DNA of 42,870 nt, taken from NCBI GenBank assembly GCA_001829495.1, contig MIBJ01000040.1:6855-49724 (forward strand). Direction: 5' to 3'. The notes under the pieces are model-generated. The model had not been told where the DNA came from. It was given only the letters and a program-made list of their open reading frames with translations, and searched no databases. The stretch's first letter is position 1. Each line of letters opens with the position of its first letter. Origin of the DNA: Spirochaetes bacterium RBG_16_49_21 (GTDB lineage: Bacteria; Spirochaetota; UBA4802; UBA5550). This document shows, piece by piece, positions 1 through 42,870 of this stretch. A program made the position numbers and the translations under genes.

Positions 1-34
1 TCCGCTGCGCGGCCCGCCGCTGAACCGGAGCGCA
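1..34 (+). repeat. Right half of an attC-like recombination site
   Basis: The window opens with a GC-rich arm containing CCGCCGCTGAACCGGAGCG. This closely resembles the right arm of the attC-like site at 1206-1263 (CCGCCGCCACCGGAGCG). The expected GTTRRRY core is not intact here (GCGCAAG follows), and the left arm lies outside the window, so this is a partial and degenerate call. Confidence 0.4.
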
Positions 35-51
35 AGTGAGAGCGAGGCATC

Positions 52-459
52 ATGTCGGCAAGTGAGAACAAGAAGATGCTGCAGGTAGCCTTCGATGCTT
101 TGGCGAGGGGCGACGGTAAGCCGTTTGTTGAGCTGTGGGCACCGGACTTCAGCTGGACCATCACTGGAAACACGGCTTGGTCTCGAACATACCAAGGCAA
201 AGAAGCAGTACAGAGGGAGCTCATGGCACCGCTGTTCGCCAACTTTGCAACTCGATATACAAATCACGCCACGCGGTTCATCGCGGAAGATGACTTTGTC
301 GTAGTAGAGTGCCGCGGCAATGTAACGACGAAATCCGGACAGCCTTACAACAACAGCTACTGCTATGTATGCCGCATGTCAGGCGGTAAGCTGACGGAGC
401 TGACTGAGTACCTAGACACAGAGTTGGTCACAAAGGTGCTGAGCGCTCCAAAGGACTAA
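52..459 (+). CDS. SnoaL/NTF2-like protein
   Basis: A 135-residue protein with the pattern of the SnoaL-like NTF2 fold: an N-terminal helix, a WAPDFSWTITG strand, and a C-terminal strand pair ending in LTELTEYLDTEL. Family members are small alpha+beta barrels that act as isomerases, hydrolases or ligand-binding proteins; the substrate cannot be told from sequence. Start ATG 52 is preceded by GAGG with a 6-nt gap. The gene lies just after an attC-like arm and 40 nt before a methyltransferase with no recombination site between them, so both probably form one cassette. Confidence 0.75.
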   Translation: MSASENKKMLQVAFDALARGDGKPFVELWAPDFSWTITGNTAWSRTYQGKEAVQRELMAPLFANFATRYTNHATRFIAEDDFVVVECRGNVTTKSGQPYNNSYCYVCRMSGGKLTELTEYLDTELVTKVLSAPKD

Positions 460-499
460 GAGTCATGAGTATCATTACTCGGTAAGTGGAGAGTTACGA

Positions 500-1168
500 A
501 TGACCGAATCCAAAGGATACAAGAAAGGCATGGGAATGGAGGGTCTCATTGCGCGCTTCTATGACAAGAATTCCCGACGGTATACTATGCAACTATACCG
601 CGAGTGGGCCGAACGATTGGTACAGCGAATCCACGAGGGAGCAGAAGTCCTCGAGATTGCCCCCGGCCCGGGCTATCTGGCTATTGAACTCGCCAAGCTG
701 AAGAAGTGCAGGATAGGGGGTCTTGACATTAGCAAGACGTTCGTTGACATCGCTCGACGAAATGCTCAAGAGGCAGGAGTTGAGATTGATTTTCGACAAG
801 GAAATGCATCCGCTATGCCTTTTGAGAATGACACGTTTGATCTCATTGTGTGCACATCGTCCTTCAAGAACTTTAGCGATCCAGTTAAGTCCTTGCAGGA
901 AATGCACAGAGTCCTGAAAAGCGGAGGAAAGGCATGGATCAGTGACTTGCGGCGTGACGTGTCTGATCAGGCAATTCGTGCCTTTGTTGCCAACGAGATG
1001 AAAGTGAAGGGGCTCGCAGCAGTCATGATGAGGTATACTTTCAAGCACACCTTGAGGCCCCATGCATACCTCACAGAGCAATTCAAGGAAATGACGACGA
1101 AGACACAGTTCAAGAGGGCAGAGATCAAAAACAACCCAATGGACTTTGAGGCATTCCTTGAGAAATGA
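500..1168 (+). CDS. Class I SAM-dependent methyltransferase
   Basis: 222 residues with a clear Rossmann-type methyltransferase core. Motif I is VLEIAPGPGYLAIEL near residues 50-64, an acidic strand end GGLDIS follows, then DTFDLIVCTSSFKNF (motif IV region) and MHRVLKSGGKAWISDL (post-motif). It probably transfers a methyl group from S-adenosylmethionine to an unknown small molecule. ATG 500 has GGAG 8 nt upstream. It follows the NTF2-like gene by 40 nt and is ended by an attC-like site, consistent with cassette cargo. Confidence 0.8.
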   Translation: MTESKGYKKGMGMEGLIARFYDKNSRRYTMQLYREWAERLVQRIHEGAEVLEIAPGPGYLAIELAKLKKCRIGGLDISKTFVDIARRNAQEAGVEIDFRQGNASAMPFENDTFDLIVCTSSFKNFSDPVKSLQEMHRVLKSGGKAWISDLRRDVSDQAIRAFVANEMKVKGLAAVMMRYTFKHTLRPHAYLTEQFKEMTTKTQFKRAEIKNNPMDFEAFLEK

Positions 1169-1205
1169 ACACTACCGTCGTTGCGTGGTGTTGCTCGATC
1201 ATGCA

Positions 1206-1263
1206 GCATAACAACCGGTTGCAGCGGACGGCGCTGCGCGCCGCCGCCACCGGAGCGTTCTAC
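1206..1263 (+). repeat. attC-like site 1
   Basis: The left end GCATAAC and arm ACAACCGGTTGCAGCGG face a right arm CCGCCGCCACCGGAGCGTT. The arms are imperfectly complementary (CCGGT pairs with ACCGG and GCGG with CCGC, with unpaired bases between), as expected of attC sites that fold as single-strand hairpins. The outer cores are degenerate versions of RYYYAAC and GTTRRRY. The site ends the methyltransferase cassette. Confidence 0.55.
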
Positions 1264-1313
1264 GGACGCCTTCGGCGCTTAAATTATTATAAAGGAAAAA
1301 GTTAAAACTTTTC

Positions 1314-1347
1314 TTGACAACTCGACAAATAAAAAGATAATCATTAT
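1314..1347 (+). promoter_or_regulatory. Promoter and likely autoregulatory operator of the toxin-antitoxin pair
   Basis: TTGACA (1314-1319) and GATAAT (1336-1341) are 16 nt apart, about 15 nt before the antitoxin ATG. A perfect palindrome ATAAT-C-ATTAT (1337-1347) overlaps the -10. Antitoxins of the Phd family usually repress their own operon by binding such palindromes; that this one is the operator is an inference from position. Confidence 0.6.
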
Positions 1348-1356
1348 TATAGAATT

Positions 1357-1599
1357 ATGAAAACATTAGCAGTTGGTGAATTAAAAGAACAATTCTCAGA
1401 GGTTCTTGAGAAGGTAAAAAATGGGGAATCATTCGGAATCCTTTATGGAAAAAGGAAAAAGCCTGTGGCGATGATTGTTCCTTTTCATGAAGAGGAAGTG
1501 AAAAAAGAAAGAAAAATTGGACTTTTAGATGGTAAAGTTGCAATTAAATTTGCTGATGACTTCAAAATGACTGAAGAAGAATTGTTGAATCTCGAATGA
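1357..1599 (+). CDS. Phd/YefM-type antitoxin
   Basis: 80 residues beginning MKTLAVGELKEQFSEVLEKVKNG, the typical N-terminal DNA-binding region of Phd/YefM antitoxins, followed by GKRKKPVAMIVPF. The acidic C-terminal part (residues 45-80) should be the toxin-binding tail. It overlaps the toxin start by 4 nt (ATGA), the usual arrangement for coupled translation. Base composition is AT-richer than the preceding cassette, which fits independent acquisition. The protein should bind VapC and repress the promoter just upstream. Confidence 0.85.
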   Translation: MKTLAVGELKEQFSEVLEKVKNGESFGILYGKRKKPVAMIVPFHEEEVKKERKIGLLDGKVAIKFADDFKMTEEELLNLE

Positions 1600-1997
1600 A
1601 ATACCTACTTGATACCCATACCTTCATTTGGACGATTACTCAGTCCAAAGCGTTACCGGAAAAAGTAATTCAAGCGATAAAGAATCCAAATAATGAAATC
1701 TTTGTTAGTGCAGTTACATTCTGGGAAATATCAATTAAAACCAGGCTTAAAAAGCTTGATCTTGATGGTTTGCCGATGGAAGATTTGCTTTCATTAGCGG
1801 AAGAGATGGATTTTCAGTTAATTGACTTAACTTCAGAAGAAGCTAATAGTTATGGCAATTTAGATGAAGATACACATAAAGATCCATTTGATAGAATGTT
1901 AATCTGGCAAAGCATAAGAAGGAATATGACTCTTATTAATAATGACTCAGAATTTGATAAGTTTAGGGTTTGTGGTTTGAAATTACTATGGAAATAA
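1596..1997 (+). CDS. vapC: VapC-family PIN-domain toxin
   Basis: 133 residues with a PIN fold: LLDTHTFIW at the N terminus (first catalytic Asp), SAVTFWEISIK (Glu near residue 45), and DPFDRMLIWQ with TLINNDSEF in the C-terminal half supplying the remaining acidic residues. The family consists of Mg-dependent ribonucleases, often acting on tRNA or rRNA; this subtype resembles the Sll0205-like branch. All acidic catalytic positions look intact, so the toxin is probably active. It is co-transcribed with the antitoxin and ends about 65 nt before the next attC-like site. Confidence 0.87.
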   Translation: MKYLLDTHTFIWTITQSKALPEKVIQAIKNPNNEIFVSAVTFWEISIKTRLKKLDLDGLPMEDLLSLAEEMDFQLIDLTSEEANSYGNLDEDTHKDPFDRMLIWQSIRRNMTLINNDSEFDKFRVCGLKLLWK

Positions 1998-2063
1998 GAT
2001 TAATACCAAGCAAGTAACATAAAAAAATCATATAATCAAAATAATTTTCTCAAATTTAAAGAC

Positions 2064-2172
2064 GTAGAACAATTGGTTCAAGCGGACTCGCAGCTGGTAA
2101 TGAAAGTAAAAAATTATTCCGCAATAGTGATAGTTGAAAACCTGTGGCTCGCCGCTTAACCATATGTTAGGT
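2064..2172 (+). repeat. attC-like site 2 (long, well-formed)
   Basis: The left arm AACAATTGGTTcAAGCGG (2068-2085) and right arm CCGCTTAACCATATGTT (2152-2168) are complementary over nearly their full length apart from one unpaired C. Such an extrahelical base is a hallmark of attC folding and strand choice. The right core is GTTAGGT, a match to GTTRRRY. The ~65-nt centre is variable, AT-rich sequence. It closes the toxin-antitoxin cassette. Confidence 0.68.
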
Positions 2173-2556
2173 TTACGCCTTCGGCGCAGAGGAAGAATAA
2201 AGGCGAGAGTCTTGCTTCAAAATCTTGATGGATTATAAATACCGATTTACAGGATTATATCCTTTTTCATCAATTATCTGACTTAGAAAAAATATATAAC
2301 AGATTCTCAAAGAATTACGGAAATATCTTGAAGAGGGCTTAGCAGCGTATTTTCCAGACTCAAAAGGAGCTGGGCGAGTTCACCCCGCCGGCAGGATGCC
2401 GAAAAAGCGGCGGCCATGATCGAGGCACTACCAATTTTCAACATGCATATTAGATTTTTTATTGAAAAAATACCGGATACATGGTTATTTTTATTGAGAA
2501 GGGGATTATCTTTAATTCCGATAATGACTGAGAAATGTCATGTTAGGGTCACAACA
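2173..2556. other. Noncoding stretch between cassette region and exported protein
   Basis: It starts with the ACGCCTTCGGCGC repeat (2175-2187) and continues as AT-rich sequence that becomes GC-richer near 2370-2420. No convincing gene, terminator or RNA was seen. The downstream reading frame is open from 2416, but the part before 2557 lacks a ribosome-binding site and does not look like the mature protein. Confidence 0.5.
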
Positions 2557-3183
2557 ATGAATAGCATAAAAAAGAGAGATTTTTACGGATATATCTTACC
2601 GTTCCTCCTGGCAGTGCTGCTCTGCGGGCTAAATAGCTCGGCCTTTGCACAGGATGAAACTTCAAAAACCAAACCCAAAGAAAAAGGGGCTTCCCAACAG
2701 GGAATTTCCGGCATGACGAAGAGATTGGCCGATGCATTGGCGAAAATGCGCCTTAAGCCCGATGCAGAGGGTAAGTACTCCTTAAACATCTCGTCTGGCG
2801 GCTATTTCGACCCGATCGACCGGCAGCAGCTGATCTATAGTAAAAAGGCGACGGTCTATATGAATCAGGGCGCGATCAGCAAAATCGTATTTGAGTATTA
2901 TCAGTTCAGTTTTACCAATCTTATGCGCCAGGTTAAGACCCTGATCAATACCAATCCCTACAGCGAAGACATGGCAGGCCTCCAGATCAGCTATTCGACG
3001 AATACCGGCGTGAATGCCTCATACAAGGTCACCGATCTTCAATCCGGTCAAACACGCAGGGATGTTATCGAGCAGTATTCAAGCTATCTGTTATCGCTGA
3101 TCAACAGCCTGGAGATTTACACGCATAACAATAGAGATGTAGAATCCGCGAAGATTGAGCGCGCCGTCCAGCTCGGCAAGTGA
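2557..3183 (+). CDS. Exported protein of unknown function
   Basis: 208 residues. A basic N terminus (MNSIKKRDF) leads into a hydrophobic stretch (about residues 11-26) and an Ala-x-Ala-like site (SSAFAQ), a clear Sec signal peptide. This decides the start; an upstream ATG at 2416 would add 47 residues ahead of it. The mature part begins with a Lys/Gln-rich linker and continues with Tyr-rich beta-type segments. I do not recognise the family. It is followed after 9 nt by the PilZ gene, so the two may be co-transcribed. Confidence 0.65.
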   Translation: MNSIKKRDFYGYILPFLLAVLLCGLNSSAFAQDETSKTKPKEKGASQQGISGMTKRLADALAKMRLKPDAEGKYSLNISSGGYFDPIDRQQLIYSKKATVYMNQGAISKIVFEYYQFSFTNLMRQVKTLINTNPYSEDMAGLQISYSTNTGVNASYKVTDLQSGQTRRDVIEQYSSYLLSLINSLEIYTHNNRDVESAKIERAVQLGK

Positions 3184-3192
3184 TGGGATCTA

Positions 3193-3516
3193 ATGGACAG
3201 AAGGAATGCTCCCAGAATCAGATTTGCTAAAAAGCCGGGCTTTACCGTAAAATTAATTCTAAAGCGTTTTCTCTTAATCGACAAGGAGATTTTAGGCATA
3301 CTGCGCGACCTCTCTGAAGGAGGAGCATCATTGTTTGTCCAGGACGATTATAGAAAATATATTTCAAGCGCGAACGTAGGCCAGGCAGTGCGCCTCATCT
3401 CGGAAAGTTCCGGCATATCCTTCCGCCTCGAAAAGAAGGGAAAAATATATCGCATAAGCGAGAGCAATAAGCAGATATCGATTATTGTGATTTTTGACAA
3501 AAAGGCCGCATCCTAG
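3193..3516 (+). CDS. PilZ-domain protein (predicted c-di-GMP binder)
   Basis: 107 residues carrying both halves of the PilZ signature: RNAPR near the N terminus (RxxxR) and DLSEGG about 35 residues later (DxSxxG). These residues wrap the guanines of cyclic di-GMP in known PilZ proteins. No second domain is present, so it is a stand-alone receptor, probably acting through a partner. Spacing between motifs and the following beta strands are normal. It follows an exported protein by 9 nt; a link to surface or motility control is inference. Confidence 0.72.
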   Translation: MDRRNAPRIRFAKKPGFTVKLILKRFLLIDKEILGILRDLSEGGASLFVQDDYRKYISSANVGQAVRLISESSGISFRLEKKGKIYRISESNKQISIIVIFDKKAAS

Positions 3517-3629
3517 ACAAATAAAAAAAATTATTGACGTGGAATACGATTCAGGGCGCTCATGGGCAATAGTTACCAGCCGGACGTGGCGTCCGCGCGT
3601 CCGCAGGGGAACCGTTAAAATAAGGAAAC

Positions 3630-3704
3630 GGGCGATTAGCTCAGATTGGTTAGAGCGCCTGCTCGACACGCAGGAGGTCGCTGGTTCGATTCCAGTATCG
3701 CCCA
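3630..3704 (+). tRNA. tRNA-Val (anticodon GAC)
   Basis: A 75-nt cloverleaf: acceptor GGGCGAT pairs with ATCGCCC, D stem GCTC/GAGC, anticodon stem CCTGC/GCAGG with loop TCGACAC, T stem GCTGG/CCAGT with TTCGATT loop, discriminator A. CCA is not encoded. The loop places GAC at 34-36 but has C rather than the near-universal T at position 33. It lies 19 nt before thrS on the same strand. Confidence 0.9.
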
Positions 3705-3723
3705 CAGATTACGGAGTATTTTA

Positions 3724-5643
3724 TTGAGCAGACAAATTACGGTTACATTGCCCGATTCGTCCCCCGTCAAAGCCCAGAAAGGTGAAACAGCATTCAGCAT
3801 TATCGGGAAGATCAGCCCGGATTTGCAGAAGGCGGCTTTGGCCGCAAAAGTAGACGGCGTTCCGGTCGATCTTTCCTTTCCTGTTGACGGAGATGCGGCT
3901 CTTCAAGCCATCACGTTCGACCGGGGCGGTGCGGAGATATTCTGGCATTCGGCGTCGCACCTGATGGCCCAGGCGGTTAGGCGCCTGTTTCCGGACGCAA
4001 AGCTCGCCATAGGCCCGGCTATTGAAGGCGGTTTTTATTACGATATCGATCTGAGCAGGGCAATTGCCCCGGAAGACCTGAGCCGGATCGAGCAGATGAT
4101 GCAGAAGATCGTCGACGAAGACCTGGAAATACGCCGCGAGGAGCTCGCGCGGCCGGACGCCATCAGGCTCTATTCCGAAGCCGGTGAGGTATACAAGGTC
4201 GAGATGCTTGAGGAGATGGAAGTGGATACGGTATCCATATACCGGCAGGGCGAATTTTACGATCTCTGCCGCGGCCCCCATGTTCCCCGCACATCGTACC
4301 TGAAGGCGTTCAAGCTGCTTTCCACAGCGGGGGCATACTGGCGCGGCAGCGAAAAAAACAAGATGCTCCAGCGTATATACGGTATCGCCTTCCCCGATAA
4401 AAAAAAGCTGGAGAGCCATATCGAATTTCTTGAGGAGGCGAAGCACCGTGATCACCGCCGCCTGGGCAAAGAGCTCGATCTCTTTTCAATTCATGAAGAG
4501 ACCGGCGCGGGCCTTGTTTTGTGGCATCCCAAAGGGGCCCGCCTGAGGAATATAATTGAAGACTTCTGGCGCACGGAGCATTACAAAAATGGATATGACC
4601 TGGTGTTCTCGCCGCATATCGGAAAGTCGAGCCTCTGGCAAACGAGCGGCCATCTCGATTTTTATACCGAAAATATGTATTCACCCATGGATATCGACGG
4701 GCAGGCATACTATACGAAGCCGATGAACTGCCCTTTTCATATCATGATATATAAAAACAAGGGGTGGTCGTACCGCGAGCTCCCGCTCCGGTGGGCGGAA
4801 TTGGGCACGGTATACCGGTACGAGCGCAGCGGGGTTCTCCACGGATTGCTCAGGGTGCGCGGATTTACCCAGGACGATGCGCACCTCTTCTGCCGTCCCG
4901 ATCAGATGCCCGATGAGATCGACCGCGTGCTTGCGTTCTGTCTCTCCATGCTTCGTGCGTTCGGGTTTAACAATTTCAAGGTATACCTGGCGACCCGTCC
5001 TCCGGAAGGATCGGTGGGTGAAGACTCGATGTGGCAGGCCGCCATACGGGTGCTCGAGGAGTCGGTTAAACGCGCCCGCATTGAATACGAGGTTGATGAG
5101 GGCGGCGGCGCTTTCTATGGGCCGAAAATTGATGTCAAGATAAAAGATATGCTCGGCCGCGAATGGCAGTGCTCGACCATACAGTTCGACTTTAACCTTC
5201 CCGAGCGTTTCGATATGACCTATATCGATTCCGACGGCAAAAAGCACCGTCCTTATATGATACATCGCGCGCTTCTCGGATCGCTGGAGCGCTTTATCGG
5301 CGTACTTATCGAGCACTACGGCGGGAAGTTCCCGGTCTGGCTCGCGCCGGTGCAGCTCGCTATCATCAACGTATCGGATGACGAAGCAGACGCGGCGGAG
5401 AATCTTAGACAGAGGCTTCTCGGTCTCGGTTTCAGGCCGGAGACCGACCGCCGTGAAGAAACCATGGGTTACCGGGTGCGGGACGCGATAGCGAAAAAGA
5501 TTCCCTATATCTGCGTGATCGGCAAAAAGGAGATTTCGGACTCGACGGTCTCGGTGAGGAAGCTGGGCGAAAACAAGTCAACCTCGATAACGATCGACGA
5601 CCTGATCAGGATGATGAGGGATGACGTTGCGGAGAGGCGATAA
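3724..5643 (+). CDS. thrS: Threonine--tRNA ligase
   Basis: 639 residues, the usual length of bacterial ThrRS. Order: TGS domain (1 to about 60), editing domain with HSASHLM and a CRGPH segment, then a class II catalytic core with MNCPFH, AHLF and MIHRALLGSLERF, which supply the Cys and two His that bind the active-site zinc, and a C-terminal anticodon-binding domain from about residue 540. It charges tRNA-Thr and clears mis-charged Ser. TTG 3724 is chosen because GGAG (3713-3716) lies 7 nt upstream; the open frame before it runs back through the tRNA. Confidence 0.96.
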   Translation: MSRQITVTLPDSSPVKAQKGETAFSIIGKISPDLQKAALAAKVDGVPVDLSFPVDGDAALQAITFDRGGAEIFWHSASHLMAQAVRRLFPDAKLAIGPAIEGGFYYDIDLSRAIAPEDLSRIEQMMQKIVDEDLEIRREELARPDAIRLYSEAGEVYKVEMLEEMEVDTVSIYRQGEFYDLCRGPHVPRTSYLKAFKLLSTAGAYWRGSEKNKMLQRIYGIAFPDKKKLESHIEFLEEAKHRDHRRLGKELDLFSIHEETGAGLVLWHPKGARLRNIIEDFWRTEHYKNGYDLVFSPHIGKSSLWQTSGHLDFYTENMYSPMDIDGQAYYTKPMNCPFHIMIYKNKGWSYRELPLRWAELGTVYRYERSGVLHGLLRVRGFTQDDAHLFCRPDQMPDEIDRVLAFCLSMLRAFGFNNFKVYLATRPPEGSVGEDSMWQAAIRVLEESVKRARIEYEVDEGGGAFYGPKIDVKIKDMLGREWQCSTIQFDFNLPERFDMTYIDSDGKKHRPYMIHRALLGSLERFIGVLIEHYGGKFPVWLAPVQLAIINVSDDEADAAENLRQRLLGLGFRPETDRREETMGYRVRDAIAKKIPYICVIGKKEISDSTVSVRKLGENKSTSITIDDLIRMMRDDVAERR

Positions 5644-5676
5644 AAAACCGCGGAATATAGTGAAAACTGGTTGCTT

Positions 5677-5707
5677 TTGACAAAGAGTGTGCTAATTCTG
5701 TTATTAT
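5677..5707 (+). promoter_or_regulatory. Candidate promoter of infC-rpmI-rplT
   Basis: TTGACA (5677-5682) is followed 19 nt later by TATTAT (5702-5707). The spacing is longer than ideal. The downstream ~60-nt leader before infC could also host translational control by L20, which is known for this operon in other bacteria, but I did not identify a specific L20-binding fold. Confidence 0.45.
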
Positions 5708-5766
5708 AGTATGTGCCGGCTCCGTAAGAGTCCGCACCAAAAAAAGTGGCAGGGGGTTTTTAACGT

Positions 5767-6324
5767 TTGACAGAAAAAACAAGGAGATCTGCATTAGACA
5801 AATTTGATAAATACAATGTTAATGATAGAATCACGGCCGATACGGTACGGCTTGTCGGCGACGGCGTTGAGCCCAGGGTGATTCCGAAAAGCGAGGCCCT
5901 GAGATTGGCGCGGGAGAAGGATCTTGATCTGGTCGAGATTTCGCCGAACCAGGATCCGCCGGTAGTCAAGATTATCGATTACAGCAAGTTCAAGTTCGAG
6001 CAGATGAAGAAGGCGAAGGAGGCCAAGAAGAAACAGAAGGTCATTCATGTTAAAGAGATAAAGATGCGCCCGAACATCGATATGCATGATTTTGACCATA
6101 AAGTCAAGCATGCGAGGGAATTTTTAGACAATGGGGACAAGGTCAAATTCACGCTGATGTTCAGGGGCAGGGAGATGGCCCATCCCGAACTGGGATTTGA
6201 GGTGATGCAGAAGATCAAGGAACGGCTCGAGACTTTCGTTCAGATCGAGAAGGAACCGTCCCAGGAAGGAAGAAATATTACCATGATTGTTACCGCCAAG
6301 CTGGGGAGCGGTAAGAGCAAATAG
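5767..6324 (+). CDS. infC: Translation initiation factor IF-3
   Basis: 185 residues. The N domain carries YNVNDRI and LDLVEISPNQDPPVVKIIDYSKFKFEQ, the most conserved stretch of IF3, followed by a Lys-rich linker and the C domain with KVKFTLMFRGRE. IF3 binds the 30S subunit, prevents 50S joining and checks the start codon. The start is TTG 5767 with AGGGGG 10 nt upstream; use of a non-ATG start fits the family, where infC often has a rare start that IF3 itself discriminates against. First gene of the classic infC-rpmI-rplT operon. Confidence 0.95.
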   Translation: MTEKTRRSALDKFDKYNVNDRITADTVRLVGDGVEPRVIPKSEALRLAREKDLDLVEISPNQDPPVVKIIDYSKFKFEQMKKAKEAKKKQKVIHVKEIKMRPNIDMHDFDHKVKHAREFLDNGDKVKFTLMFRGREMAHPELGFEVMQKIKERLETFVQIEKEPSQEGRNITMIVTAKLGSGKSK

Positions 6325-6363
6325 GATGGAGTTTCGCAACAAGTCTTAATGAGGAGAGCAAAC

Positions 6364-6561
6364 ATGCCAAAGTTGAAGAGCAATAGCGGGGCTAAAAAGA
6401 GGTTTCGCCTGACGAGAAAGGGAAAGGCGGTGAGGGCCAAGGGCTTTAAGAGCCACTTGCTCGAGGGAAAATCCGCGCGAAGGAAGAGGCGGCTCCGCGG
6501 GACAGGGCTCACGGACGAGGCCGAGCTCAAGAGAATAAAACGCATGCTTCCGTACGGCTGA
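6364..6561 (+). CDS. rpmI: 50S ribosomal protein L35
   Basis: 65 residues, MPKLKSNSGAKKRFRLT followed by a very basic segment and a C-terminal LKRIKRMLPYG, matching the L35 family in length and sequence. ATG 6364 is chosen over an in-frame ATG 15 nt upstream because it has GAGGAG at good distance and starts the conserved MPK sequence. It lies between infC and rplT, the standard order. Confidence 0.95.
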   Translation: MPKLKSNSGAKKRFRLTRKGKAVRAKGFKSHLLEGKSARRKRRLRGTGLTDEAELKRIKRMLPYG

Positions 6562-6562
6562 A

Positions 6563-6584
6563 GGCGGGGATGCGCATCCCCGCC
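6563..6584 (+). repeat. 22-nt perfect palindrome between rpmI and rplT
   Basis: GGCGGGGATGC is followed directly by its reverse complement, starting two bases after the rpmI stop. No T-tract follows, so it is not a standard terminator. It could stabilise mRNA ends, attenuate, or be a small repetitive element. Confidence 0.7.
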
Positions 6585-6623
6585 ACCGGGTATATTATTT
6601 TTAATACGAGGGAGAGTATCATC

Positions 6624-6980
6624 ATGCCGAGAGCTACAACAGGTCGAGTGCATCGCAAAAAAAGCAAAAAGATTTTAAAAGATGTTAAAGGATATATCGG
6701 CGCCCGGAGCACGCTGTACCGTACCGCCAAGGATGCCCGGAGAAGGGCGCTGCAGAATTCATTCAAGGACCGCAGGAGAAAAAAGAGGGATTTCAGGGTC
6801 CTGTGGATATTGAGAATAGCCGCGGCTTCGCGGTTGTCCGGCCTATCCTACAGCAAATTCATGGCCGGGCTCAAGGCGTCGGGCATCGAGATCAACAGGA
6901 AAATGCTTGCCGAGCTTGCCGCCAGGGACATGGATACCTTTAAAAAGATCGTCGAAAAGGTAAAGGAAAAGGCGGCCTGA
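6624..6980 (+). CDS. rplT: 50S ribosomal protein L20
   Basis: 118 residues, the normal L20 length, with RVHRKKSKKILKDVKGYIGARS and an internal SKFMAGLKASGIEINRKMLAELA typical of the family. ATG 6624 has GAGGGAG upstream; 54 nt of extra open frame before it is not coding. L20 is an early assembly protein of the large subunit and in several bacteria represses its own operon by binding the leader. Followed by two hairpins at 6990-7036. Confidence 0.95.
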   Translation: MPRATTGRVHRKKSKKILKDVKGYIGARSTLYRTAKDARRRALQNSFKDRRRKKRDFRVLWILRIAAASRLSGLSYSKFMAGLKASGIEINRKMLAELAARDMDTFKKIVEKVKEKAA

Positions 6981-6989
6981 TGTGTTGAA

Positions 6990-7036
6990 GGTGCGGTTGC
7001 GCACCGTGGTAGAGACGCGATGCATCGCGTCTCTAC
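6990..7036. repeat. Double hairpin with a 28-nt perfect palindrome after rplT
   Basis: A small hairpin (GGTGCG-gttg-CGCACC, 6990-7005) precedes a perfect 28-nt palindrome (7009-7036) built on GTAGAGACGCGATG and its complement. It probably serves as the transcript end of the L20 operon; from memory, closely similar palindromes are dispersed in other bacterial genomes, so it may also be a mobile REP-like element. Confidence 0.7.
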
Positions 7037-7225
7037 GCTTGCCCGAAATTTAATTCACCCCTATCGCTGCCGGGATACCCCAAATATGACTTGACTTGCC
7101 GTCTGATCTATGGTATCTATTAATTATTAATGCAAAATATTTGATTAGCCGAAAATAATACCAGACTCATCGAGCTTATTCTGTGAGACCGAAAGCGGGT
7201 GAGTATACAGAACGGAGGGAGCGAT

Positions 7226-7957
7226 ATGATATCCATGCAGCAACTTGAGGAGCTTGAAAACCGTGTTGTCAAGGCGCTACAATTGATCAGCGATTTACGG
7301 ACCGAAAACTCAAAACTTGAAAATGAAAATGAAGAGATAAAGGGCGAGCTGGAGGAAACCAAGCTGAGCCTTGAAGAGAAAGAGCAGGAGATAGAGAGAA
7401 TCCGAAAAGAACTCGACGCCGCGACCGCGGAGCTCGAGGATTTGAACGCCAAGGAGGAGGTTCTGGAGAAAAAGGTGATCGCGCTCCTCGGTAAGCTTGA
7501 CGGCCTGTCTGCCGGCGGAAGCATACCCAGCGGCGAGAGAATCGGGAGAAAACCCTCCCCGCCTGCGGGTGCGGCCCGGATGAGGAAAAAACCGCCGGTA
7601 TCCGATGATGATACCGTTGTTCTCGAAGATTTTAATGAGGAAGACGTCAGGGTGGAGACCGTTGAATCGAAGGACGCCGTCGATCTTGACGAGGACGACG
7701 ATATAATCATAATCGACGATGAAGACGAGCTTTCAGCGAAAAGCGGCGGTGGCGTCGCCCTGGAAACCGTGCCGGAGAGCGATGATGATATAATTTTGCT
7801 CGAGGAAAAGGACGAGGAGATTACCATTGACGATGTCGAGAACGATAAAGTTATAATCGATGAGGATGAAAAATCACGCAAAAGTCCGCCGAAGCGCCGA
7901 AGCAAGCCTAAAGAAAAAGACGATGACTTTTTGATCATCGAGGAAGATGACCGGTAA
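7226..7957 (+). CDS. Acidic coiled-coil protein, ZapB-like N terminus
   Basis: 243 residues. Residues 1 to about 90 form a strong heptad coiled coil (LEELENRVVKALQLISDL, then Glu/Lys/Leu repeats) like ZapB-type division proteins; residues 110-243 are a low-complexity acidic tail with repeated DDDIIIIDD-type blocks and a few Lys/Arg-Pro segments. ATG 7226 is chosen for GGAGGGA (7214-7220). It lies 20 nt before zapA, so a role with ZapA at the division ring is plausible by context. The acidic tail is much longer than in ZapB and is unexplained. Confidence 0.65.
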   Translation: MISMQQLEELENRVVKALQLISDLRTENSKLENENEEIKGELEETKLSLEEKEQEIERIRKELDAATAELEDLNAKEEVLEKKVIALLGKLDGLSAGGSIPSGERIGRKPSPPAGAARMRKKPPVSDDDTVVLEDFNEEDVRVETVESKDAVDLDEDDDIIIIDDEDELSAKSGGGVALETVPESDDDIILLEEKDEEITIDDVENDKVIIDEDEKSRKSPPKRRSKPKEKDDDFLIIEEDDR

Positions 7958-7977
7958 TCCGCCGGTGAGGTAATGCC

Positions 7978-8301
7978 GTGGATAGCAATAAAGTAACGGT
8001 GACGATTTTCGGCCAGACCTATACGATAGACGGCGATGCGCCGAAGGATTATATTCTCCGGCTGGCCGAATACCTTAATGATAAGATGGAAGAAGTCCGG
8101 ACAAACAGTTCGGTAACCAATCCGACTCAGGTCGCAATCCTCGCGGCGTTGAATGTGACGGACGAGTACTTCCAATTACAAAAACTTAAGTCAGGCACGG
8201 ACAACGAAGTTGAAAGAAAGACCCTCGCCCTTATTTCAATGCTCGATCAGGGCCTCATCGGAGATAGCTTCTCCCAACCCGCCGCCATGGTCAAAGATTA
8301 A
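7978..8301 (+). CDS. zapA: Cell division protein ZapA
   Basis: 107 residues with the ZapA pattern: VTVTIFGQTYTIDG at the start (beta hairpin), then AEYLNDKMEEVR and a long helix through VAILAALNVTDEYFQLQK. ZapA tetramers cross-link FtsZ filaments. Start GTG 7978 has GTGAGG 7 nt upstream. Together with the coiled-coil gene it forms a two-gene unit; no 6S RNA was evident downstream, where it sits in some bacteria. Confidence 0.85.
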   Translation: MDSNKVTVTIFGQTYTIDGDAPKDYILRLAEYLNDKMEEVRTNSSVTNPTQVAILAALNVTDEYFQLQKLKSGTDNEVERKTLALISMLDQGLIGDSFSQPAAMVKD

Positions 8302-8354
8302 ACAATTCTTCCCAGGCTTATTACGGAAACAGTGCGGGCCTCTATACGCTCTTG

Positions 8355-8390
8355 ACCCCCCTCCTGTCCCCCCTTCGTAAGGGGGGAGGC
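8355..8390 (-). repeat. G-rich hairpin repeat, copy A
   Basis: A 9-bp hairpin TCCCCCCTT-cgt-AAGGGGGGA (8367-8387) lies next to a C-rich tail. Read on the minus strand it is hairpin followed by AGGAGGGGGG, the architecture shared with 13990-14108, 31413-31472 and 40772-40802. Confidence 0.65.
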
Positions 8391-8444
8391 TCTTCAACCG
8401 GAATTTAATTCACTCCCTAAAACAGAAGAAATAATAAAAAATGC

Positions 8445-8472
8445 TTGAAATGTATGGCTTTTATTCTACAAT
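8445..8472 (+). promoter_or_regulatory. Candidate sigma-70 type promoter of the chemotaxis genes
   Basis: TTGAAA (8445-8450) and TACAAT (8467-8472) with a 16-nt spacer, 50 nt upstream of the cheW start. Each hexamer differs from consensus at one position. No sigma-28-type sequence was noted here. Confidence 0.5.
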
Positions 8473-8522
8473 AAATTGTATTATTGCATTTCCATGATTA
8501 TAATTATCCCGGGTATGCCGAT

Positions 8523-9038
8523 ATGGATTTGAAAGAGCTTATCAACAATCAGGAACAGGTTGATGTCGAGTTGTCGTCTGAAGAGGAGGGGGCCCTGCTC
8601 GCCGAAGGGGCGGTAATCCAGCTGGTGAGCTTTGTCCTGGACGATGTCGAATACGGCATTGATATTCTTGCGGTTCATGAGATATTGCGGTTTCCTGAGA
8701 TAGCGAGGCTGCCCAACGCGCCTTCTTTCATAAAAGGGGTTATCAACCTGAGAGGAAATATCATTCCGGTTGTTGACGTGAGAAAGAGGTTCGGATTCCC
8801 CAAAGCCGACATTACGCTCCTGACCAGAGTGATCGTTATTGAAACAAACGATAAACTGGTCGGGCTTATGGTTGATAACGTTCATCAGGTAGTGAGGATT
8901 TCACAAAACAGCATTGAGCCGCCTTCGGAGCTGATCGAGGGCGTGTCCGAAGTATATATCTGGGGCATCGGCAGGTTCCGGGAGCGGTTGATCGTCATCT
9001 TGAATTTGGCGAATATTCTTTTCCTGGAAGAAGATTAG
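8523..9038 (+). CDS. cheW: Chemotaxis coupling protein CheW
   Basis: 171 residues; the CheW SH3-like fold starts at about residue 30 (VIQLVSFVLDDVEYGIDI) with PNAPSFIKGVINLRGNIIPVVDVR, the strongest family signature, and ends with a strand pair around RERLIVILNL. It links CheA to chemoreceptors. ATG 8523 is preferred; the open frame begins at a TTG 39 nt earlier without support. A ~28-residue acidic N-terminal extension precedes the fold. First gene of the cheW-cheA-cheB cluster. Confidence 0.93.
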   Translation: MDLKELINNQEQVDVELSSEEEGALLAEGAVIQLVSFVLDDVEYGIDILAVHEILRFPEIARLPNAPSFIKGVINLRGNIIPVVDVRKRFGFPKADITLLTRVIVIETNDKLVGLMVDNVHQVVRISQNSIEPPSELIEGVSEVYIWGIGRFRERLIVILNLANILFLEED

Positions 9039-9066
9039 CAGCAACTGAAAAAAACGGGGTTTTACT

Positions 9067-12000
9067 ATGGCCTTTTCTCTTGGTGAATATCAGGATATAT
9101 TTTTGGAAGAAGCCGACGAGCAGATTCAGGAGCTCAATCAAAATCTTCTTGAATTGGAAAAAAATCCGGACAATAGTGAGATCATCAACAATATTTTCCG
9201 CGCCGCCCATTCCTTAAAAAGCTCGGCTGCTTTTGTCGGTTTAAATGAGCTTTCAGACCTCGCGCACACGATGGAGAATCTTCTTCAGGGCATCCGCGAC
9301 GGGAGTATGGAGATTACCTCCGAGATAATCGATATTATTTTTAAATGTTTCGACGAAATCCGCAATGTGATAGACACGATAGGTTCCGGTGAAAAGCCTG
9401 TTCAAGAGTTTCAATGGCTCATTGAGGAGATTCAAGAGGTGTGCAGGGAATCCGCGAAAACAGAGCAGGTAAGAAAGGAGCCCGTTGCCGCGAGGAAGAA
9501 ATTTTCCCAGCAAGACTCCATACCAAAAACCGTACTCGATGCCGAGCTGCGAAAACAAATCAAGGAAGGGCTTGAGGACGGCCGCAAGTGCTGCGAGGTC
9601 ACCATTTTTATTGAAAAGTCGGCGCAGATGAAGTGGGTCAAGGCGCAACTCTTATTAAGCAACGTGGGAAGGATCGGGGAAATAGTCACCACATTCCCTT
9701 CTGTTGAAAACCTTTCCGATGACGAGATGAATTCGATATTCAAGGTCATCGTTCTTACCAATGAATCGATTGATACGATACGGAAAGCAGCCAATATCGA
9801 TCTGGTGTACCGGATTGACGTGAGGACGATCAGCCTTTCACGGAAGGACGACAAGCTGGTATTGAAATTCGGAGAGAGCAAGACCTTGACCGGCGCTCAG
9901 ATGGCGGCCGAGATCAGGGAGGAAAAGGATTTCCAGAAGGCGGACGGGGATTTTTTGCCGGAGCCTGAGGTGAGTGAAGGAACGCGGGAAGACGAAGAAG
10001 AGGAAGAGGACGAAGAAGAGCGGCTCGACGGTGAGAAATCCGCTGTCAGGGGAGGAGAAAGGCCGGAGCAGGATAGAAGAAAAGTGATTGTATTGAAGAC
10101 CGTAAAGGTCTCAATCGATAAACTCGATCTTTTGCTCAATAACGTCGGGGAGCTGGTTATTGCAAACTCCGGCTTCTATAAGCTGTATGAGGAGATGCGG
10201 AAGATCAGCGAAGAGAAGGCAATCATCAACGAATTCAAGAGCCGTATGGAACAGATGTCGCGGATCGCCAAAGATCTCCAGAGCGGAATCATGAAAACCA
10301 GGATGGTTCCGATCGGACAGGTGCTCAACCGGTTCAAGAGGCTCGTGCGCGATCTTTCCAAAGAGTTCGGCAAGGATGTCGAGCTCATCCTCAAAGGAGA
10401 GGATACGGAGCTGGACAAGAAGGTGATTGATTCCATCGGCGAGCCCCTCATGCATCTGATCCGCAACGCCGTCGATCATGGAATCGAGAAGCCTGAAGAG
10501 CGGAAGCGGTTCGGCAAGTCGGAAACCGCGCATATCACCCTGAACGCCCACCAGAGCGGCAATCAGATATTCATCGAGGTGATCGACGATGGAATGGGCC
10601 TCAACCTCGACCAGATCAAGCGGAAAGCGATCGAGAAAGGCTTTGTCACTCCGGAAATGATCGGGGCAATGAGTGATTCGGATATTTATAATTTGATATT
10701 TACTCCGGGTTTCTCCACCGCCGCCAGGGTTACCGATATTTCCGGCCGCGGCGTGGGCATGAACGTGGTGAAAGAAATCGTAAATGAATTGAACGGCTCC
10801 GTGGGTATAGAGACCGAATACGGCATGGGTACGCGTTTTGTCCTGTCTTTCCCCATAACCCTGGCCATTATTCCCGCCATTATGGTGAAGGTCCGGCATG
10901 AGATGTACGCGATACCCCTGACCGACGTTATAGAGACGATCAAGATATCCCAGTCCGACTTCACCATTATCGAAGGGCATGAAGTGATAAATCTGCGGGG
11001 AGAGATTCTGTCCCTGCTGCGTTTGCCGCGTTTTGTCAATCTTAAGAGCGAACTGGGGCCGGATGATAAAATACCGGTCGTCGTAGTCGGTTTTGGGAAT
11101 AAAAAACTGGGGTTGATGGTCGACCGCCTGGAGGGAAAACAGGAAATCGTCATCAAGTCGCTTGAGCAGAATTACAAGACCGTGGAAGGCCTTGCCGGGG
11201 CGTCCATCCTCGGGGACGGGAGTATATGTCTTATCCTTGATATTTCGTCAATGTTAAACAAGGTCATAGCGGATCAGGACAAGCTTTCTAAATTTGACCG
11301 AAAGAGGCTCATGGATGCGGAAGCGGTTCAAATCGAAGAGGTCCAGTCCTTTGAGGAGAGCAGGGAGCAGGCTCCGTATGCCGGAAGGGATACGGAAAAA
11401 TCAAAGCGCGCCGTAAAGGACGGGGAAGCGGAGCCTGCCGCGGCCATGCAGGATGCCCGGCCCGTGGATCAGATAAAAAAACAGGTGCATAAAACCCTTG
11501 ATGAATTCAGGAAAGAATTACGCGAGAGCATCAAGTCGACCGTTGAGGAAGGCGAACCTTCCGAGCATATGGCGATATCCCTTGACATCACCGGCAGAGA
11601 TCTCGACGACTTCCGGCTGATAGCCAATATGGGGGCTACCACGGCAGCTGAATCCCTCTCTAAGATTTTAGACAAGCGGATTGACCTGTCTATCCCTGAG
11701 GTAACCATAAAACCGATCGAGTTGATTCCCAAGTATATCGGCGATATCGACAGCATCTATATGGGGATAATGATGCCCATACTGGGCGAGACGCGGGGCA
11801 CCATACTTTTTATTTTCAAAGAGAATATAGGATTTGAGATCATTAATCTTTTATACGGCATGGCTTTACGGAAGACCCGCGAGCTCAGTGAGGAAGGCGC
11901 CTCGGCGCTTGAAGAGCTTACGAATATCGTCGGCTCATCGGTCATCAATGTCTTTGGAGAAAAGGCCGGGCTCGTCATCCGGCCGGGCGTGCCCTCCATG

Positions 12001-12195
12001 GTGCATGACTATCTGCAATCGGTCATAGACTCGATTCTCGTGATCCATAACATGGTGAGTGATTATGCTATCGTCATGGACACCGCATTTTATTTTGAAG
12101 ATGATAAGATCATCGGAAACCTTCTGCTCATCCCCGAGGCGGATTCCTTAAAAACCATCGTCCAGCGTATGAGGTCAAATGTCGGGTCAAATTAA
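9067..12195 (+). CDS. cheA: Chemotaxis histidine kinase CheA with C-terminal CheC-like domain
   Basis: 1042 residues, far longer than the usual 650-750. Order: HPt domain with FRAAHSLKSSAAF (His48), a P2-like domain (about 160-270), an acidic linker, the dimerisation domain (about 338-400), HATPase with NAVDHGIEKPEER (about 460), DDGMGLN and GRGVGMNV, a CheW-like domain (about 598-730), a charged linker, and from about 834 a CheC/CheX-type domain. In that last domain the second active-site helix keeps the ExxN pair (LEELTNIVG) while the first has L in place of E (FRLIAN). CheC proteins dephosphorylate CheY-P, so kinase and phosphatase may be joined. Its end overlaps cheB by 17 nt. Confidence 0.93.
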   Translation: MAFSLGEYQDIFLEEADEQIQELNQNLLELEKNPDNSEIINNIFRAAHSLKSSAAFVGLNELSDLAHTMENLLQGIRDGSMEITSEIIDIIFKCFDEIRNVIDTIGSGEKPVQEFQWLIEEIQEVCRESAKTEQVRKEPVAARKKFSQQDSIPKTVLDAELRKQIKEGLEDGRKCCEVTIFIEKSAQMKWVKAQLLLSNVGRIGEIVTTFPSVENLSDDEMNSIFKVIVLTNESIDTIRKAANIDLVYRIDVRTISLSRKDDKLVLKFGESKTLTGAQMAAEIREEKDFQKADGDFLPEPEVSEGTREDEEEEEDEEERLDGEKSAVRGGERPEQDRRKVIVLKTVKVSIDKLDLLLNNVGELVIANSGFYKLYEEMRKISEEKAIINEFKSRMEQMSRIAKDLQSGIMKTRMVPIGQVLNRFKRLVRDLSKEFGKDVELILKGEDTELDKKVIDSIGEPLMHLIRNAVDHGIEKPEERKRFGKSETAHITLNAHQSGNQIFIEVIDDGMGLNLDQIKRKAIEKGFVTPEMIGAMSDSDIYNLIFTPGFSTAARVTDISGRGVGMNVVKEIVNELNGSVGIETEYGMGTRFVLSFPITLAIIPAIMVKVRHEMYAIPLTDVIETIKISQSDFTIIEGHEVINLRGEILSLLRLPRFVNLKSELGPDDKIPVVVVGFGNKKLGLMVDRLEGKQEIVIKSLEQNYKTVEGLAGASILGDGSICLILDISSMLNKVIADQDKLSKFDRKRLMDAEAVQIEEVQSFEESREQAPYAGRDTEKSKRAVKDGEAEPAAAMQDARPVDQIKKQVHKTLDEFRKELRESIKSTVEEGEPSEHMAISLDITGRDLDDFRLIANMGATTAAESLSKILDKRIDLSIPEVTIKPIELIPKYIGDIDSIYMGIMMPILGETRGTILFIFKENIGFEIINLLYGMALRKTRELSEEGASALEELTNIVGSSVINVFGEKAGLVIRPGVPSMVHDYLQSVIDSILVIHNMVSDYAIVMDTAFYFEDDKIIGNLLLIPEADSLKTIVQRMRSNVGSN

Positions 12196-13261
12196 TGTTT
12201 TGGTTGTTGATGATTCGGCGCTCGTACGAAAGATAATAACGGATTTACTGGAAATCGACCCCCGGATCAAGGTTATCGGAACTGCTGAAAACGGAAATTC
12301 CGCGATTGAGCTGAACCGCACGCTTAATCCCGACGTCATAACCTTGGATATCGAGATGCCGGTGCTTGACGGACTTGCCGCTTTACGAAGAATTATCGCC
12401 GAGAATCCCAAGCCGGTCATTATGCTTTCAGTATATACCCGGCACGGCGCTGAAGCGACGTTTAAGGCCCTTGAGTACGGTGCCGTGGATTTTGTGCCCA
12501 AACCCGTTTCCAACGTGTCGGCGTGGGCGGAGGAGATAGGCGAACAGCTCAGGACCAAAATTAAATCGGTTTATGAGTCAAACATCCTCGCGGGCGGGCA
12601 TATGTTTGCGCGGCCGTCCCATGCCCCATCCGATGACGCCCGAAAGCAGCAGGCCCCGGGAAAGGATGAAAGGGCATTCAAGAAAACCGATTCCAGCTCA
12701 AAGATAATCGGGATCGGGACCTCCACCGGAGGTCCTGCCGCCCTCATGGAGATATTCACAAACATACCGAAAAATTTCCCCTCGTCCATACTGGTGGTAC
12801 AGCATATGCCGGAGAATTTCACCAAGGCGTTTGCCGAACGGCTGGACAGCACGTCATACCTTAAAGTGAAGGAAGCGGAGGACAACGACCCCGTACTGCC
12901 CGGCTGCGGCTACATAGCACCGGGAGACCAGCATATCAGCATCGAAGAAAAAAATAAAAAGCTCCATGTAAGGGTGTCCCGGAGCGAAAAGGTGTCGGGG
13001 CATAGGCCTTCGATCGATGTTCTTTTTAATTCACTGGCCCACACCATGGGCAGAAATGCCATAGGAGTGATTATGACGGGAATGGGCAGGGACGGCGCTG
13101 AGGGAATCGTCAGGATAAAGACAGCGGGCGGCCGCACTATCGCTCAGAATGAGGAAACCTCGGTCGTTTACGGCATGAACCGGGTCGCTATTGAGAAGGG
13201 CAGTGTTGACGATATCGTGTCATTATCCGAAATACCTAAAAAAATTGTTGAATATATTTAA
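12179..13261 (+). CDS. cheB: Chemotaxis response regulator, protein-glutamate methylesterase CheB
   Basis: 360 residues. A receiver domain (DD at 11-12, phosphoacceptor D57 in ITLDIEMP, Thr/Ser switch region, KP near 104) is joined by a linker to the methylesterase domain with the Ser (GTSTGGPAAL), His (VVQHMPENF) and Asp (MTGMGRDGAEG) of the catalytic triad. It removes methyl groups from chemoreceptors once phosphorylated by CheA. The start overlaps cheA by 17 nt, implying coupled translation. No cheR is in the window. Confidence 0.96.
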   Translation: MSGQINVLVVDDSALVRKIITDLLEIDPRIKVIGTAENGNSAIELNRTLNPDVITLDIEMPVLDGLAALRRIIAENPKPVIMLSVYTRHGAEATFKALEYGAVDFVPKPVSNVSAWAEEIGEQLRTKIKSVYESNILAGGHMFARPSHAPSDDARKQQAPGKDERAFKKTDSSSKIIGIGTSTGGPAALMEIFTNIPKNFPSSILVVQHMPENFTKAFAERLDSTSYLKVKEAEDNDPVLPGCGYIAPGDQHISIEEKNKKLHVRVSRSEKVSGHRPSIDVLFNSLAHTMGRNAIGVIMTGMGRDGAEGIVRIKTAGGRTIAQNEETSVVYGMNRVAIEKGSVDDIVSLSEIPKKIVEYI

Positions 13262-13545
13262 CATTATCAGGTATATTGACAACGAGTTGGTAACGAGCTG
13301 GCTTAATAAAAGAGTATACTCGTAAAAAAATTAATTATTATTCCGGATAATTACGATATATTAATAGCTGCTCAGAAGGAATTTATTAATAGACTTGTTG
13401 AATAACTGAATTTTTTAGCGGGGTCTAAGGGGCGGAGCCTCTTAAAAAGCCCCCCGCAGGGGGCTTCCCCGAGCGCGAGACGGGAGTTTCGCAACAACTC
13501 AAATGCTCACGCTTGAACGGACAAGGAAGAAAATGGGGTAGGTGC
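13262..13545. other. Intergenic region with hairpins between cheB and cheY
   Basis: Contains two 10-nt near-repeats (AACGAGTTGG, AACGAGCTGG), a short palindrome GAGTATACTC, and a GC hairpin AAGCCCCC/GGGGGCTT (13447-13466) without a T-run. Just before cheY is GGAGTTTCGCAACAA (13483-13497), identical to 15 nt upstream of rpmI (6328-6342). A TTGACA occurs at 13276 but I could not pair it with a good -10. Confidence 0.5.
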
Positions 13546-13905
13546 ATGGCGACCATTTTAATAGTTGATGACGCAAAATTTATGAGGACTCTGGTAAAGG
13601 ACGCACTGGTTCCGGTAGGTCATCAAATCATCGGTGAGGCGGAGAATGGGAACGAAGCTGTTGAGTTGTATAAAAAATTGAAGCCGGAGCTGGTAACCAT
13701 GGATATAACCATGCGGGAAAAGGACGGCATCGAGGCGGCTGAGGAAATACTCCGTACGGACCCGAGAGCACGGATAATAATGGTCACGGCTCTCGGACAG
13801 GAGAATCTGCTGACGAGGGCTATTAAACTGGGTGTGAAGGATTTTGTTGTTAAGCCTTTTCCTCCGGAGAGGCTCCAGAAGGCTGCGGAGAAGGCGCTCG
13901 CCTAA
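13546..13905 (+). CDS. cheY: CheY-like response regulator
   Basis: 119 residues, a single receiver domain. Acidic pair D8/D9, phosphoacceptor D53 in LVTMDITM, Thr in IIMVTALG and Lys in FVVKPF are all present. Phosphorylated by CheA it would bind the flagellar motor switch. ATG 13546 is chosen, with GGTAGG upstream, over an in-frame ATG 33 nt earlier that would add a non-family leader. It is separated from cheB by 284 nt and followed by a terminator, so it is probably transcribed alone. Position in the cluster supports the chemotaxis role. Confidence 0.9.
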   Translation: MATILIVDDAKFMRTLVKDALVPVGHQIIGEAENGNEAVELYKKLKPELVTMDITMREKDGIEAAEEILRTDPRARIIMVTALGQENLLTRAIKLGVKDFVVKPFPPERLQKAAEKALA

Positions 13906-13940
13906 AATAAACGAATTGACTATAATCAGTATTATATTGT

Positions 13941-13977
13941 AAACACCCCTTATGATTCATGAGGGGTGTTTCATTTT
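13941..13977 (+). terminator. Rho-independent terminator after cheY
   Basis: AAACACCCCT (13941-13950) pairs perfectly with AGGGGTGTTT (13962-13971), an 11-nt loop, followed by a short T-rich tail (CATTTTG). Confidence 0.75.
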
Positions 13978-13989
13978 GATGCCTCTTGC

Positions 13990-14108
13990 TCCCTCCCCCT
14001 TGATGGGGGAGGGTTGGGGTGGGGGTGATGAATTTAAGAAACCAGATGATTTTGCATGCCCAAGAACCAAGCTCACCCTCCCCTTACCCCTCCCATCAAG
14101 GGAGGGGA
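13990..14108. repeat. Inverted pair of G-rich hairpin repeats, copy B (REPIN-like)
   Basis: The left unit (13991-14030) has hairpin CCCTCCCCC-ttgat-GGGGGAGGG plus a G/T tail; the right unit (14073-14108) is the same architecture on the opposite strand with hairpin CCCCTCCC-atcaa-GGGAGGGG. Two inverted REP units separated by ~40 nt match the layout of REPIN elements. It lies between the cheY terminator and scpA. Confidence 0.7.
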
Positions 14109-14157
14109 ATACTTTAATTAAAAATCGCCTAATTCGAGCAAGAAGGGAAATCTATTT

Positions 14158-14919
14158 ATGACGGAAACGCGGGAAAATAAAGAGATTAAAGAGGATAACG
14201 GCAATTATATCATCCATATAGATAATTTTGACGGGCCTCTTGGCTTGCTATGGGATCTGATAAAAAGATCGAAGATCGATATTACCGAGGTCTCCATATC
14301 CCGCATAACCGAGCAGTACCTTGATTTTCTCCGGATTATGGACAGGATGAACGTCAGCATAGCGGCGGATTTCATCCATATGGCTTCGGAGCTCCTGTTT
14401 TACAAGAGCCGCGCCCTGCTCCCGGCAGCGCAGATTGAGGATGAATATTTTGTTCCTCCCCTGCCGCCGGAGCTGGTCCAGCGGCTTCTGGAGTTTAAGA
14501 AATTTCAAGGCGCGTCCCGACGGTTGCTTGAGGAATTTGAGGCCAGCGCGAATAAATTCACCCGGGAGAACAGCCTTGAGGACATTGTAGGGCTTGACGA
14601 TTTCAGCGAGCTGTCGCTCTTCGATTTACTGAAGGCTTTTGCAGAGGTTATGGAATCCGTCAGGAAGGTGGAAGAGAAGGAAATTGTATTTGACGAGATA
14701 CTCGTGAGCGACAGGATGGAGGATATAAAAAAAATGGCCCGCGACAGGGATGTCTTGTATTTTGTCGATATCTTCACGGCCAGCCCTTCGCGCATGGAAA
14801 TAGTCGTTTCATTTCTGGCCGTTCTGGAACTCGCCCGGATGAAGATTATCAAAGTGATTCAGCATGCGGTTTATGGCATAATACGGATAGTGAATTTTAA
14901 TGGAAAAAACGAAAAATGA
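14158..14919 (+). CDS. scpA: Segregation and condensation protein A
   Basis: 253 residues. The N terminus IHIDNFDGPLGLLWDLIKRSKIDI is the ScpA signature that contacts ScpB, followed by ITEQYLDFL and LLFYKSRALLP, and a C-terminal winged-helix region for SMC head binding. ScpA is the kleisin of the bacterial condensin complex. ATG 14158 has AAGGGA upstream. It overlaps scpB by 20 nt and opens a long co-directional operon. Confidence 0.93.
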   Translation: MTETRENKEIKEDNGNYIIHIDNFDGPLGLLWDLIKRSKIDITEVSISRITEQYLDFLRIMDRMNVSIAADFIHMASELLFYKSRALLPAAQIEDEYFVPPLPPELVQRLLEFKKFQGASRRLLEEFEASANKFTRENSLEDIVGLDDFSELSLFDLLKAFAEVMESVRKVEEKEIVFDEILVSDRMEDIKKMARDRDVLYFVDIFTASPSRMEIVVSFLAVLELARMKIIKVIQHAVYGIIRIVNFNGKNEK

Positions 14920-15499
14920 CATTATCGAAAAGAATGATTCAGTTGAATCTTATGCTGAGCCGGATGATTCTTCAATTAAGGGTCTGATGGAAGCGGTGCT
15001 GTTTTTGAGCAATGAGCCCGTGCCCCTGTCTTTTTTCGTTAAGAATTTTTCACTTGATTCCACCCAGGCCAAGATTCTGCTCGATTCCCTTATTGATGAA
15101 TACGCGGACCGGGACGGCGGCATACGGCTTGAAGAAATCGCCAAGGGTTATCAGTTTGAAACCAATACCCGCTATGCGGAACAGCTGCGGCGGGTGAGCG
15201 GGGTAAAAAAACGTGAGGGACTGTCCAGGGGGATGCTGGAGACCCTGGCGATCATCGCATACAAGCAGCCGGTCGTGCTCGCCGAGATTGACGAGCTGCG
15301 CGGAGTGTCTTCCCGCATGATGGTGGTAAAGCTGATGGAACGGGGTCTTGTCAAGCCGGTCGGCCGCAAGGAGCTTCCCGGCCGCCCCCTTGCCTATGGC
15401 ACGACCAATGAATTTTTGCGGCATTTCGGTTTGGGCAAGCTGTCCGATCTGCCCAAGCTCTCGGAGATAAAGGAGTTTTCCATAACCGGGGATGAATAG
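14900..15499 (+). CDS. scpB: Segregation and condensation protein B
   Basis: 199 residues with two winged helices: LMEAVLFLSNEPVPLSFF near residue 30 and GMLETLAIIAYKQPVVLAEIDELRGVSS near residue 110, the strongest ScpB signature, then GRKELPGRPLAYGTTNEFLRHFGL. ScpB dimers bind the ScpA kleisin. It starts within scpA and its stop overlaps the pheA start by 8 nt. Confidence 0.94.
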   Translation: MEKTKNDIIEKNDSVESYAEPDDSSIKGLMEAVLFLSNEPVPLSFFVKNFSLDSTQAKILLDSLIDEYADRDGGIRLEEIAKGYQFETNTRYAEQLRRVSGVKKREGLSRGMLETLAIIAYKQPVVLAEIDELRGVSSRMMVVKLMERGLVKPVGRKELPGRPLAYGTTNEFLRHFGLGKLSDLPKLSEIKEFSITGDE

Positions 15500-16562
15500 C
15501 ATGGCACCTGACCGCAATGACAATGACCTGGAAAGCATCGACCGGGAAATAATCAGGCTTATTTCAGAGAGGTCGAATCTGTACATCCGGATGCTGAAAA
15601 GCAGGCTGGCGGGGGATGGCCTGTTCTCGGCGGAGTACCGTGACCGGCTCTTCAAGCTTATTGAGGAGGCCAACACGGGGCCCCTCTCCGATCAGATTCT
15701 TAAAAGAATCTACACCGATATGGTGACGGGCTCCATGACCATAATTGCGCCGGTCACGGTCGCGTTCCTTGGTCCTGAAGGTTCCTTCTCGAATATACCG
15801 GTCAACGAGTTTTTTAACGAGGGAGCGGCTTCGCTGCCCCAGCGGACCATACAGGATGTGTTCCAGCAGGTTGAATCGGGAAAGGCCCACTACGGCGTGG
15901 TTCCGGTCGAGAACAGCACCGAGGGCTCTGTTACCTACACCCTTGACGAGCTTACCGAGACCAGCCTTAACATCATATCCGAAAAGTATGTTCGCGTCAC
16001 CTACAGCCTCCTGTCCAGATTAAAGGATATTACATCGGTACAAAAGATATTTACGCATCCGCAGACTCTGGGTCAGTGCAAGGCGTGGATCAGGAACAAT
16101 CTGCCTGATGCCGAAATCGTGAGCGTCGAGTCCACATCGCGCGCGGCTGAATTGGCGTCCCGGGAGCCCGATGCCGCCGCTATCGCCTCGGATATTGCAG
16201 CCGGCATTTACCATCTCAATATACTGGCCACCATGATCGAGGATTCACGGCAGAATTATACGCGGTTTTTCCTTATCGGCAGGGACGGAAGCAAACCGAC
16301 CGGAAATGACAAGACGTCCATCGTGTGCGCCGTCAGGGACAAGCCGGGCGCCCTTCTCGGGTTGTTGAAAGCGTTTGCCGCGGCGGGCATTAACATGACC
16401 AAGATAGAGTCGAGGCCGGACAAGAAAAAGATGTGGGAGTACAATTTTTTCATTGATTTCATAGGCCACCAGGATGACGCCATCGTGAAGAAGGCATTGG
16501 AGAAGATCAGGAAAGAAGCGATTTTCTTAAAGATTCTCGGATCATATCCTGTCGGGAATTAA
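15492..16562 (+). CDS. pheA: Bifunctional chorismate mutase / prephenate dehydratase
   Basis: 356 residues: an AroQ-type chorismate mutase helix region (about 10-90, LESIDREIIRLISERSNLY), prephenate dehydratase starting at VAFLGPEGSFSN (about 95) with PVENSTEGSV and the ACT domain after about 275 (DKPGALLGLLKAFAAAGINMTKIESRP). It converts chorismate to phenylpyruvate; the ACT domain usually mediates Phe inhibition. ATG 15492 overlaps the scpB stop; a second ATG (15501) is also possible. Pairs functionally with tyrA downstream. Confidence 0.93.
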   Translation: MNSMAPDRNDNDLESIDREIIRLISERSNLYIRMLKSRLAGDGLFSAEYRDRLFKLIEEANTGPLSDQILKRIYTDMVTGSMTIIAPVTVAFLGPEGSFSNIPVNEFFNEGAASLPQRTIQDVFQQVESGKAHYGVVPVENSTEGSVTYTLDELTETSLNIISEKYVRVTYSLLSRLKDITSVQKIFTHPQTLGQCKAWIRNNLPDAEIVSVESTSRAAELASREPDAAAIASDIAAGIYHLNILATMIEDSRQNYTRFFLIGRDGSKPTGNDKTSIVCAVRDKPGALLGLLKAFAAAGINMTKIESRPDKKKMWEYNFFIDFIGHQDDAIVKKALEKIRKEAIFLKILGSYPVGN

Positions 16563-16572
16563 TGCAGGAAAC

Positions 16573-17445
16573 ATGTTTAAACGAGTAGCCATATTCGGTC
16601 TCGGCCTCCTGGGGGGGTCCCTGTGCAAAGGCTTGAAAAGGATAAATCCCGGGATTCATATAGCGGCATACGGCAGGGACGTCGCAAAGCTTGATCCCCT
16701 TCTGCACGATAACTATGCGGACGAGGTGAGGAGCTATGGCGACCTATCTCTTGCCGGCATAGACCTGGCCGTGGTGGCGATGCCGGCAAAGGTATCCATC
16801 GAAATCATCAGGCTGGTACTGGATCACCGCGAATTGGAGGACGGCGCGATCATCACGGATGTCGGCAGCGTCAAGGAAAGGATAATAGCGTCAATTCTGG
16901 AATGCGGAAGGGCGCGGCAGTTTATCGGATGCCATCCCATGGCCGGTTCGGAGAAGATAGGGTTTGAATTCAGTGACGGCGCCCTGTTTGAAGGGGCTTC
17001 GGTTATTGTTACGCCGCACCGGTATAATCAAAACGCCGATATCTCCAGAATACGAAAGCTATGGGAAATGCTCGGCTCAAAGACCTTCATCGTTTCGCCC
17101 GAAGAGCATGATACCTTCGTTGCCTATACCAGCCACCTTCCGCATATAATAGCAAGCTCTCTGGTCGCCCTTCTCGACGATTTCAGGCGCGGCTGCGCCC
17201 CGTCCAGAGACTTGAGGCCGTTTGTCGGCAGGGGCTTCATGGATGCGACCCGCATCTCGTCCGGCTCTCCGGATATGTGGCGTGACATCGTATTGCTCAA
17301 CAAGATGAATATTCTCGATGCCGTGTCCCTGATGATCGACAAGCTTGAGCAGCTGCGGAACGCCATACAGGATGCGGAATCAAGAACCCGCTTTCTCCAT
17401 GATTACTTTATAGAAGCAAAGAAAATCAGGGACATGTTGGAATGA
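16573..17445 (+). CDS. tyrA: Prephenate dehydrogenase
   Basis: 290 residues, NAD-binding VAIFGLGLLGGSLCKGL at the N terminus, then TDVGSVKE and FIGCHPMAGSEKIGF, both typical of TyrA, and HLPHIIASSLVALL in the helical dimerisation part. It oxidises prephenate to 4-hydroxyphenylpyruvate for tyrosine. No ACT domain is fused. It lies 10 nt after pheA and overlaps cmk by 4 nt (ATGA). Confidence 0.94.
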   Translation: MFKRVAIFGLGLLGGSLCKGLKRINPGIHIAAYGRDVAKLDPLLHDNYADEVRSYGDLSLAGIDLAVVAMPAKVSIEIIRLVLDHRELEDGAIITDVGSVKERIIASILECGRARQFIGCHPMAGSEKIGFEFSDGALFEGASVIVTPHRYNQNADISRIRKLWEMLGSKTFIVSPEEHDTFVAYTSHLPHIIASSLVALLDDFRRGCAPSRDLRPFVGRGFMDATRISSGSPDMWRDIVLLNKMNILDAVSLMIDKLEQLRNAIQDAESRTRFLHDYFIEAKKIRDMLE

Positions 17446-18167
17446 AAAGGATAATCGTTGCCGTTGACGGGCCGGCGGGAACCGGGAAGAGCAGCGTGTC
17501 CCGGCAGGCCGCCTTGGAAATGGGACTGCGATACATCGATTCGGGGGCCGTGTACCGCTCGATAACCTGGTACGTGCTTCAGCGGGACAAGAAGATGAAC
17601 GGCGAGTTCAGGTTCACGAATGACATCGCGGAGCTCACCATCGAGCAGGAATTCCTCAGGGACGGGTGCTGCAAGACGTTTGTCAACAAAATCGAAGTCT
17701 CCGACTTTATACGGGATGAGACGATAACAAAGAATATCGGCATACTATCCGATAACCGGGATGTCCGGGATTTTGTGAACCGTCTGTTGCGGCGTTGGTC
17801 CCGGGAGGGGTCGGTGATCATGGACGGAAGGGACATCGCGTCGGTAGTTTTTCCTCACGCGGATGTAAAAATATATCTCGACGCCTCGATTGAAACGCGG
17901 ACACAGCGGAGGATGAAAGAATACCGGGAAATGGGAAAAAATGTTGACGAAAACGTCGTCAAAAAAGAGATTATACAGCGCGACGAACAGGACAGAAATC
18001 GTCCTTTTGGAGCGCTTATCCGCTCGGATGATGCCGTCTATGTTGACACGTCCCTTCTGAGCAGGGAAGAGGCGGTCGAGCGGATGAAGGAGATTATACA
18101 ACGTACCGTATCGCCGATCGATTCGGGTTTATGCAGGATGAGACCGTATGGACAACGCTACCCCTGA
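17442..18167 (+). CDS. cmk: Cytidylate kinase
   Basis: 241 residues. P-loop VDGPAGTGKSSVSRQ, then YIDSGAVYRSITW, DGRDIASVVFPHADVKIYLDAS and RRMKEY, the CMP kinase pattern. It makes CDP/dCDP from CMP/dCMP. The last 20 nt overlap the start of rpsA, the common cmk-rpsA pairing. The 10-20 C-terminal residues (GLCRMRPYGQRYP) do not resemble the family and probably arise from read-through into the rpsA leader. Confidence 0.95.
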   Translation: MKRIIVAVDGPAGTGKSSVSRQAALEMGLRYIDSGAVYRSITWYVLQRDKKMNGEFRFTNDIAELTIEQEFLRDGCCKTFVNKIEVSDFIRDETITKNIGILSDNRDVRDFVNRLLRRWSREGSVIMDGRDIASVVFPHADVKIYLDASIETRTQRRMKEYREMGKNVDENVVKKEIIQRDEQDRNRPFGALIRSDDAVYVDTSLLSREEAVERMKEIIQRTVSPIDSGLCRMRPYGQRYP

Positions 18168-19821
18168 AATAAATGAAAATATCGACATGGAGCATGTTGC
18201 TGACTCGGCCATTGAGGAGATACAAACCGGCGTCATCGTGCAGGGTGAGATTGTCACCGTTGATGCTGAATACGCGTATGTCAGCGTCGGCACCAAGACC
18301 GACGGAAGAATACCAATAGGCGAGTTTGACGAAACGCCCCGGATCGGCCAGATCGTGCCGGTGATGCTTCAGAACAAGAGGATGATCGACGGCATGTATC
18401 AATTCTCGAAGAATTCAGCTGAAGTGCAGGTGCGCTGGGAACAATTCATCGGCCACTACAATGCGGGTAGCAGAGCGATAACCGGGAGGATTAAGAGCTC
18501 CATTATTAATAAGGGCAAGTTGATCGACTGCGGCGGCATCACCGCTTTTCTTCCTTTCTCCCTTACCGGGGATCTCAAGAATATAAAAGAGTCCCCGGAA
18601 GAATACGCCTTCAAGATCAAGAGCATCGATCAAAAGAAAAGATCAATCGTCGTGTCGCGCAGGGATTACCTTGACGAAGAGCTTGAAGCTAAATGGGATA
18701 ATTTCACCGCACAATATAAGATTGGGGATATCGTCAAGGGCGAGGGAATCAAGTACGTCGAGTTCGGGATATTCGTGCGTGTTGAAGGGATCGATGCCCT
18801 GCTGCACCGGAATGACATGTCATGGAAGAAGGTCTTCAAGCAGCGCAAGATATTAAAGCTGGGCAGGCAGCATGATTTTGTGATTCTTGACATAAACAGA
18901 AAGGAGCGGAAAATATCCCTCGGACTCAAGCAGTTGACCGAGGATCCGTGGCTTGCAATCCATAATACCTATAGAGCCGGGGATACGATTACCGGCCGGG
19001 TCGCCACGCTTACCAATCACGGCGCGTTTGTCGAAATCGACGAGGGTGTTGAAGGATTCGTCCATAATTCCGAGCTCTCCTGGTCAAAGAGCGGGATCAA
19101 AACAAAGGATGCATTGACCAGGGGTGAAGCCTACGAGTTCCAGATTTTGGATATAAAGCAGGAGGAGAGAAAGCTTTCCCTGGGGTACAAGCAGCTCAAG
19201 CCGAATCCGTGGGACACGGTAGAGGAGCGGTTTCCGGTCGGTTCGGTCCTACGGAAGAGAATCAAAAAGATCGTGAATTTCGGCATGTTTGTCGAACTCG
19301 ATGAAGATATCGACGGGCTCGTTCATATCTCGGATATCGCCTGGGAGGATACCTCCCGCAAGATATTCGAGCTGTATCACGTCGGGGATGAAGTCGAATT
19401 CAAGATACTTGAAATTCATAAAAGTGAAATGAAGATAGCATGCGGCGTCAAGCAGCTCATCAAGTCTCCCTGGGAGAAGACCAAGGAAAAATATCCGTCC
19501 CGGACAAGAGTCGACGGCGTGGTCTCCGGCATCACCCCGTTCGGGCTTTTCGTGAAGCTTGCCGATAACGTGGAAGGCCTCGTCCATATTTCGGAGGTTT
19601 CCCGAAAGAGAATAGAGAAGCTTGAGGATTACTACCGGATCGGGGATGCGGTGGGCGCCATGGTGCTTGATGTCGATGTTGATAAGAAGCGGCTGTCGCT
19701 GAGCATTAAGGCCTATGAAATGGCGACCGAGAAAGAGGAGTTGGATAACATCATGAAGGGAACGAAACCGAGCAGGGTCACCCTCGGGGAGATCGCAACT
19801 ATTAATCTGGAGAATAAATAA
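18148..19821 (+). CDS. rpsA: 30S ribosomal protein S1
   Basis: 557 residues with about six S1/OB repeats, most clearly GDTITGRVATLTNHGAFVEIDEGVEGFVHNSELSW, GSVLRKRIKKIVNFGMFVELDEDIDGLVHISD and TRVDGVVSGITPFGLFVKLADNVEGLVHISE (quoted in short pieces: the shared pattern is G-x-F-V-x-L plus G-L-V-H-I-S). Length equals E. coli S1. It binds mRNA leaders on the 30S subunit. Begins 20 nt inside cmk; AGGATGAG upstream is the ribosome-binding site. Confidence 0.92.
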   Translation: MDNATPEINENIDMEHVADSAIEEIQTGVIVQGEIVTVDAEYAYVSVGTKTDGRIPIGEFDETPRIGQIVPVMLQNKRMIDGMYQFSKNSAEVQVRWEQFIGHYNAGSRAITGRIKSSIINKGKLIDCGGITAFLPFSLTGDLKNIKESPEEYAFKIKSIDQKKRSIVVSRRDYLDEELEAKWDNFTAQYKIGDIVKGEGIKYVEFGIFVRVEGIDALLHRNDMSWKKVFKQRKILKLGRQHDFVILDINRKERKISLGLKQLTEDPWLAIHNTYRAGDTITGRVATLTNHGAFVEIDEGVEGFVHNSELSWSKSGIKTKDALTRGEAYEFQILDIKQEERKLSLGYKQLKPNPWDTVEERFPVGSVLRKRIKKIVNFGMFVELDEDIDGLVHISDIAWEDTSRKIFELYHVGDEVEFKILEIHKSEMKIACGVKQLIKSPWEKTKEKYPSRTRVDGVVSGITPFGLFVKLADNVEGLVHISEVSRKRIEKLEDYYRIGDAVGAMVLDVDVDKKRLSLSIKAYEMATEKEELDNIMKGTKPSRVTLGEIATINLENK

Positions 19822-20525
19822 TGGCACGGAAGCGCCGGCAGAGGCCGGAATCAGACCGGATTGAGATCGAGAGGAACATCATTGAACGGTCTCTCATGCA
19901 GGCCAAGTCTTTCGTAAGAAACAACCGGAAGCTGGTGCTCAACTCATTTCTCGGGCTTCTCGTTTTGGCCGTCGTAATCATAGCGGCTCTTTTCATCATC
20001 GATACGATCGAGAACCGCGATCAGAAGCGATTTGAAAAAATCATGCGCGAGTACGCTGAATATTCCTCCACGGGAAACCGGGAGAACATGAAGAGGGTCG
20101 TCCGCGATCTGGAGCAGTTCATAGACACCTCCTATTTCGGTTTCCCGCATGCAATGGGATATTATGTGCTGGGAAACATATATTTTGACGAGAAGGATTA
20201 CAAAAAGGCCAGGCAATTATTACGCAGGTACGCCGACCGGCATGCGTCGTCCCTATTGGCCGCGATCGCACTCTTAAAAGCGGCCATAGCCTGCGAAGAG
20301 ATGAATGACCTGAAGAGCGCGCTGGGGATTTACCGGAGGCTGGAAGATGATTACGCGGACAGCGTAATCGCGGATCAGATATATTTTAATTTTGCGCGGG
20401 TGTCGGGCAAGACCAACGATATGGTGAATGCCAGAAGATACTACAATAAGATCGTCTCGTCGTTTCCCGATTCGTCTTTCGCCGCTGCTGCGCGCGCGAG
20501 GTTGTTCATGCTCGGGGCCCGGTAG
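19821..20525 (+). CDS. Membrane-anchored TPR protein (YfgM-like layout)
   Basis: 234 residues: a basic cytoplasmic N terminus (MARKRRQR), one transmembrane helix at about 46-63 (VLNSFLGLLVLAVVIIAALF), then TPR-type helices in the periplasmic part (for example HAMGYYVLGNIYFDEKDYKKARQLL and ADQIYFNFARVSGKTNDMVNARRYYNK). The layout is like YfgM/TPR_21 proteins that assist envelope protein folding. ATG overlaps the rpsA stop by one base. Function is inferred only from layout. Confidence 0.75.
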   Translation: MARKRRQRPESDRIEIERNIIERSLMQAKSFVRNNRKLVLNSFLGLLVLAVVIIAALFIIDTIENRDQKRFEKIMREYAEYSSTGNRENMKRVVRDLEQFIDTSYFGFPHAMGYYVLGNIYFDEKDYKKARQLLRRYADRHASSLLAAIALLKAAIACEEMNDLKSALGIYRRLEDDYADSVIADQIYFNFARVSGKTNDMVNARRYYNKIVSSFPDSSFAAAARARLFMLGAR

Positions 20526-20569
20526 CACGGACACCCGAAATAAAAACTATCAATTAAGGGAGAACTGCC

Positions 20570-20761
20570 GTGGCGTTACCAAAGAGAAGGAAATCGAAGT
20601 CCAAGTCAAGGATGAGGAGATCGCATGACGCTCTCAGCGTCCCGCACCTCAGGCCATGCCCGAAATGCGGCGCATATGTCCTGCCGCACCGGGTCTGTCC
20701 TGAATGCGGCTCGTATAAGGGAGAAGTGATCGTCGAGAAAAAAGTAAAAATCAAGGAATAG
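20570..20761 (+). CDS. rpmF: 50S ribosomal protein L32
   Basis: 63 residues, MALPKRRKSKSKSRMRRSHDAL followed by a zinc ribbon CPKCGAYVLPHRVCPECGSYKG with four Cys intact, the zinc-binding form of L32. GTG 20570 follows GGGAG at a normal distance. Directly followed by acpP after 4 nt; rpmF beside fatty-acid genes is common in many bacteria. Confidence 0.94.
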   Translation: MALPKRRKSKSKSRMRRSHDALSVPHLRPCPKCGAYVLPHRVCPECGSYKGEVIVEKKVKIKE

Positions 20762-20765
20762 TCCC

Positions 20766-20999
20766 ATGGCGTCGGTATTTGAGAGGGTTAAAAAGATCAT
20801 AATGAAGCAGCTTAACATCGACGAAGATCAGATAACCGGGGATGCCCTTTTTGTCGATGATCTCGGCGCGGACTCAATCGATTCCGTTGAGCTCCTGATG
20901 GCCTTTGAAGCTGAATTTACAATTGATATACCGGAGAAGGATGCCGAGCAGTTTATGAAAGTTGACGATGTCGTGAGATATCTGGGATCGCGGATTTGA
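20766..20999 (+). CDS. acpP: Acyl carrier protein
   Basis: 77 residues, acidic, with DDLGADSIDSVELLMAFE; the Ser of the DSID motif is the phosphopantetheine attachment site. It carries acyl chains during fatty acid synthesis and other pathways. ATG 20766 has AAGGA upstream. It follows rpmF by 4 nt and precedes rnc. Confidence 0.95.
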   Translation: MASVFERVKKIIMKQLNIDEDQITGDALFVDDLGADSIDSVELLMAFEAEFTIDIPEKDAEQFMKVDDVVRYLGSRI

Positions 21000-21050
21000 A
21001 ACAACGGGATTTTGCGGCTCAATGTTACTATTCAGAATAATCAGGCATAC

Positions 21051-21809
21051 ATGGCACCGGAAATCATCCAACATACAGAAGACGGCCGAAAGCAGAAAAA
21101 ATTCAGGGACAGGCAGCTTGAGAAGCTTCAAAAGAGTATACGCGTTAAATTTAAGAATCAGACCCTTCTTCTGAGGGCCCTCACGCACCGGTCGTTTGTC
21201 AACGAATCCGGGAAAAGCATCAAGGATAACGAACGGCTTGAATACCTGGGGGATTCGGTTCTCGCGCTGGTCGTGAATGAATATCTGTTCAGGCATTTTG
21301 AAGATTACCGCGAGGGGAAGCTTGCAAAAATTAAATCCGCGATCGTCTCCGAGGCATCGCTCGCTAAAATCGCCCGGAGGATCGATCTGGGAAATTTTGT
21401 TTTCATGGGGAAGGGGGAAGAGCACAGCGGCGGACGCGAGCGTTTGTCGATACTGGCGAACACCCTGGAGGCGGTCATCGGAGCGGTTTTTTTGGATTCA
21501 GGGCTCAAGTCGAGCCGCAAGTTTGTTCTTTCCCTGATCAGGGACGACATAGAAAGCATCAACAACCTTACCTACCTGCGAGACCCCAAGACGAGCCTTC
21601 AGGAGTATGTGCAGAAGAAATACAAGGAGCGCCCCGTTTATCAGGTGATCGAGGAGCGGGGACCCGATCATAAGAAGGAGTTCACGGTTAAGCTCATTAT
21701 TAATGGCAGGGAGATCTCGATCGGCGAAGGGCCAAGCAAACGGAAGGCCGAGATGAATGCAGCCCGGGCTTCCTTGAAGAAAATCGAGGATGGAGATATT
21801 GTTATTTGA
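21051..21809 (+). CDS. rnc: Ribonuclease III
   Basis: 252 residues. The catalytic signature NERLEYLGDSVLALVV and the second acidic set in NTLEAVIGAVFLDSG are complete, and a C-terminal dsRNA-binding domain starts at DPKTSLQEYVQ and ends with PSKRKAEMNAARASLKKI. It processes rRNA and other double-stranded RNA. ATG 21051 is chosen; a TTG start at 21012 would add 13 residues, and neither has a strong ribosome-binding site. The end overlaps the Nudix gene by 20 nt. Confidence 0.93.
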   Translation: MAPEIIQHTEDGRKQKKFRDRQLEKLQKSIRVKFKNQTLLLRALTHRSFVNESGKSIKDNERLEYLGDSVLALVVNEYLFRHFEDYREGKLAKIKSAIVSEASLAKIARRIDLGNFVFMGKGEEHSGGRERLSILANTLEAVIGAVFLDSGLKSSRKFVLSLIRDDIESINNLTYLRDPKTSLQEYVQKKYKERPVYQVIEERGPDHKKEFTVKLIINGREISIGEGPSKRKAEMNAARASLKKIEDGDIVI

Positions 21810-22266
21810 TTTTTTCATCAATCATGGATCACGCCGGGTTCGGGTCCGTGTATCCGGCCTTCTTATCGAGCATGATGCTCTGCTCCTCATAGCGCATAAA
21901 AAAAGGGGAAAGGTCTATTGGCTTCTGCCCGGCGGGGGGATGAACTATGGGGAATCAATGACCCGGGCGCTTGAGCGGGAGTTCCGGGAGGAGCTCGGCG
22001 TTACCGTCAACGTTCATGATCCCATGTTCATCGGTGATTCCATCGATCCTCGCGGAAGACGGCATATCCTCAATGTCACGTTCCGCTGCACGTACCGGGA
22101 GGGGGAATACCTCCTCGGGAGGGACCGGAGGCTCTACGACTTCGGCTTTTTCAAGAAGGAGGAGATACCCGATAAACTATTATATCCCCCGATCAACAGC
22201 ACGCTGGTGTCGATCCTCAACAACAAAAAGAGCGAATTGTATCTGGGCAGCTTATGGCTGGTTTAA
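21790..22266 (+). CDS. Nudix hydrolase
   Basis: 158 residues with a full Nudix box: GGMNYGESMTRALEREFREELGV fits G-x5-E-x7-R-E-U-x-E-E-x-G-U (positions about 52-74). Enzymes of this family cleave nucleoside diphosphate-linked compounds with Mg; substrate unknown. Starts within rnc and its stop overlaps the likely aroB ATG by one base, so it is part of the same operon. Confidence 0.88.
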   Translation: MEILLFDFFINHGSRRVRVRVSGLLIEHDALLLIAHKKRGKVYWLLPGGGMNYGESMTRALEREFREELGVTVNVHDPMFIGDSIDPRGRRHILNVTFRCTYREGEYLLGRDRRLYDFGFFKKEEIPDKLLYPPINSTLVSILNNKKSELYLGSLWLV

Positions 22267-23342
22267 TGCACACGATAAAAGCGTCCGCGGGGTCCGCTTC
22301 ATATGAGATACTCATAGGGAATTCTTTTCTGCATGATGCGCTCCGCCGCCCTGAGGTATCATCGGCTGAGAGGATCGCCGTGATCGTCAGCGCCCGGGTC
22401 GATGAGCTGCACGGTGAGTATGTGCGAAGGTCTTTAGGGGATCTCCGGGGCAGATCGGTTCTTTTGCTCATGGATGACCGGGAGGAGAACAAGAGCTACG
22501 CCCATGCGGAGCGCTTTCTGGAGAAGTTTATTGCTGAAAAGCTGAACCGGAGGGCGATCGTAATCGGCATAGGCGGCGGCGTTGTCGGGGATTTCGCGGG
22601 ATTCTGCTCCGGCGTTTACATGAGGGGAATACCGGTTATCCATGTGCCGACGACGTTGCTCGCCATGGTCGACTCGAGCATCGGCGGGAAGGCGGCCGTC
22701 AATCTTACGGTAGGAAAGAACATCATCGGTCTGTTCCATCAACCTTTCCTGGTGGTCAGCGATCTGCACTTTTTAGAGAGCCTGCCTGCAGGGGAGGTCA
22801 CCAACGGGCTGGCCGAATCCCTGAAGCACGGCATTATCGGTGATAACGCCGCGCTGGAGCTGCTGGAGGGGAACGGCCCGGATTCCCTGCGGCGGGTCGA
22901 GGTGATTTCAGAGCTCGTGGCCGCCTCCGCCCGGTTCAAGTCCGCAATCGTCGAAAGGGACGAACGGGAAGCCGGCCTCCGCTCAATACTGAATTTCGGA
23001 CATACCATAGGCCACGCCATTGAATCCTCCATGGGGTATCGGGGCATTTCACACGGGCAGGCGGTGGCTGCGGGGATACGGATAAAGGTCGAAGTATGCC
23101 GACGAATGGGGCTTCTGTCCGAGGCTGAAGCGGGACGGGTGAATACGGTGATCCAACGGTATGGGCTCATGCCGGAAGGCCCGGATCTGGATATTGACCA
23201 GGTCATCCGGCACATGGAGTATGATAAAAAAAATTTCGGCGATGCGATAAATTTCGTGCTGCTGGCGGGATTGGGAAATCCCCGAATCAATCAGCGGATT
23301 CCGATTGATGTGCTGAAACAGGTGATGGTGGAGATGTGCTGA
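22266..23342 (+). CDS. aroB: 3-dehydroquinate synthase
   Basis: 358 residues from ATG 22266, which overlaps the Nudix stop (TAATG); an in-frame upstream start at 22254 adds 4 residues. NAD-binding GIGGGVVGDFAGFCSGVYMRG, PTTLLAMVDSSIGGK, and the metal ligands in NGLAESLKHG, LNFGHTIGHAIE and SHGQAV are present. It closes the ring in the shikimate pathway, upstream of the chorismate used by pheA and tyrA in the same cluster. Overlaps the STAS gene by 7 nt. Confidence 0.95.
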   Translation: MHTIKASAGSASYEILIGNSFLHDALRRPEVSSAERIAVIVSARVDELHGEYVRRSLGDLRGRSVLLLMDDREENKSYAHAERFLEKFIAEKLNRRAIVIGIGGGVVGDFAGFCSGVYMRGIPVIHVPTTLLAMVDSSIGGKAAVNLTVGKNIIGLFHQPFLVVSDLHFLESLPAGEVTNGLAESLKHGIIGDNAALELLEGNGPDSLRRVEVISELVAASARFKSAIVERDEREAGLRSILNFGHTIGHAIESSMGYRGISHGQAVAAGIRIKVEVCRRMGLLSEAEAGRVNTVIQRYGLMPEGPDLDIDQVIRHMEYDKKNFGDAINFVLLAGLGNPRINQRIPIDVLKQVMVEMC

Positions 23343-23677
23343 ACTACTCTATCAACGAAATCGAGGGCCTTAAGATTCTTGCCTTGAGCGGCGGCCTTTC
23401 CGCGGAAACAATCGAGAATTTCGCCTCAATCGTAAAACAGGTTACCGAGCGGGAAAATATCATCATTAATTTTGAAAATGTGACGCTGGTAACCTCCGCA
23501 GGGCTGAACGCGCTGGTTGACGTCTCTCTTTTTGCAAAGAATCATGATAAGCGGGTTATTATTCTTTGGCCGGAGAACGAGCTCATGGCCATGGCCGAGG
23601 TTCTTGGTTTTTACAACTGCCTTATTTTCGCCCAGAGCGTGGATGAGGCAAAGATGAAAATCAGATATTTTACCTGA
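23336..23677 (+). CDS. STAS-domain protein (anti-sigma factor antagonist-like)
   Basis: 113 residues. A STAS fold with IIINFENVTLVTSAGLNALVDVS, where the Ser in VTSAG is the position phosphorylated in SpoIIAA/RsbV-type antagonists. A kinase/phosphatase partner is not nearby, so the target is unknown. GTG start within the end of aroB, with GGAG upstream. Last gene of the long plus-strand run; a minus-strand gene ends 4 nt beyond. Confidence 0.82.
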   Translation: MLNYSINEIEGLKILALSGGLSAETIENFASIVKQVTERENIIINFENVTLVTSAGLNALVDVSLFAKNHDKRVIILWPENELMAMAEVLGFYNCLIFAQSVDEAKMKIRYFT

Positions 23678-23680
23678 TAT

Positions 23681-24451
23681 TCAGGCATCCGGGAAAAAAT
23701 GCACCTCCGGCTTTCCGGTGTAGACGTTCCGCGATATGAGCGCATCGATGCCGAAATATCTTTTGATCATGTCCGCGGTCAGCATGCCGGCATCCCCGAT
23801 CCGTACGAGCCGCCCGCCGTCCATGACGAGGATCCTGTCCGCGGTCTGGGAAATAAAGTTGAGGTCGTTCGAACAGACAAGAGCGATCCGGTCGCCGTTC
23901 ATGACATGCCGCGACAAGGCTTTTTTAAGCAGCCTCAGGGAGGCAATGTCAAGGTCGTTTGTGGGATTATCGAGGAGAAGGGCGTACGGCTGTTTTATGA
24001 GCGCATGCGCCAGCATGGCGCGCTTGAATATCCCGCTCGGGAGAATCCCCAATCGTTCATCTTTGAGTGAATCAAGGCCGAGCAGGTCCGCGTATTCATC
24101 GGCGATCCGGCGGTCATCGTCTGAGAACGGCCTCATGAATTTTTTGAAAGGAATCCGGGACAGGAGGATGAAATCGTACAACCGTTCGTCAGGATTGTGC
24201 GGCATTGTTCCGCCATAATAGAATATATCGGTGCCCTTTCTCCTCTGTTTGGCATCGGTGCGGCGGCCGTTGATCGCTACCAGTCCCTCATGGTCTGATA
24301 TCAGTCCGGCTATGGTTTTCAGGAGCATGGTCTTGCCTGAGCCTGTTTGTCCAATGACGCCGATGATCTCTCCATCATCGAGGGACACGGCAACATCATC
24401 GAGGATGACCCTGCCGCTGATCGTAAGGGAGAGATTCTTGATATCGATCAT
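23681..24451 (-). CDS. ABC transporter-type ATPase with degenerate catalytic motifs
   Basis: 256 residues, FecE-like fold. Walker A is intact (GQTGSGKT, about 34-41). But the Walker B Glu is Asn (LLLDNPTNDLD), the switch His is Asn (CSNDLN), the signature reads LPSGIFKR instead of LSGGQ, and the Q-loop region lacks an obvious Gln (YYGGTMPHNP). It may bind but hydrolyse ATP poorly. No permease or binding protein is next to it. The start follows the TPR gene by 21 nt on the same strand. Confidence 0.85.
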   Translation of the reverse strand: MIDIKNLSLTISGRVILDDVAVSLDDGEIIGVIGQTGSGKTMLLKTIAGLISDHEGLVAINGRRTDAKQRRKGTDIFYYGGTMPHNPDERLYDFILLSRIPFKKFMRPFSDDDRRIADEYADLLGLDSLKDERLGILPSGIFKRAMLAHALIKQPYALLLDNPTNDLDIASLRLLKKALSRHVMNGDRIALVCSNDLNFISQTADRILVMDGGRLVRIGDAGMLTADMIKRYFGIDALISRNVYTGKPEVHFFPDA

Positions 24452-24472
24452 CCGCCTGTATCCTCTTTGAGG

Positions 24473-26020
24473 TTATTTTTTCTCATCTTCGGATTCCGGA
24501 TTTTTTTCAGGAAGGCTCTTCTCCTGTTTATCTTTGACGTCAAGGTTCTTTTCCTCGGCCTTTTTTTCAGTGTCAGGCGCTTTGATCGGCTTATCTTTTT
24601 CGATTTCCTGCGCAATTCCGGCCAGGGCGGGATCCTGTTTCGCTTTCGAGAGGTACTCGCCTGCATAGAACAGCTCATGTAATATACTTTTCGCTTTCTC
24701 TCTTCTGCCGCTTAAGGCATAGGCTTTGCAAAGGAGATACTTGTCCTCGTTTCCCAGGGATATCTTCTCGAAATAGTCGATCGCCTCATCGTATTTTTTC
24801 AAATGATAGAAGGCCTTTGCCGCAAGCAGGCTGGTTTCGTAGCTTTGGGATTTTTCATCCAACGCCTTTATTATGCCGATGACCCGGGAATAGTTTTTAT
24901 TTTCCAAATGATTTTTTGCAAGTATAATGAAGACTTTCGTGTATTTCGGCTGATGGCTTTTTTTTCCTGAGACCAGGTCGAACAGCCTGTCGAAATATGA
25001 CCCGTACCGGGCGTCGTTCTCTTTGTAGTATATGCTTCCAAGCTGGTACAGAACCTCCGGATTTTCAGGGTCGGCTGATTTGGCCTTATGGAGAGCCTTC
25101 AGGGCTTCGTCGTATTTTCCCGTTTTGATCTTGACCGCCGATAAGAGAAGAAGGAGCTCCACCGATTTGCCGCGGAAGAGCAGGGCTTTTTCAATCTCCT
25201 TTTCGGAGTCTTCAAAATCGTTGGTATTATAGTAACAGATGGCCAGCTTAACCCTGATCCGGTATTCGGCCGCGCTGTCGATGAATCCGAATTCCAGAAT
25301 TTTTCCGTAGTGGTCTATAGCGGCCTGATATCGGTGCCGCGTAAAATAGATCTCCGCAAGGATCACGCGGACGTCCGTGTAAAAGGGGATACTGGCTGCG
25401 ATCTCGCTCAGATAGGAGGCTGTCAGATCAAGATCGCCGCTTTTGTAGGCGATCATGCCGATTTCGAATTTCGGCGCTAAAAAGGACGGAGCGAATCTCA
25501 ATGAGTCGTAAAACCTGCTCAATGACTCGTTGGTTTTGCCGTTTTTTTTAAGCTCGATTCCCTCCCTGTATTTGTCGATCGCGTCGCTGTTGTCCGTCCA
25601 AAGAAGCTTGTTGATCAGGGATTCAATCTTCTGCCGTGCTCCTCCCTCGCCGGTCTTTTGCCACATCTCCCTGCACAGCTTTATGACGCTCTCATAATCC
25701 TCACGCTGCTCCGCGAGGACGACGGCGTTCCAGTAGGCGTTGATTAAATATTGCCGGGATATGTTTTTTTTGGCGATTGCGGTCTTATAATATTCTTCAG
25801 CTTCACGATATTTTCCCTGCAGTTTTTCGATCTCCCCCAGGAAGTAATAGGCGTCTCCGCTGTCGCTTGTCTCTGCGGCCTTGAGGAACATCTCTTTCGC
25901 CTTATCGTATTTTTTATACGTGTAGTAGCTTCTTCCCTGCTCATAATATCCCGCGAACAGGGGAGCGGAAGCGGAAATCAGCGCAAGGGATGCGGATAAG
26001 ATAATGTTACGAATTTTCAT
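24473..26020 (-). CDS. Exported TPR-repeat protein
   Basis: 515 residues from ATG 26020: a signal peptide (MKIRNIILSASLALISASAPLFAG) then about a dozen TPR-type repeats (for example YYEQGRSYYTYKKYDKAKEMF, DAYYFLGEIEKLQGKYREAEEYY, YQLGSIYYKEND) and a Lys/Glu-rich C-terminal tail (about 460-515). An in-frame ATG 34 codons upstream would place hydrophilic sequence before the signal peptide. Such proteins usually scaffold envelope complexes. Probably co-transcribed with the ABC ATPase, and divergent from murJ. Confidence 0.8.
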   Translation of the reverse strand: MKIRNIILSASLALISASAPLFAGYYEQGRSYYTYKKYDKAKEMFLKAAETSDSGDAYYFLGEIEKLQGKYREAEEYYKTAIAKKNISRQYLINAYWNAVVLAEQREDYESVIKLCREMWQKTGEGGARQKIESLINKLLWTDNSDAIDKYREGIELKKNGKTNESLSRFYDSLRFAPSFLAPKFEIGMIAYKSGDLDLTASYLSEIAASIPFYTDVRVILAEIYFTRHRYQAAIDHYGKILEFGFIDSAAEYRIRVKLAICYYNTNDFEDSEKEIEKALLFRGKSVELLLLLSAVKIKTGKYDEALKALHKAKSADPENPEVLYQLGSIYYKENDARYGSYFDRLFDLVSGKKSHQPKYTKVFIILAKNHLENKNYSRVIGIIKALDEKSQSYETSLLAAKAFYHLKKYDEAIDYFEKISLGNEDKYLLCKAYALSGRREKAKSILHELFYAGEYLSKAKQDPALAGIAQEIEKDKPIKAPDTEKKAEEKNLDVKDKQEKSLPEKNPESEDEKK

Positions 26021-26121
26021 AGGGCGTGATTTTGTCGAATTTTGGTTGATGAAATACCCCCTTACGATATAACAATTCAGGTGTATATAATTTTTTTTAA
26101 TTTTTTGTATAAGGTGTTTCA

Positions 26122-27669
26122 ATGAGAAGAATTATCCGCTCCACCGGCATTGTGGCTGCGTCGACCATTGCAAGCAGGATTCTGGGACTGGCACGGGACA
26201 TGCTCATGGCCTCTCTTTTCAGCGCCACCGCCGCAACCGACGCCTTTTACGCGGCATTCCGTATTCCTAATCTGTTCCGCCGTCTTGTTTCCGAGGGTGT
26301 CCTTACCATCTCCTTCATCCCGGTATATATGGAATACCTGGCTAATACGGAGAGGAAACGGGCACTGGATCTTGCACAGAAAATTCTCACCCTTCTCCTC
26401 GTCAGTGCGGCCGTCCTCGTCGCCGCCTGCATGATTTTCGCGCCGGAGGTCGTCCGGATCATCGTCAGGGGGTTCGACGATCCGTCACAGGTGAGGCTCA
26501 CCGTTGTCATGATGAGAATCATGCTTCCCTATCTTTTAATGCTCGCGGCTCTGGCTTTTTGCATGGGTGTTCTCAATTCGCACAATTATTTTTTTGCTCC
26601 TGCTTTCGCTCTGGCCCTGCTCAATGTCGGGATTATTGCGGGAATTCTCTTTTTCAGCCGTTTTTTCCCTGAGCCGCTTTACGGCGTGTGCGCAGGGGTT
26701 CTCTTCGGCGGTCTTCTCCAGATTTTACTCCAGATCCCGTATATGGCCAGGAGCGGATTTAAAGTGAGGATGTCAATTGATTTGAAGCATCCGGGATTAC
26801 GGAGAGTGATCAAGCTTGCGATCCCCGGCGCCTTCAGCATGGGAATCCAGCAGATCAATATTCTGATCGCCACCATGTTGGGATCGTACCTTGCCCCGGG
26901 GAGCATATCCTATATATTCTTTTCCGACAGGCTCAGTGAGCTGGTTATGGGAATTGTTGCGGTATCGATAGGAAACGCGGTTTTGCCGGAGATGTCGTCC
27001 CTGTCCGTAGAACGGAATTATCGGAAGCTGGCCGACATCTGTCTTTTTTCAATCAGATCGGTGCTGTTTATAGCCGTTCCGGCTGCTCTTGCATTGATGA
27101 TAATCGGCTTTCCGATCATCTCCGTGCTCCTGATGCATAACCGGTTTACGGCCTTTGATGCGGAAATGACGTACCGGGCGCTCCTGTACGGGAGCATGGG
27201 TATTGCAAGCTTTGCGGTCAACCGGATAACCGTTCCCGCTCTGTATGCGCTGCATGATCCCCGGACCCCTTTTTACGCGGCATGTGCATCATTGATCATT
27301 AATCCTGTATGCGGGTGGTTTCTTATGCGCTCGAGCCTCGAGCATGCCGGTCTGACCCTGTCGATATCCATAGCTTCTACCGTCCAGATGATGGTTCTGA
27401 TTTGGGCACTCAGAAAGAAAATCGGCGCTGCCGCTTTCAGAGAAATAGGCAGGCCGGTTCTGAAATATATCATGGCTGGCTGCGTGATGGGCGCCGTCAT
27501 CTGGTATCTGGCCGGGTCAATCGACTGGAAAACAGCGGCATTTATGAAGCGGCTGGCATACCTGGCTGCCGCGGTGGCTTCCGGCGCAATAGCGTATCTG
27601 GCAGCCTGCTATGCCATGGGGGTCGGCGAGGTACGGTATTTCATAGGGAGAATTATTAAGAGGAATTGA
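26122..27669 (+). CDS. murJ: Lipid II flippase MurJ
   Basis: 515 residues with about 14 hydrophobic helices and the MVF family features: STIASRILGLARDMLMA with the conserved Arg residues in the first helices, DAFYAAFRIPNLFRRLVSEG, and later PALYALHDPRTPFYAA. It moves lipid II across the inner membrane for peptidoglycan synthesis. ATG 26122 has AAGGTG upstream. Divergent from the TPR gene with a 101-nt AT-rich gap. Confidence 0.94.
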   Translation: MRRIIRSTGIVAASTIASRILGLARDMLMASLFSATAATDAFYAAFRIPNLFRRLVSEGVLTISFIPVYMEYLANTERKRALDLAQKILTLLLVSAAVLVAACMIFAPEVVRIIVRGFDDPSQVRLTVVMMRIMLPYLLMLAALAFCMGVLNSHNYFFAPAFALALLNVGIIAGILFFSRFFPEPLYGVCAGVLFGGLLQILLQIPYMARSGFKVRMSIDLKHPGLRRVIKLAIPGAFSMGIQQINILIATMLGSYLAPGSISYIFFSDRLSELVMGIVAVSIGNAVLPEMSSLSVERNYRKLADICLFSIRSVLFIAVPAALALMIIGFPIISVLLMHNRFTAFDAEMTYRALLYGSMGIASFAVNRITVPALYALHDPRTPFYAACASLIINPVCGWFLMRSSLEHAGLTLSISIASTVQMMVLIWALRKKIGAAAFREIGRPVLKYIMAGCVMGAVIWYLAGSIDWKTAAFMKRLAYLAAAVASGAIAYLAACYAMGVGEVRYFIGRIIKRN

Positions 27670-27682
27670 ATTCAGGTTTCAC

Positions 27683-27711
27683 TTGACTCTTATCTCGATT
27701 TTTTATATAGT
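27683..27711 (+). promoter_or_regulatory. Strong sigma-70 type promoter
   Basis: TTGACT (27683-27688) and TATAGT (27706-27711) with an exact 17-nt spacer, about 120 nt before the 27832 gene. The best-formed promoter in the window; likely drives 27832 and the PfkB kinase. Confidence 0.65.
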
Positions 27712-27831
27712 GCATTCGGCAGCAATAGTTATTGGCTGACTTCTATCCACAAATGTATAAGAAAGGGGGATAAGAAGATAGAAGAGATGATACAGATACA
27801 TTGGAAGTTAGGGTCATCGGAGAGGTGTCAT

Positions 27832-28203
27832 ATGAGGTATAAAGTTTGGGCCGTTCTTACCGCATTGTTATGGCTTACCGTTTGTTCGAACCGGGAGGGG
27901 GTCAGAGCCCCGGGTGTCGCATTCGATGATGTGCTCATCAGCAGGGGATTTGTCAATGACAACACCTACCGGATAGTGTGCAAGGGCTATCCCCTGCAGG
28001 GGCTGGAGGGCATTCAGAAGATTGAATCCTCAAAGCGGGCTGCTCTGCTGAACGCGTATTATTTTGTCCAAAGTATTTTTGACGACTCAATCGCCCCTGA
28101 CAAGGATGGCAAGGCGGAGCGCTTCGACGTCCGGGAGGATTATGTGGTAGTCTATTACGTTATAACAAAAAGGAATCTGAGGAGGAGCGCAAAGAGCCGA
28201 TGA
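27832..28203 (+). CDS. Small exported protein, possible lipoprotein
   Basis: 123 residues. Signal-like N terminus MRYKVWAVLTALLWLTVC; LTVC followed by Ser could be a loose lipobox of the kind used in spirochaetes. The mature part has ALLNAYYFVQSIFDDS and DYVVVYYVITKRNLR. I do not recognise the family. GGAGAGG lies 5-6 nt before ATG 27832, which decides the start over an ATG 45 nt upstream. Overlaps the kinase start by 4 nt. Confidence 0.65.
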   Translation: MRYKVWAVLTALLWLTVCSNREGVRAPGVAFDDVLISRGFVNDNTYRIVCKGYPLQGLEGIQKIESSKRAALLNAYYFVQSIFDDSIAPDKDGKAERFDVREDYVVVYYVITKRNLRRSAKSR

Positions 28204-29216
28204 CGATACCGGATCCGGGGCGGGAAATGGAAATTCTGAATAAAAATGCGGAATACGATGTGCTGGGGATGGGCTCCGCCCTCCTCGATTTTACCGTGAA
28301 GGTGGATGACGCCGAGCTTGAAGAATTCGGGCTCAAAAAGGGCGGGATGCAGCTGATCGACGAAGCCCGGAGCAGGGAAATCCGGTCGCGGCTTGAGGGA
28401 CGGCCGGTGGAGATCACCCCGGGCGGAAGCTCGGCCAACACGCTTGCCGGCATATCGAATCTTTGCGGCAAAGGGATTTTCTCCGGTAAGGTGGGATTTG
28501 ATCCCAACGGAGACCGATATATTCAGGATACGGAGCTCGCCGGCGTGAAAGCCCTCATCGGCAGGGACCGGAGCATGACCGGCCATGCCATCACCTTCAT
28601 AACCCCTGATTCAGAGCGGACATTCGCGACCCACCTGGGGGCCTCCCTGCGATTCGATCGGGATGACATCAGCGAGGAATACATTAAAAAAAGCAAGATC
28701 CTCCATATCGAAGGATACCTGTTTGAGCCGCCCGGACTCCGGGAGGCGTGTATGCGGGCCCTGGAGATCGCCAAACGAAACAATGTCCTGATATCAGTCG
28801 ACCTTTCTGATCCGGGCCTTATCGATAGGATTTACAAAACCTTCAGGCAGATAGTGAGAGAATTTGTAAACATCGTTTTTGTCAATGAGGATGAAGCGCG
28901 CGCCTTTACCAAAAATGAGAGGGAAGAGGCGCTGGAGGATCTGTATGCCGTCTGCGATTTCGCGGCGGTCAAACTCGGTGCCGAGGGAAGCATCATAAAG
29001 AGCGGCGGCTCCGTTTACCGGATACCGGCGGTCAGGACGCAGGTGGTTAACACCAACGGGGCAGGGGACATGTACGCAGCCGGGGTTTTGTACGGCATAG
29101 CCCGCGGACTCGATCCCGAACGCTCCGGACGGATAGGGAGCTTCGTATCATCCAAAGTCGTGTCCCAGGTGGGGGCGCGGGTTCGGGGCAAAATATCCAT
29201 TGAGTCAATTATTTGA
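28200..29216 (+). CDS. PfkB-family carbohydrate/adenosine kinase
   Basis: 338 residues. N-terminal VLGMGSALLDFTVKV, GGSSANTLAG in the sugar-binding region and the C-terminal PfkB signature NTNGAGDMYAAGVLYG with the catalytic Asp. The pattern is closest to the adenosine kinase-like branch (nucleoside or sugar phosphorylation by ATP); exact substrate is unclear. The start overlaps the preceding gene by 4 nt (ATGA). Confidence 0.9.
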   Translation: MTIPDPGREMEILNKNAEYDVLGMGSALLDFTVKVDDAELEEFGLKKGGMQLIDEARSREIRSRLEGRPVEITPGGSSANTLAGISNLCGKGIFSGKVGFDPNGDRYIQDTELAGVKALIGRDRSMTGHAITFITPDSERTFATHLGASLRFDRDDISEEYIKKSKILHIEGYLFEPPGLREACMRALEIAKRNNVLISVDLSDPGLIDRIYKTFRQIVREFVNIVFVNEDEARAFTKNEREEALEDLYAVCDFAAVKLGAEGSIIKSGGSVYRIPAVRTQVVNTNGAGDMYAAGVLYGIARGLDPERSGRIGSFVSSKVVSQVGARVRGKISIESII

Positions 29217-29244
29217 ATTTAATTAAATTATCAAGGAGGCTTAA

Positions 29245-29481
29245 ATGAAAAAAATAATAATGGCGTCTTTTGTTGTTGTCGCGGCTGCAAGCCTGGCGTC
29301 AGGCATCGGCCTCAATCTAAAAAAACGGGCCTGCGAAACTGCCTGCGAAACTGCCAAGAATGAGTGCTATGAAAAGGCTAAAGATGAAAAAGGAGAGATC
29401 AGTGATGTGAAGAAAGCGGTGTGCGATACCGGCTACACCGAATGCGACGACAAATGCAAAAAAGATTATCCTGATAAATAA
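29245..29481 (+). CDS. Small secreted six-Cys protein
   Basis: 78 residues: signal peptide (MKKIIMASFVVVAAASLASG) and a short, charged mature part with six Cys spaced C-x3-C-x6-C, about 18 residues, then C-x6-C-x3-C, a mirror-symmetric pattern. This suggests a helix hairpin with three disulfides, as in small periplasmic Cys-rich proteins. AAGGAGG lies 6 nt before ATG. Function unknown; no other genes of a pathway are nearby. Confidence 0.72.
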   Translation: MKKIIMASFVVVAAASLASGIGLNLKKRACETACETAKNECYEKAKDEKGEISDVKKAVCDTGYTECDDKCKKDYPDK

Positions 29482-29571
29482 TCCTGGCATCTTTTCAGAT
29501 GGCCTCGGCCCGACCTCTCAATTTTAACGTCTGAAATGCCGATAATAAGGCTGAGGAGGCGGGGTCTCTTT

Positions 29572-29988
29572 ATGGATTGGATTCCTTTTTATGATAAGAC
29601 CGTTATATCCGACAAGGTCAGAAGCTCGAACAGGGAAAAGGTCAATAAATCCGATCAGACGAGCTCCCGCGACGCCGTTGTCGAGCCTGATACAAAGAAA
29701 CGGGAATCCGGCGGCAACACCAGAGAAAGAGGGGATGAGGCCCGGGATCATTATGAAAGCCTGAAGAGCGGCGCTGATCTTATAAACTCAGAGCTTGAAA
29801 AGAAAAATTCTCCATACCGGTTTTACCTATACCGCGAGATGGATGAGATCTTTATTCATCTTGTCAAATTGGACGAGTGGGGCGAGGCAATAGAAGTGAT
29901 CCGTAAAAACATCACTCACCAGGAATTCGCCGAATTGATAAGCCGCCTGGAAAAGGGGGAGGGCCTTATTATAGACAGCGCCGGATAA
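29572..29988 (+). CDS. FlaG-like flagellar protein
   Basis: 138 residues. The C-terminal half matches FlaG: SPYRFYLYREMDEIFIHLVKLDEWGEAIEVIR followed by NITHQEFAELISRLEKGEGLIIDSAG (pattern: strand pair, then R-x-I-x-x-E-x-L-like helix). The N-terminal half is a polar, disordered, Arg/Glu-rich region. FlaG proteins modulate filament length. ATG 29572 is preferred over one 36 nt earlier. The assignment is by pattern and the region before residue 80 is not conserved. Confidence 0.6.
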   Translation: MDWIPFYDKTVISDKVRSSNREKVNKSDQTSSRDAVVEPDTKKRESGGNTRERGDEARDHYESLKSGADLINSELEKKNSPYRFYLYREMDEIFIHLVKLDEWGEAIEVIRKNITHQEFAELISRLEKGEGLIIDSAG

Positions 29989-29996
29989 TGGCCTGA

Positions 29997-31208
29997 CTAC
30001 ATGAGCTTCTGAACAGCCGCATTGATCCGCTTAATGCCGCTAAGTATATTTTCGTCGGATGTTGCAAAAGAGAGCCGGAGATGATTGTCGGAGCCGAATG
30101 CTATGCCGGGTACGACCGCAACCTTGGCCTGCTCCAGCAGATAGGAGCTGAGATTTGATGACTTAAATTCGCTCCTGTACTTTTCTTCGATCCGCGGCCA
30201 ACCCTTCATCGCGTACACCCTTTCCACGCCGGGGAAGACATAGAAGGCGCCGTCCGGGTCGATGCAGCTGAAGCCGGGCACTTCGTTCAAGCAGCCGACT
30301 ATGATATCCTTCCTCCGCTCAAATGCTCTCACCATTTCAGCAACTACGCCCTGGTCTCCGGAAATGGCCGCAACAGCCGCCCATTGGGATATGGAGGCCG
30401 GATTTGATGTTGACTGGCTCTGCAGGGTCTCGACCTGTTCAATGATGGAAGAATCACCGGCCATGTATCCGATTCTCCATCCGGTCATGGCATACGTCTT
30501 TGAAACGCCGTTTAAAACAACGGATTTCTTTTTTATTTCTTCCGATACATTGGCAAGGTTAAAGAAATCGGCGCCGCCGTACCGGATCGCCTCATATATG
30601 TCGTCGGATATGAGAATGATGTCGCGATCCTCGACGACGCGGGCGATCTCTTCGATTTCAGATCTTGTATAGACCGCCCCGGTCGGATTGGAGGGCGAGT
30701 TTACTACCACGGCCCTTGTTTTATCGGTGACCGCTTCACGTAATTTCCCGGGTAGCATTTTAAAGCCGTTTTCCTCCGCCGTCTCCACGATCACCGGAAT
30801 GCCGTCCGCGAGCAATACCATGGGCGGATATGAGACCCAGTACGGAGCGGGAATGATCACTTCATCCCCCTTATCCAGGATCACCTGCATGAGGTTATAA
30901 AAGGAATGCTTGCCGCCGCAGTTGATCGTCACCTCGTTCAGCCGGTAATCAAGGCTGTTGTCCCTTTTAAATTTTTGTATGACCGCCTTTTTGAGTTCAG
31001 GGATTCCTCCCACCGGGGTGTATTTTGTCTTTCCGCTTTCGATTGCCCGGATGGCTGCTTCCTTTATGAACGCCGGGGTATCGAAATCCGGCTCGCCGGA
31101 CCCGAACCCTATGACATCAACGCCCTGCGCCTTGAGCGCATTGGCGAGTGCGGTCACCTCGAGCGTCGGGGAGGGCTTCACCTGAAGAATCCTGTCTGAA
31201 AATTTCAT
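29997..31208 (-). CDS. aspC: Pyridoxal-phosphate aspartate aminotransferase
   Basis: 403 residues, fold-type I class I aminotransferase. GSGEPDFDTP (N-terminal), VNSPSNPTGAVY, DDIYE (Asp for pyridine N), and the Schiff-base Lys in NGVSKTYAMTGWRIGYMAG; a C-terminal RLSFA for carboxylate binding. Sequence type resembles the thermophile/Rhizobium-type aspartate aminotransferase. ATG 31208 is chosen with GGTGAT 6 nt upstream over an ATG 12 nt further. Its leader contains a strong hairpin (31229-31265). Confidence 0.92.
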   Translation of the reverse strand: MKFSDRILQVKPSPTLEVTALANALKAQGVDVIGFGSGEPDFDTPAFIKEAAIRAIESGKTKYTPVGGIPELKKAVIQKFKRDNSLDYRLNEVTINCGGKHSFYNLMQVILDKGDEVIIPAPYWVSYPPMVLLADGIPVIVETAEENGFKMLPGKLREAVTDKTRAVVVNSPSNPTGAVYTRSEIEEIARVVEDRDIILISDDIYEAIRYGGADFFNLANVSEEIKKKSVVLNGVSKTYAMTGWRIGYMAGDSSIIEQVETLQSQSTSNPASISQWAAVAAISGDQGVVAEMVRAFERRKDIIVGCLNEVPGFSCIDPDGAFYVFPGVERVYAMKGWPRIEEKYRSEFKSSNLSSYLLEQAKVAVVPGIAFGSDNHLRLSFATSDENILSGIKRINAAVQKLM

Positions 31209-31228
31209 GAATATCACCAATAAGTATG

Positions 31229-31265
31229 ATATTTGCCCCGCCGCCGAAGGCTGCGGGGCAAATAT
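31229..31265 (-). promoter_or_regulatory. Leader hairpin of the aminotransferase gene
   Basis: ATATTTGCCCCGC (31229-31241) and GCGGGGCAAATAT (31253-31265) form a perfect 13-bp stem with an 11-nt loop, lying about 20 nt ahead of the aminotransferase start codon on its mRNA. It could be an attenuator-like or operator structure, or act as a terminator for transcription from the left. Confidence 0.6.
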
Positions 31266-31284
31266 GAATCATTTGCTCACCAAT

Positions 31285-31312
31285 CTCATAAAGAACGCGC
31301 CTATTGTGTCAA
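31285..31312 (-). promoter_or_regulatory. Candidate promoter of the aminotransferase gene
   Basis: On the minus strand TTGACA (31312-31307) and TATGAG (31290-31285) have a 16-nt spacer, giving a transcription start near 31278 and a leader of about 70 nt that would contain the hairpin at 31229-31265. Confidence 0.5.
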
Positions 31313-31412
31313 GTTTTTTTATGGGCACATCTAAAAACTCCTTTTCTGAAATTCTATTGACTAAAAATATATTTATATTAGACTTATTGGGTGAAACTTA
31401 ATGTTACGAAAG

Positions 31413-31472
31413 CCCTCTCCTTTCATCCAATTTTAATGGGAGAGGGCGCGCGGCAGCGCGGGTGAGGGGGGG
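31413..31472 (+). repeat. G-rich hairpin repeat, copy C
   Basis: CCCTCTCC (31413-31420) pairs with GGAGAGGG (31439-31446), followed by a GC hairpin CGCGCggcaGCGCG and a GGTGAGGGGGGG tail directly before the hydrolase ATG. Same architecture as copies A, B and D; the tail may supply the ribosome-binding site of the next gene. Confidence 0.65.
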
Positions 31473-31475
31473 AGT

Positions 31476-32432
31476 ATGAGAATCAAACTATGGGGTGTCA
31501 GAGGGTCGCTCCCGACGCCGGTATCAGGCGATTCTATCGCGGCCAAGATCCGGAAGGCCCTGAGCCTGGCCCGGCCGGGCGATATATCATCGGAAGAATC
31601 GATTGATTCTTTTATACGATCCCTTCCCTTTTCGGTACAGAGTACTTTCGGGGGTAACACAACCTCCATACAGGTGGTTACCGGCTCGGGTGATTTGATT
31701 ATCATCGACTGCGGAAGCGGCATCCGGATGCTCGGCCATGAGCTCATGAAGGGGGATTTCGGCGAGGGAAGGGGGACCGCCACCGTGCTCCTCTCTCATA
31801 CGCATTGGGATCATATTCAGGGCATCCCTTTTTTTCTCCCCTTTTACGTCAAGGGGAACAGGTTTAACTTCTATTCCGCATTCCCGGACCTGAAAAAGCG
31901 CCTCGATTACCAGCAGGCGTATACGCATTTCCCGGTTTCATTTGATTTTCTGCCGGCGAAAAAAGAATTTTTCACCATAGAAGCGGAAGAGGAGTTATAT
32001 GTCAATGACACGAAAGTCGTCAACAAGCTGATGCCGCATCCGGGGGCCGCATACGGCTATCGCATAGAGGACGGCGGCAAGGTTTTGGCTTACACGAGCG
32101 ATTGTGAATTCAACATAAATGAGATCGACCATATCGAGAATTACCGGAATTTTTTTTCCGACGCCGATGTGGTGGTATTCGATACGCAGTATACCTTCGA
32201 GGAATCAATCGACAAGCTGGAGTTCGGACATTCTTCAGCATCTATGGCGATCGATATAGCGGGCATGTTCAACGTTAAGCGGCTGATTCTTTTCCATCAC
32301 GAGCCGAATTACAATGATGAAAAGCTTGAAAGCGTCCTCTTTAACGCCAAAACATATTTGAGCATGAACGCGGGCCGTGTCGGGGACATGCGGGTGGATA
32401 TCGCTTATGAAGGCATGGAAATAATACTCTGA
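31476..32432 (+). CDS. Metallo-beta-lactamase-fold hydrolase
   Basis: 318 residues. LLSHTHWDHIQGIPFF supplies the HxHxDH motif, with IIDCGSG before it, HPGAAYGYRIEDGGKVLAYTSDCE and FGHSSASMAI and FHHEP after, the layout of phosphodiesterase/lactamase_B_2-type hydrolases that bind two metals. Substrate unknown. ATG 31476 is preceded by the G-rich tail GGGGGGGAG at 4 nt. No operon partner; transcribed divergently from the aminotransferase. Confidence 0.9.
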   Translation: MRIKLWGVRGSLPTPVSGDSIAAKIRKALSLARPGDISSEESIDSFIRSLPFSVQSTFGGNTTSIQVVTGSGDLIIIDCGSGIRMLGHELMKGDFGEGRGTATVLLSHTHWDHIQGIPFFLPFYVKGNRFNFYSAFPDLKKRLDYQQAYTHFPVSFDFLPAKKEFFTIEAEEELYVNDTKVVNKLMPHPGAAYGYRIEDGGKVLAYTSDCEFNINEIDHIENYRNFFSDADVVVFDTQYTFEESIDKLEFGHSSASMAIDIAGMFNVKRLILFHHEPNYNDEKLESVLFNAKTYLSMNAGRVGDMRVDIAYEGMEIIL

Positions 32433-32559
32433 TACGAGACCGGGGAATCGCTAATAACCCCCTCATCGCTGCATTGAAAATCAAAAATCGTTATCCTCCT
32501 TGACAGAATATTCATTGTCTGCAATGAGTTGCTAAAATTTTTATAATCCGGTTTGCCCT

Positions 32560-33489
32560 ATGTTTGAAACTTCAGGTCGGCACATGTTCCGCTTTCTCAA
32601 ATCCCAATTCACCGGTATCCTTGCCGTCTTTCTGCTGCTGGCGAATACAATGGTCTGTATCGGACCGCTTCTCATTACGGCCTTTATAAAACTTCTGATT
32701 CCTTTCCAAGGCTTCAGAAAACTTTGCAGCATAATAGCCAACGGCATCGCCGTGATATGGATATCCATCAACAATTTCAACATGGGGATTACCAGAAAAA
32801 TCAACTGGGACGTACAGGGTCTTGAAGGCCTTTCGCTGAAGGGGTGGTACCTTGTCATCTCGAACCACCAGACGTGGGCGGACATCGTAGTGCTGCAGAA
32901 AATTTTCAATCGCCGCATACCGCTCCTTAAATTTTTTCTCAAGAAGGAGCTCATCTGGGTGCCCCTGCTCGGCGTTGCCTGGTGGGCGTTGGATTTCCCC
33001 TTTATGAAACGATATTCCGCCGCCTTTTTAAAAAGGCATCCGCGCCTCAAGGGCAAGGACATTGAAATCACCCGGAAGGCATGCGAAAAATTCAAGACCA
33101 TCCCGGTGTCCATAATGAACTTTGTCGAAGGAACCCGTTTTACGAAGGAAAAGCATGACCGCCAGAACTCCCCTTTCAGGCATCTTTTAAGGCCGAAGGC
33201 GGGCGGTATCGGATTTGTGCTCGCTGCCATGGGTGAACGGCTGACCAGCATCCTGAATATCACCATCATCTACCCGCAAGGCGAAACGAGCTTCTGGGCT
33301 TTTCTGTGTGGAAGGATCAATGAGATAAAGGTATGGGTTGAAAAAATTCCCATCAAAAGAAACCTGTCGGGCGACTACATAACGGACCCCGATTTCCAGA
33401 TCAGGTTCCGGAGCTGGCTCAATTCCCTCTGGCGTGATAAGGACCGGCTGTTCGATGCCCAGGGAGCGGACACCCGGTTGCTCCCCTGA
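32560..33489 (+). CDS. YihG-like acyltransferase (lysophospholipid acyltransferase family)
   Basis: 309 residues, an N-terminal transmembrane helix (ILAVFLLLANTMVCIGPLLITAFIKLLIP), then NHQTWADIVVL (the H-x4-D catalytic motif), FVEGTRFT and LPKAGGIGF-type block (LLRPKAGGI). From recall it is close in full length to E. coli YihG, which acylates lysophospholipids. The start could instead be ATG 32584, which has a better AGG ribosome-binding site. Membrane enzyme of phospholipid acyl exchange. Confidence 0.85.
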   Translation: MFETSGRHMFRFLKSQFTGILAVFLLLANTMVCIGPLLITAFIKLLIPFQGFRKLCSIIANGIAVIWISINNFNMGITRKINWDVQGLEGLSLKGWYLVISNHQTWADIVVLQKIFNRRIPLLKFFLKKELIWVPLLGVAWWALDFPFMKRYSAAFLKRHPRLKGKDIEITRKACEKFKTIPVSIMNFVEGTRFTKEKHDRQNSPFRHLLRPKAGGIGFVLAAMGERLTSILNITIIYPQGETSFWAFLCGRINEIKVWVEKIPIKRNLSGDYITDPDFQIRFRSWLNSLWRDKDRLFDAQGADTRLLP

Positions 33490-33533
33490 TACATTTTCCT
33501 TGATAATAAATGATCAAAACGATGCACTGCTGT

Positions 33534-34676
33534 TTATTGCCTGGCCGCGATGCCGGCCACTATCCTGTTTATTACTTTCGCAGTGTAGTTTTTGCTCTTT
33601 TGCTTCATGATCGTCTCTTGCATCTCTTCGTAGTTTTTCGGCGGGACCGCCTCCATTTCTTTTCTTACCAGCCGGATCGCCTGTGGTACGCATTTGGGGA
33701 CGCAATTCCCGCATCCGATGCAGCGCTTTAAATTAATATTGATCCTTTTCATTTTTTTATTAAATTGGACCGCAGCAACCTGGCATTGTTTCTCGCACAG
33801 CCCGCATCCCGTGCATAGCGCATTATCGACGGCCGCGTGAAAATTACTGGCCCAAAAATCAATCGGCTTGGGCAATAATTTCTGCAAGCCCAGCATGCCG
33901 CAGCAGCACCCGCAGCACGAGCACACTGCATCAGGCTCCCTTGAATTGAACGCCTGCAGGACCAGGCCCTCTTGCTGGTTCTGCCGCATTATTTCCAGCG
34001 CTTCCTTTTTATCGATCCGCCGGCCTTTTTTGAAAGCCGCCAATGCAATGGCGACATCGCGGAAGGTCATACAGGTCTCAAGCCTCTTGGTCTTCTCGCA
34101 GGGTTTCCCCTTCATCATATCCGCCTTACGGCATATGCATTCAAGAACTACGATGGGCCCGTCCGTATCGTTTATGATTCTGACGATATCATCATAACCC
34201 GTGAGCCCCTGTTCGATCTTTATGCTCCTTTCTACCGGAATCGTCCGCATCTGGGGGATTCCGGTGCCCAACAGGCTTGCCCCGTATCTCAGGCTGTGCT
34301 GATAGCGTTTGACATCTTTAAGATACGGTTCTGTCAGCGAAAACACCCTGCCTTCATACATCCCCACAACCAGAGGCACGAGACAGAAATGCTCGACCCC
34401 GCCGGTTTTCCTGTACCCGATGCTTCCTTTTTCGCTCAGAGCATACAACAAATCCCTTAACTTAGGGACTGCGATGCCGCTCTCTTTTACGCGTGTATGG
34501 ATTGTTTCCAACGATTCATATCTGTAAGTCAACTTAAGCGCTACTTCAGCCTCTTCCCGGTTAAAGTGATGCTTGAGCAGGCGGATGTCGGCGCCAAACA
34601 GGGCCCTGGGAAAGCCGACAGGCTGTTTGTCAAGGTGCTGTTGGAGCTTTCTGAGGATTTTTCTTTCAGATGCCAT
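33534..34676 (-). CDS. 4Fe-4S dicluster protein with winged-helix-like N terminus
   Basis: 380 residues. N-terminal helical part (about 1-100), a middle region with CSCCGCCCG (about 250), then two ferredoxin motifs CTGCGLCEKQCQ and CIGCGNCVPKC near 290-325 that would bind two [4Fe-4S] clusters. Additional Cys in ECICRKADMMKGKPC. Likely an electron-transfer or redox-sensing protein; partner enzyme not seen. It lies on the opposite strand to its neighbours. Confidence 0.82.
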   Translation of the reverse strand: MASERKILRKLQQHLDKQPVGFPRALFGADIRLLKHHFNREEAEVALKLTYRYESLETIHTRVKESGIAVPKLRDLLYALSEKGSIGYRKTGGVEHFCLVPLVVGMYEGRVFSLTEPYLKDVKRYQHSLRYGASLLGTGIPQMRTIPVERSIKIEQGLTGYDDIVRIINDTDGPIVVLECICRKADMMKGKPCEKTKRLETCMTFRDVAIALAAFKKGRRIDKKEALEIMRQNQQEGLVLQAFNSREPDAVCSCCGCCCGMLGLQKLLPKPIDFWASNFHAAVDNALCTGCGLCEKQCQVAAVQFNKKMKRININLKRCIGCGNCVPKCVPQAIRLVRKEMEAVPPKNYEEMQETIMKQKSKNYTAKVINRIVAGIAARQ

Positions 34677-34833
34677 GGTTTTTCCTGTCAGTAAGAGACT
34701 TATTTTCTCAAGTTTAACAAACAGTATATAGCAAAATTTATCAAGAAAATAATATAGTGAGCAGAGGAACCCTGCTTTTTAATTGAAGTTCTAAAAAACA
34801 AAACCAAATGAAGGTGTATTAAAATTTTTTAAA

Positions 34834-34862
34834 TTGACTTTTAAAAATATTAATTTTATCGT
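34834..34862 (+). promoter_or_regulatory. Candidate promoter of the 34894 gene
   Basis: TTGACT (34834-34839) and TATCGT (34857-34862), 17-nt spacer, within very AT-rich DNA 30 nt before the gene. The -10 is weak. Confidence 0.35.
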
Positions 34863-34893
34863 TTTTGATTAAAATTATTACAGGAGGGATCAT

Positions 34894-35148
34894 ATGAAGA
34901 AAATTATTGCGGGCGTACTGGCGTTTTCAGTTATAGTGACTATTTTTGTCGCGGTAGCGAATGGCGGAACCAAGTATAGCATATTCTGCGCGAACGGGAA
35001 GATAGAAGTGGAAATGCGTTCCCTGGAAAAAATGAAATCAGCGCGGGGCAGTGATGTATGTCTCATAAAGGAATTTGATTATTCATCTGATGCTGAAAAT
35101 GAAGCAGGAAAGTTGGGTGGAAAAGGGGCATCGTGCAAATGTAATTAA
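34894..35148 (+). CDS. Small exported Cys-containing protein
   Basis: 84 residues: signal peptide (MKKIIAGVLAFSVIVTIFVAVANG) followed by a short mature part with four Cys (IFCANGKIEVEMR, DVCLIKEFDY, SCKCN at the C terminus). AGGAGGGA precedes ATG by 5 nt. The C-terminal CKCN could form a disulfide with the upstream Cys. No known family recognised; similar in size to the six-Cys protein at 29245. Confidence 0.65.
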   Translation: MKKIIAGVLAFSVIVTIFVAVANGGTKYSIFCANGKIEVEMRSLEKMKSARGSDVCLIKEFDYSSDAENEAGKLGGKGASCKCN

Positions 35149-35188
35149 TTTATAGTTTTGATTTGGTCTTAAAGGAGGCATGTTATTC

Positions 35189-35299
35189 ATGCCCCATAGC
35201 CGCCATCGTAAAATGGAGAAGTTCTTCAGCAAGATTTCTAAAGCGCGGGATGAAATTAAAAAGGGACATTATGTCAGCTTAGATGAGCTTTCGGACTAA
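35189..35299 (+). CDS. Very small protein of unknown function
   Basis: 36 residues (MPHSRHRKMEKFFSKIS then a helix and a C-terminal YVSLDELSD). Strong ribosome-binding site AAAGGAGG (35171-35178) 10 nt upstream supports a real gene. The helical charged pattern resembles short tails of type II antitoxins, but no toxin is adjacent. It directly follows the small exported protein. Confidence 0.45.
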   Translation: MPHSRHRKMEKFFSKISKARDEIKKGHYVSLDELSD

Positions 35300-35395
35300 T
35301 GAGTTATGTCTGACAAGTCATTGAAGCTGACATTATGTTATATCGCGTTCGGTATAGCTTGATTATTTATCCGAACAAAGGCCAACCTCTGCTCG

Positions 35396-35584
35396 TTAAC
35401 GCCCGCTATCTCTGCGCTTTGCGAAGCATTCCTTGCAGTAAACCGGACGGTCTCCGCTTGGCTTAAACGGGACAGTGCATTCTTTCTTGCAGTCTGCGCA
35501 AATCGCCTTGTGCATCTCCTTCTGTCCACTGCCGTATCCTCCGCCACTGCCGTATCCACGATCACCGCCTTGTTGATATCCCAT
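35396..35584 (-). CDS. CxxC zinc-ribbon protein (CxxC...CxxC type)
   Basis: 62 residues: a Gly/Tyr-rich N terminus (YQQGGDRGYGSGGGYG) and a zinc-ribbon ICADCKKECTVPFKPSGDRPVYCKECF with two CxxC pairs 18 residues apart. This matches the small CxxC-x17-CxxC family found across bacteria, thought to bind Zn; role unknown. ATG 35584 has AAGGAG upstream on the minus strand. Confidence 0.8.
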   Translation of the reverse strand: MGYQQGGDRGYGSGGGYGSGQKEMHKAICADCKKECTVPFKPSGDRPVYCKECFAKRRDSGR

Positions 35585-36172
35585 AGTATCTCCTTTTTGG
35601 TTTTAATAATAATTTGTAATCATACGTTGACCATTGGGGGATTTCATTGAGGAAATACAAGTATTTATTTTTCTGATTCTTTTGATATGAATAGTTATCT
35701 CTTGCCAACACATCCTCCTCTTAACCACATAGGAAAATACGCTCTATTCAGAACCGGTCCTTTGATATAATACGGCTTACTCGTACTGCTTGTCCTGAGC
35801 TTGTCGAAGGGAGCACGTCGAAGTATCTATATCGGTTTTAGAAAGACGCTTGTACCGCTTTAAGCACCGGAAACAGTGGCTCAAATTTTCGCGCGCGGCC
35901 TGAAAAAAGGACAAGTACCACTGCCGGCAAGCCATCCGCAATTATGTATTTGACAAAACTAACAATTAAAAATATATTTCAATTCTCAACCGTTGCGCCC
36001 GTCATAGGTCTCGACTCTTCCATAGGAGCCTTGAGCGTTGGAATTGTATTTCTCGAAAATGCCGCCGGACATAGGTTCAAACTTCAAGCGGCCTTCTGTT
36101 ATCCAGAGGTTTTTCACACAATGCTTTTTATACCAATGTTTTGGATACGTCGAGAAGACAGAGGAGGAGCCC
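35585..36172. other. Gene-poor region with a dispersed-repeat-like sequence
   Basis: About 590 nt without a convincing gene. It holds CCTGAGCTTGTCGAAGGG (around 35801-35818), a sequence that I recall as a very common dispersed repeat in bacterial genomes, and possible coding traces on the plus strand (35840-35960) interrupted by a stop. Open frames here are short and unsupported. Confidence 0.5.
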
Positions 36173-36580
36173 ATGAAAAAAGAAGCGGGATTGTGGATCG
36201 ACCATAGAAAGGCGGTCATTGTAATTGTCACAGACAAAGGAGAGGAAACAAAAGAAATAACATCAAATGTCGAGAAACGCGTCCGCTTCTCCGGCGGTTC
36301 TCATTCCGTGAGCGCTGATGGACGACAGCAAGCCACGGCCGAAGACCAGCGCGACAGAAAATATGCCAACCATCTCAACCGATACTACGATGAGGTCGTT
36401 GCCTATATTCATGATGCGGAAACTGTTCAGATATTTGGTCCGGGTGAGGCAAAGGGCGAGCTCGAAAAACGTCTCGGAAGAAAAAATTTTGCCGGGCACG
36501 TTGATGTTATTGAAACCGTTGACAAGATGACGGACCGCCAGATTGCGGCAAAAGTCCGGCTACGATTTAAAGACGAGTAG
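36173..36580 (+). CDS. Conserved protein, eRF1/Dom34-like (baeRF-type) domain
   Basis: 135 residues: MKKEAGLWIDHRKAVIVIVTDKGEE, then a basic stretch and a C-terminal block with VQIFGPGEAKGELEKRL, a pattern seen in bacterial relatives of the eRF1/Dom34 release-factor domain. GAGGAGGA lies upstream of ATG 36173. Function uncertain: possible ribosome-associated protein. Longer in-frame starts upstream are not supported. The downstream lipoprotein begins 89 nt later. Confidence 0.6.
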   Translation: MKKEAGLWIDHRKAVIVIVTDKGEETKEITSNVEKRVRFSGGSHSVSADGRQQATAEDQRDRKYANHLNRYYDEVVAYIHDAETVQIFGPGEAKGELEKRLGRKNFAGHVDVIETVDKMTDRQIAAKVRLRFKDE

Positions 36581-36668
36581 TCACAATTTCTTTTTCTTTG
36601 CCGTACGGATTTGTCTTGCAGCGGAAGCGCAAACCCGTATATATAAAATATTAAAAAGGAGATACCAA

Positions 36669-36899
36669 ATGATAAAAATCAGCAAGAGTGTTATCGCAGC
36701 GTTGGCGGTGAGCGCCCTGATTGTCGGAATTTCCGGCTGCAAGAAACAGGGAACACCGGCCGAAGACGTCGGCAAGGAAATAGATCAGGCGGTCGACAGA
36801 GCAGGCCGGAAGATTAATACGGCGGTTGACAAAGCCGGCCAGAAGATTGAAAAAGCCGGTCAAAAAATGAAGGACTCGGTAAAAGACTCCAAGAAATAA
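36669..36899 (+). CDS. Small lipoprotein with amphipathic repeats
   Basis: 76 residues: MIKISKSVIAALAVSALIVGISGC with a lipobox ISGC, then a helical, charged tail with repeated GxK(I/M) units (VDRAGRKINTAVDKAGQKIEKAGQKMKDSVKDSKK in short pieces: DRAGRKI, DKAGQKI, EKAGQKM). Likely a small outer-membrane or periplasmic lipoprotein. ATG 36669 follows AAAAGGAG at 6 nt. Last chromosomal gene before the mobile element boundary. Confidence 0.75.
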   Translation: MIKISKSVIAALAVSALIVGISGCKKQGTPAEDVGKEIDQAVDRAGRKINTAVDKAGQKIEKAGQKMKDSVKDSKK

Positions 36900-37016
36900 T
36901 TGCACCGGCAAAATGCGCGGAAAAAAGCCGCCGATGCCGGATATTTCAGCGTATCCACCGTAATAATTAAGAAGGACACGGGAAGGGTTGAAAGGATCAC
37001 ATCGGGACTTAGGCTG

Positions 37017-37060
37017 TGGGCGCTACTGGACTTGAACCAGTGACCCTCTGCTTGTAAGGC
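37017..37060 (-). repeat. tRNA-Val(TAC) 3' fragment: attachment site remnant
   Basis: On the minus strand the sequence runs from the anticodon loop (GCCTTACAAG) through the T arm (TCACTGGTTCAAGTCCAGT) to the acceptor end GCGCCCA with no CCA. The 5' half of a tRNA is missing and the bases before the loop (GACC) do not complete the anticodon stem. This is what is left when an element recombines in the anticodon-loop region of a tRNA gene; the full tRNA is rebuilt at the far end. Confidence 0.78.
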
Positions 37061-37177
37061 GGTCTTTCCTAACGGACGTTTGGTGTCTCTGTGTGTAGAT
37101 TACTTTATTTATGTGATAAAAGTCAAGGATTTATTGGTATTTATGGGTAAATTCGTGTGTAGGTGTGCTTAAAAATT

Positions 37178-37199
37178 TGTCACACTCTATGTCACACTC
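37178..37199. repeat. Direct repeats next to the att fragment
   Basis: TGTCACACTC occurs twice, 12 bp apart (37178-37187 and 37190-37199), and GTGTG motifs lie between the tRNA fragment and them. They could be arm-type integrase sites, or the 3' end of a lost integrase gene; neither is proven. Confidence 0.35.
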
Positions 37200-37202
37200 A
37201 TA

Positions 37203-37478
37203 AATCGGAATTCTTATGCGCGGGAATATGGGCGGTCAGCGTAAGCGGCAAACTGGACCCGGGCCGCCCGGGTATATGGGCCATCCCGGAAAACTCTTTC
37301 CGAACTGGTCATCGGCAGCTATGCCTTGACGCCCGATATGGCCGTGTGGATCGGGGAAGCGATAGGCACCATGCCGGAAAGCCGGCTTGAAATGCAGAAC
37401 AGACTTACCCTCCGAGCGGCTCTTTTTTTGCCGTTATGTATTGTTCTTTTCTACTACTATATCTCCTTCCTCTCTTAA
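37203..37478 (+). pseudogene. HigA-type antitoxin remnant
   Basis: In one frame from 37254 the translation gives WTRAARVYGPSRKTLSELVIG and LTPDMAVWIGEAIGTMPESRLEMQ, the helix-turn-helix core of HigA/XRE antitoxins, but a stop codon lies 4 codons before and the N-terminal part (GEILMREY-like) is in a shifted frame near 37206-37240. The C-terminal end runs on into non-family sequence to a stop at 37478. No HigB toxin is seen. A decaying gene at the element boundary. Confidence 0.6.
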
Positions 37479-37902
37479 TCCTGCTCACTACCTATATCGG
37501 GGCGGCCCGGATCAATACAACTGTCAATGCGCAGAATAGGGCAGGGCCGCCGTGGAGCGGTTTTAGGATTGTGAGTAACATAGCATTGATGTCCAGAATT
37601 CAGGCTCCTGCCTTCACACCACCCCGCCCCCCCCTACCTCCGCTCACAGAGATTGTCTCTACATCACTCTCCTCACAACCCTACAACATCCCCCCTCCCC
37701 ATTTTTTAAGACTTCCGGATATTTTAGAAACCGAATAACCTTATAACAGGGCTATGTTTAGACTTTTCAATATTGGCAGAAAGCGCAGTTAAATTGAATT
37801 TGAATTAACACCTACAAAAAGGGAACCGTTTTAATTATGATTTTGGTAAATAATATTTGCACTTGTGCCTGAAATATTTATATTGGTGTTGAGGGTAAAA
37901 CC

Positions 37903-38100
37903 ATGTGGTTTGACTTTGGATTTTTCGACATCGGCATAAACGACTGGCCGTATCCTCACGATGTGAACATTTACGATCGTATGCTTGAGATTATGCCATT
38001 GGATATCATCGTATCTTTGCCGCTCTTATTCATTTCAATTACCGGGATCATCTATGGATTAATAATCATTAAAGAATTTATAAAGGGGTATAAGGGTTGA
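37903..38100 (+). CDS. Small membrane protein
   Basis: 65 residues: an aromatic, soluble N terminus (MWFDFGFFDIGINDWPYP) and one hydrophobic helix (about 33-55, LDIIVSLPLLFISITGIIYGLIII) ending in a basic tail (KEFIKGYKG). GAGGGT precedes ATG by 7 nt. No family recognised. It is the only plus-strand gene in the element here. Confidence 0.45.
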   Translation: MWFDFGFFDIGINDWPYPHDVNIYDRMLEIMPLDIIVSLPLLFISITGIIYGLIIIKEFIKGYKG

Positions 38101-38118
38101 TGAGAGACGAAGCCGGAA

Positions 38119-38301
38119 TCAACGTTCCAATAGTCGTTTTAATAATTCCTCAACCCCGTACCGGATAAGATCAGACACGGTGATTTTCCTGCCGGCTTCT
38201 CTGGACAAGATCGGTGCCTGCGCTTGTAAAGCGTTCCATAGTTTCGGCGGCATGAGAACCCGCCGTAATTCCATTTTTTCGTCGTATTTTTGAGGCCGCA
38301 T
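38119..38301 (-). CDS. Small ribbon-helix-helix-type DNA-binding protein
   Basis: 60 residues: RRVLMPPKLWNALQAQA followed by REAGRKITVSDLIRYGVEELLKRLLER, the strand-helix-helix pattern of RHH regulators, with the helix GVEELLKR-type end. Probably a small regulator or accessory protein of the element. A second open frame (38171-38386, minus) overlaps it and starts right after the upstream gene's stop; which is real, or whether a frameshift joins them, is unresolved. Confidence 0.5.
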   Translation of the reverse strand: MRPQKYDEKMELRRVLMPPKLWNALQAQAPILSREAGRKITVSDLIRYGVEELLKRLLER

Positions 38302-38387
38302 CTTTGCTTATCCTGGGCGCCGTTTTGATACTTCTCATTGCAGAGAAGTCGGGCTCGTTGAGTATTTGCTGGATATTATCGGCCATA

Positions 38388-39554
38388 TCAACGGTTCATC
38401 CTCATTTTTCGACGAAGGCGTTCTTCGGCGGCGTCCATGTTCCGTTGATTTCTATCCACGGAACGAAGGAAAAAATTCTGTACATCTCTTGCCGTGGTAG
38501 TTCCTGCCGATAGTATACCCGCGTTTCTGGTGTCAAATTTTTGATCGTCAACCTCATATTTACCGCCAAAACCCTCTTTAACTTTTATGGCGACATGGAA
38601 TCTTTGAGCGGCTTGTTCATACAAAGAAAGCCGTTGCTCTTCCGGAATATCCATTTGGAAAATATTTTTAAATGCGTTCTGAGCCTGAAGTTCTTGATCC
38701 GTGCGATATTCTTCAAGTTCTTTCGTGCTGAACGTCCGGGCCTGTCCTGTTCCCATGTGACTTTCATCAGTAAGATCGTACAATGTCAAACCAGGCCGTA
38801 TTGCCCTTCTTCCTGCGGCAAGCATATCATTCAGGTATCTTTCTGAGCCTGGCGGGGATGAAGACATAAACCCATACGATTTACCGGCATCCGCCTTGTT
38901 GGTGTACGCTTTATAGTGTATGGGCTTCCCTGCGCCACCGCCGACACCGGAAAGAAGCCGCCGCAATTCCGTTTCGGTCAGAGGACGCCGGTAAGTTTCG
39001 CCGATGTCTGTAAGCTGCGCCGCGGTTTTATTATAATTCTCGGCAATTTCAAGAGGGCTTTTACCCTTAATTGATTTATAGAAATTGTCAATCGTCTGCC
39101 GCATCGCATCCCCGGCTGTTTGGTAATCCAGAAATTTTTTACTACGGTATGGTGTCTCTTCCCATTGCTCGAAATTCTGCTCGGCGCCGATTGCCCCCGG
39201 TGAATTCGCGAGCTGTGACAGGTTTTGCAGAATATTCCCCTGTCCTTTCGCCTGCATTGCCTTGAGGTCCTCAATGGTTTTTGGAAGCTGTGACGGAACA
39301 CTCTGTTTTAAAAGCGCGTCCAATGCCGTCGCCGGCGCAGCCTCGGCAAGCTGATTCTGGATGAGCTGCTCTCTACCGGTAAGGTCTTCAAGTCCGGGTT
39401 TATCTCCAAGCTGCCGGCGGAGCTCAATCATTTTATTCAATTGGTCAAGCCGCATTTGCTTGTTTATCAATGCGGCCCTTTGCTCTGAATCACTGAGCTT
39501 TATGAGCGCCGCGGTTAATGTTGCGTATCCGGGGTCTTGCGGTATTACTTGCAT
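38388..39554 (-). CDS. Unknown 388-residue protein of the element
   Basis: 388 residues, soluble, with coiled N-terminal helices (LIKLSDSEQRAALINKQMRLDQLNK, LRRQLGDKP), a Gly-rich middle (LLSGVGGGAGKPIHYKAY) and a C-terminal half rich in helical charged residues ending RRKMRMNR. AGGAGAA precedes ATG 39554 by 5 nt. Function not recognised; helical, repeat-free scaffold-like composition could fit a virion-associated or structural phage protein, which is only inference. Confidence 0.5.
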   Translation of the reverse strand: MQVIPQDPGYATLTAALIKLSDSEQRAALINKQMRLDQLNKMIELRRQLGDKPGLEDLTGREQLIQNQLAEAAPATALDALLKQSVPSQLPKTIEDLKAMQAKGQGNILQNLSQLANSPGAIGAEQNFEQWEETPYRSKKFLDYQTAGDAMRQTIDNFYKSIKGKSPLEIAENYNKTAAQLTDIGETYRRPLTETELRRLLSGVGGGAGKPIHYKAYTNKADAGKSYGFMSSSPPGSERYLNDMLAAGRRAIRPGLTLYDLTDESHMGTGQARTFSTKELEEYRTDQELQAQNAFKNIFQMDIPEEQRLSLYEQAAQRFHVAIKVKEGFGGKYEVDDQKFDTRNAGILSAGTTTARDVQNFFLRSVDRNQRNMDAAEERLRRKMRMNR

Positions 39555-39681
39555 GACATTCTCCTATGAGAAAATTGACTCAAACAAAACGATTTGCAAG
39601 CCTTTTTTGTTAACTTATCCGATTGGTTCTATAGAGATCACACACTGCCCTAAAATCCTAAAAATATAAGCCGTAAAACCC

Positions 39682-39782
39682 CAATCCGTACAATGTTTTT
39701 GACCCTCCCTTGTGCCAGGCTGTATGTTTCAACGTCCATCTGAATTTGACCCGAAAAATCCCTAAATTCCCTGTACGGATTG
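39682..39782. repeat. Inverted repeat around the 39762 gene end
   Basis: CAATCCGTACA (39682-39692) and its complement TGTACGGATTG (39772-39782), 79 nt apart; the right arm covers the last codons of the minus-strand gene. Could form a hairpin or be a site for a DNA-binding protein. Confidence 0.4.
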
Positions 39783-40217
39783 ATGTTTTTTTTGCTCAAA
39801 ACCGGCCTTATCACAGGTCATCGTTAAAAGCTGTGATTTTTCTTTATTTTTTCGCGCATTGAACAGTACTTCCTGTCGTGCCTGCCGCTCTGCCTCGGTC
39901 AATTTGCGTTTCGGTTTATGTTTAGATAACCACTGATGAATCGCCTTTTCTTCGTCTCGACAATCGGGGTCAATCCCGCTAATGTTTTTCCCGATAATGC
40001 AATTACGCCGCAACATTTCAAGAGTGAAATACTTTTCCATGTCGTCAGCCCGTTTTGCAATCTTTCGTTGCACTTGGACAAAGAGATCATTGTACCGAGT
40101 GCAGATTCCTTCATCGGGGAACCAGCGATCATCCGTTAAATTTTCTGGACATAAAGGGGCACTACACGTTCCAAATTTGGGGCATTTTTCTTTTTGCTTT
40201 TCATTGTCGTTCATCAT
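39762..40217 (-). CDS. Cys-motif protein common in mobile elements
   Basis: 151 residues. N-terminal KCPKFGTCSAPLCPENLTDDRWFPDEGICTRY has four Cys arranged CPKFxxCxxPLCP...C, a motif I recall in phage and plasmid hypothetical proteins; the rest is basic and helical (KHKPKRKLTEAERQARQEVLF). Possibly Zn-binding, function unknown. GAGGTAA lies just upstream of the tandem ATG ATG start. Confidence 0.55.
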   Translation of the reverse strand: MMNDNEKQKEKCPKFGTCSAPLCPENLTDDRWFPDEGICTRYNDLFVQVQRKIAKRADDMEKYFTLEMLRRNCIIGKNISGIDPDCRDEEKAIHQWLSKHKPKRKLTEAERQARQEVLFNARKNKEKSQLLTMTCDKAGFEQKKHQSVQGI

Positions 40218-40244
40218 ACGCCATTACCTCCTCTGCATTCAATC

Positions 40245-40661
40245 TCACGCAGGACACGTATCGAAAAGCGTGCCCTGAATTTCAACCGGTGCGGGCCGTG
40301 TCCGTCGGAATAAAACGCCGGCAGTAATCGCCATCGTCTGTTGATAACCGCGCGTCAAAGTGGCCCAGCTGTATGTATCGCCCTGGTCAATGGAGCCGGT
40401 AAAGACCTGCTTCCCGTCGTCTCGGTCTTCCTGCTCCAATCTTAGGGTGGCGATCCTTCCCCGGTCGTCATCGATTGTTACCCGAATCTCGTCATCCGGG
40501 TCAACCGATAGGTTTTGAATCCAAGACCGGTGCGTAAATTGATTGCCCGGCTTATCCTGTTCCGCGTTGTGGCTCATGGCGAAGGTGCGGATTAAATGGC
40601 CGTTAATTTGCAATCGCGCTGCCAGCTTCATCGTTTCACCGTCGCATTTTATCAATTTCAT
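40245..40661 (-). CDS. Unknown 138-residue protein
   Basis: 138 residues, beta-rich, with WIQNLSVDPDDEIRVTIDDDRGRIATLRLEQEDRDDG and an acidic pI. The start (ATGA) overlaps the replication-like gene's stop by 4 nt, so it belongs to the same operon. I do not recognise the family. Confidence 0.5.
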   Translation of the reverse strand: MKLIKCDGETMKLAARLQINGHLIRTFAMSHNAEQDKPGNQFTHRSWIQNLSVDPDDEIRVTIDDDRGRIATLRLEQEDRDDGKQVFTGSIDQGDTYSWATLTRGYQQTMAITAGVLFRRTRPAPVEIQGTLFDTCPA

Positions 40662-41422
40662 CCGGCGGCTCCTGTTCCTATTAAATGATCTAATTTTTTT
40701 TGAAATCTTTGAGAAAGATTATCACTGGAGTTTCCAAAGGCTGTCGAAAGCGAATTTTCTGAGCTTCCGACGTTCCCCCTTATGGGGGGTAGGAGGGGGT
40801 GTTTTTTTCTTGTAATCTCTGACTTATAGTTTCTGTCTGTAGTCTCTGTTAAAGAATTCGCCAATTTGGTAAAATCCAATTCGCCAATTTGGTAAAAACC
40901 GTTTTCGCCAATTTGGTAAAAACGGACTTGTTTTTCGATCAAAATTTGCAAATTGTCAACATTTAGGGCGATATGCACTGTAGGGAAACTTTGAAATTTA
41001 TGGAGTTCCAAGTCGATAATTTTTAAATCCCGCAACGTTTCTAGATTCCGCCGTGCCGTTGTCGGTTTGATCCGACATTCGTCCCACCAATCTGAATTTT
41101 TTTTCACTAGCCAGAAGCGGCCATTTTTATTAATCCGAAGACGCGATTCGCTGTTTTTAGCGGGAAGATGCCAATAAATAATTTGCGAAAGCATCACACC
41201 GGCTGAGAGGGAGCCAGCAATATCAATATAAATGCGCTTTATTAAAATTGAATCGCTTTCAATTTCCGTCCATTCGAGGAAATCAAAACCATGCGACTTT
41301 TTTGATTGACAATTTCTGGGAGTTTCAATATCAGTAATTTTATTACAATCTCCAAAATCATTTAAGCTATTTGAAATAGCCCCGTTGGTTCCCACCGCGG
41401 GGTTTCTTATGCCCTCATTCAT
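40658..41422 (-). CDS. Replication-initiator-like (phage replisome-organiser type) protein
   Basis: 254 residues from ATG 41422 (GGGAG 9 nt upstream). Middle part DIAGSLSAGVMLSQIIYWHLPAK and KKNSDWWDECRIKPTTARRNLETLRDLKIIDLELHKF is a winged-helix pattern found in replication proteins of phages and integrative elements. Residues after about 165 come from DNA repeats: two FYQIGE units, then ITRKKHPLLPPIRGNVG from a G-rich hairpin repeat. The repeats look like an origin inside the gene, as in lambda-like O. An earlier ATG (41485) would overlap the small gene before it. Confidence 0.6.
   Translation of the reverse strand: MNEGIRNPAVGTNGAISNSLNDFGDCNKITDIETPRNCQSKKSHGFDFLEWTEIESDSILIKRIYIDIAGSLSAGVMLSQIIYWHLPAKNSESRLRINKNGRFWLVKKNSDWWDECRIKPTTARRNLETLRDLKIIDLELHKFQSFPTVHIALNVDNLQILIEKQVRFYQIGENGFYQIGELDFTKLANSLTETTDRNYKSEITRKKHPLLPPIRGNVGSSENSLSTAFGNSSDNLSQRFQKKLDHLIGTGAAG
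40772..40802. repeat. G-rich hairpin repeat, copy D (inside the replication-like gene)
   Basis: CCCCC-ttat-GGGGG hairpin followed by AGGAGGGGGTG and a T-run, the same architecture as copies A-C. On the coding strand it encodes a Pro-rich segment (KHPLLPPIRGN). Confidence 0.6.
40811..40848. repeat. Degenerate 11-bp direct repeats
   Basis: TGTAATCTCTG (40811), TATAGTTTCTG (40825) and TGTAGTCTCTG (40838), spaced 14 and 13 bp, inside the replication-like gene next to the 18-bp repeats. Confidence 0.5.
40857..40921. repeat. Three 18-bp iteron-like direct repeats
   Basis: TTCGCCAATTTGGTAAAA occurs exactly at 40857-40874, 40880-40897 and 40904-40921. Starts are 23 and 24 bp apart. Each contains the palindrome CCAATTTGG. 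On the coding (minus) strand two copies are read in one frame (FYQIGE) and the third in another (FTKLAN), so the DNA sequence rather than the protein is what is repeated. A typical layout for initiator-binding iterons. Confidence 0.68.
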
Positions 41423-41585
41423 CGCCATTGTCTCCCGATTGAATTTTTTCCGTAATCGTTCGCTCGACGCGCCTGACTTCACCACCGTGAATAATGACTC
41501 GAATTCCCGCCTCGCCGTAGTGCATCCCGGAAATCTGATCGCGCAGCCAGGCGATGTTGGTCTGTAATAATTTTTCGCTGTTCAT
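41415..41585 (-). CDS. DUF2292-like small protein
   Basis: 56 residues (MNSEKLLQTNIAWLRDQIS, then HYGEAGIRVIIHGGEVRRVERTITEKIQ). The YGEAxIxVxIHGGEVxxVERTxxEK pattern matches DUF2292-type proteins of phages and mobile elements. It overlaps the upstream HTH gene's stop as ATGA (41585-41582) and its own stop overlaps the start of the next gene, so the three are translationally coupled. Too short for a default gene caller. Confidence 0.68.
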   Translation of the reverse strand: MNSEKLLQTNIAWLRDQISGMHYGEAGIRVIIHGGEVRRVERTITEKIQSGDNGDE

Positions 41586-41794
41586 TGCATCACTTCGGTC
41601 GCATTGGCATTAAGCCACTGTTTGATTTTTTCGGGATCGAAGCGTACCGAGCGGCCGCACTTGATAAAGGGGATCGTGCGGTTCATTACATCCCGTCGCA
41701 GTTTGTGTTCCGATACGCGAAGATAACTTGCCAGATCGGAATATCGCCAGAGGGCGGGTTCATTTATTATTTGTTGTTGCATTATGGCCTCCAT
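41582..41794 (-). CDS. Excisionase-like helix-turn-helix protein
   Basis: 70 residues: ALWRYSDLASYLRVSEHKLRRDVMNRTIPFIKCGRSVRFDPEKIKQWL is the MerR-type HTH of the excisionase/HTH_17 family (DNA-binding helix around SEHKLRRDV, wing around IKCGRSVRFD). It probably regulates the element's replication or excision. It heads the leftward operon; a perfect 12-nt palindrome TGGAAGCTTCCA lies about 80 nt upstream (41873-41884). Confidence 0.75.
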   Translation of the reverse strand: MEAIMQQQIINEPALWRYSDLASYLRVSEHKLRRDVMNRTIPFIKCGRSVRFDPEKIKQWLNANATEVMQ

Positions 41795-41902
41795 GATTTA
41801 AGTATCATGAAAATAAAATAATAAATAATCGTAATGTGTAAAGCAGAATGGCGCTGAATGTATGGAATGTTGTGGAAGCTTCCAGAAAGATTCCAGAGGA
41901 TA

Positions 41903-42802
41903 TTATTTATGGTTTAATGCTTTTTGAATTATTTCTTTATAATGTTCGGGATTAACATTATAGTTCCGGCGGGCATTTTTAAAAGTGTATTTTGTATAAG
42001 AATATTTAAAATTTTTTCTTATAAATTTGTGTTGTAGCGCTTTTTTTGTCTGTTCGGACGTAGCTCCGGCTTTCGGTATATCCCATATATCTAACAATGC
42101 GATTATATTTTCAATATTGTTAAGTGATATTATATTTTCTCCTGTTAATCCTTTAATAGTTGTTTTTTGTGTTTGGGTAAGGCCATAATTTAAATCATAT
42201 AAATTTTTCTTCGATATTGTTTTTGATCTTTGATTTTTTGCCGCGGTTTGGTTACTCTCCAATTCATTGATTTTATCTATTATAGAATTGAACATCCATA
42301 TAGTGAACGGTATATCTGCCGGTGAATTGATTCCAGAATTAATTTCGTTAAGATCAATCTCCTCAATGCTAAAATTATCAGGGCCCCTTATAAGCCATGC
42401 CAATTGTTTTATACTAGGCGGTACACCACAGGGGAACCTTGACAGAAAATTTCTTCTGTTTTGCTTGAAGTAATCGTAATGACCTCCCGCCGTCTCTATC
42501 CTTTTTAGTATTAACGCTTTCTTTACCTCTATTGCTTCGATTGCTGATTCGTCAGTCAGCCATGTCGTGAGCGGAACTTCATTTCGTGGATGATTAGTTT
42601 GATAGTATGAAGCGCAGTGATAAATATATTCCCGTACTAATTTGTCAGTCTCAATGATTTCTTTGGCTCGTTTCTCAAGGGCTATAAATGATTTGCCTTT
42701 TAAAATTTTCTCTAATATTTGATCGGCTGTTTCTCGTCTGTTCTGATTTCTTAATGACGCAAGCGCCCTTTGCAGTTCTTCGTTTTTTGGTTCCTTCTCC
42801 AT
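41903..42802 (-). CDS. Unknown 299-residue protein of the element
   Basis: 299 residues, strongly helical, Lys/Glu-rich and AT-rich in codon use (NQNRRETADQILEKILKGKSF; KATKTQKTTIKGL-type stretches). No family recognised and no signal peptide or membrane helix. ATG 42802 has GGAGG about 8 nt upstream. It is separated from the HTH gene by ~110 nt containing a palindrome. May continue the element's cargo. Confidence 0.55.
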   Translation of the reverse strand: MEKEPKNEELQRALASLRNQNRRETADQILEKILKGKSFIALEKRAKEIIETDKLVREYIYHCASYYQTNHPRNEVPLTTWLTDESAIEAIEVKKALILKRIETAGGHYDYFKQNRRNFLSRFPCGVPPSIKQLAWLIRGPDNFSIEEIDLNEINSGINSPADIPFTIWMFNSIIDKINELESNQTAAKNQRSKTISKKNLYDLNYGLTQTQKTTIKGLTGENIISLNNIENIIALLDIWDIPKAGATSEQTKKALQHKFIRKNFKYSYTKYTFKNARRNYNVNPEHYKEIIQKALNHK

Positions 42803-42870
42803 CTCAATACCTCCGTCGTATTGATTTCCGATTGAAAAACGTACGGGAAAGCCGTCGGAAGCGGCCTTGT

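Follow-up and report, generated by a model that had tools for sequence, protein, structure and literature searches.

Fusions of CheC or CheX domains to F1 CheA kinases have been described for the spirochete class Leptospirae in a 2023 survey, the accessible part of which suggests that such proteins work both as kinases and as phosphatases (PMC10782961). In Bacillus subtilis, according to the accessible part of a second report, catalysis by CheC is minor (6% of that of FliY) and its binding to CheD matters more (PMC3513319). The locus studied here lies in a stretch of 42,870 nucleotides from Spirochaetes bacterium RBG_16_49_21 (the window), and carries a gene of the fused kind with the following features and neighbors:

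8484-9038, + strand: cheW (Pfam)
9067-12195, + strand: cheA-cheC fusion gene, 1042 residues (open reading frame and Pfam)
9067-9441, + strand: Hpt (P1) region, residues 1-125 (Pfam match 8-103), with AAHSLKS from residue 46
9595-9822, + strand: P2 response-regulator-binding domain, residues 177-252 (Pfam)
10096-11262, + strand: dimerization, ATPase and CheW domains, residues 344-732 (Pfam), with HLIRNAVDHG at 463, DDGMGL at 507 and GRGVGM at 560
11263-11577, + strand: charged linker, around residues 733-837 (identity comparison with two relatives)
11578-12192, + strand: CheC domain, residues 838-1042, matched part around 840-1036 (Pfam, NCBIfam and PDB matches)
11617-11628, + strand: degenerate first-helix motif L851-I-A-N854 (E lost, N kept)
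11914-11925, + strand: intact second-helix ExxN, E950-L-T-N953
12007-12009, + strand: D981, at the alignment position of residue 144 in 1xkr (T. maritima CheC)
12179-13261, + strand: cheB, overlapping the end of cheA by 17 bases (open reading frame and Pfam)
13513-13905, + strand: cheY-like single receiver, likely substrate (Pfam, NCBIfam)
14158-15499, + strand: scpA and scpB, frequent neighbors of the che block (Pfam and locus comparison)

The initial annotation had described this protein as a CheA of 1042 residues with a CheC-like domain behind its CheW domain, and the open reading frame and the Pfam, NCBIfam and PDB matches bear this out. The matches to Hpt (residues 8-103), P2 (177-252), H-kinase_dim (344-411), HATPase_c (460-597) and CheW (605-732) all exceed the Pfam cut-offs, and the motifs AAHSLKS, HLIRNAVDHG, DDGMGL and GRGVGM, which we take to be the phosphorylation and ATP-binding motifs of CheA, are all found, in such a way that both the domains and the motifs of a CheA histidine kinase are present. 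At the C-terminus, the CheC profile PF04509 scored 31.2 bits against a cut-off of 22, with its strongest stretch at residues 944-979, and the NCBIfam model CheC_Thtogales spanned residues 841-1035 (113 bits, E 1.3e-32, its equivalog cut-off of 250 not being reached). The top relatives of the domain in a PDB sequence search were the Thermotoga maritima CheC chains 1xkr (E 3.3e-19) and 2f9z (E 5.2e-19), with alignments that cover almost all of it. A structure model of the domain, built on three sequences, was of poor quality (mean pLDDT 49.6), and the top fold match of this weak model was again T. maritima CheC (E 2.7e-12). The domain therefore has the length of CheC, around 200 residues, and can be aligned with it from end to end, but of the two catalytic ExxN helices of the family the second alone is complete; the reading of one intact motif and one with L in place of E was correct, as E950 and N953 are present and L851 replaces the glutamate, N854 being kept. 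The Pfam CheX profile scored 16.1 bits, under its cut-off of 27, and a Pfam search at E 0.1 detected no SpoA/FliN domain C-terminal of CheC, as would be expected of a FliY; the CheC domain ends the protein.

The gene stands in a block whose order, cheW-cheA-cheB-cheY-scpA-scpB, was found at 13 of 18 loci picked for a neighbor check; the part from cheW to scpA was kept at 14 of them, the same 13 included. These 14 loci belong to the families f1, f2, f4, f5, f6, f11 and f34, supporting that the fusion sits in an old and conserved block over a large part of its range. In the stretch read at four loci from f22, f27 and f38 no scp neighbors were found. At least one additional che gene stands beside the fusion at 17 of the 18 loci, the exception being L116. 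An artefact of joining in a draft genome is ruled out by the recurrence of the fusion in relatives, mostly with the same neighbors at the loci checked. The lasting company of chemotaxis and chromosome-segregation genes (8484-15499 in the window, and 13 of the 18 checked loci) is an odd pairing in itself. Elsewhere in the window, a minus-strand frame of 351 amino acids (7120-8175) between rplT and cheW, overlapped by a frame on the opposite strand, has no Pfam or NCBIfam match, and at the right end (36038-42802) six scanned frames of 138-388 amino acids are all without a Pfam match at E 0.001.

Among the 40 window frames scanned with Pfam (the remaining ones mostly overlap others or are short), no further CheC, CheX, CheD, CheR or CheZ was matched. 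The claim that separate cheC, cheX, cheZ, cheD and cheR genes are missing is thus correct for the window, but it does not extend to the genome (3.8 Mb in 83 contigs, 94.7% complete), where three CheX-type proteins are encoded on contigs C8, C62 and C58 and a FliY-like protein on C15, the latter identified by eye on the basis of its N-terminus, CheC match and flagellar-looking neighbors. Two CheR proteins were matched on C15 and C31, and CheD twice, with one of the matches listed on C15, where CheD and CheR lie about 15 kb from the FliY-like gene. CheZ gave no match in the genome at E 0.001. The CheA dimerization domain was matched three times; two of these matches are on C31, in open frames of 706 and 717 residues, compared with 1048 for the frame of the fused CheA. 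All three CheX-type proteins and the FliY-like protein keep an ExxN aligned with the second-helix site, which rules out the fused domain as the sole phosphatase candidate. The initial reading survives these separate CheX-type genes, since a CheC match is found and the fused domain retains one full motif. At L013 (9395-10285) of the same genome, a CheX-type gene adjoins the gene for a CheY-like receiver, perhaps forming a private pair of response regulator and phosphatase.

To see how far the fusion extends, 392 genomes of the phylum were searched. The window's own domain sequence matched in 99 of them (E 1e-5) and a profile of 38 rows in 179 (E 1e-6), the latter number including FliY-type and unfused CheC proteins; CheA was matched in 335. 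Kinase sequence on the same open frame was found for 98 aligned rows, from 92 genomes and 19 family codes. Removal of the duplicates (L021, identical to L026, and L022, identical to L028) leaves 96 distinct rows, a count made after dropping L035 (G180, at a contig start, with the kinase absent from the frame), L063 (G195, with the domain over two frames) and L066 (G174, where a contig end cuts the domain). In the order of the window, which alone represents its class in the search, this CheC-type domain was found in 44 of 46 genomes and with kinase on the same frame in 42; the domain is whole on the kinase frame in 41, cut by the contig end in G174, on a frame without kinase in G180 and split over two frames in G195. 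The two genomes of the order that lack it are 85% and 72% complete. The fusion is old and widespread in the phylum. The split domain of L063 in G195 reflects either decay or an assembly error. Two CheA-CheC fusions per genome, some of them very diverged, are present in G002 (L102 and L106), G193 (L092 and L104), G168 (L089 and L108) and G115 (L118 and L119).

A tree of 120 rows needs two changes of the label "fused", the odd row being the very long branch L109, and a single fused clade is not rejected (p-AU 0.454), in a tree where several long branches meet and which omits six rows, three of them unfused proteins without either motif and three the CheX-type proteins from the window's own genome. 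The simplest reading would be that neighboring genes fused once, early on, and that the fusion later disappeared or was replaced in other spirochetes.

When the fused domains were aligned with T. maritima CheC, the E and N of the second helix were found in 96 of 96 distinct rows, and the E and N of the first helix together in none (E alone in 8, N alone in 68). Within the window's order, the N of the first helix is present in 41 of 41 distinct rows, and its E is always replaced by V, L or I. Of 199 well-filled columns, only 3 show no variation along a tree of the fused domains with a length of 59.9 changes per column; they hold the glutamate and asparagine of the second helix and a proline. 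As controls treated the same way, 25 unfused domains of CheC or FliY type were taken from other genomes in the phylum; both sites were kept in 20, the second only in two and neither in three, proportions that are no census, as these are five rows plus 20 chosen among the matches listed, mostly better-scoring, with most partial FliY-length matches left out. The three motif-less unfused CheC-like proteins were picked up by the same profile at 49-58 bits, so detection of the domain does not demand the motif; nevertheless, the 38 fused rows of the profile all bear the motif and those motif-less proteins score low, so diverged motif-less fusions could escape detection.

The first site may have been lost just once, early on, and the loss inherited, so that its absence from the 96 rows does not amount to 96 independent losses, and the lasting retention of the second site is the stronger argument. 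This retention makes an active CheY-P phosphatase with one site more likely than an inactive domain for docking, and gives support to the proposal in the initial annotation of a kinase carrying its own phosphatase. A pseudo-enzyme that binds CheY-P or the motor without hydrolysis would agree with the degeneration of one of the two CheC sites, but it is very improbable in view of a second motif that does not vary in 96 distinct rows, and of CheX-type proteins, for which one ExxN per subunit suffices. Docking as the sole role, the other option considered at the outset, is thereby weakened, and the domain may bind CheD in addition to any catalysis. The ExxN helix may perhaps be retained for binding CheY-P as well.

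Based on this conservation, we consider it probable that a CheA kinase here carries, on a flexible tether, a CheC-type phosphatase for CheY-P at its C-terminus. By the standard phosphotransfer chemistry of CheA, P4 would phosphorylate P1 and the phosphate would then pass to CheY docked at P2. The tethered CheC domain could catch CheY-P as it leaves the array and hydrolyze it through its one remaining ExxN helix, so that source and sink of CheY-P would be held at the receptor array in a fixed one-to-one ratio, with a putative effect on the lifetime of the signal. The kinase motifs, the P2 domain, the neighboring cheY, the absence of a CheZ match from the 46 genomes of the order and the closeness of the domain to T. 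maritima CheC speak in favor of such a tethered phosphatase, as does the comparison with two relatives, both uncultured Spirochaetes MAGs, where the CheC domain (71-75% identity) is more conserved than the linker (residues 736-837, 47-48%) or P2 (55-59%); the better conservation of the kinase and CheW parts (82-88%) weighs against it. The domain could alternatively be directed to a response regulator other than this CheY, for example a further CheY-like protein or CheB through its receiver, given that the cheB gene overlaps cheA and encodes a receiver domain, and that at least one further receiver-like protein is encoded in the genome beside a CheX (recognized by eye). This is very improbable, as the single-domain cheY of the same gene block is a simpler substrate.

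The distribution of the other phosphatases and of CheD in the 46 genomes of the order bears on the role of the fused domain. CheX is matched outside the fused frame in 45 of them (the exception is G201), so these cells need not rely on the fused domain alone for phosphatase activity; CheD is matched in all 46 and CheZ in none. Near-complete matches to the CheC profile are confined to the cheA-type domain, and the other CheC matches are partial and fall in frames of FliY length (352-394 amino acids) or CheX length. The CheD matches reach eight per genome (G180 and G064), more than one chemotaxis system seems to need.

With CheD in every genome and near-full CheC only with CheA, CheD binding has to be taken as a serious second role. 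A possible but tentative alternative to tethered catalysis is an adaptation module like the CheC of B. subtilis, in which the fused domain would retain CheD at the array at high CheY-P, thus lowering kinase activation, catalysis being secondary and CheC being fixed to the kinase instead of diffusing. The greater weight of CheC-CheD binding in that organism, as given in the accessible part of the report cited above (PMC3513319), and the CheD and CheR genes on the contig of the FliY-like gene are in line with it. The aspartate aligned with residue 144 of 1xkr, conserved in 41 of 41 distinct rows of the order, also agrees; D981 is presumably the counterpart of D149 at the CheD interface of B. subtilis CheC, a correspondence obtained by a numbering offset. 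Against this, the aspartate is replaced in 27 of 27 main-copy rows of f34 and f11 (by G in 23) and kept in 7 of 14 others in the same alignment, so that CheD binding would not be general, and conservation of this site falls short of that of the catalytic motif; in a larger realignment the aspartate column is gapped in 21 of 96 rows, which makes its alignment less sure. Tethered catalysis and CheD docking are compatible with each other. More speculatively, and somewhat doubtfully, the order's only full CheC, joined to CheA, could combine a CheY-P sensor, a one-site phosphatase and a CheD anchor, in such a way that CheY-P would feed back to the kinase through the tether within the array, a built-in adaptation loop unlike that of B. 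subtilis CheC, CheD and CheY-P, where CheC diffuses.

The architecture itself is not new, and the view of it as unusual was not upheld, since it is common in its own clade and published for related spirochetes (PMC10782961). Beyond what the accessible part of that survey gives, the present data add that the fusion occurs in many families, that it often sits in a conserved gene block, that one site alone is complete in the fused domains and that the window's order, known here from draft genomes alone, shows no unfused full-length CheC match. No experimental test of CheA-CheC or CheA-CheX function appeared in the titles and abstract openings of the openly licensed literature matches listed. Should the domain prove active, kinase and phosphatase would be coupled at one to one on a single chain in a large share of the spirochetes, a constraint on models for the shaping of the CheY-P signal in long cells. 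With its invariant single site, the domain offers a direct two-residue test of the published suggestion of a dual function, and an order that bears CheD and shows no unfused full-length CheC match makes it possible to weigh catalysis against CheD binding.

Among the systems that come closest are the Leptospirae F1 CheA fusions, which also join a CheC-type domain to CheA and for which the same dual role is proposed; their active-site state and gene order are not given in the accessible part of that survey (PMC10782961), and the window's class is represented in the search by one order of 46 genomes. The CheA3 of Rhodobacter sphaeroides, a bifunctional kinase-phosphatase, likewise has a phosphatase activity on the CheA chain, as proposed here, but no CheC domain is named for it in the accessible sources and it acts with a separate kinase, CheA4. 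In Escherichia coli, CheZ is held at the array by a short form of CheA, which also places a phosphatase beside the kinase, but it does so non-covalently and with an unrelated protein that was matched in none of the 46 genomes of the order. CheX has one ExxN per domain, aligned with the second-helix site of the fused domain, which differs from it in its CheC length, its degenerate first helix and its CheX score below the Pfam cut-off. The CheC of T. maritima (1xkr, 2f9z) resembles the fused domain over nearly its whole length, but it is unfused and has two complete ExxN motifs, whereas the domain of the window is joined to CheA and retains one.
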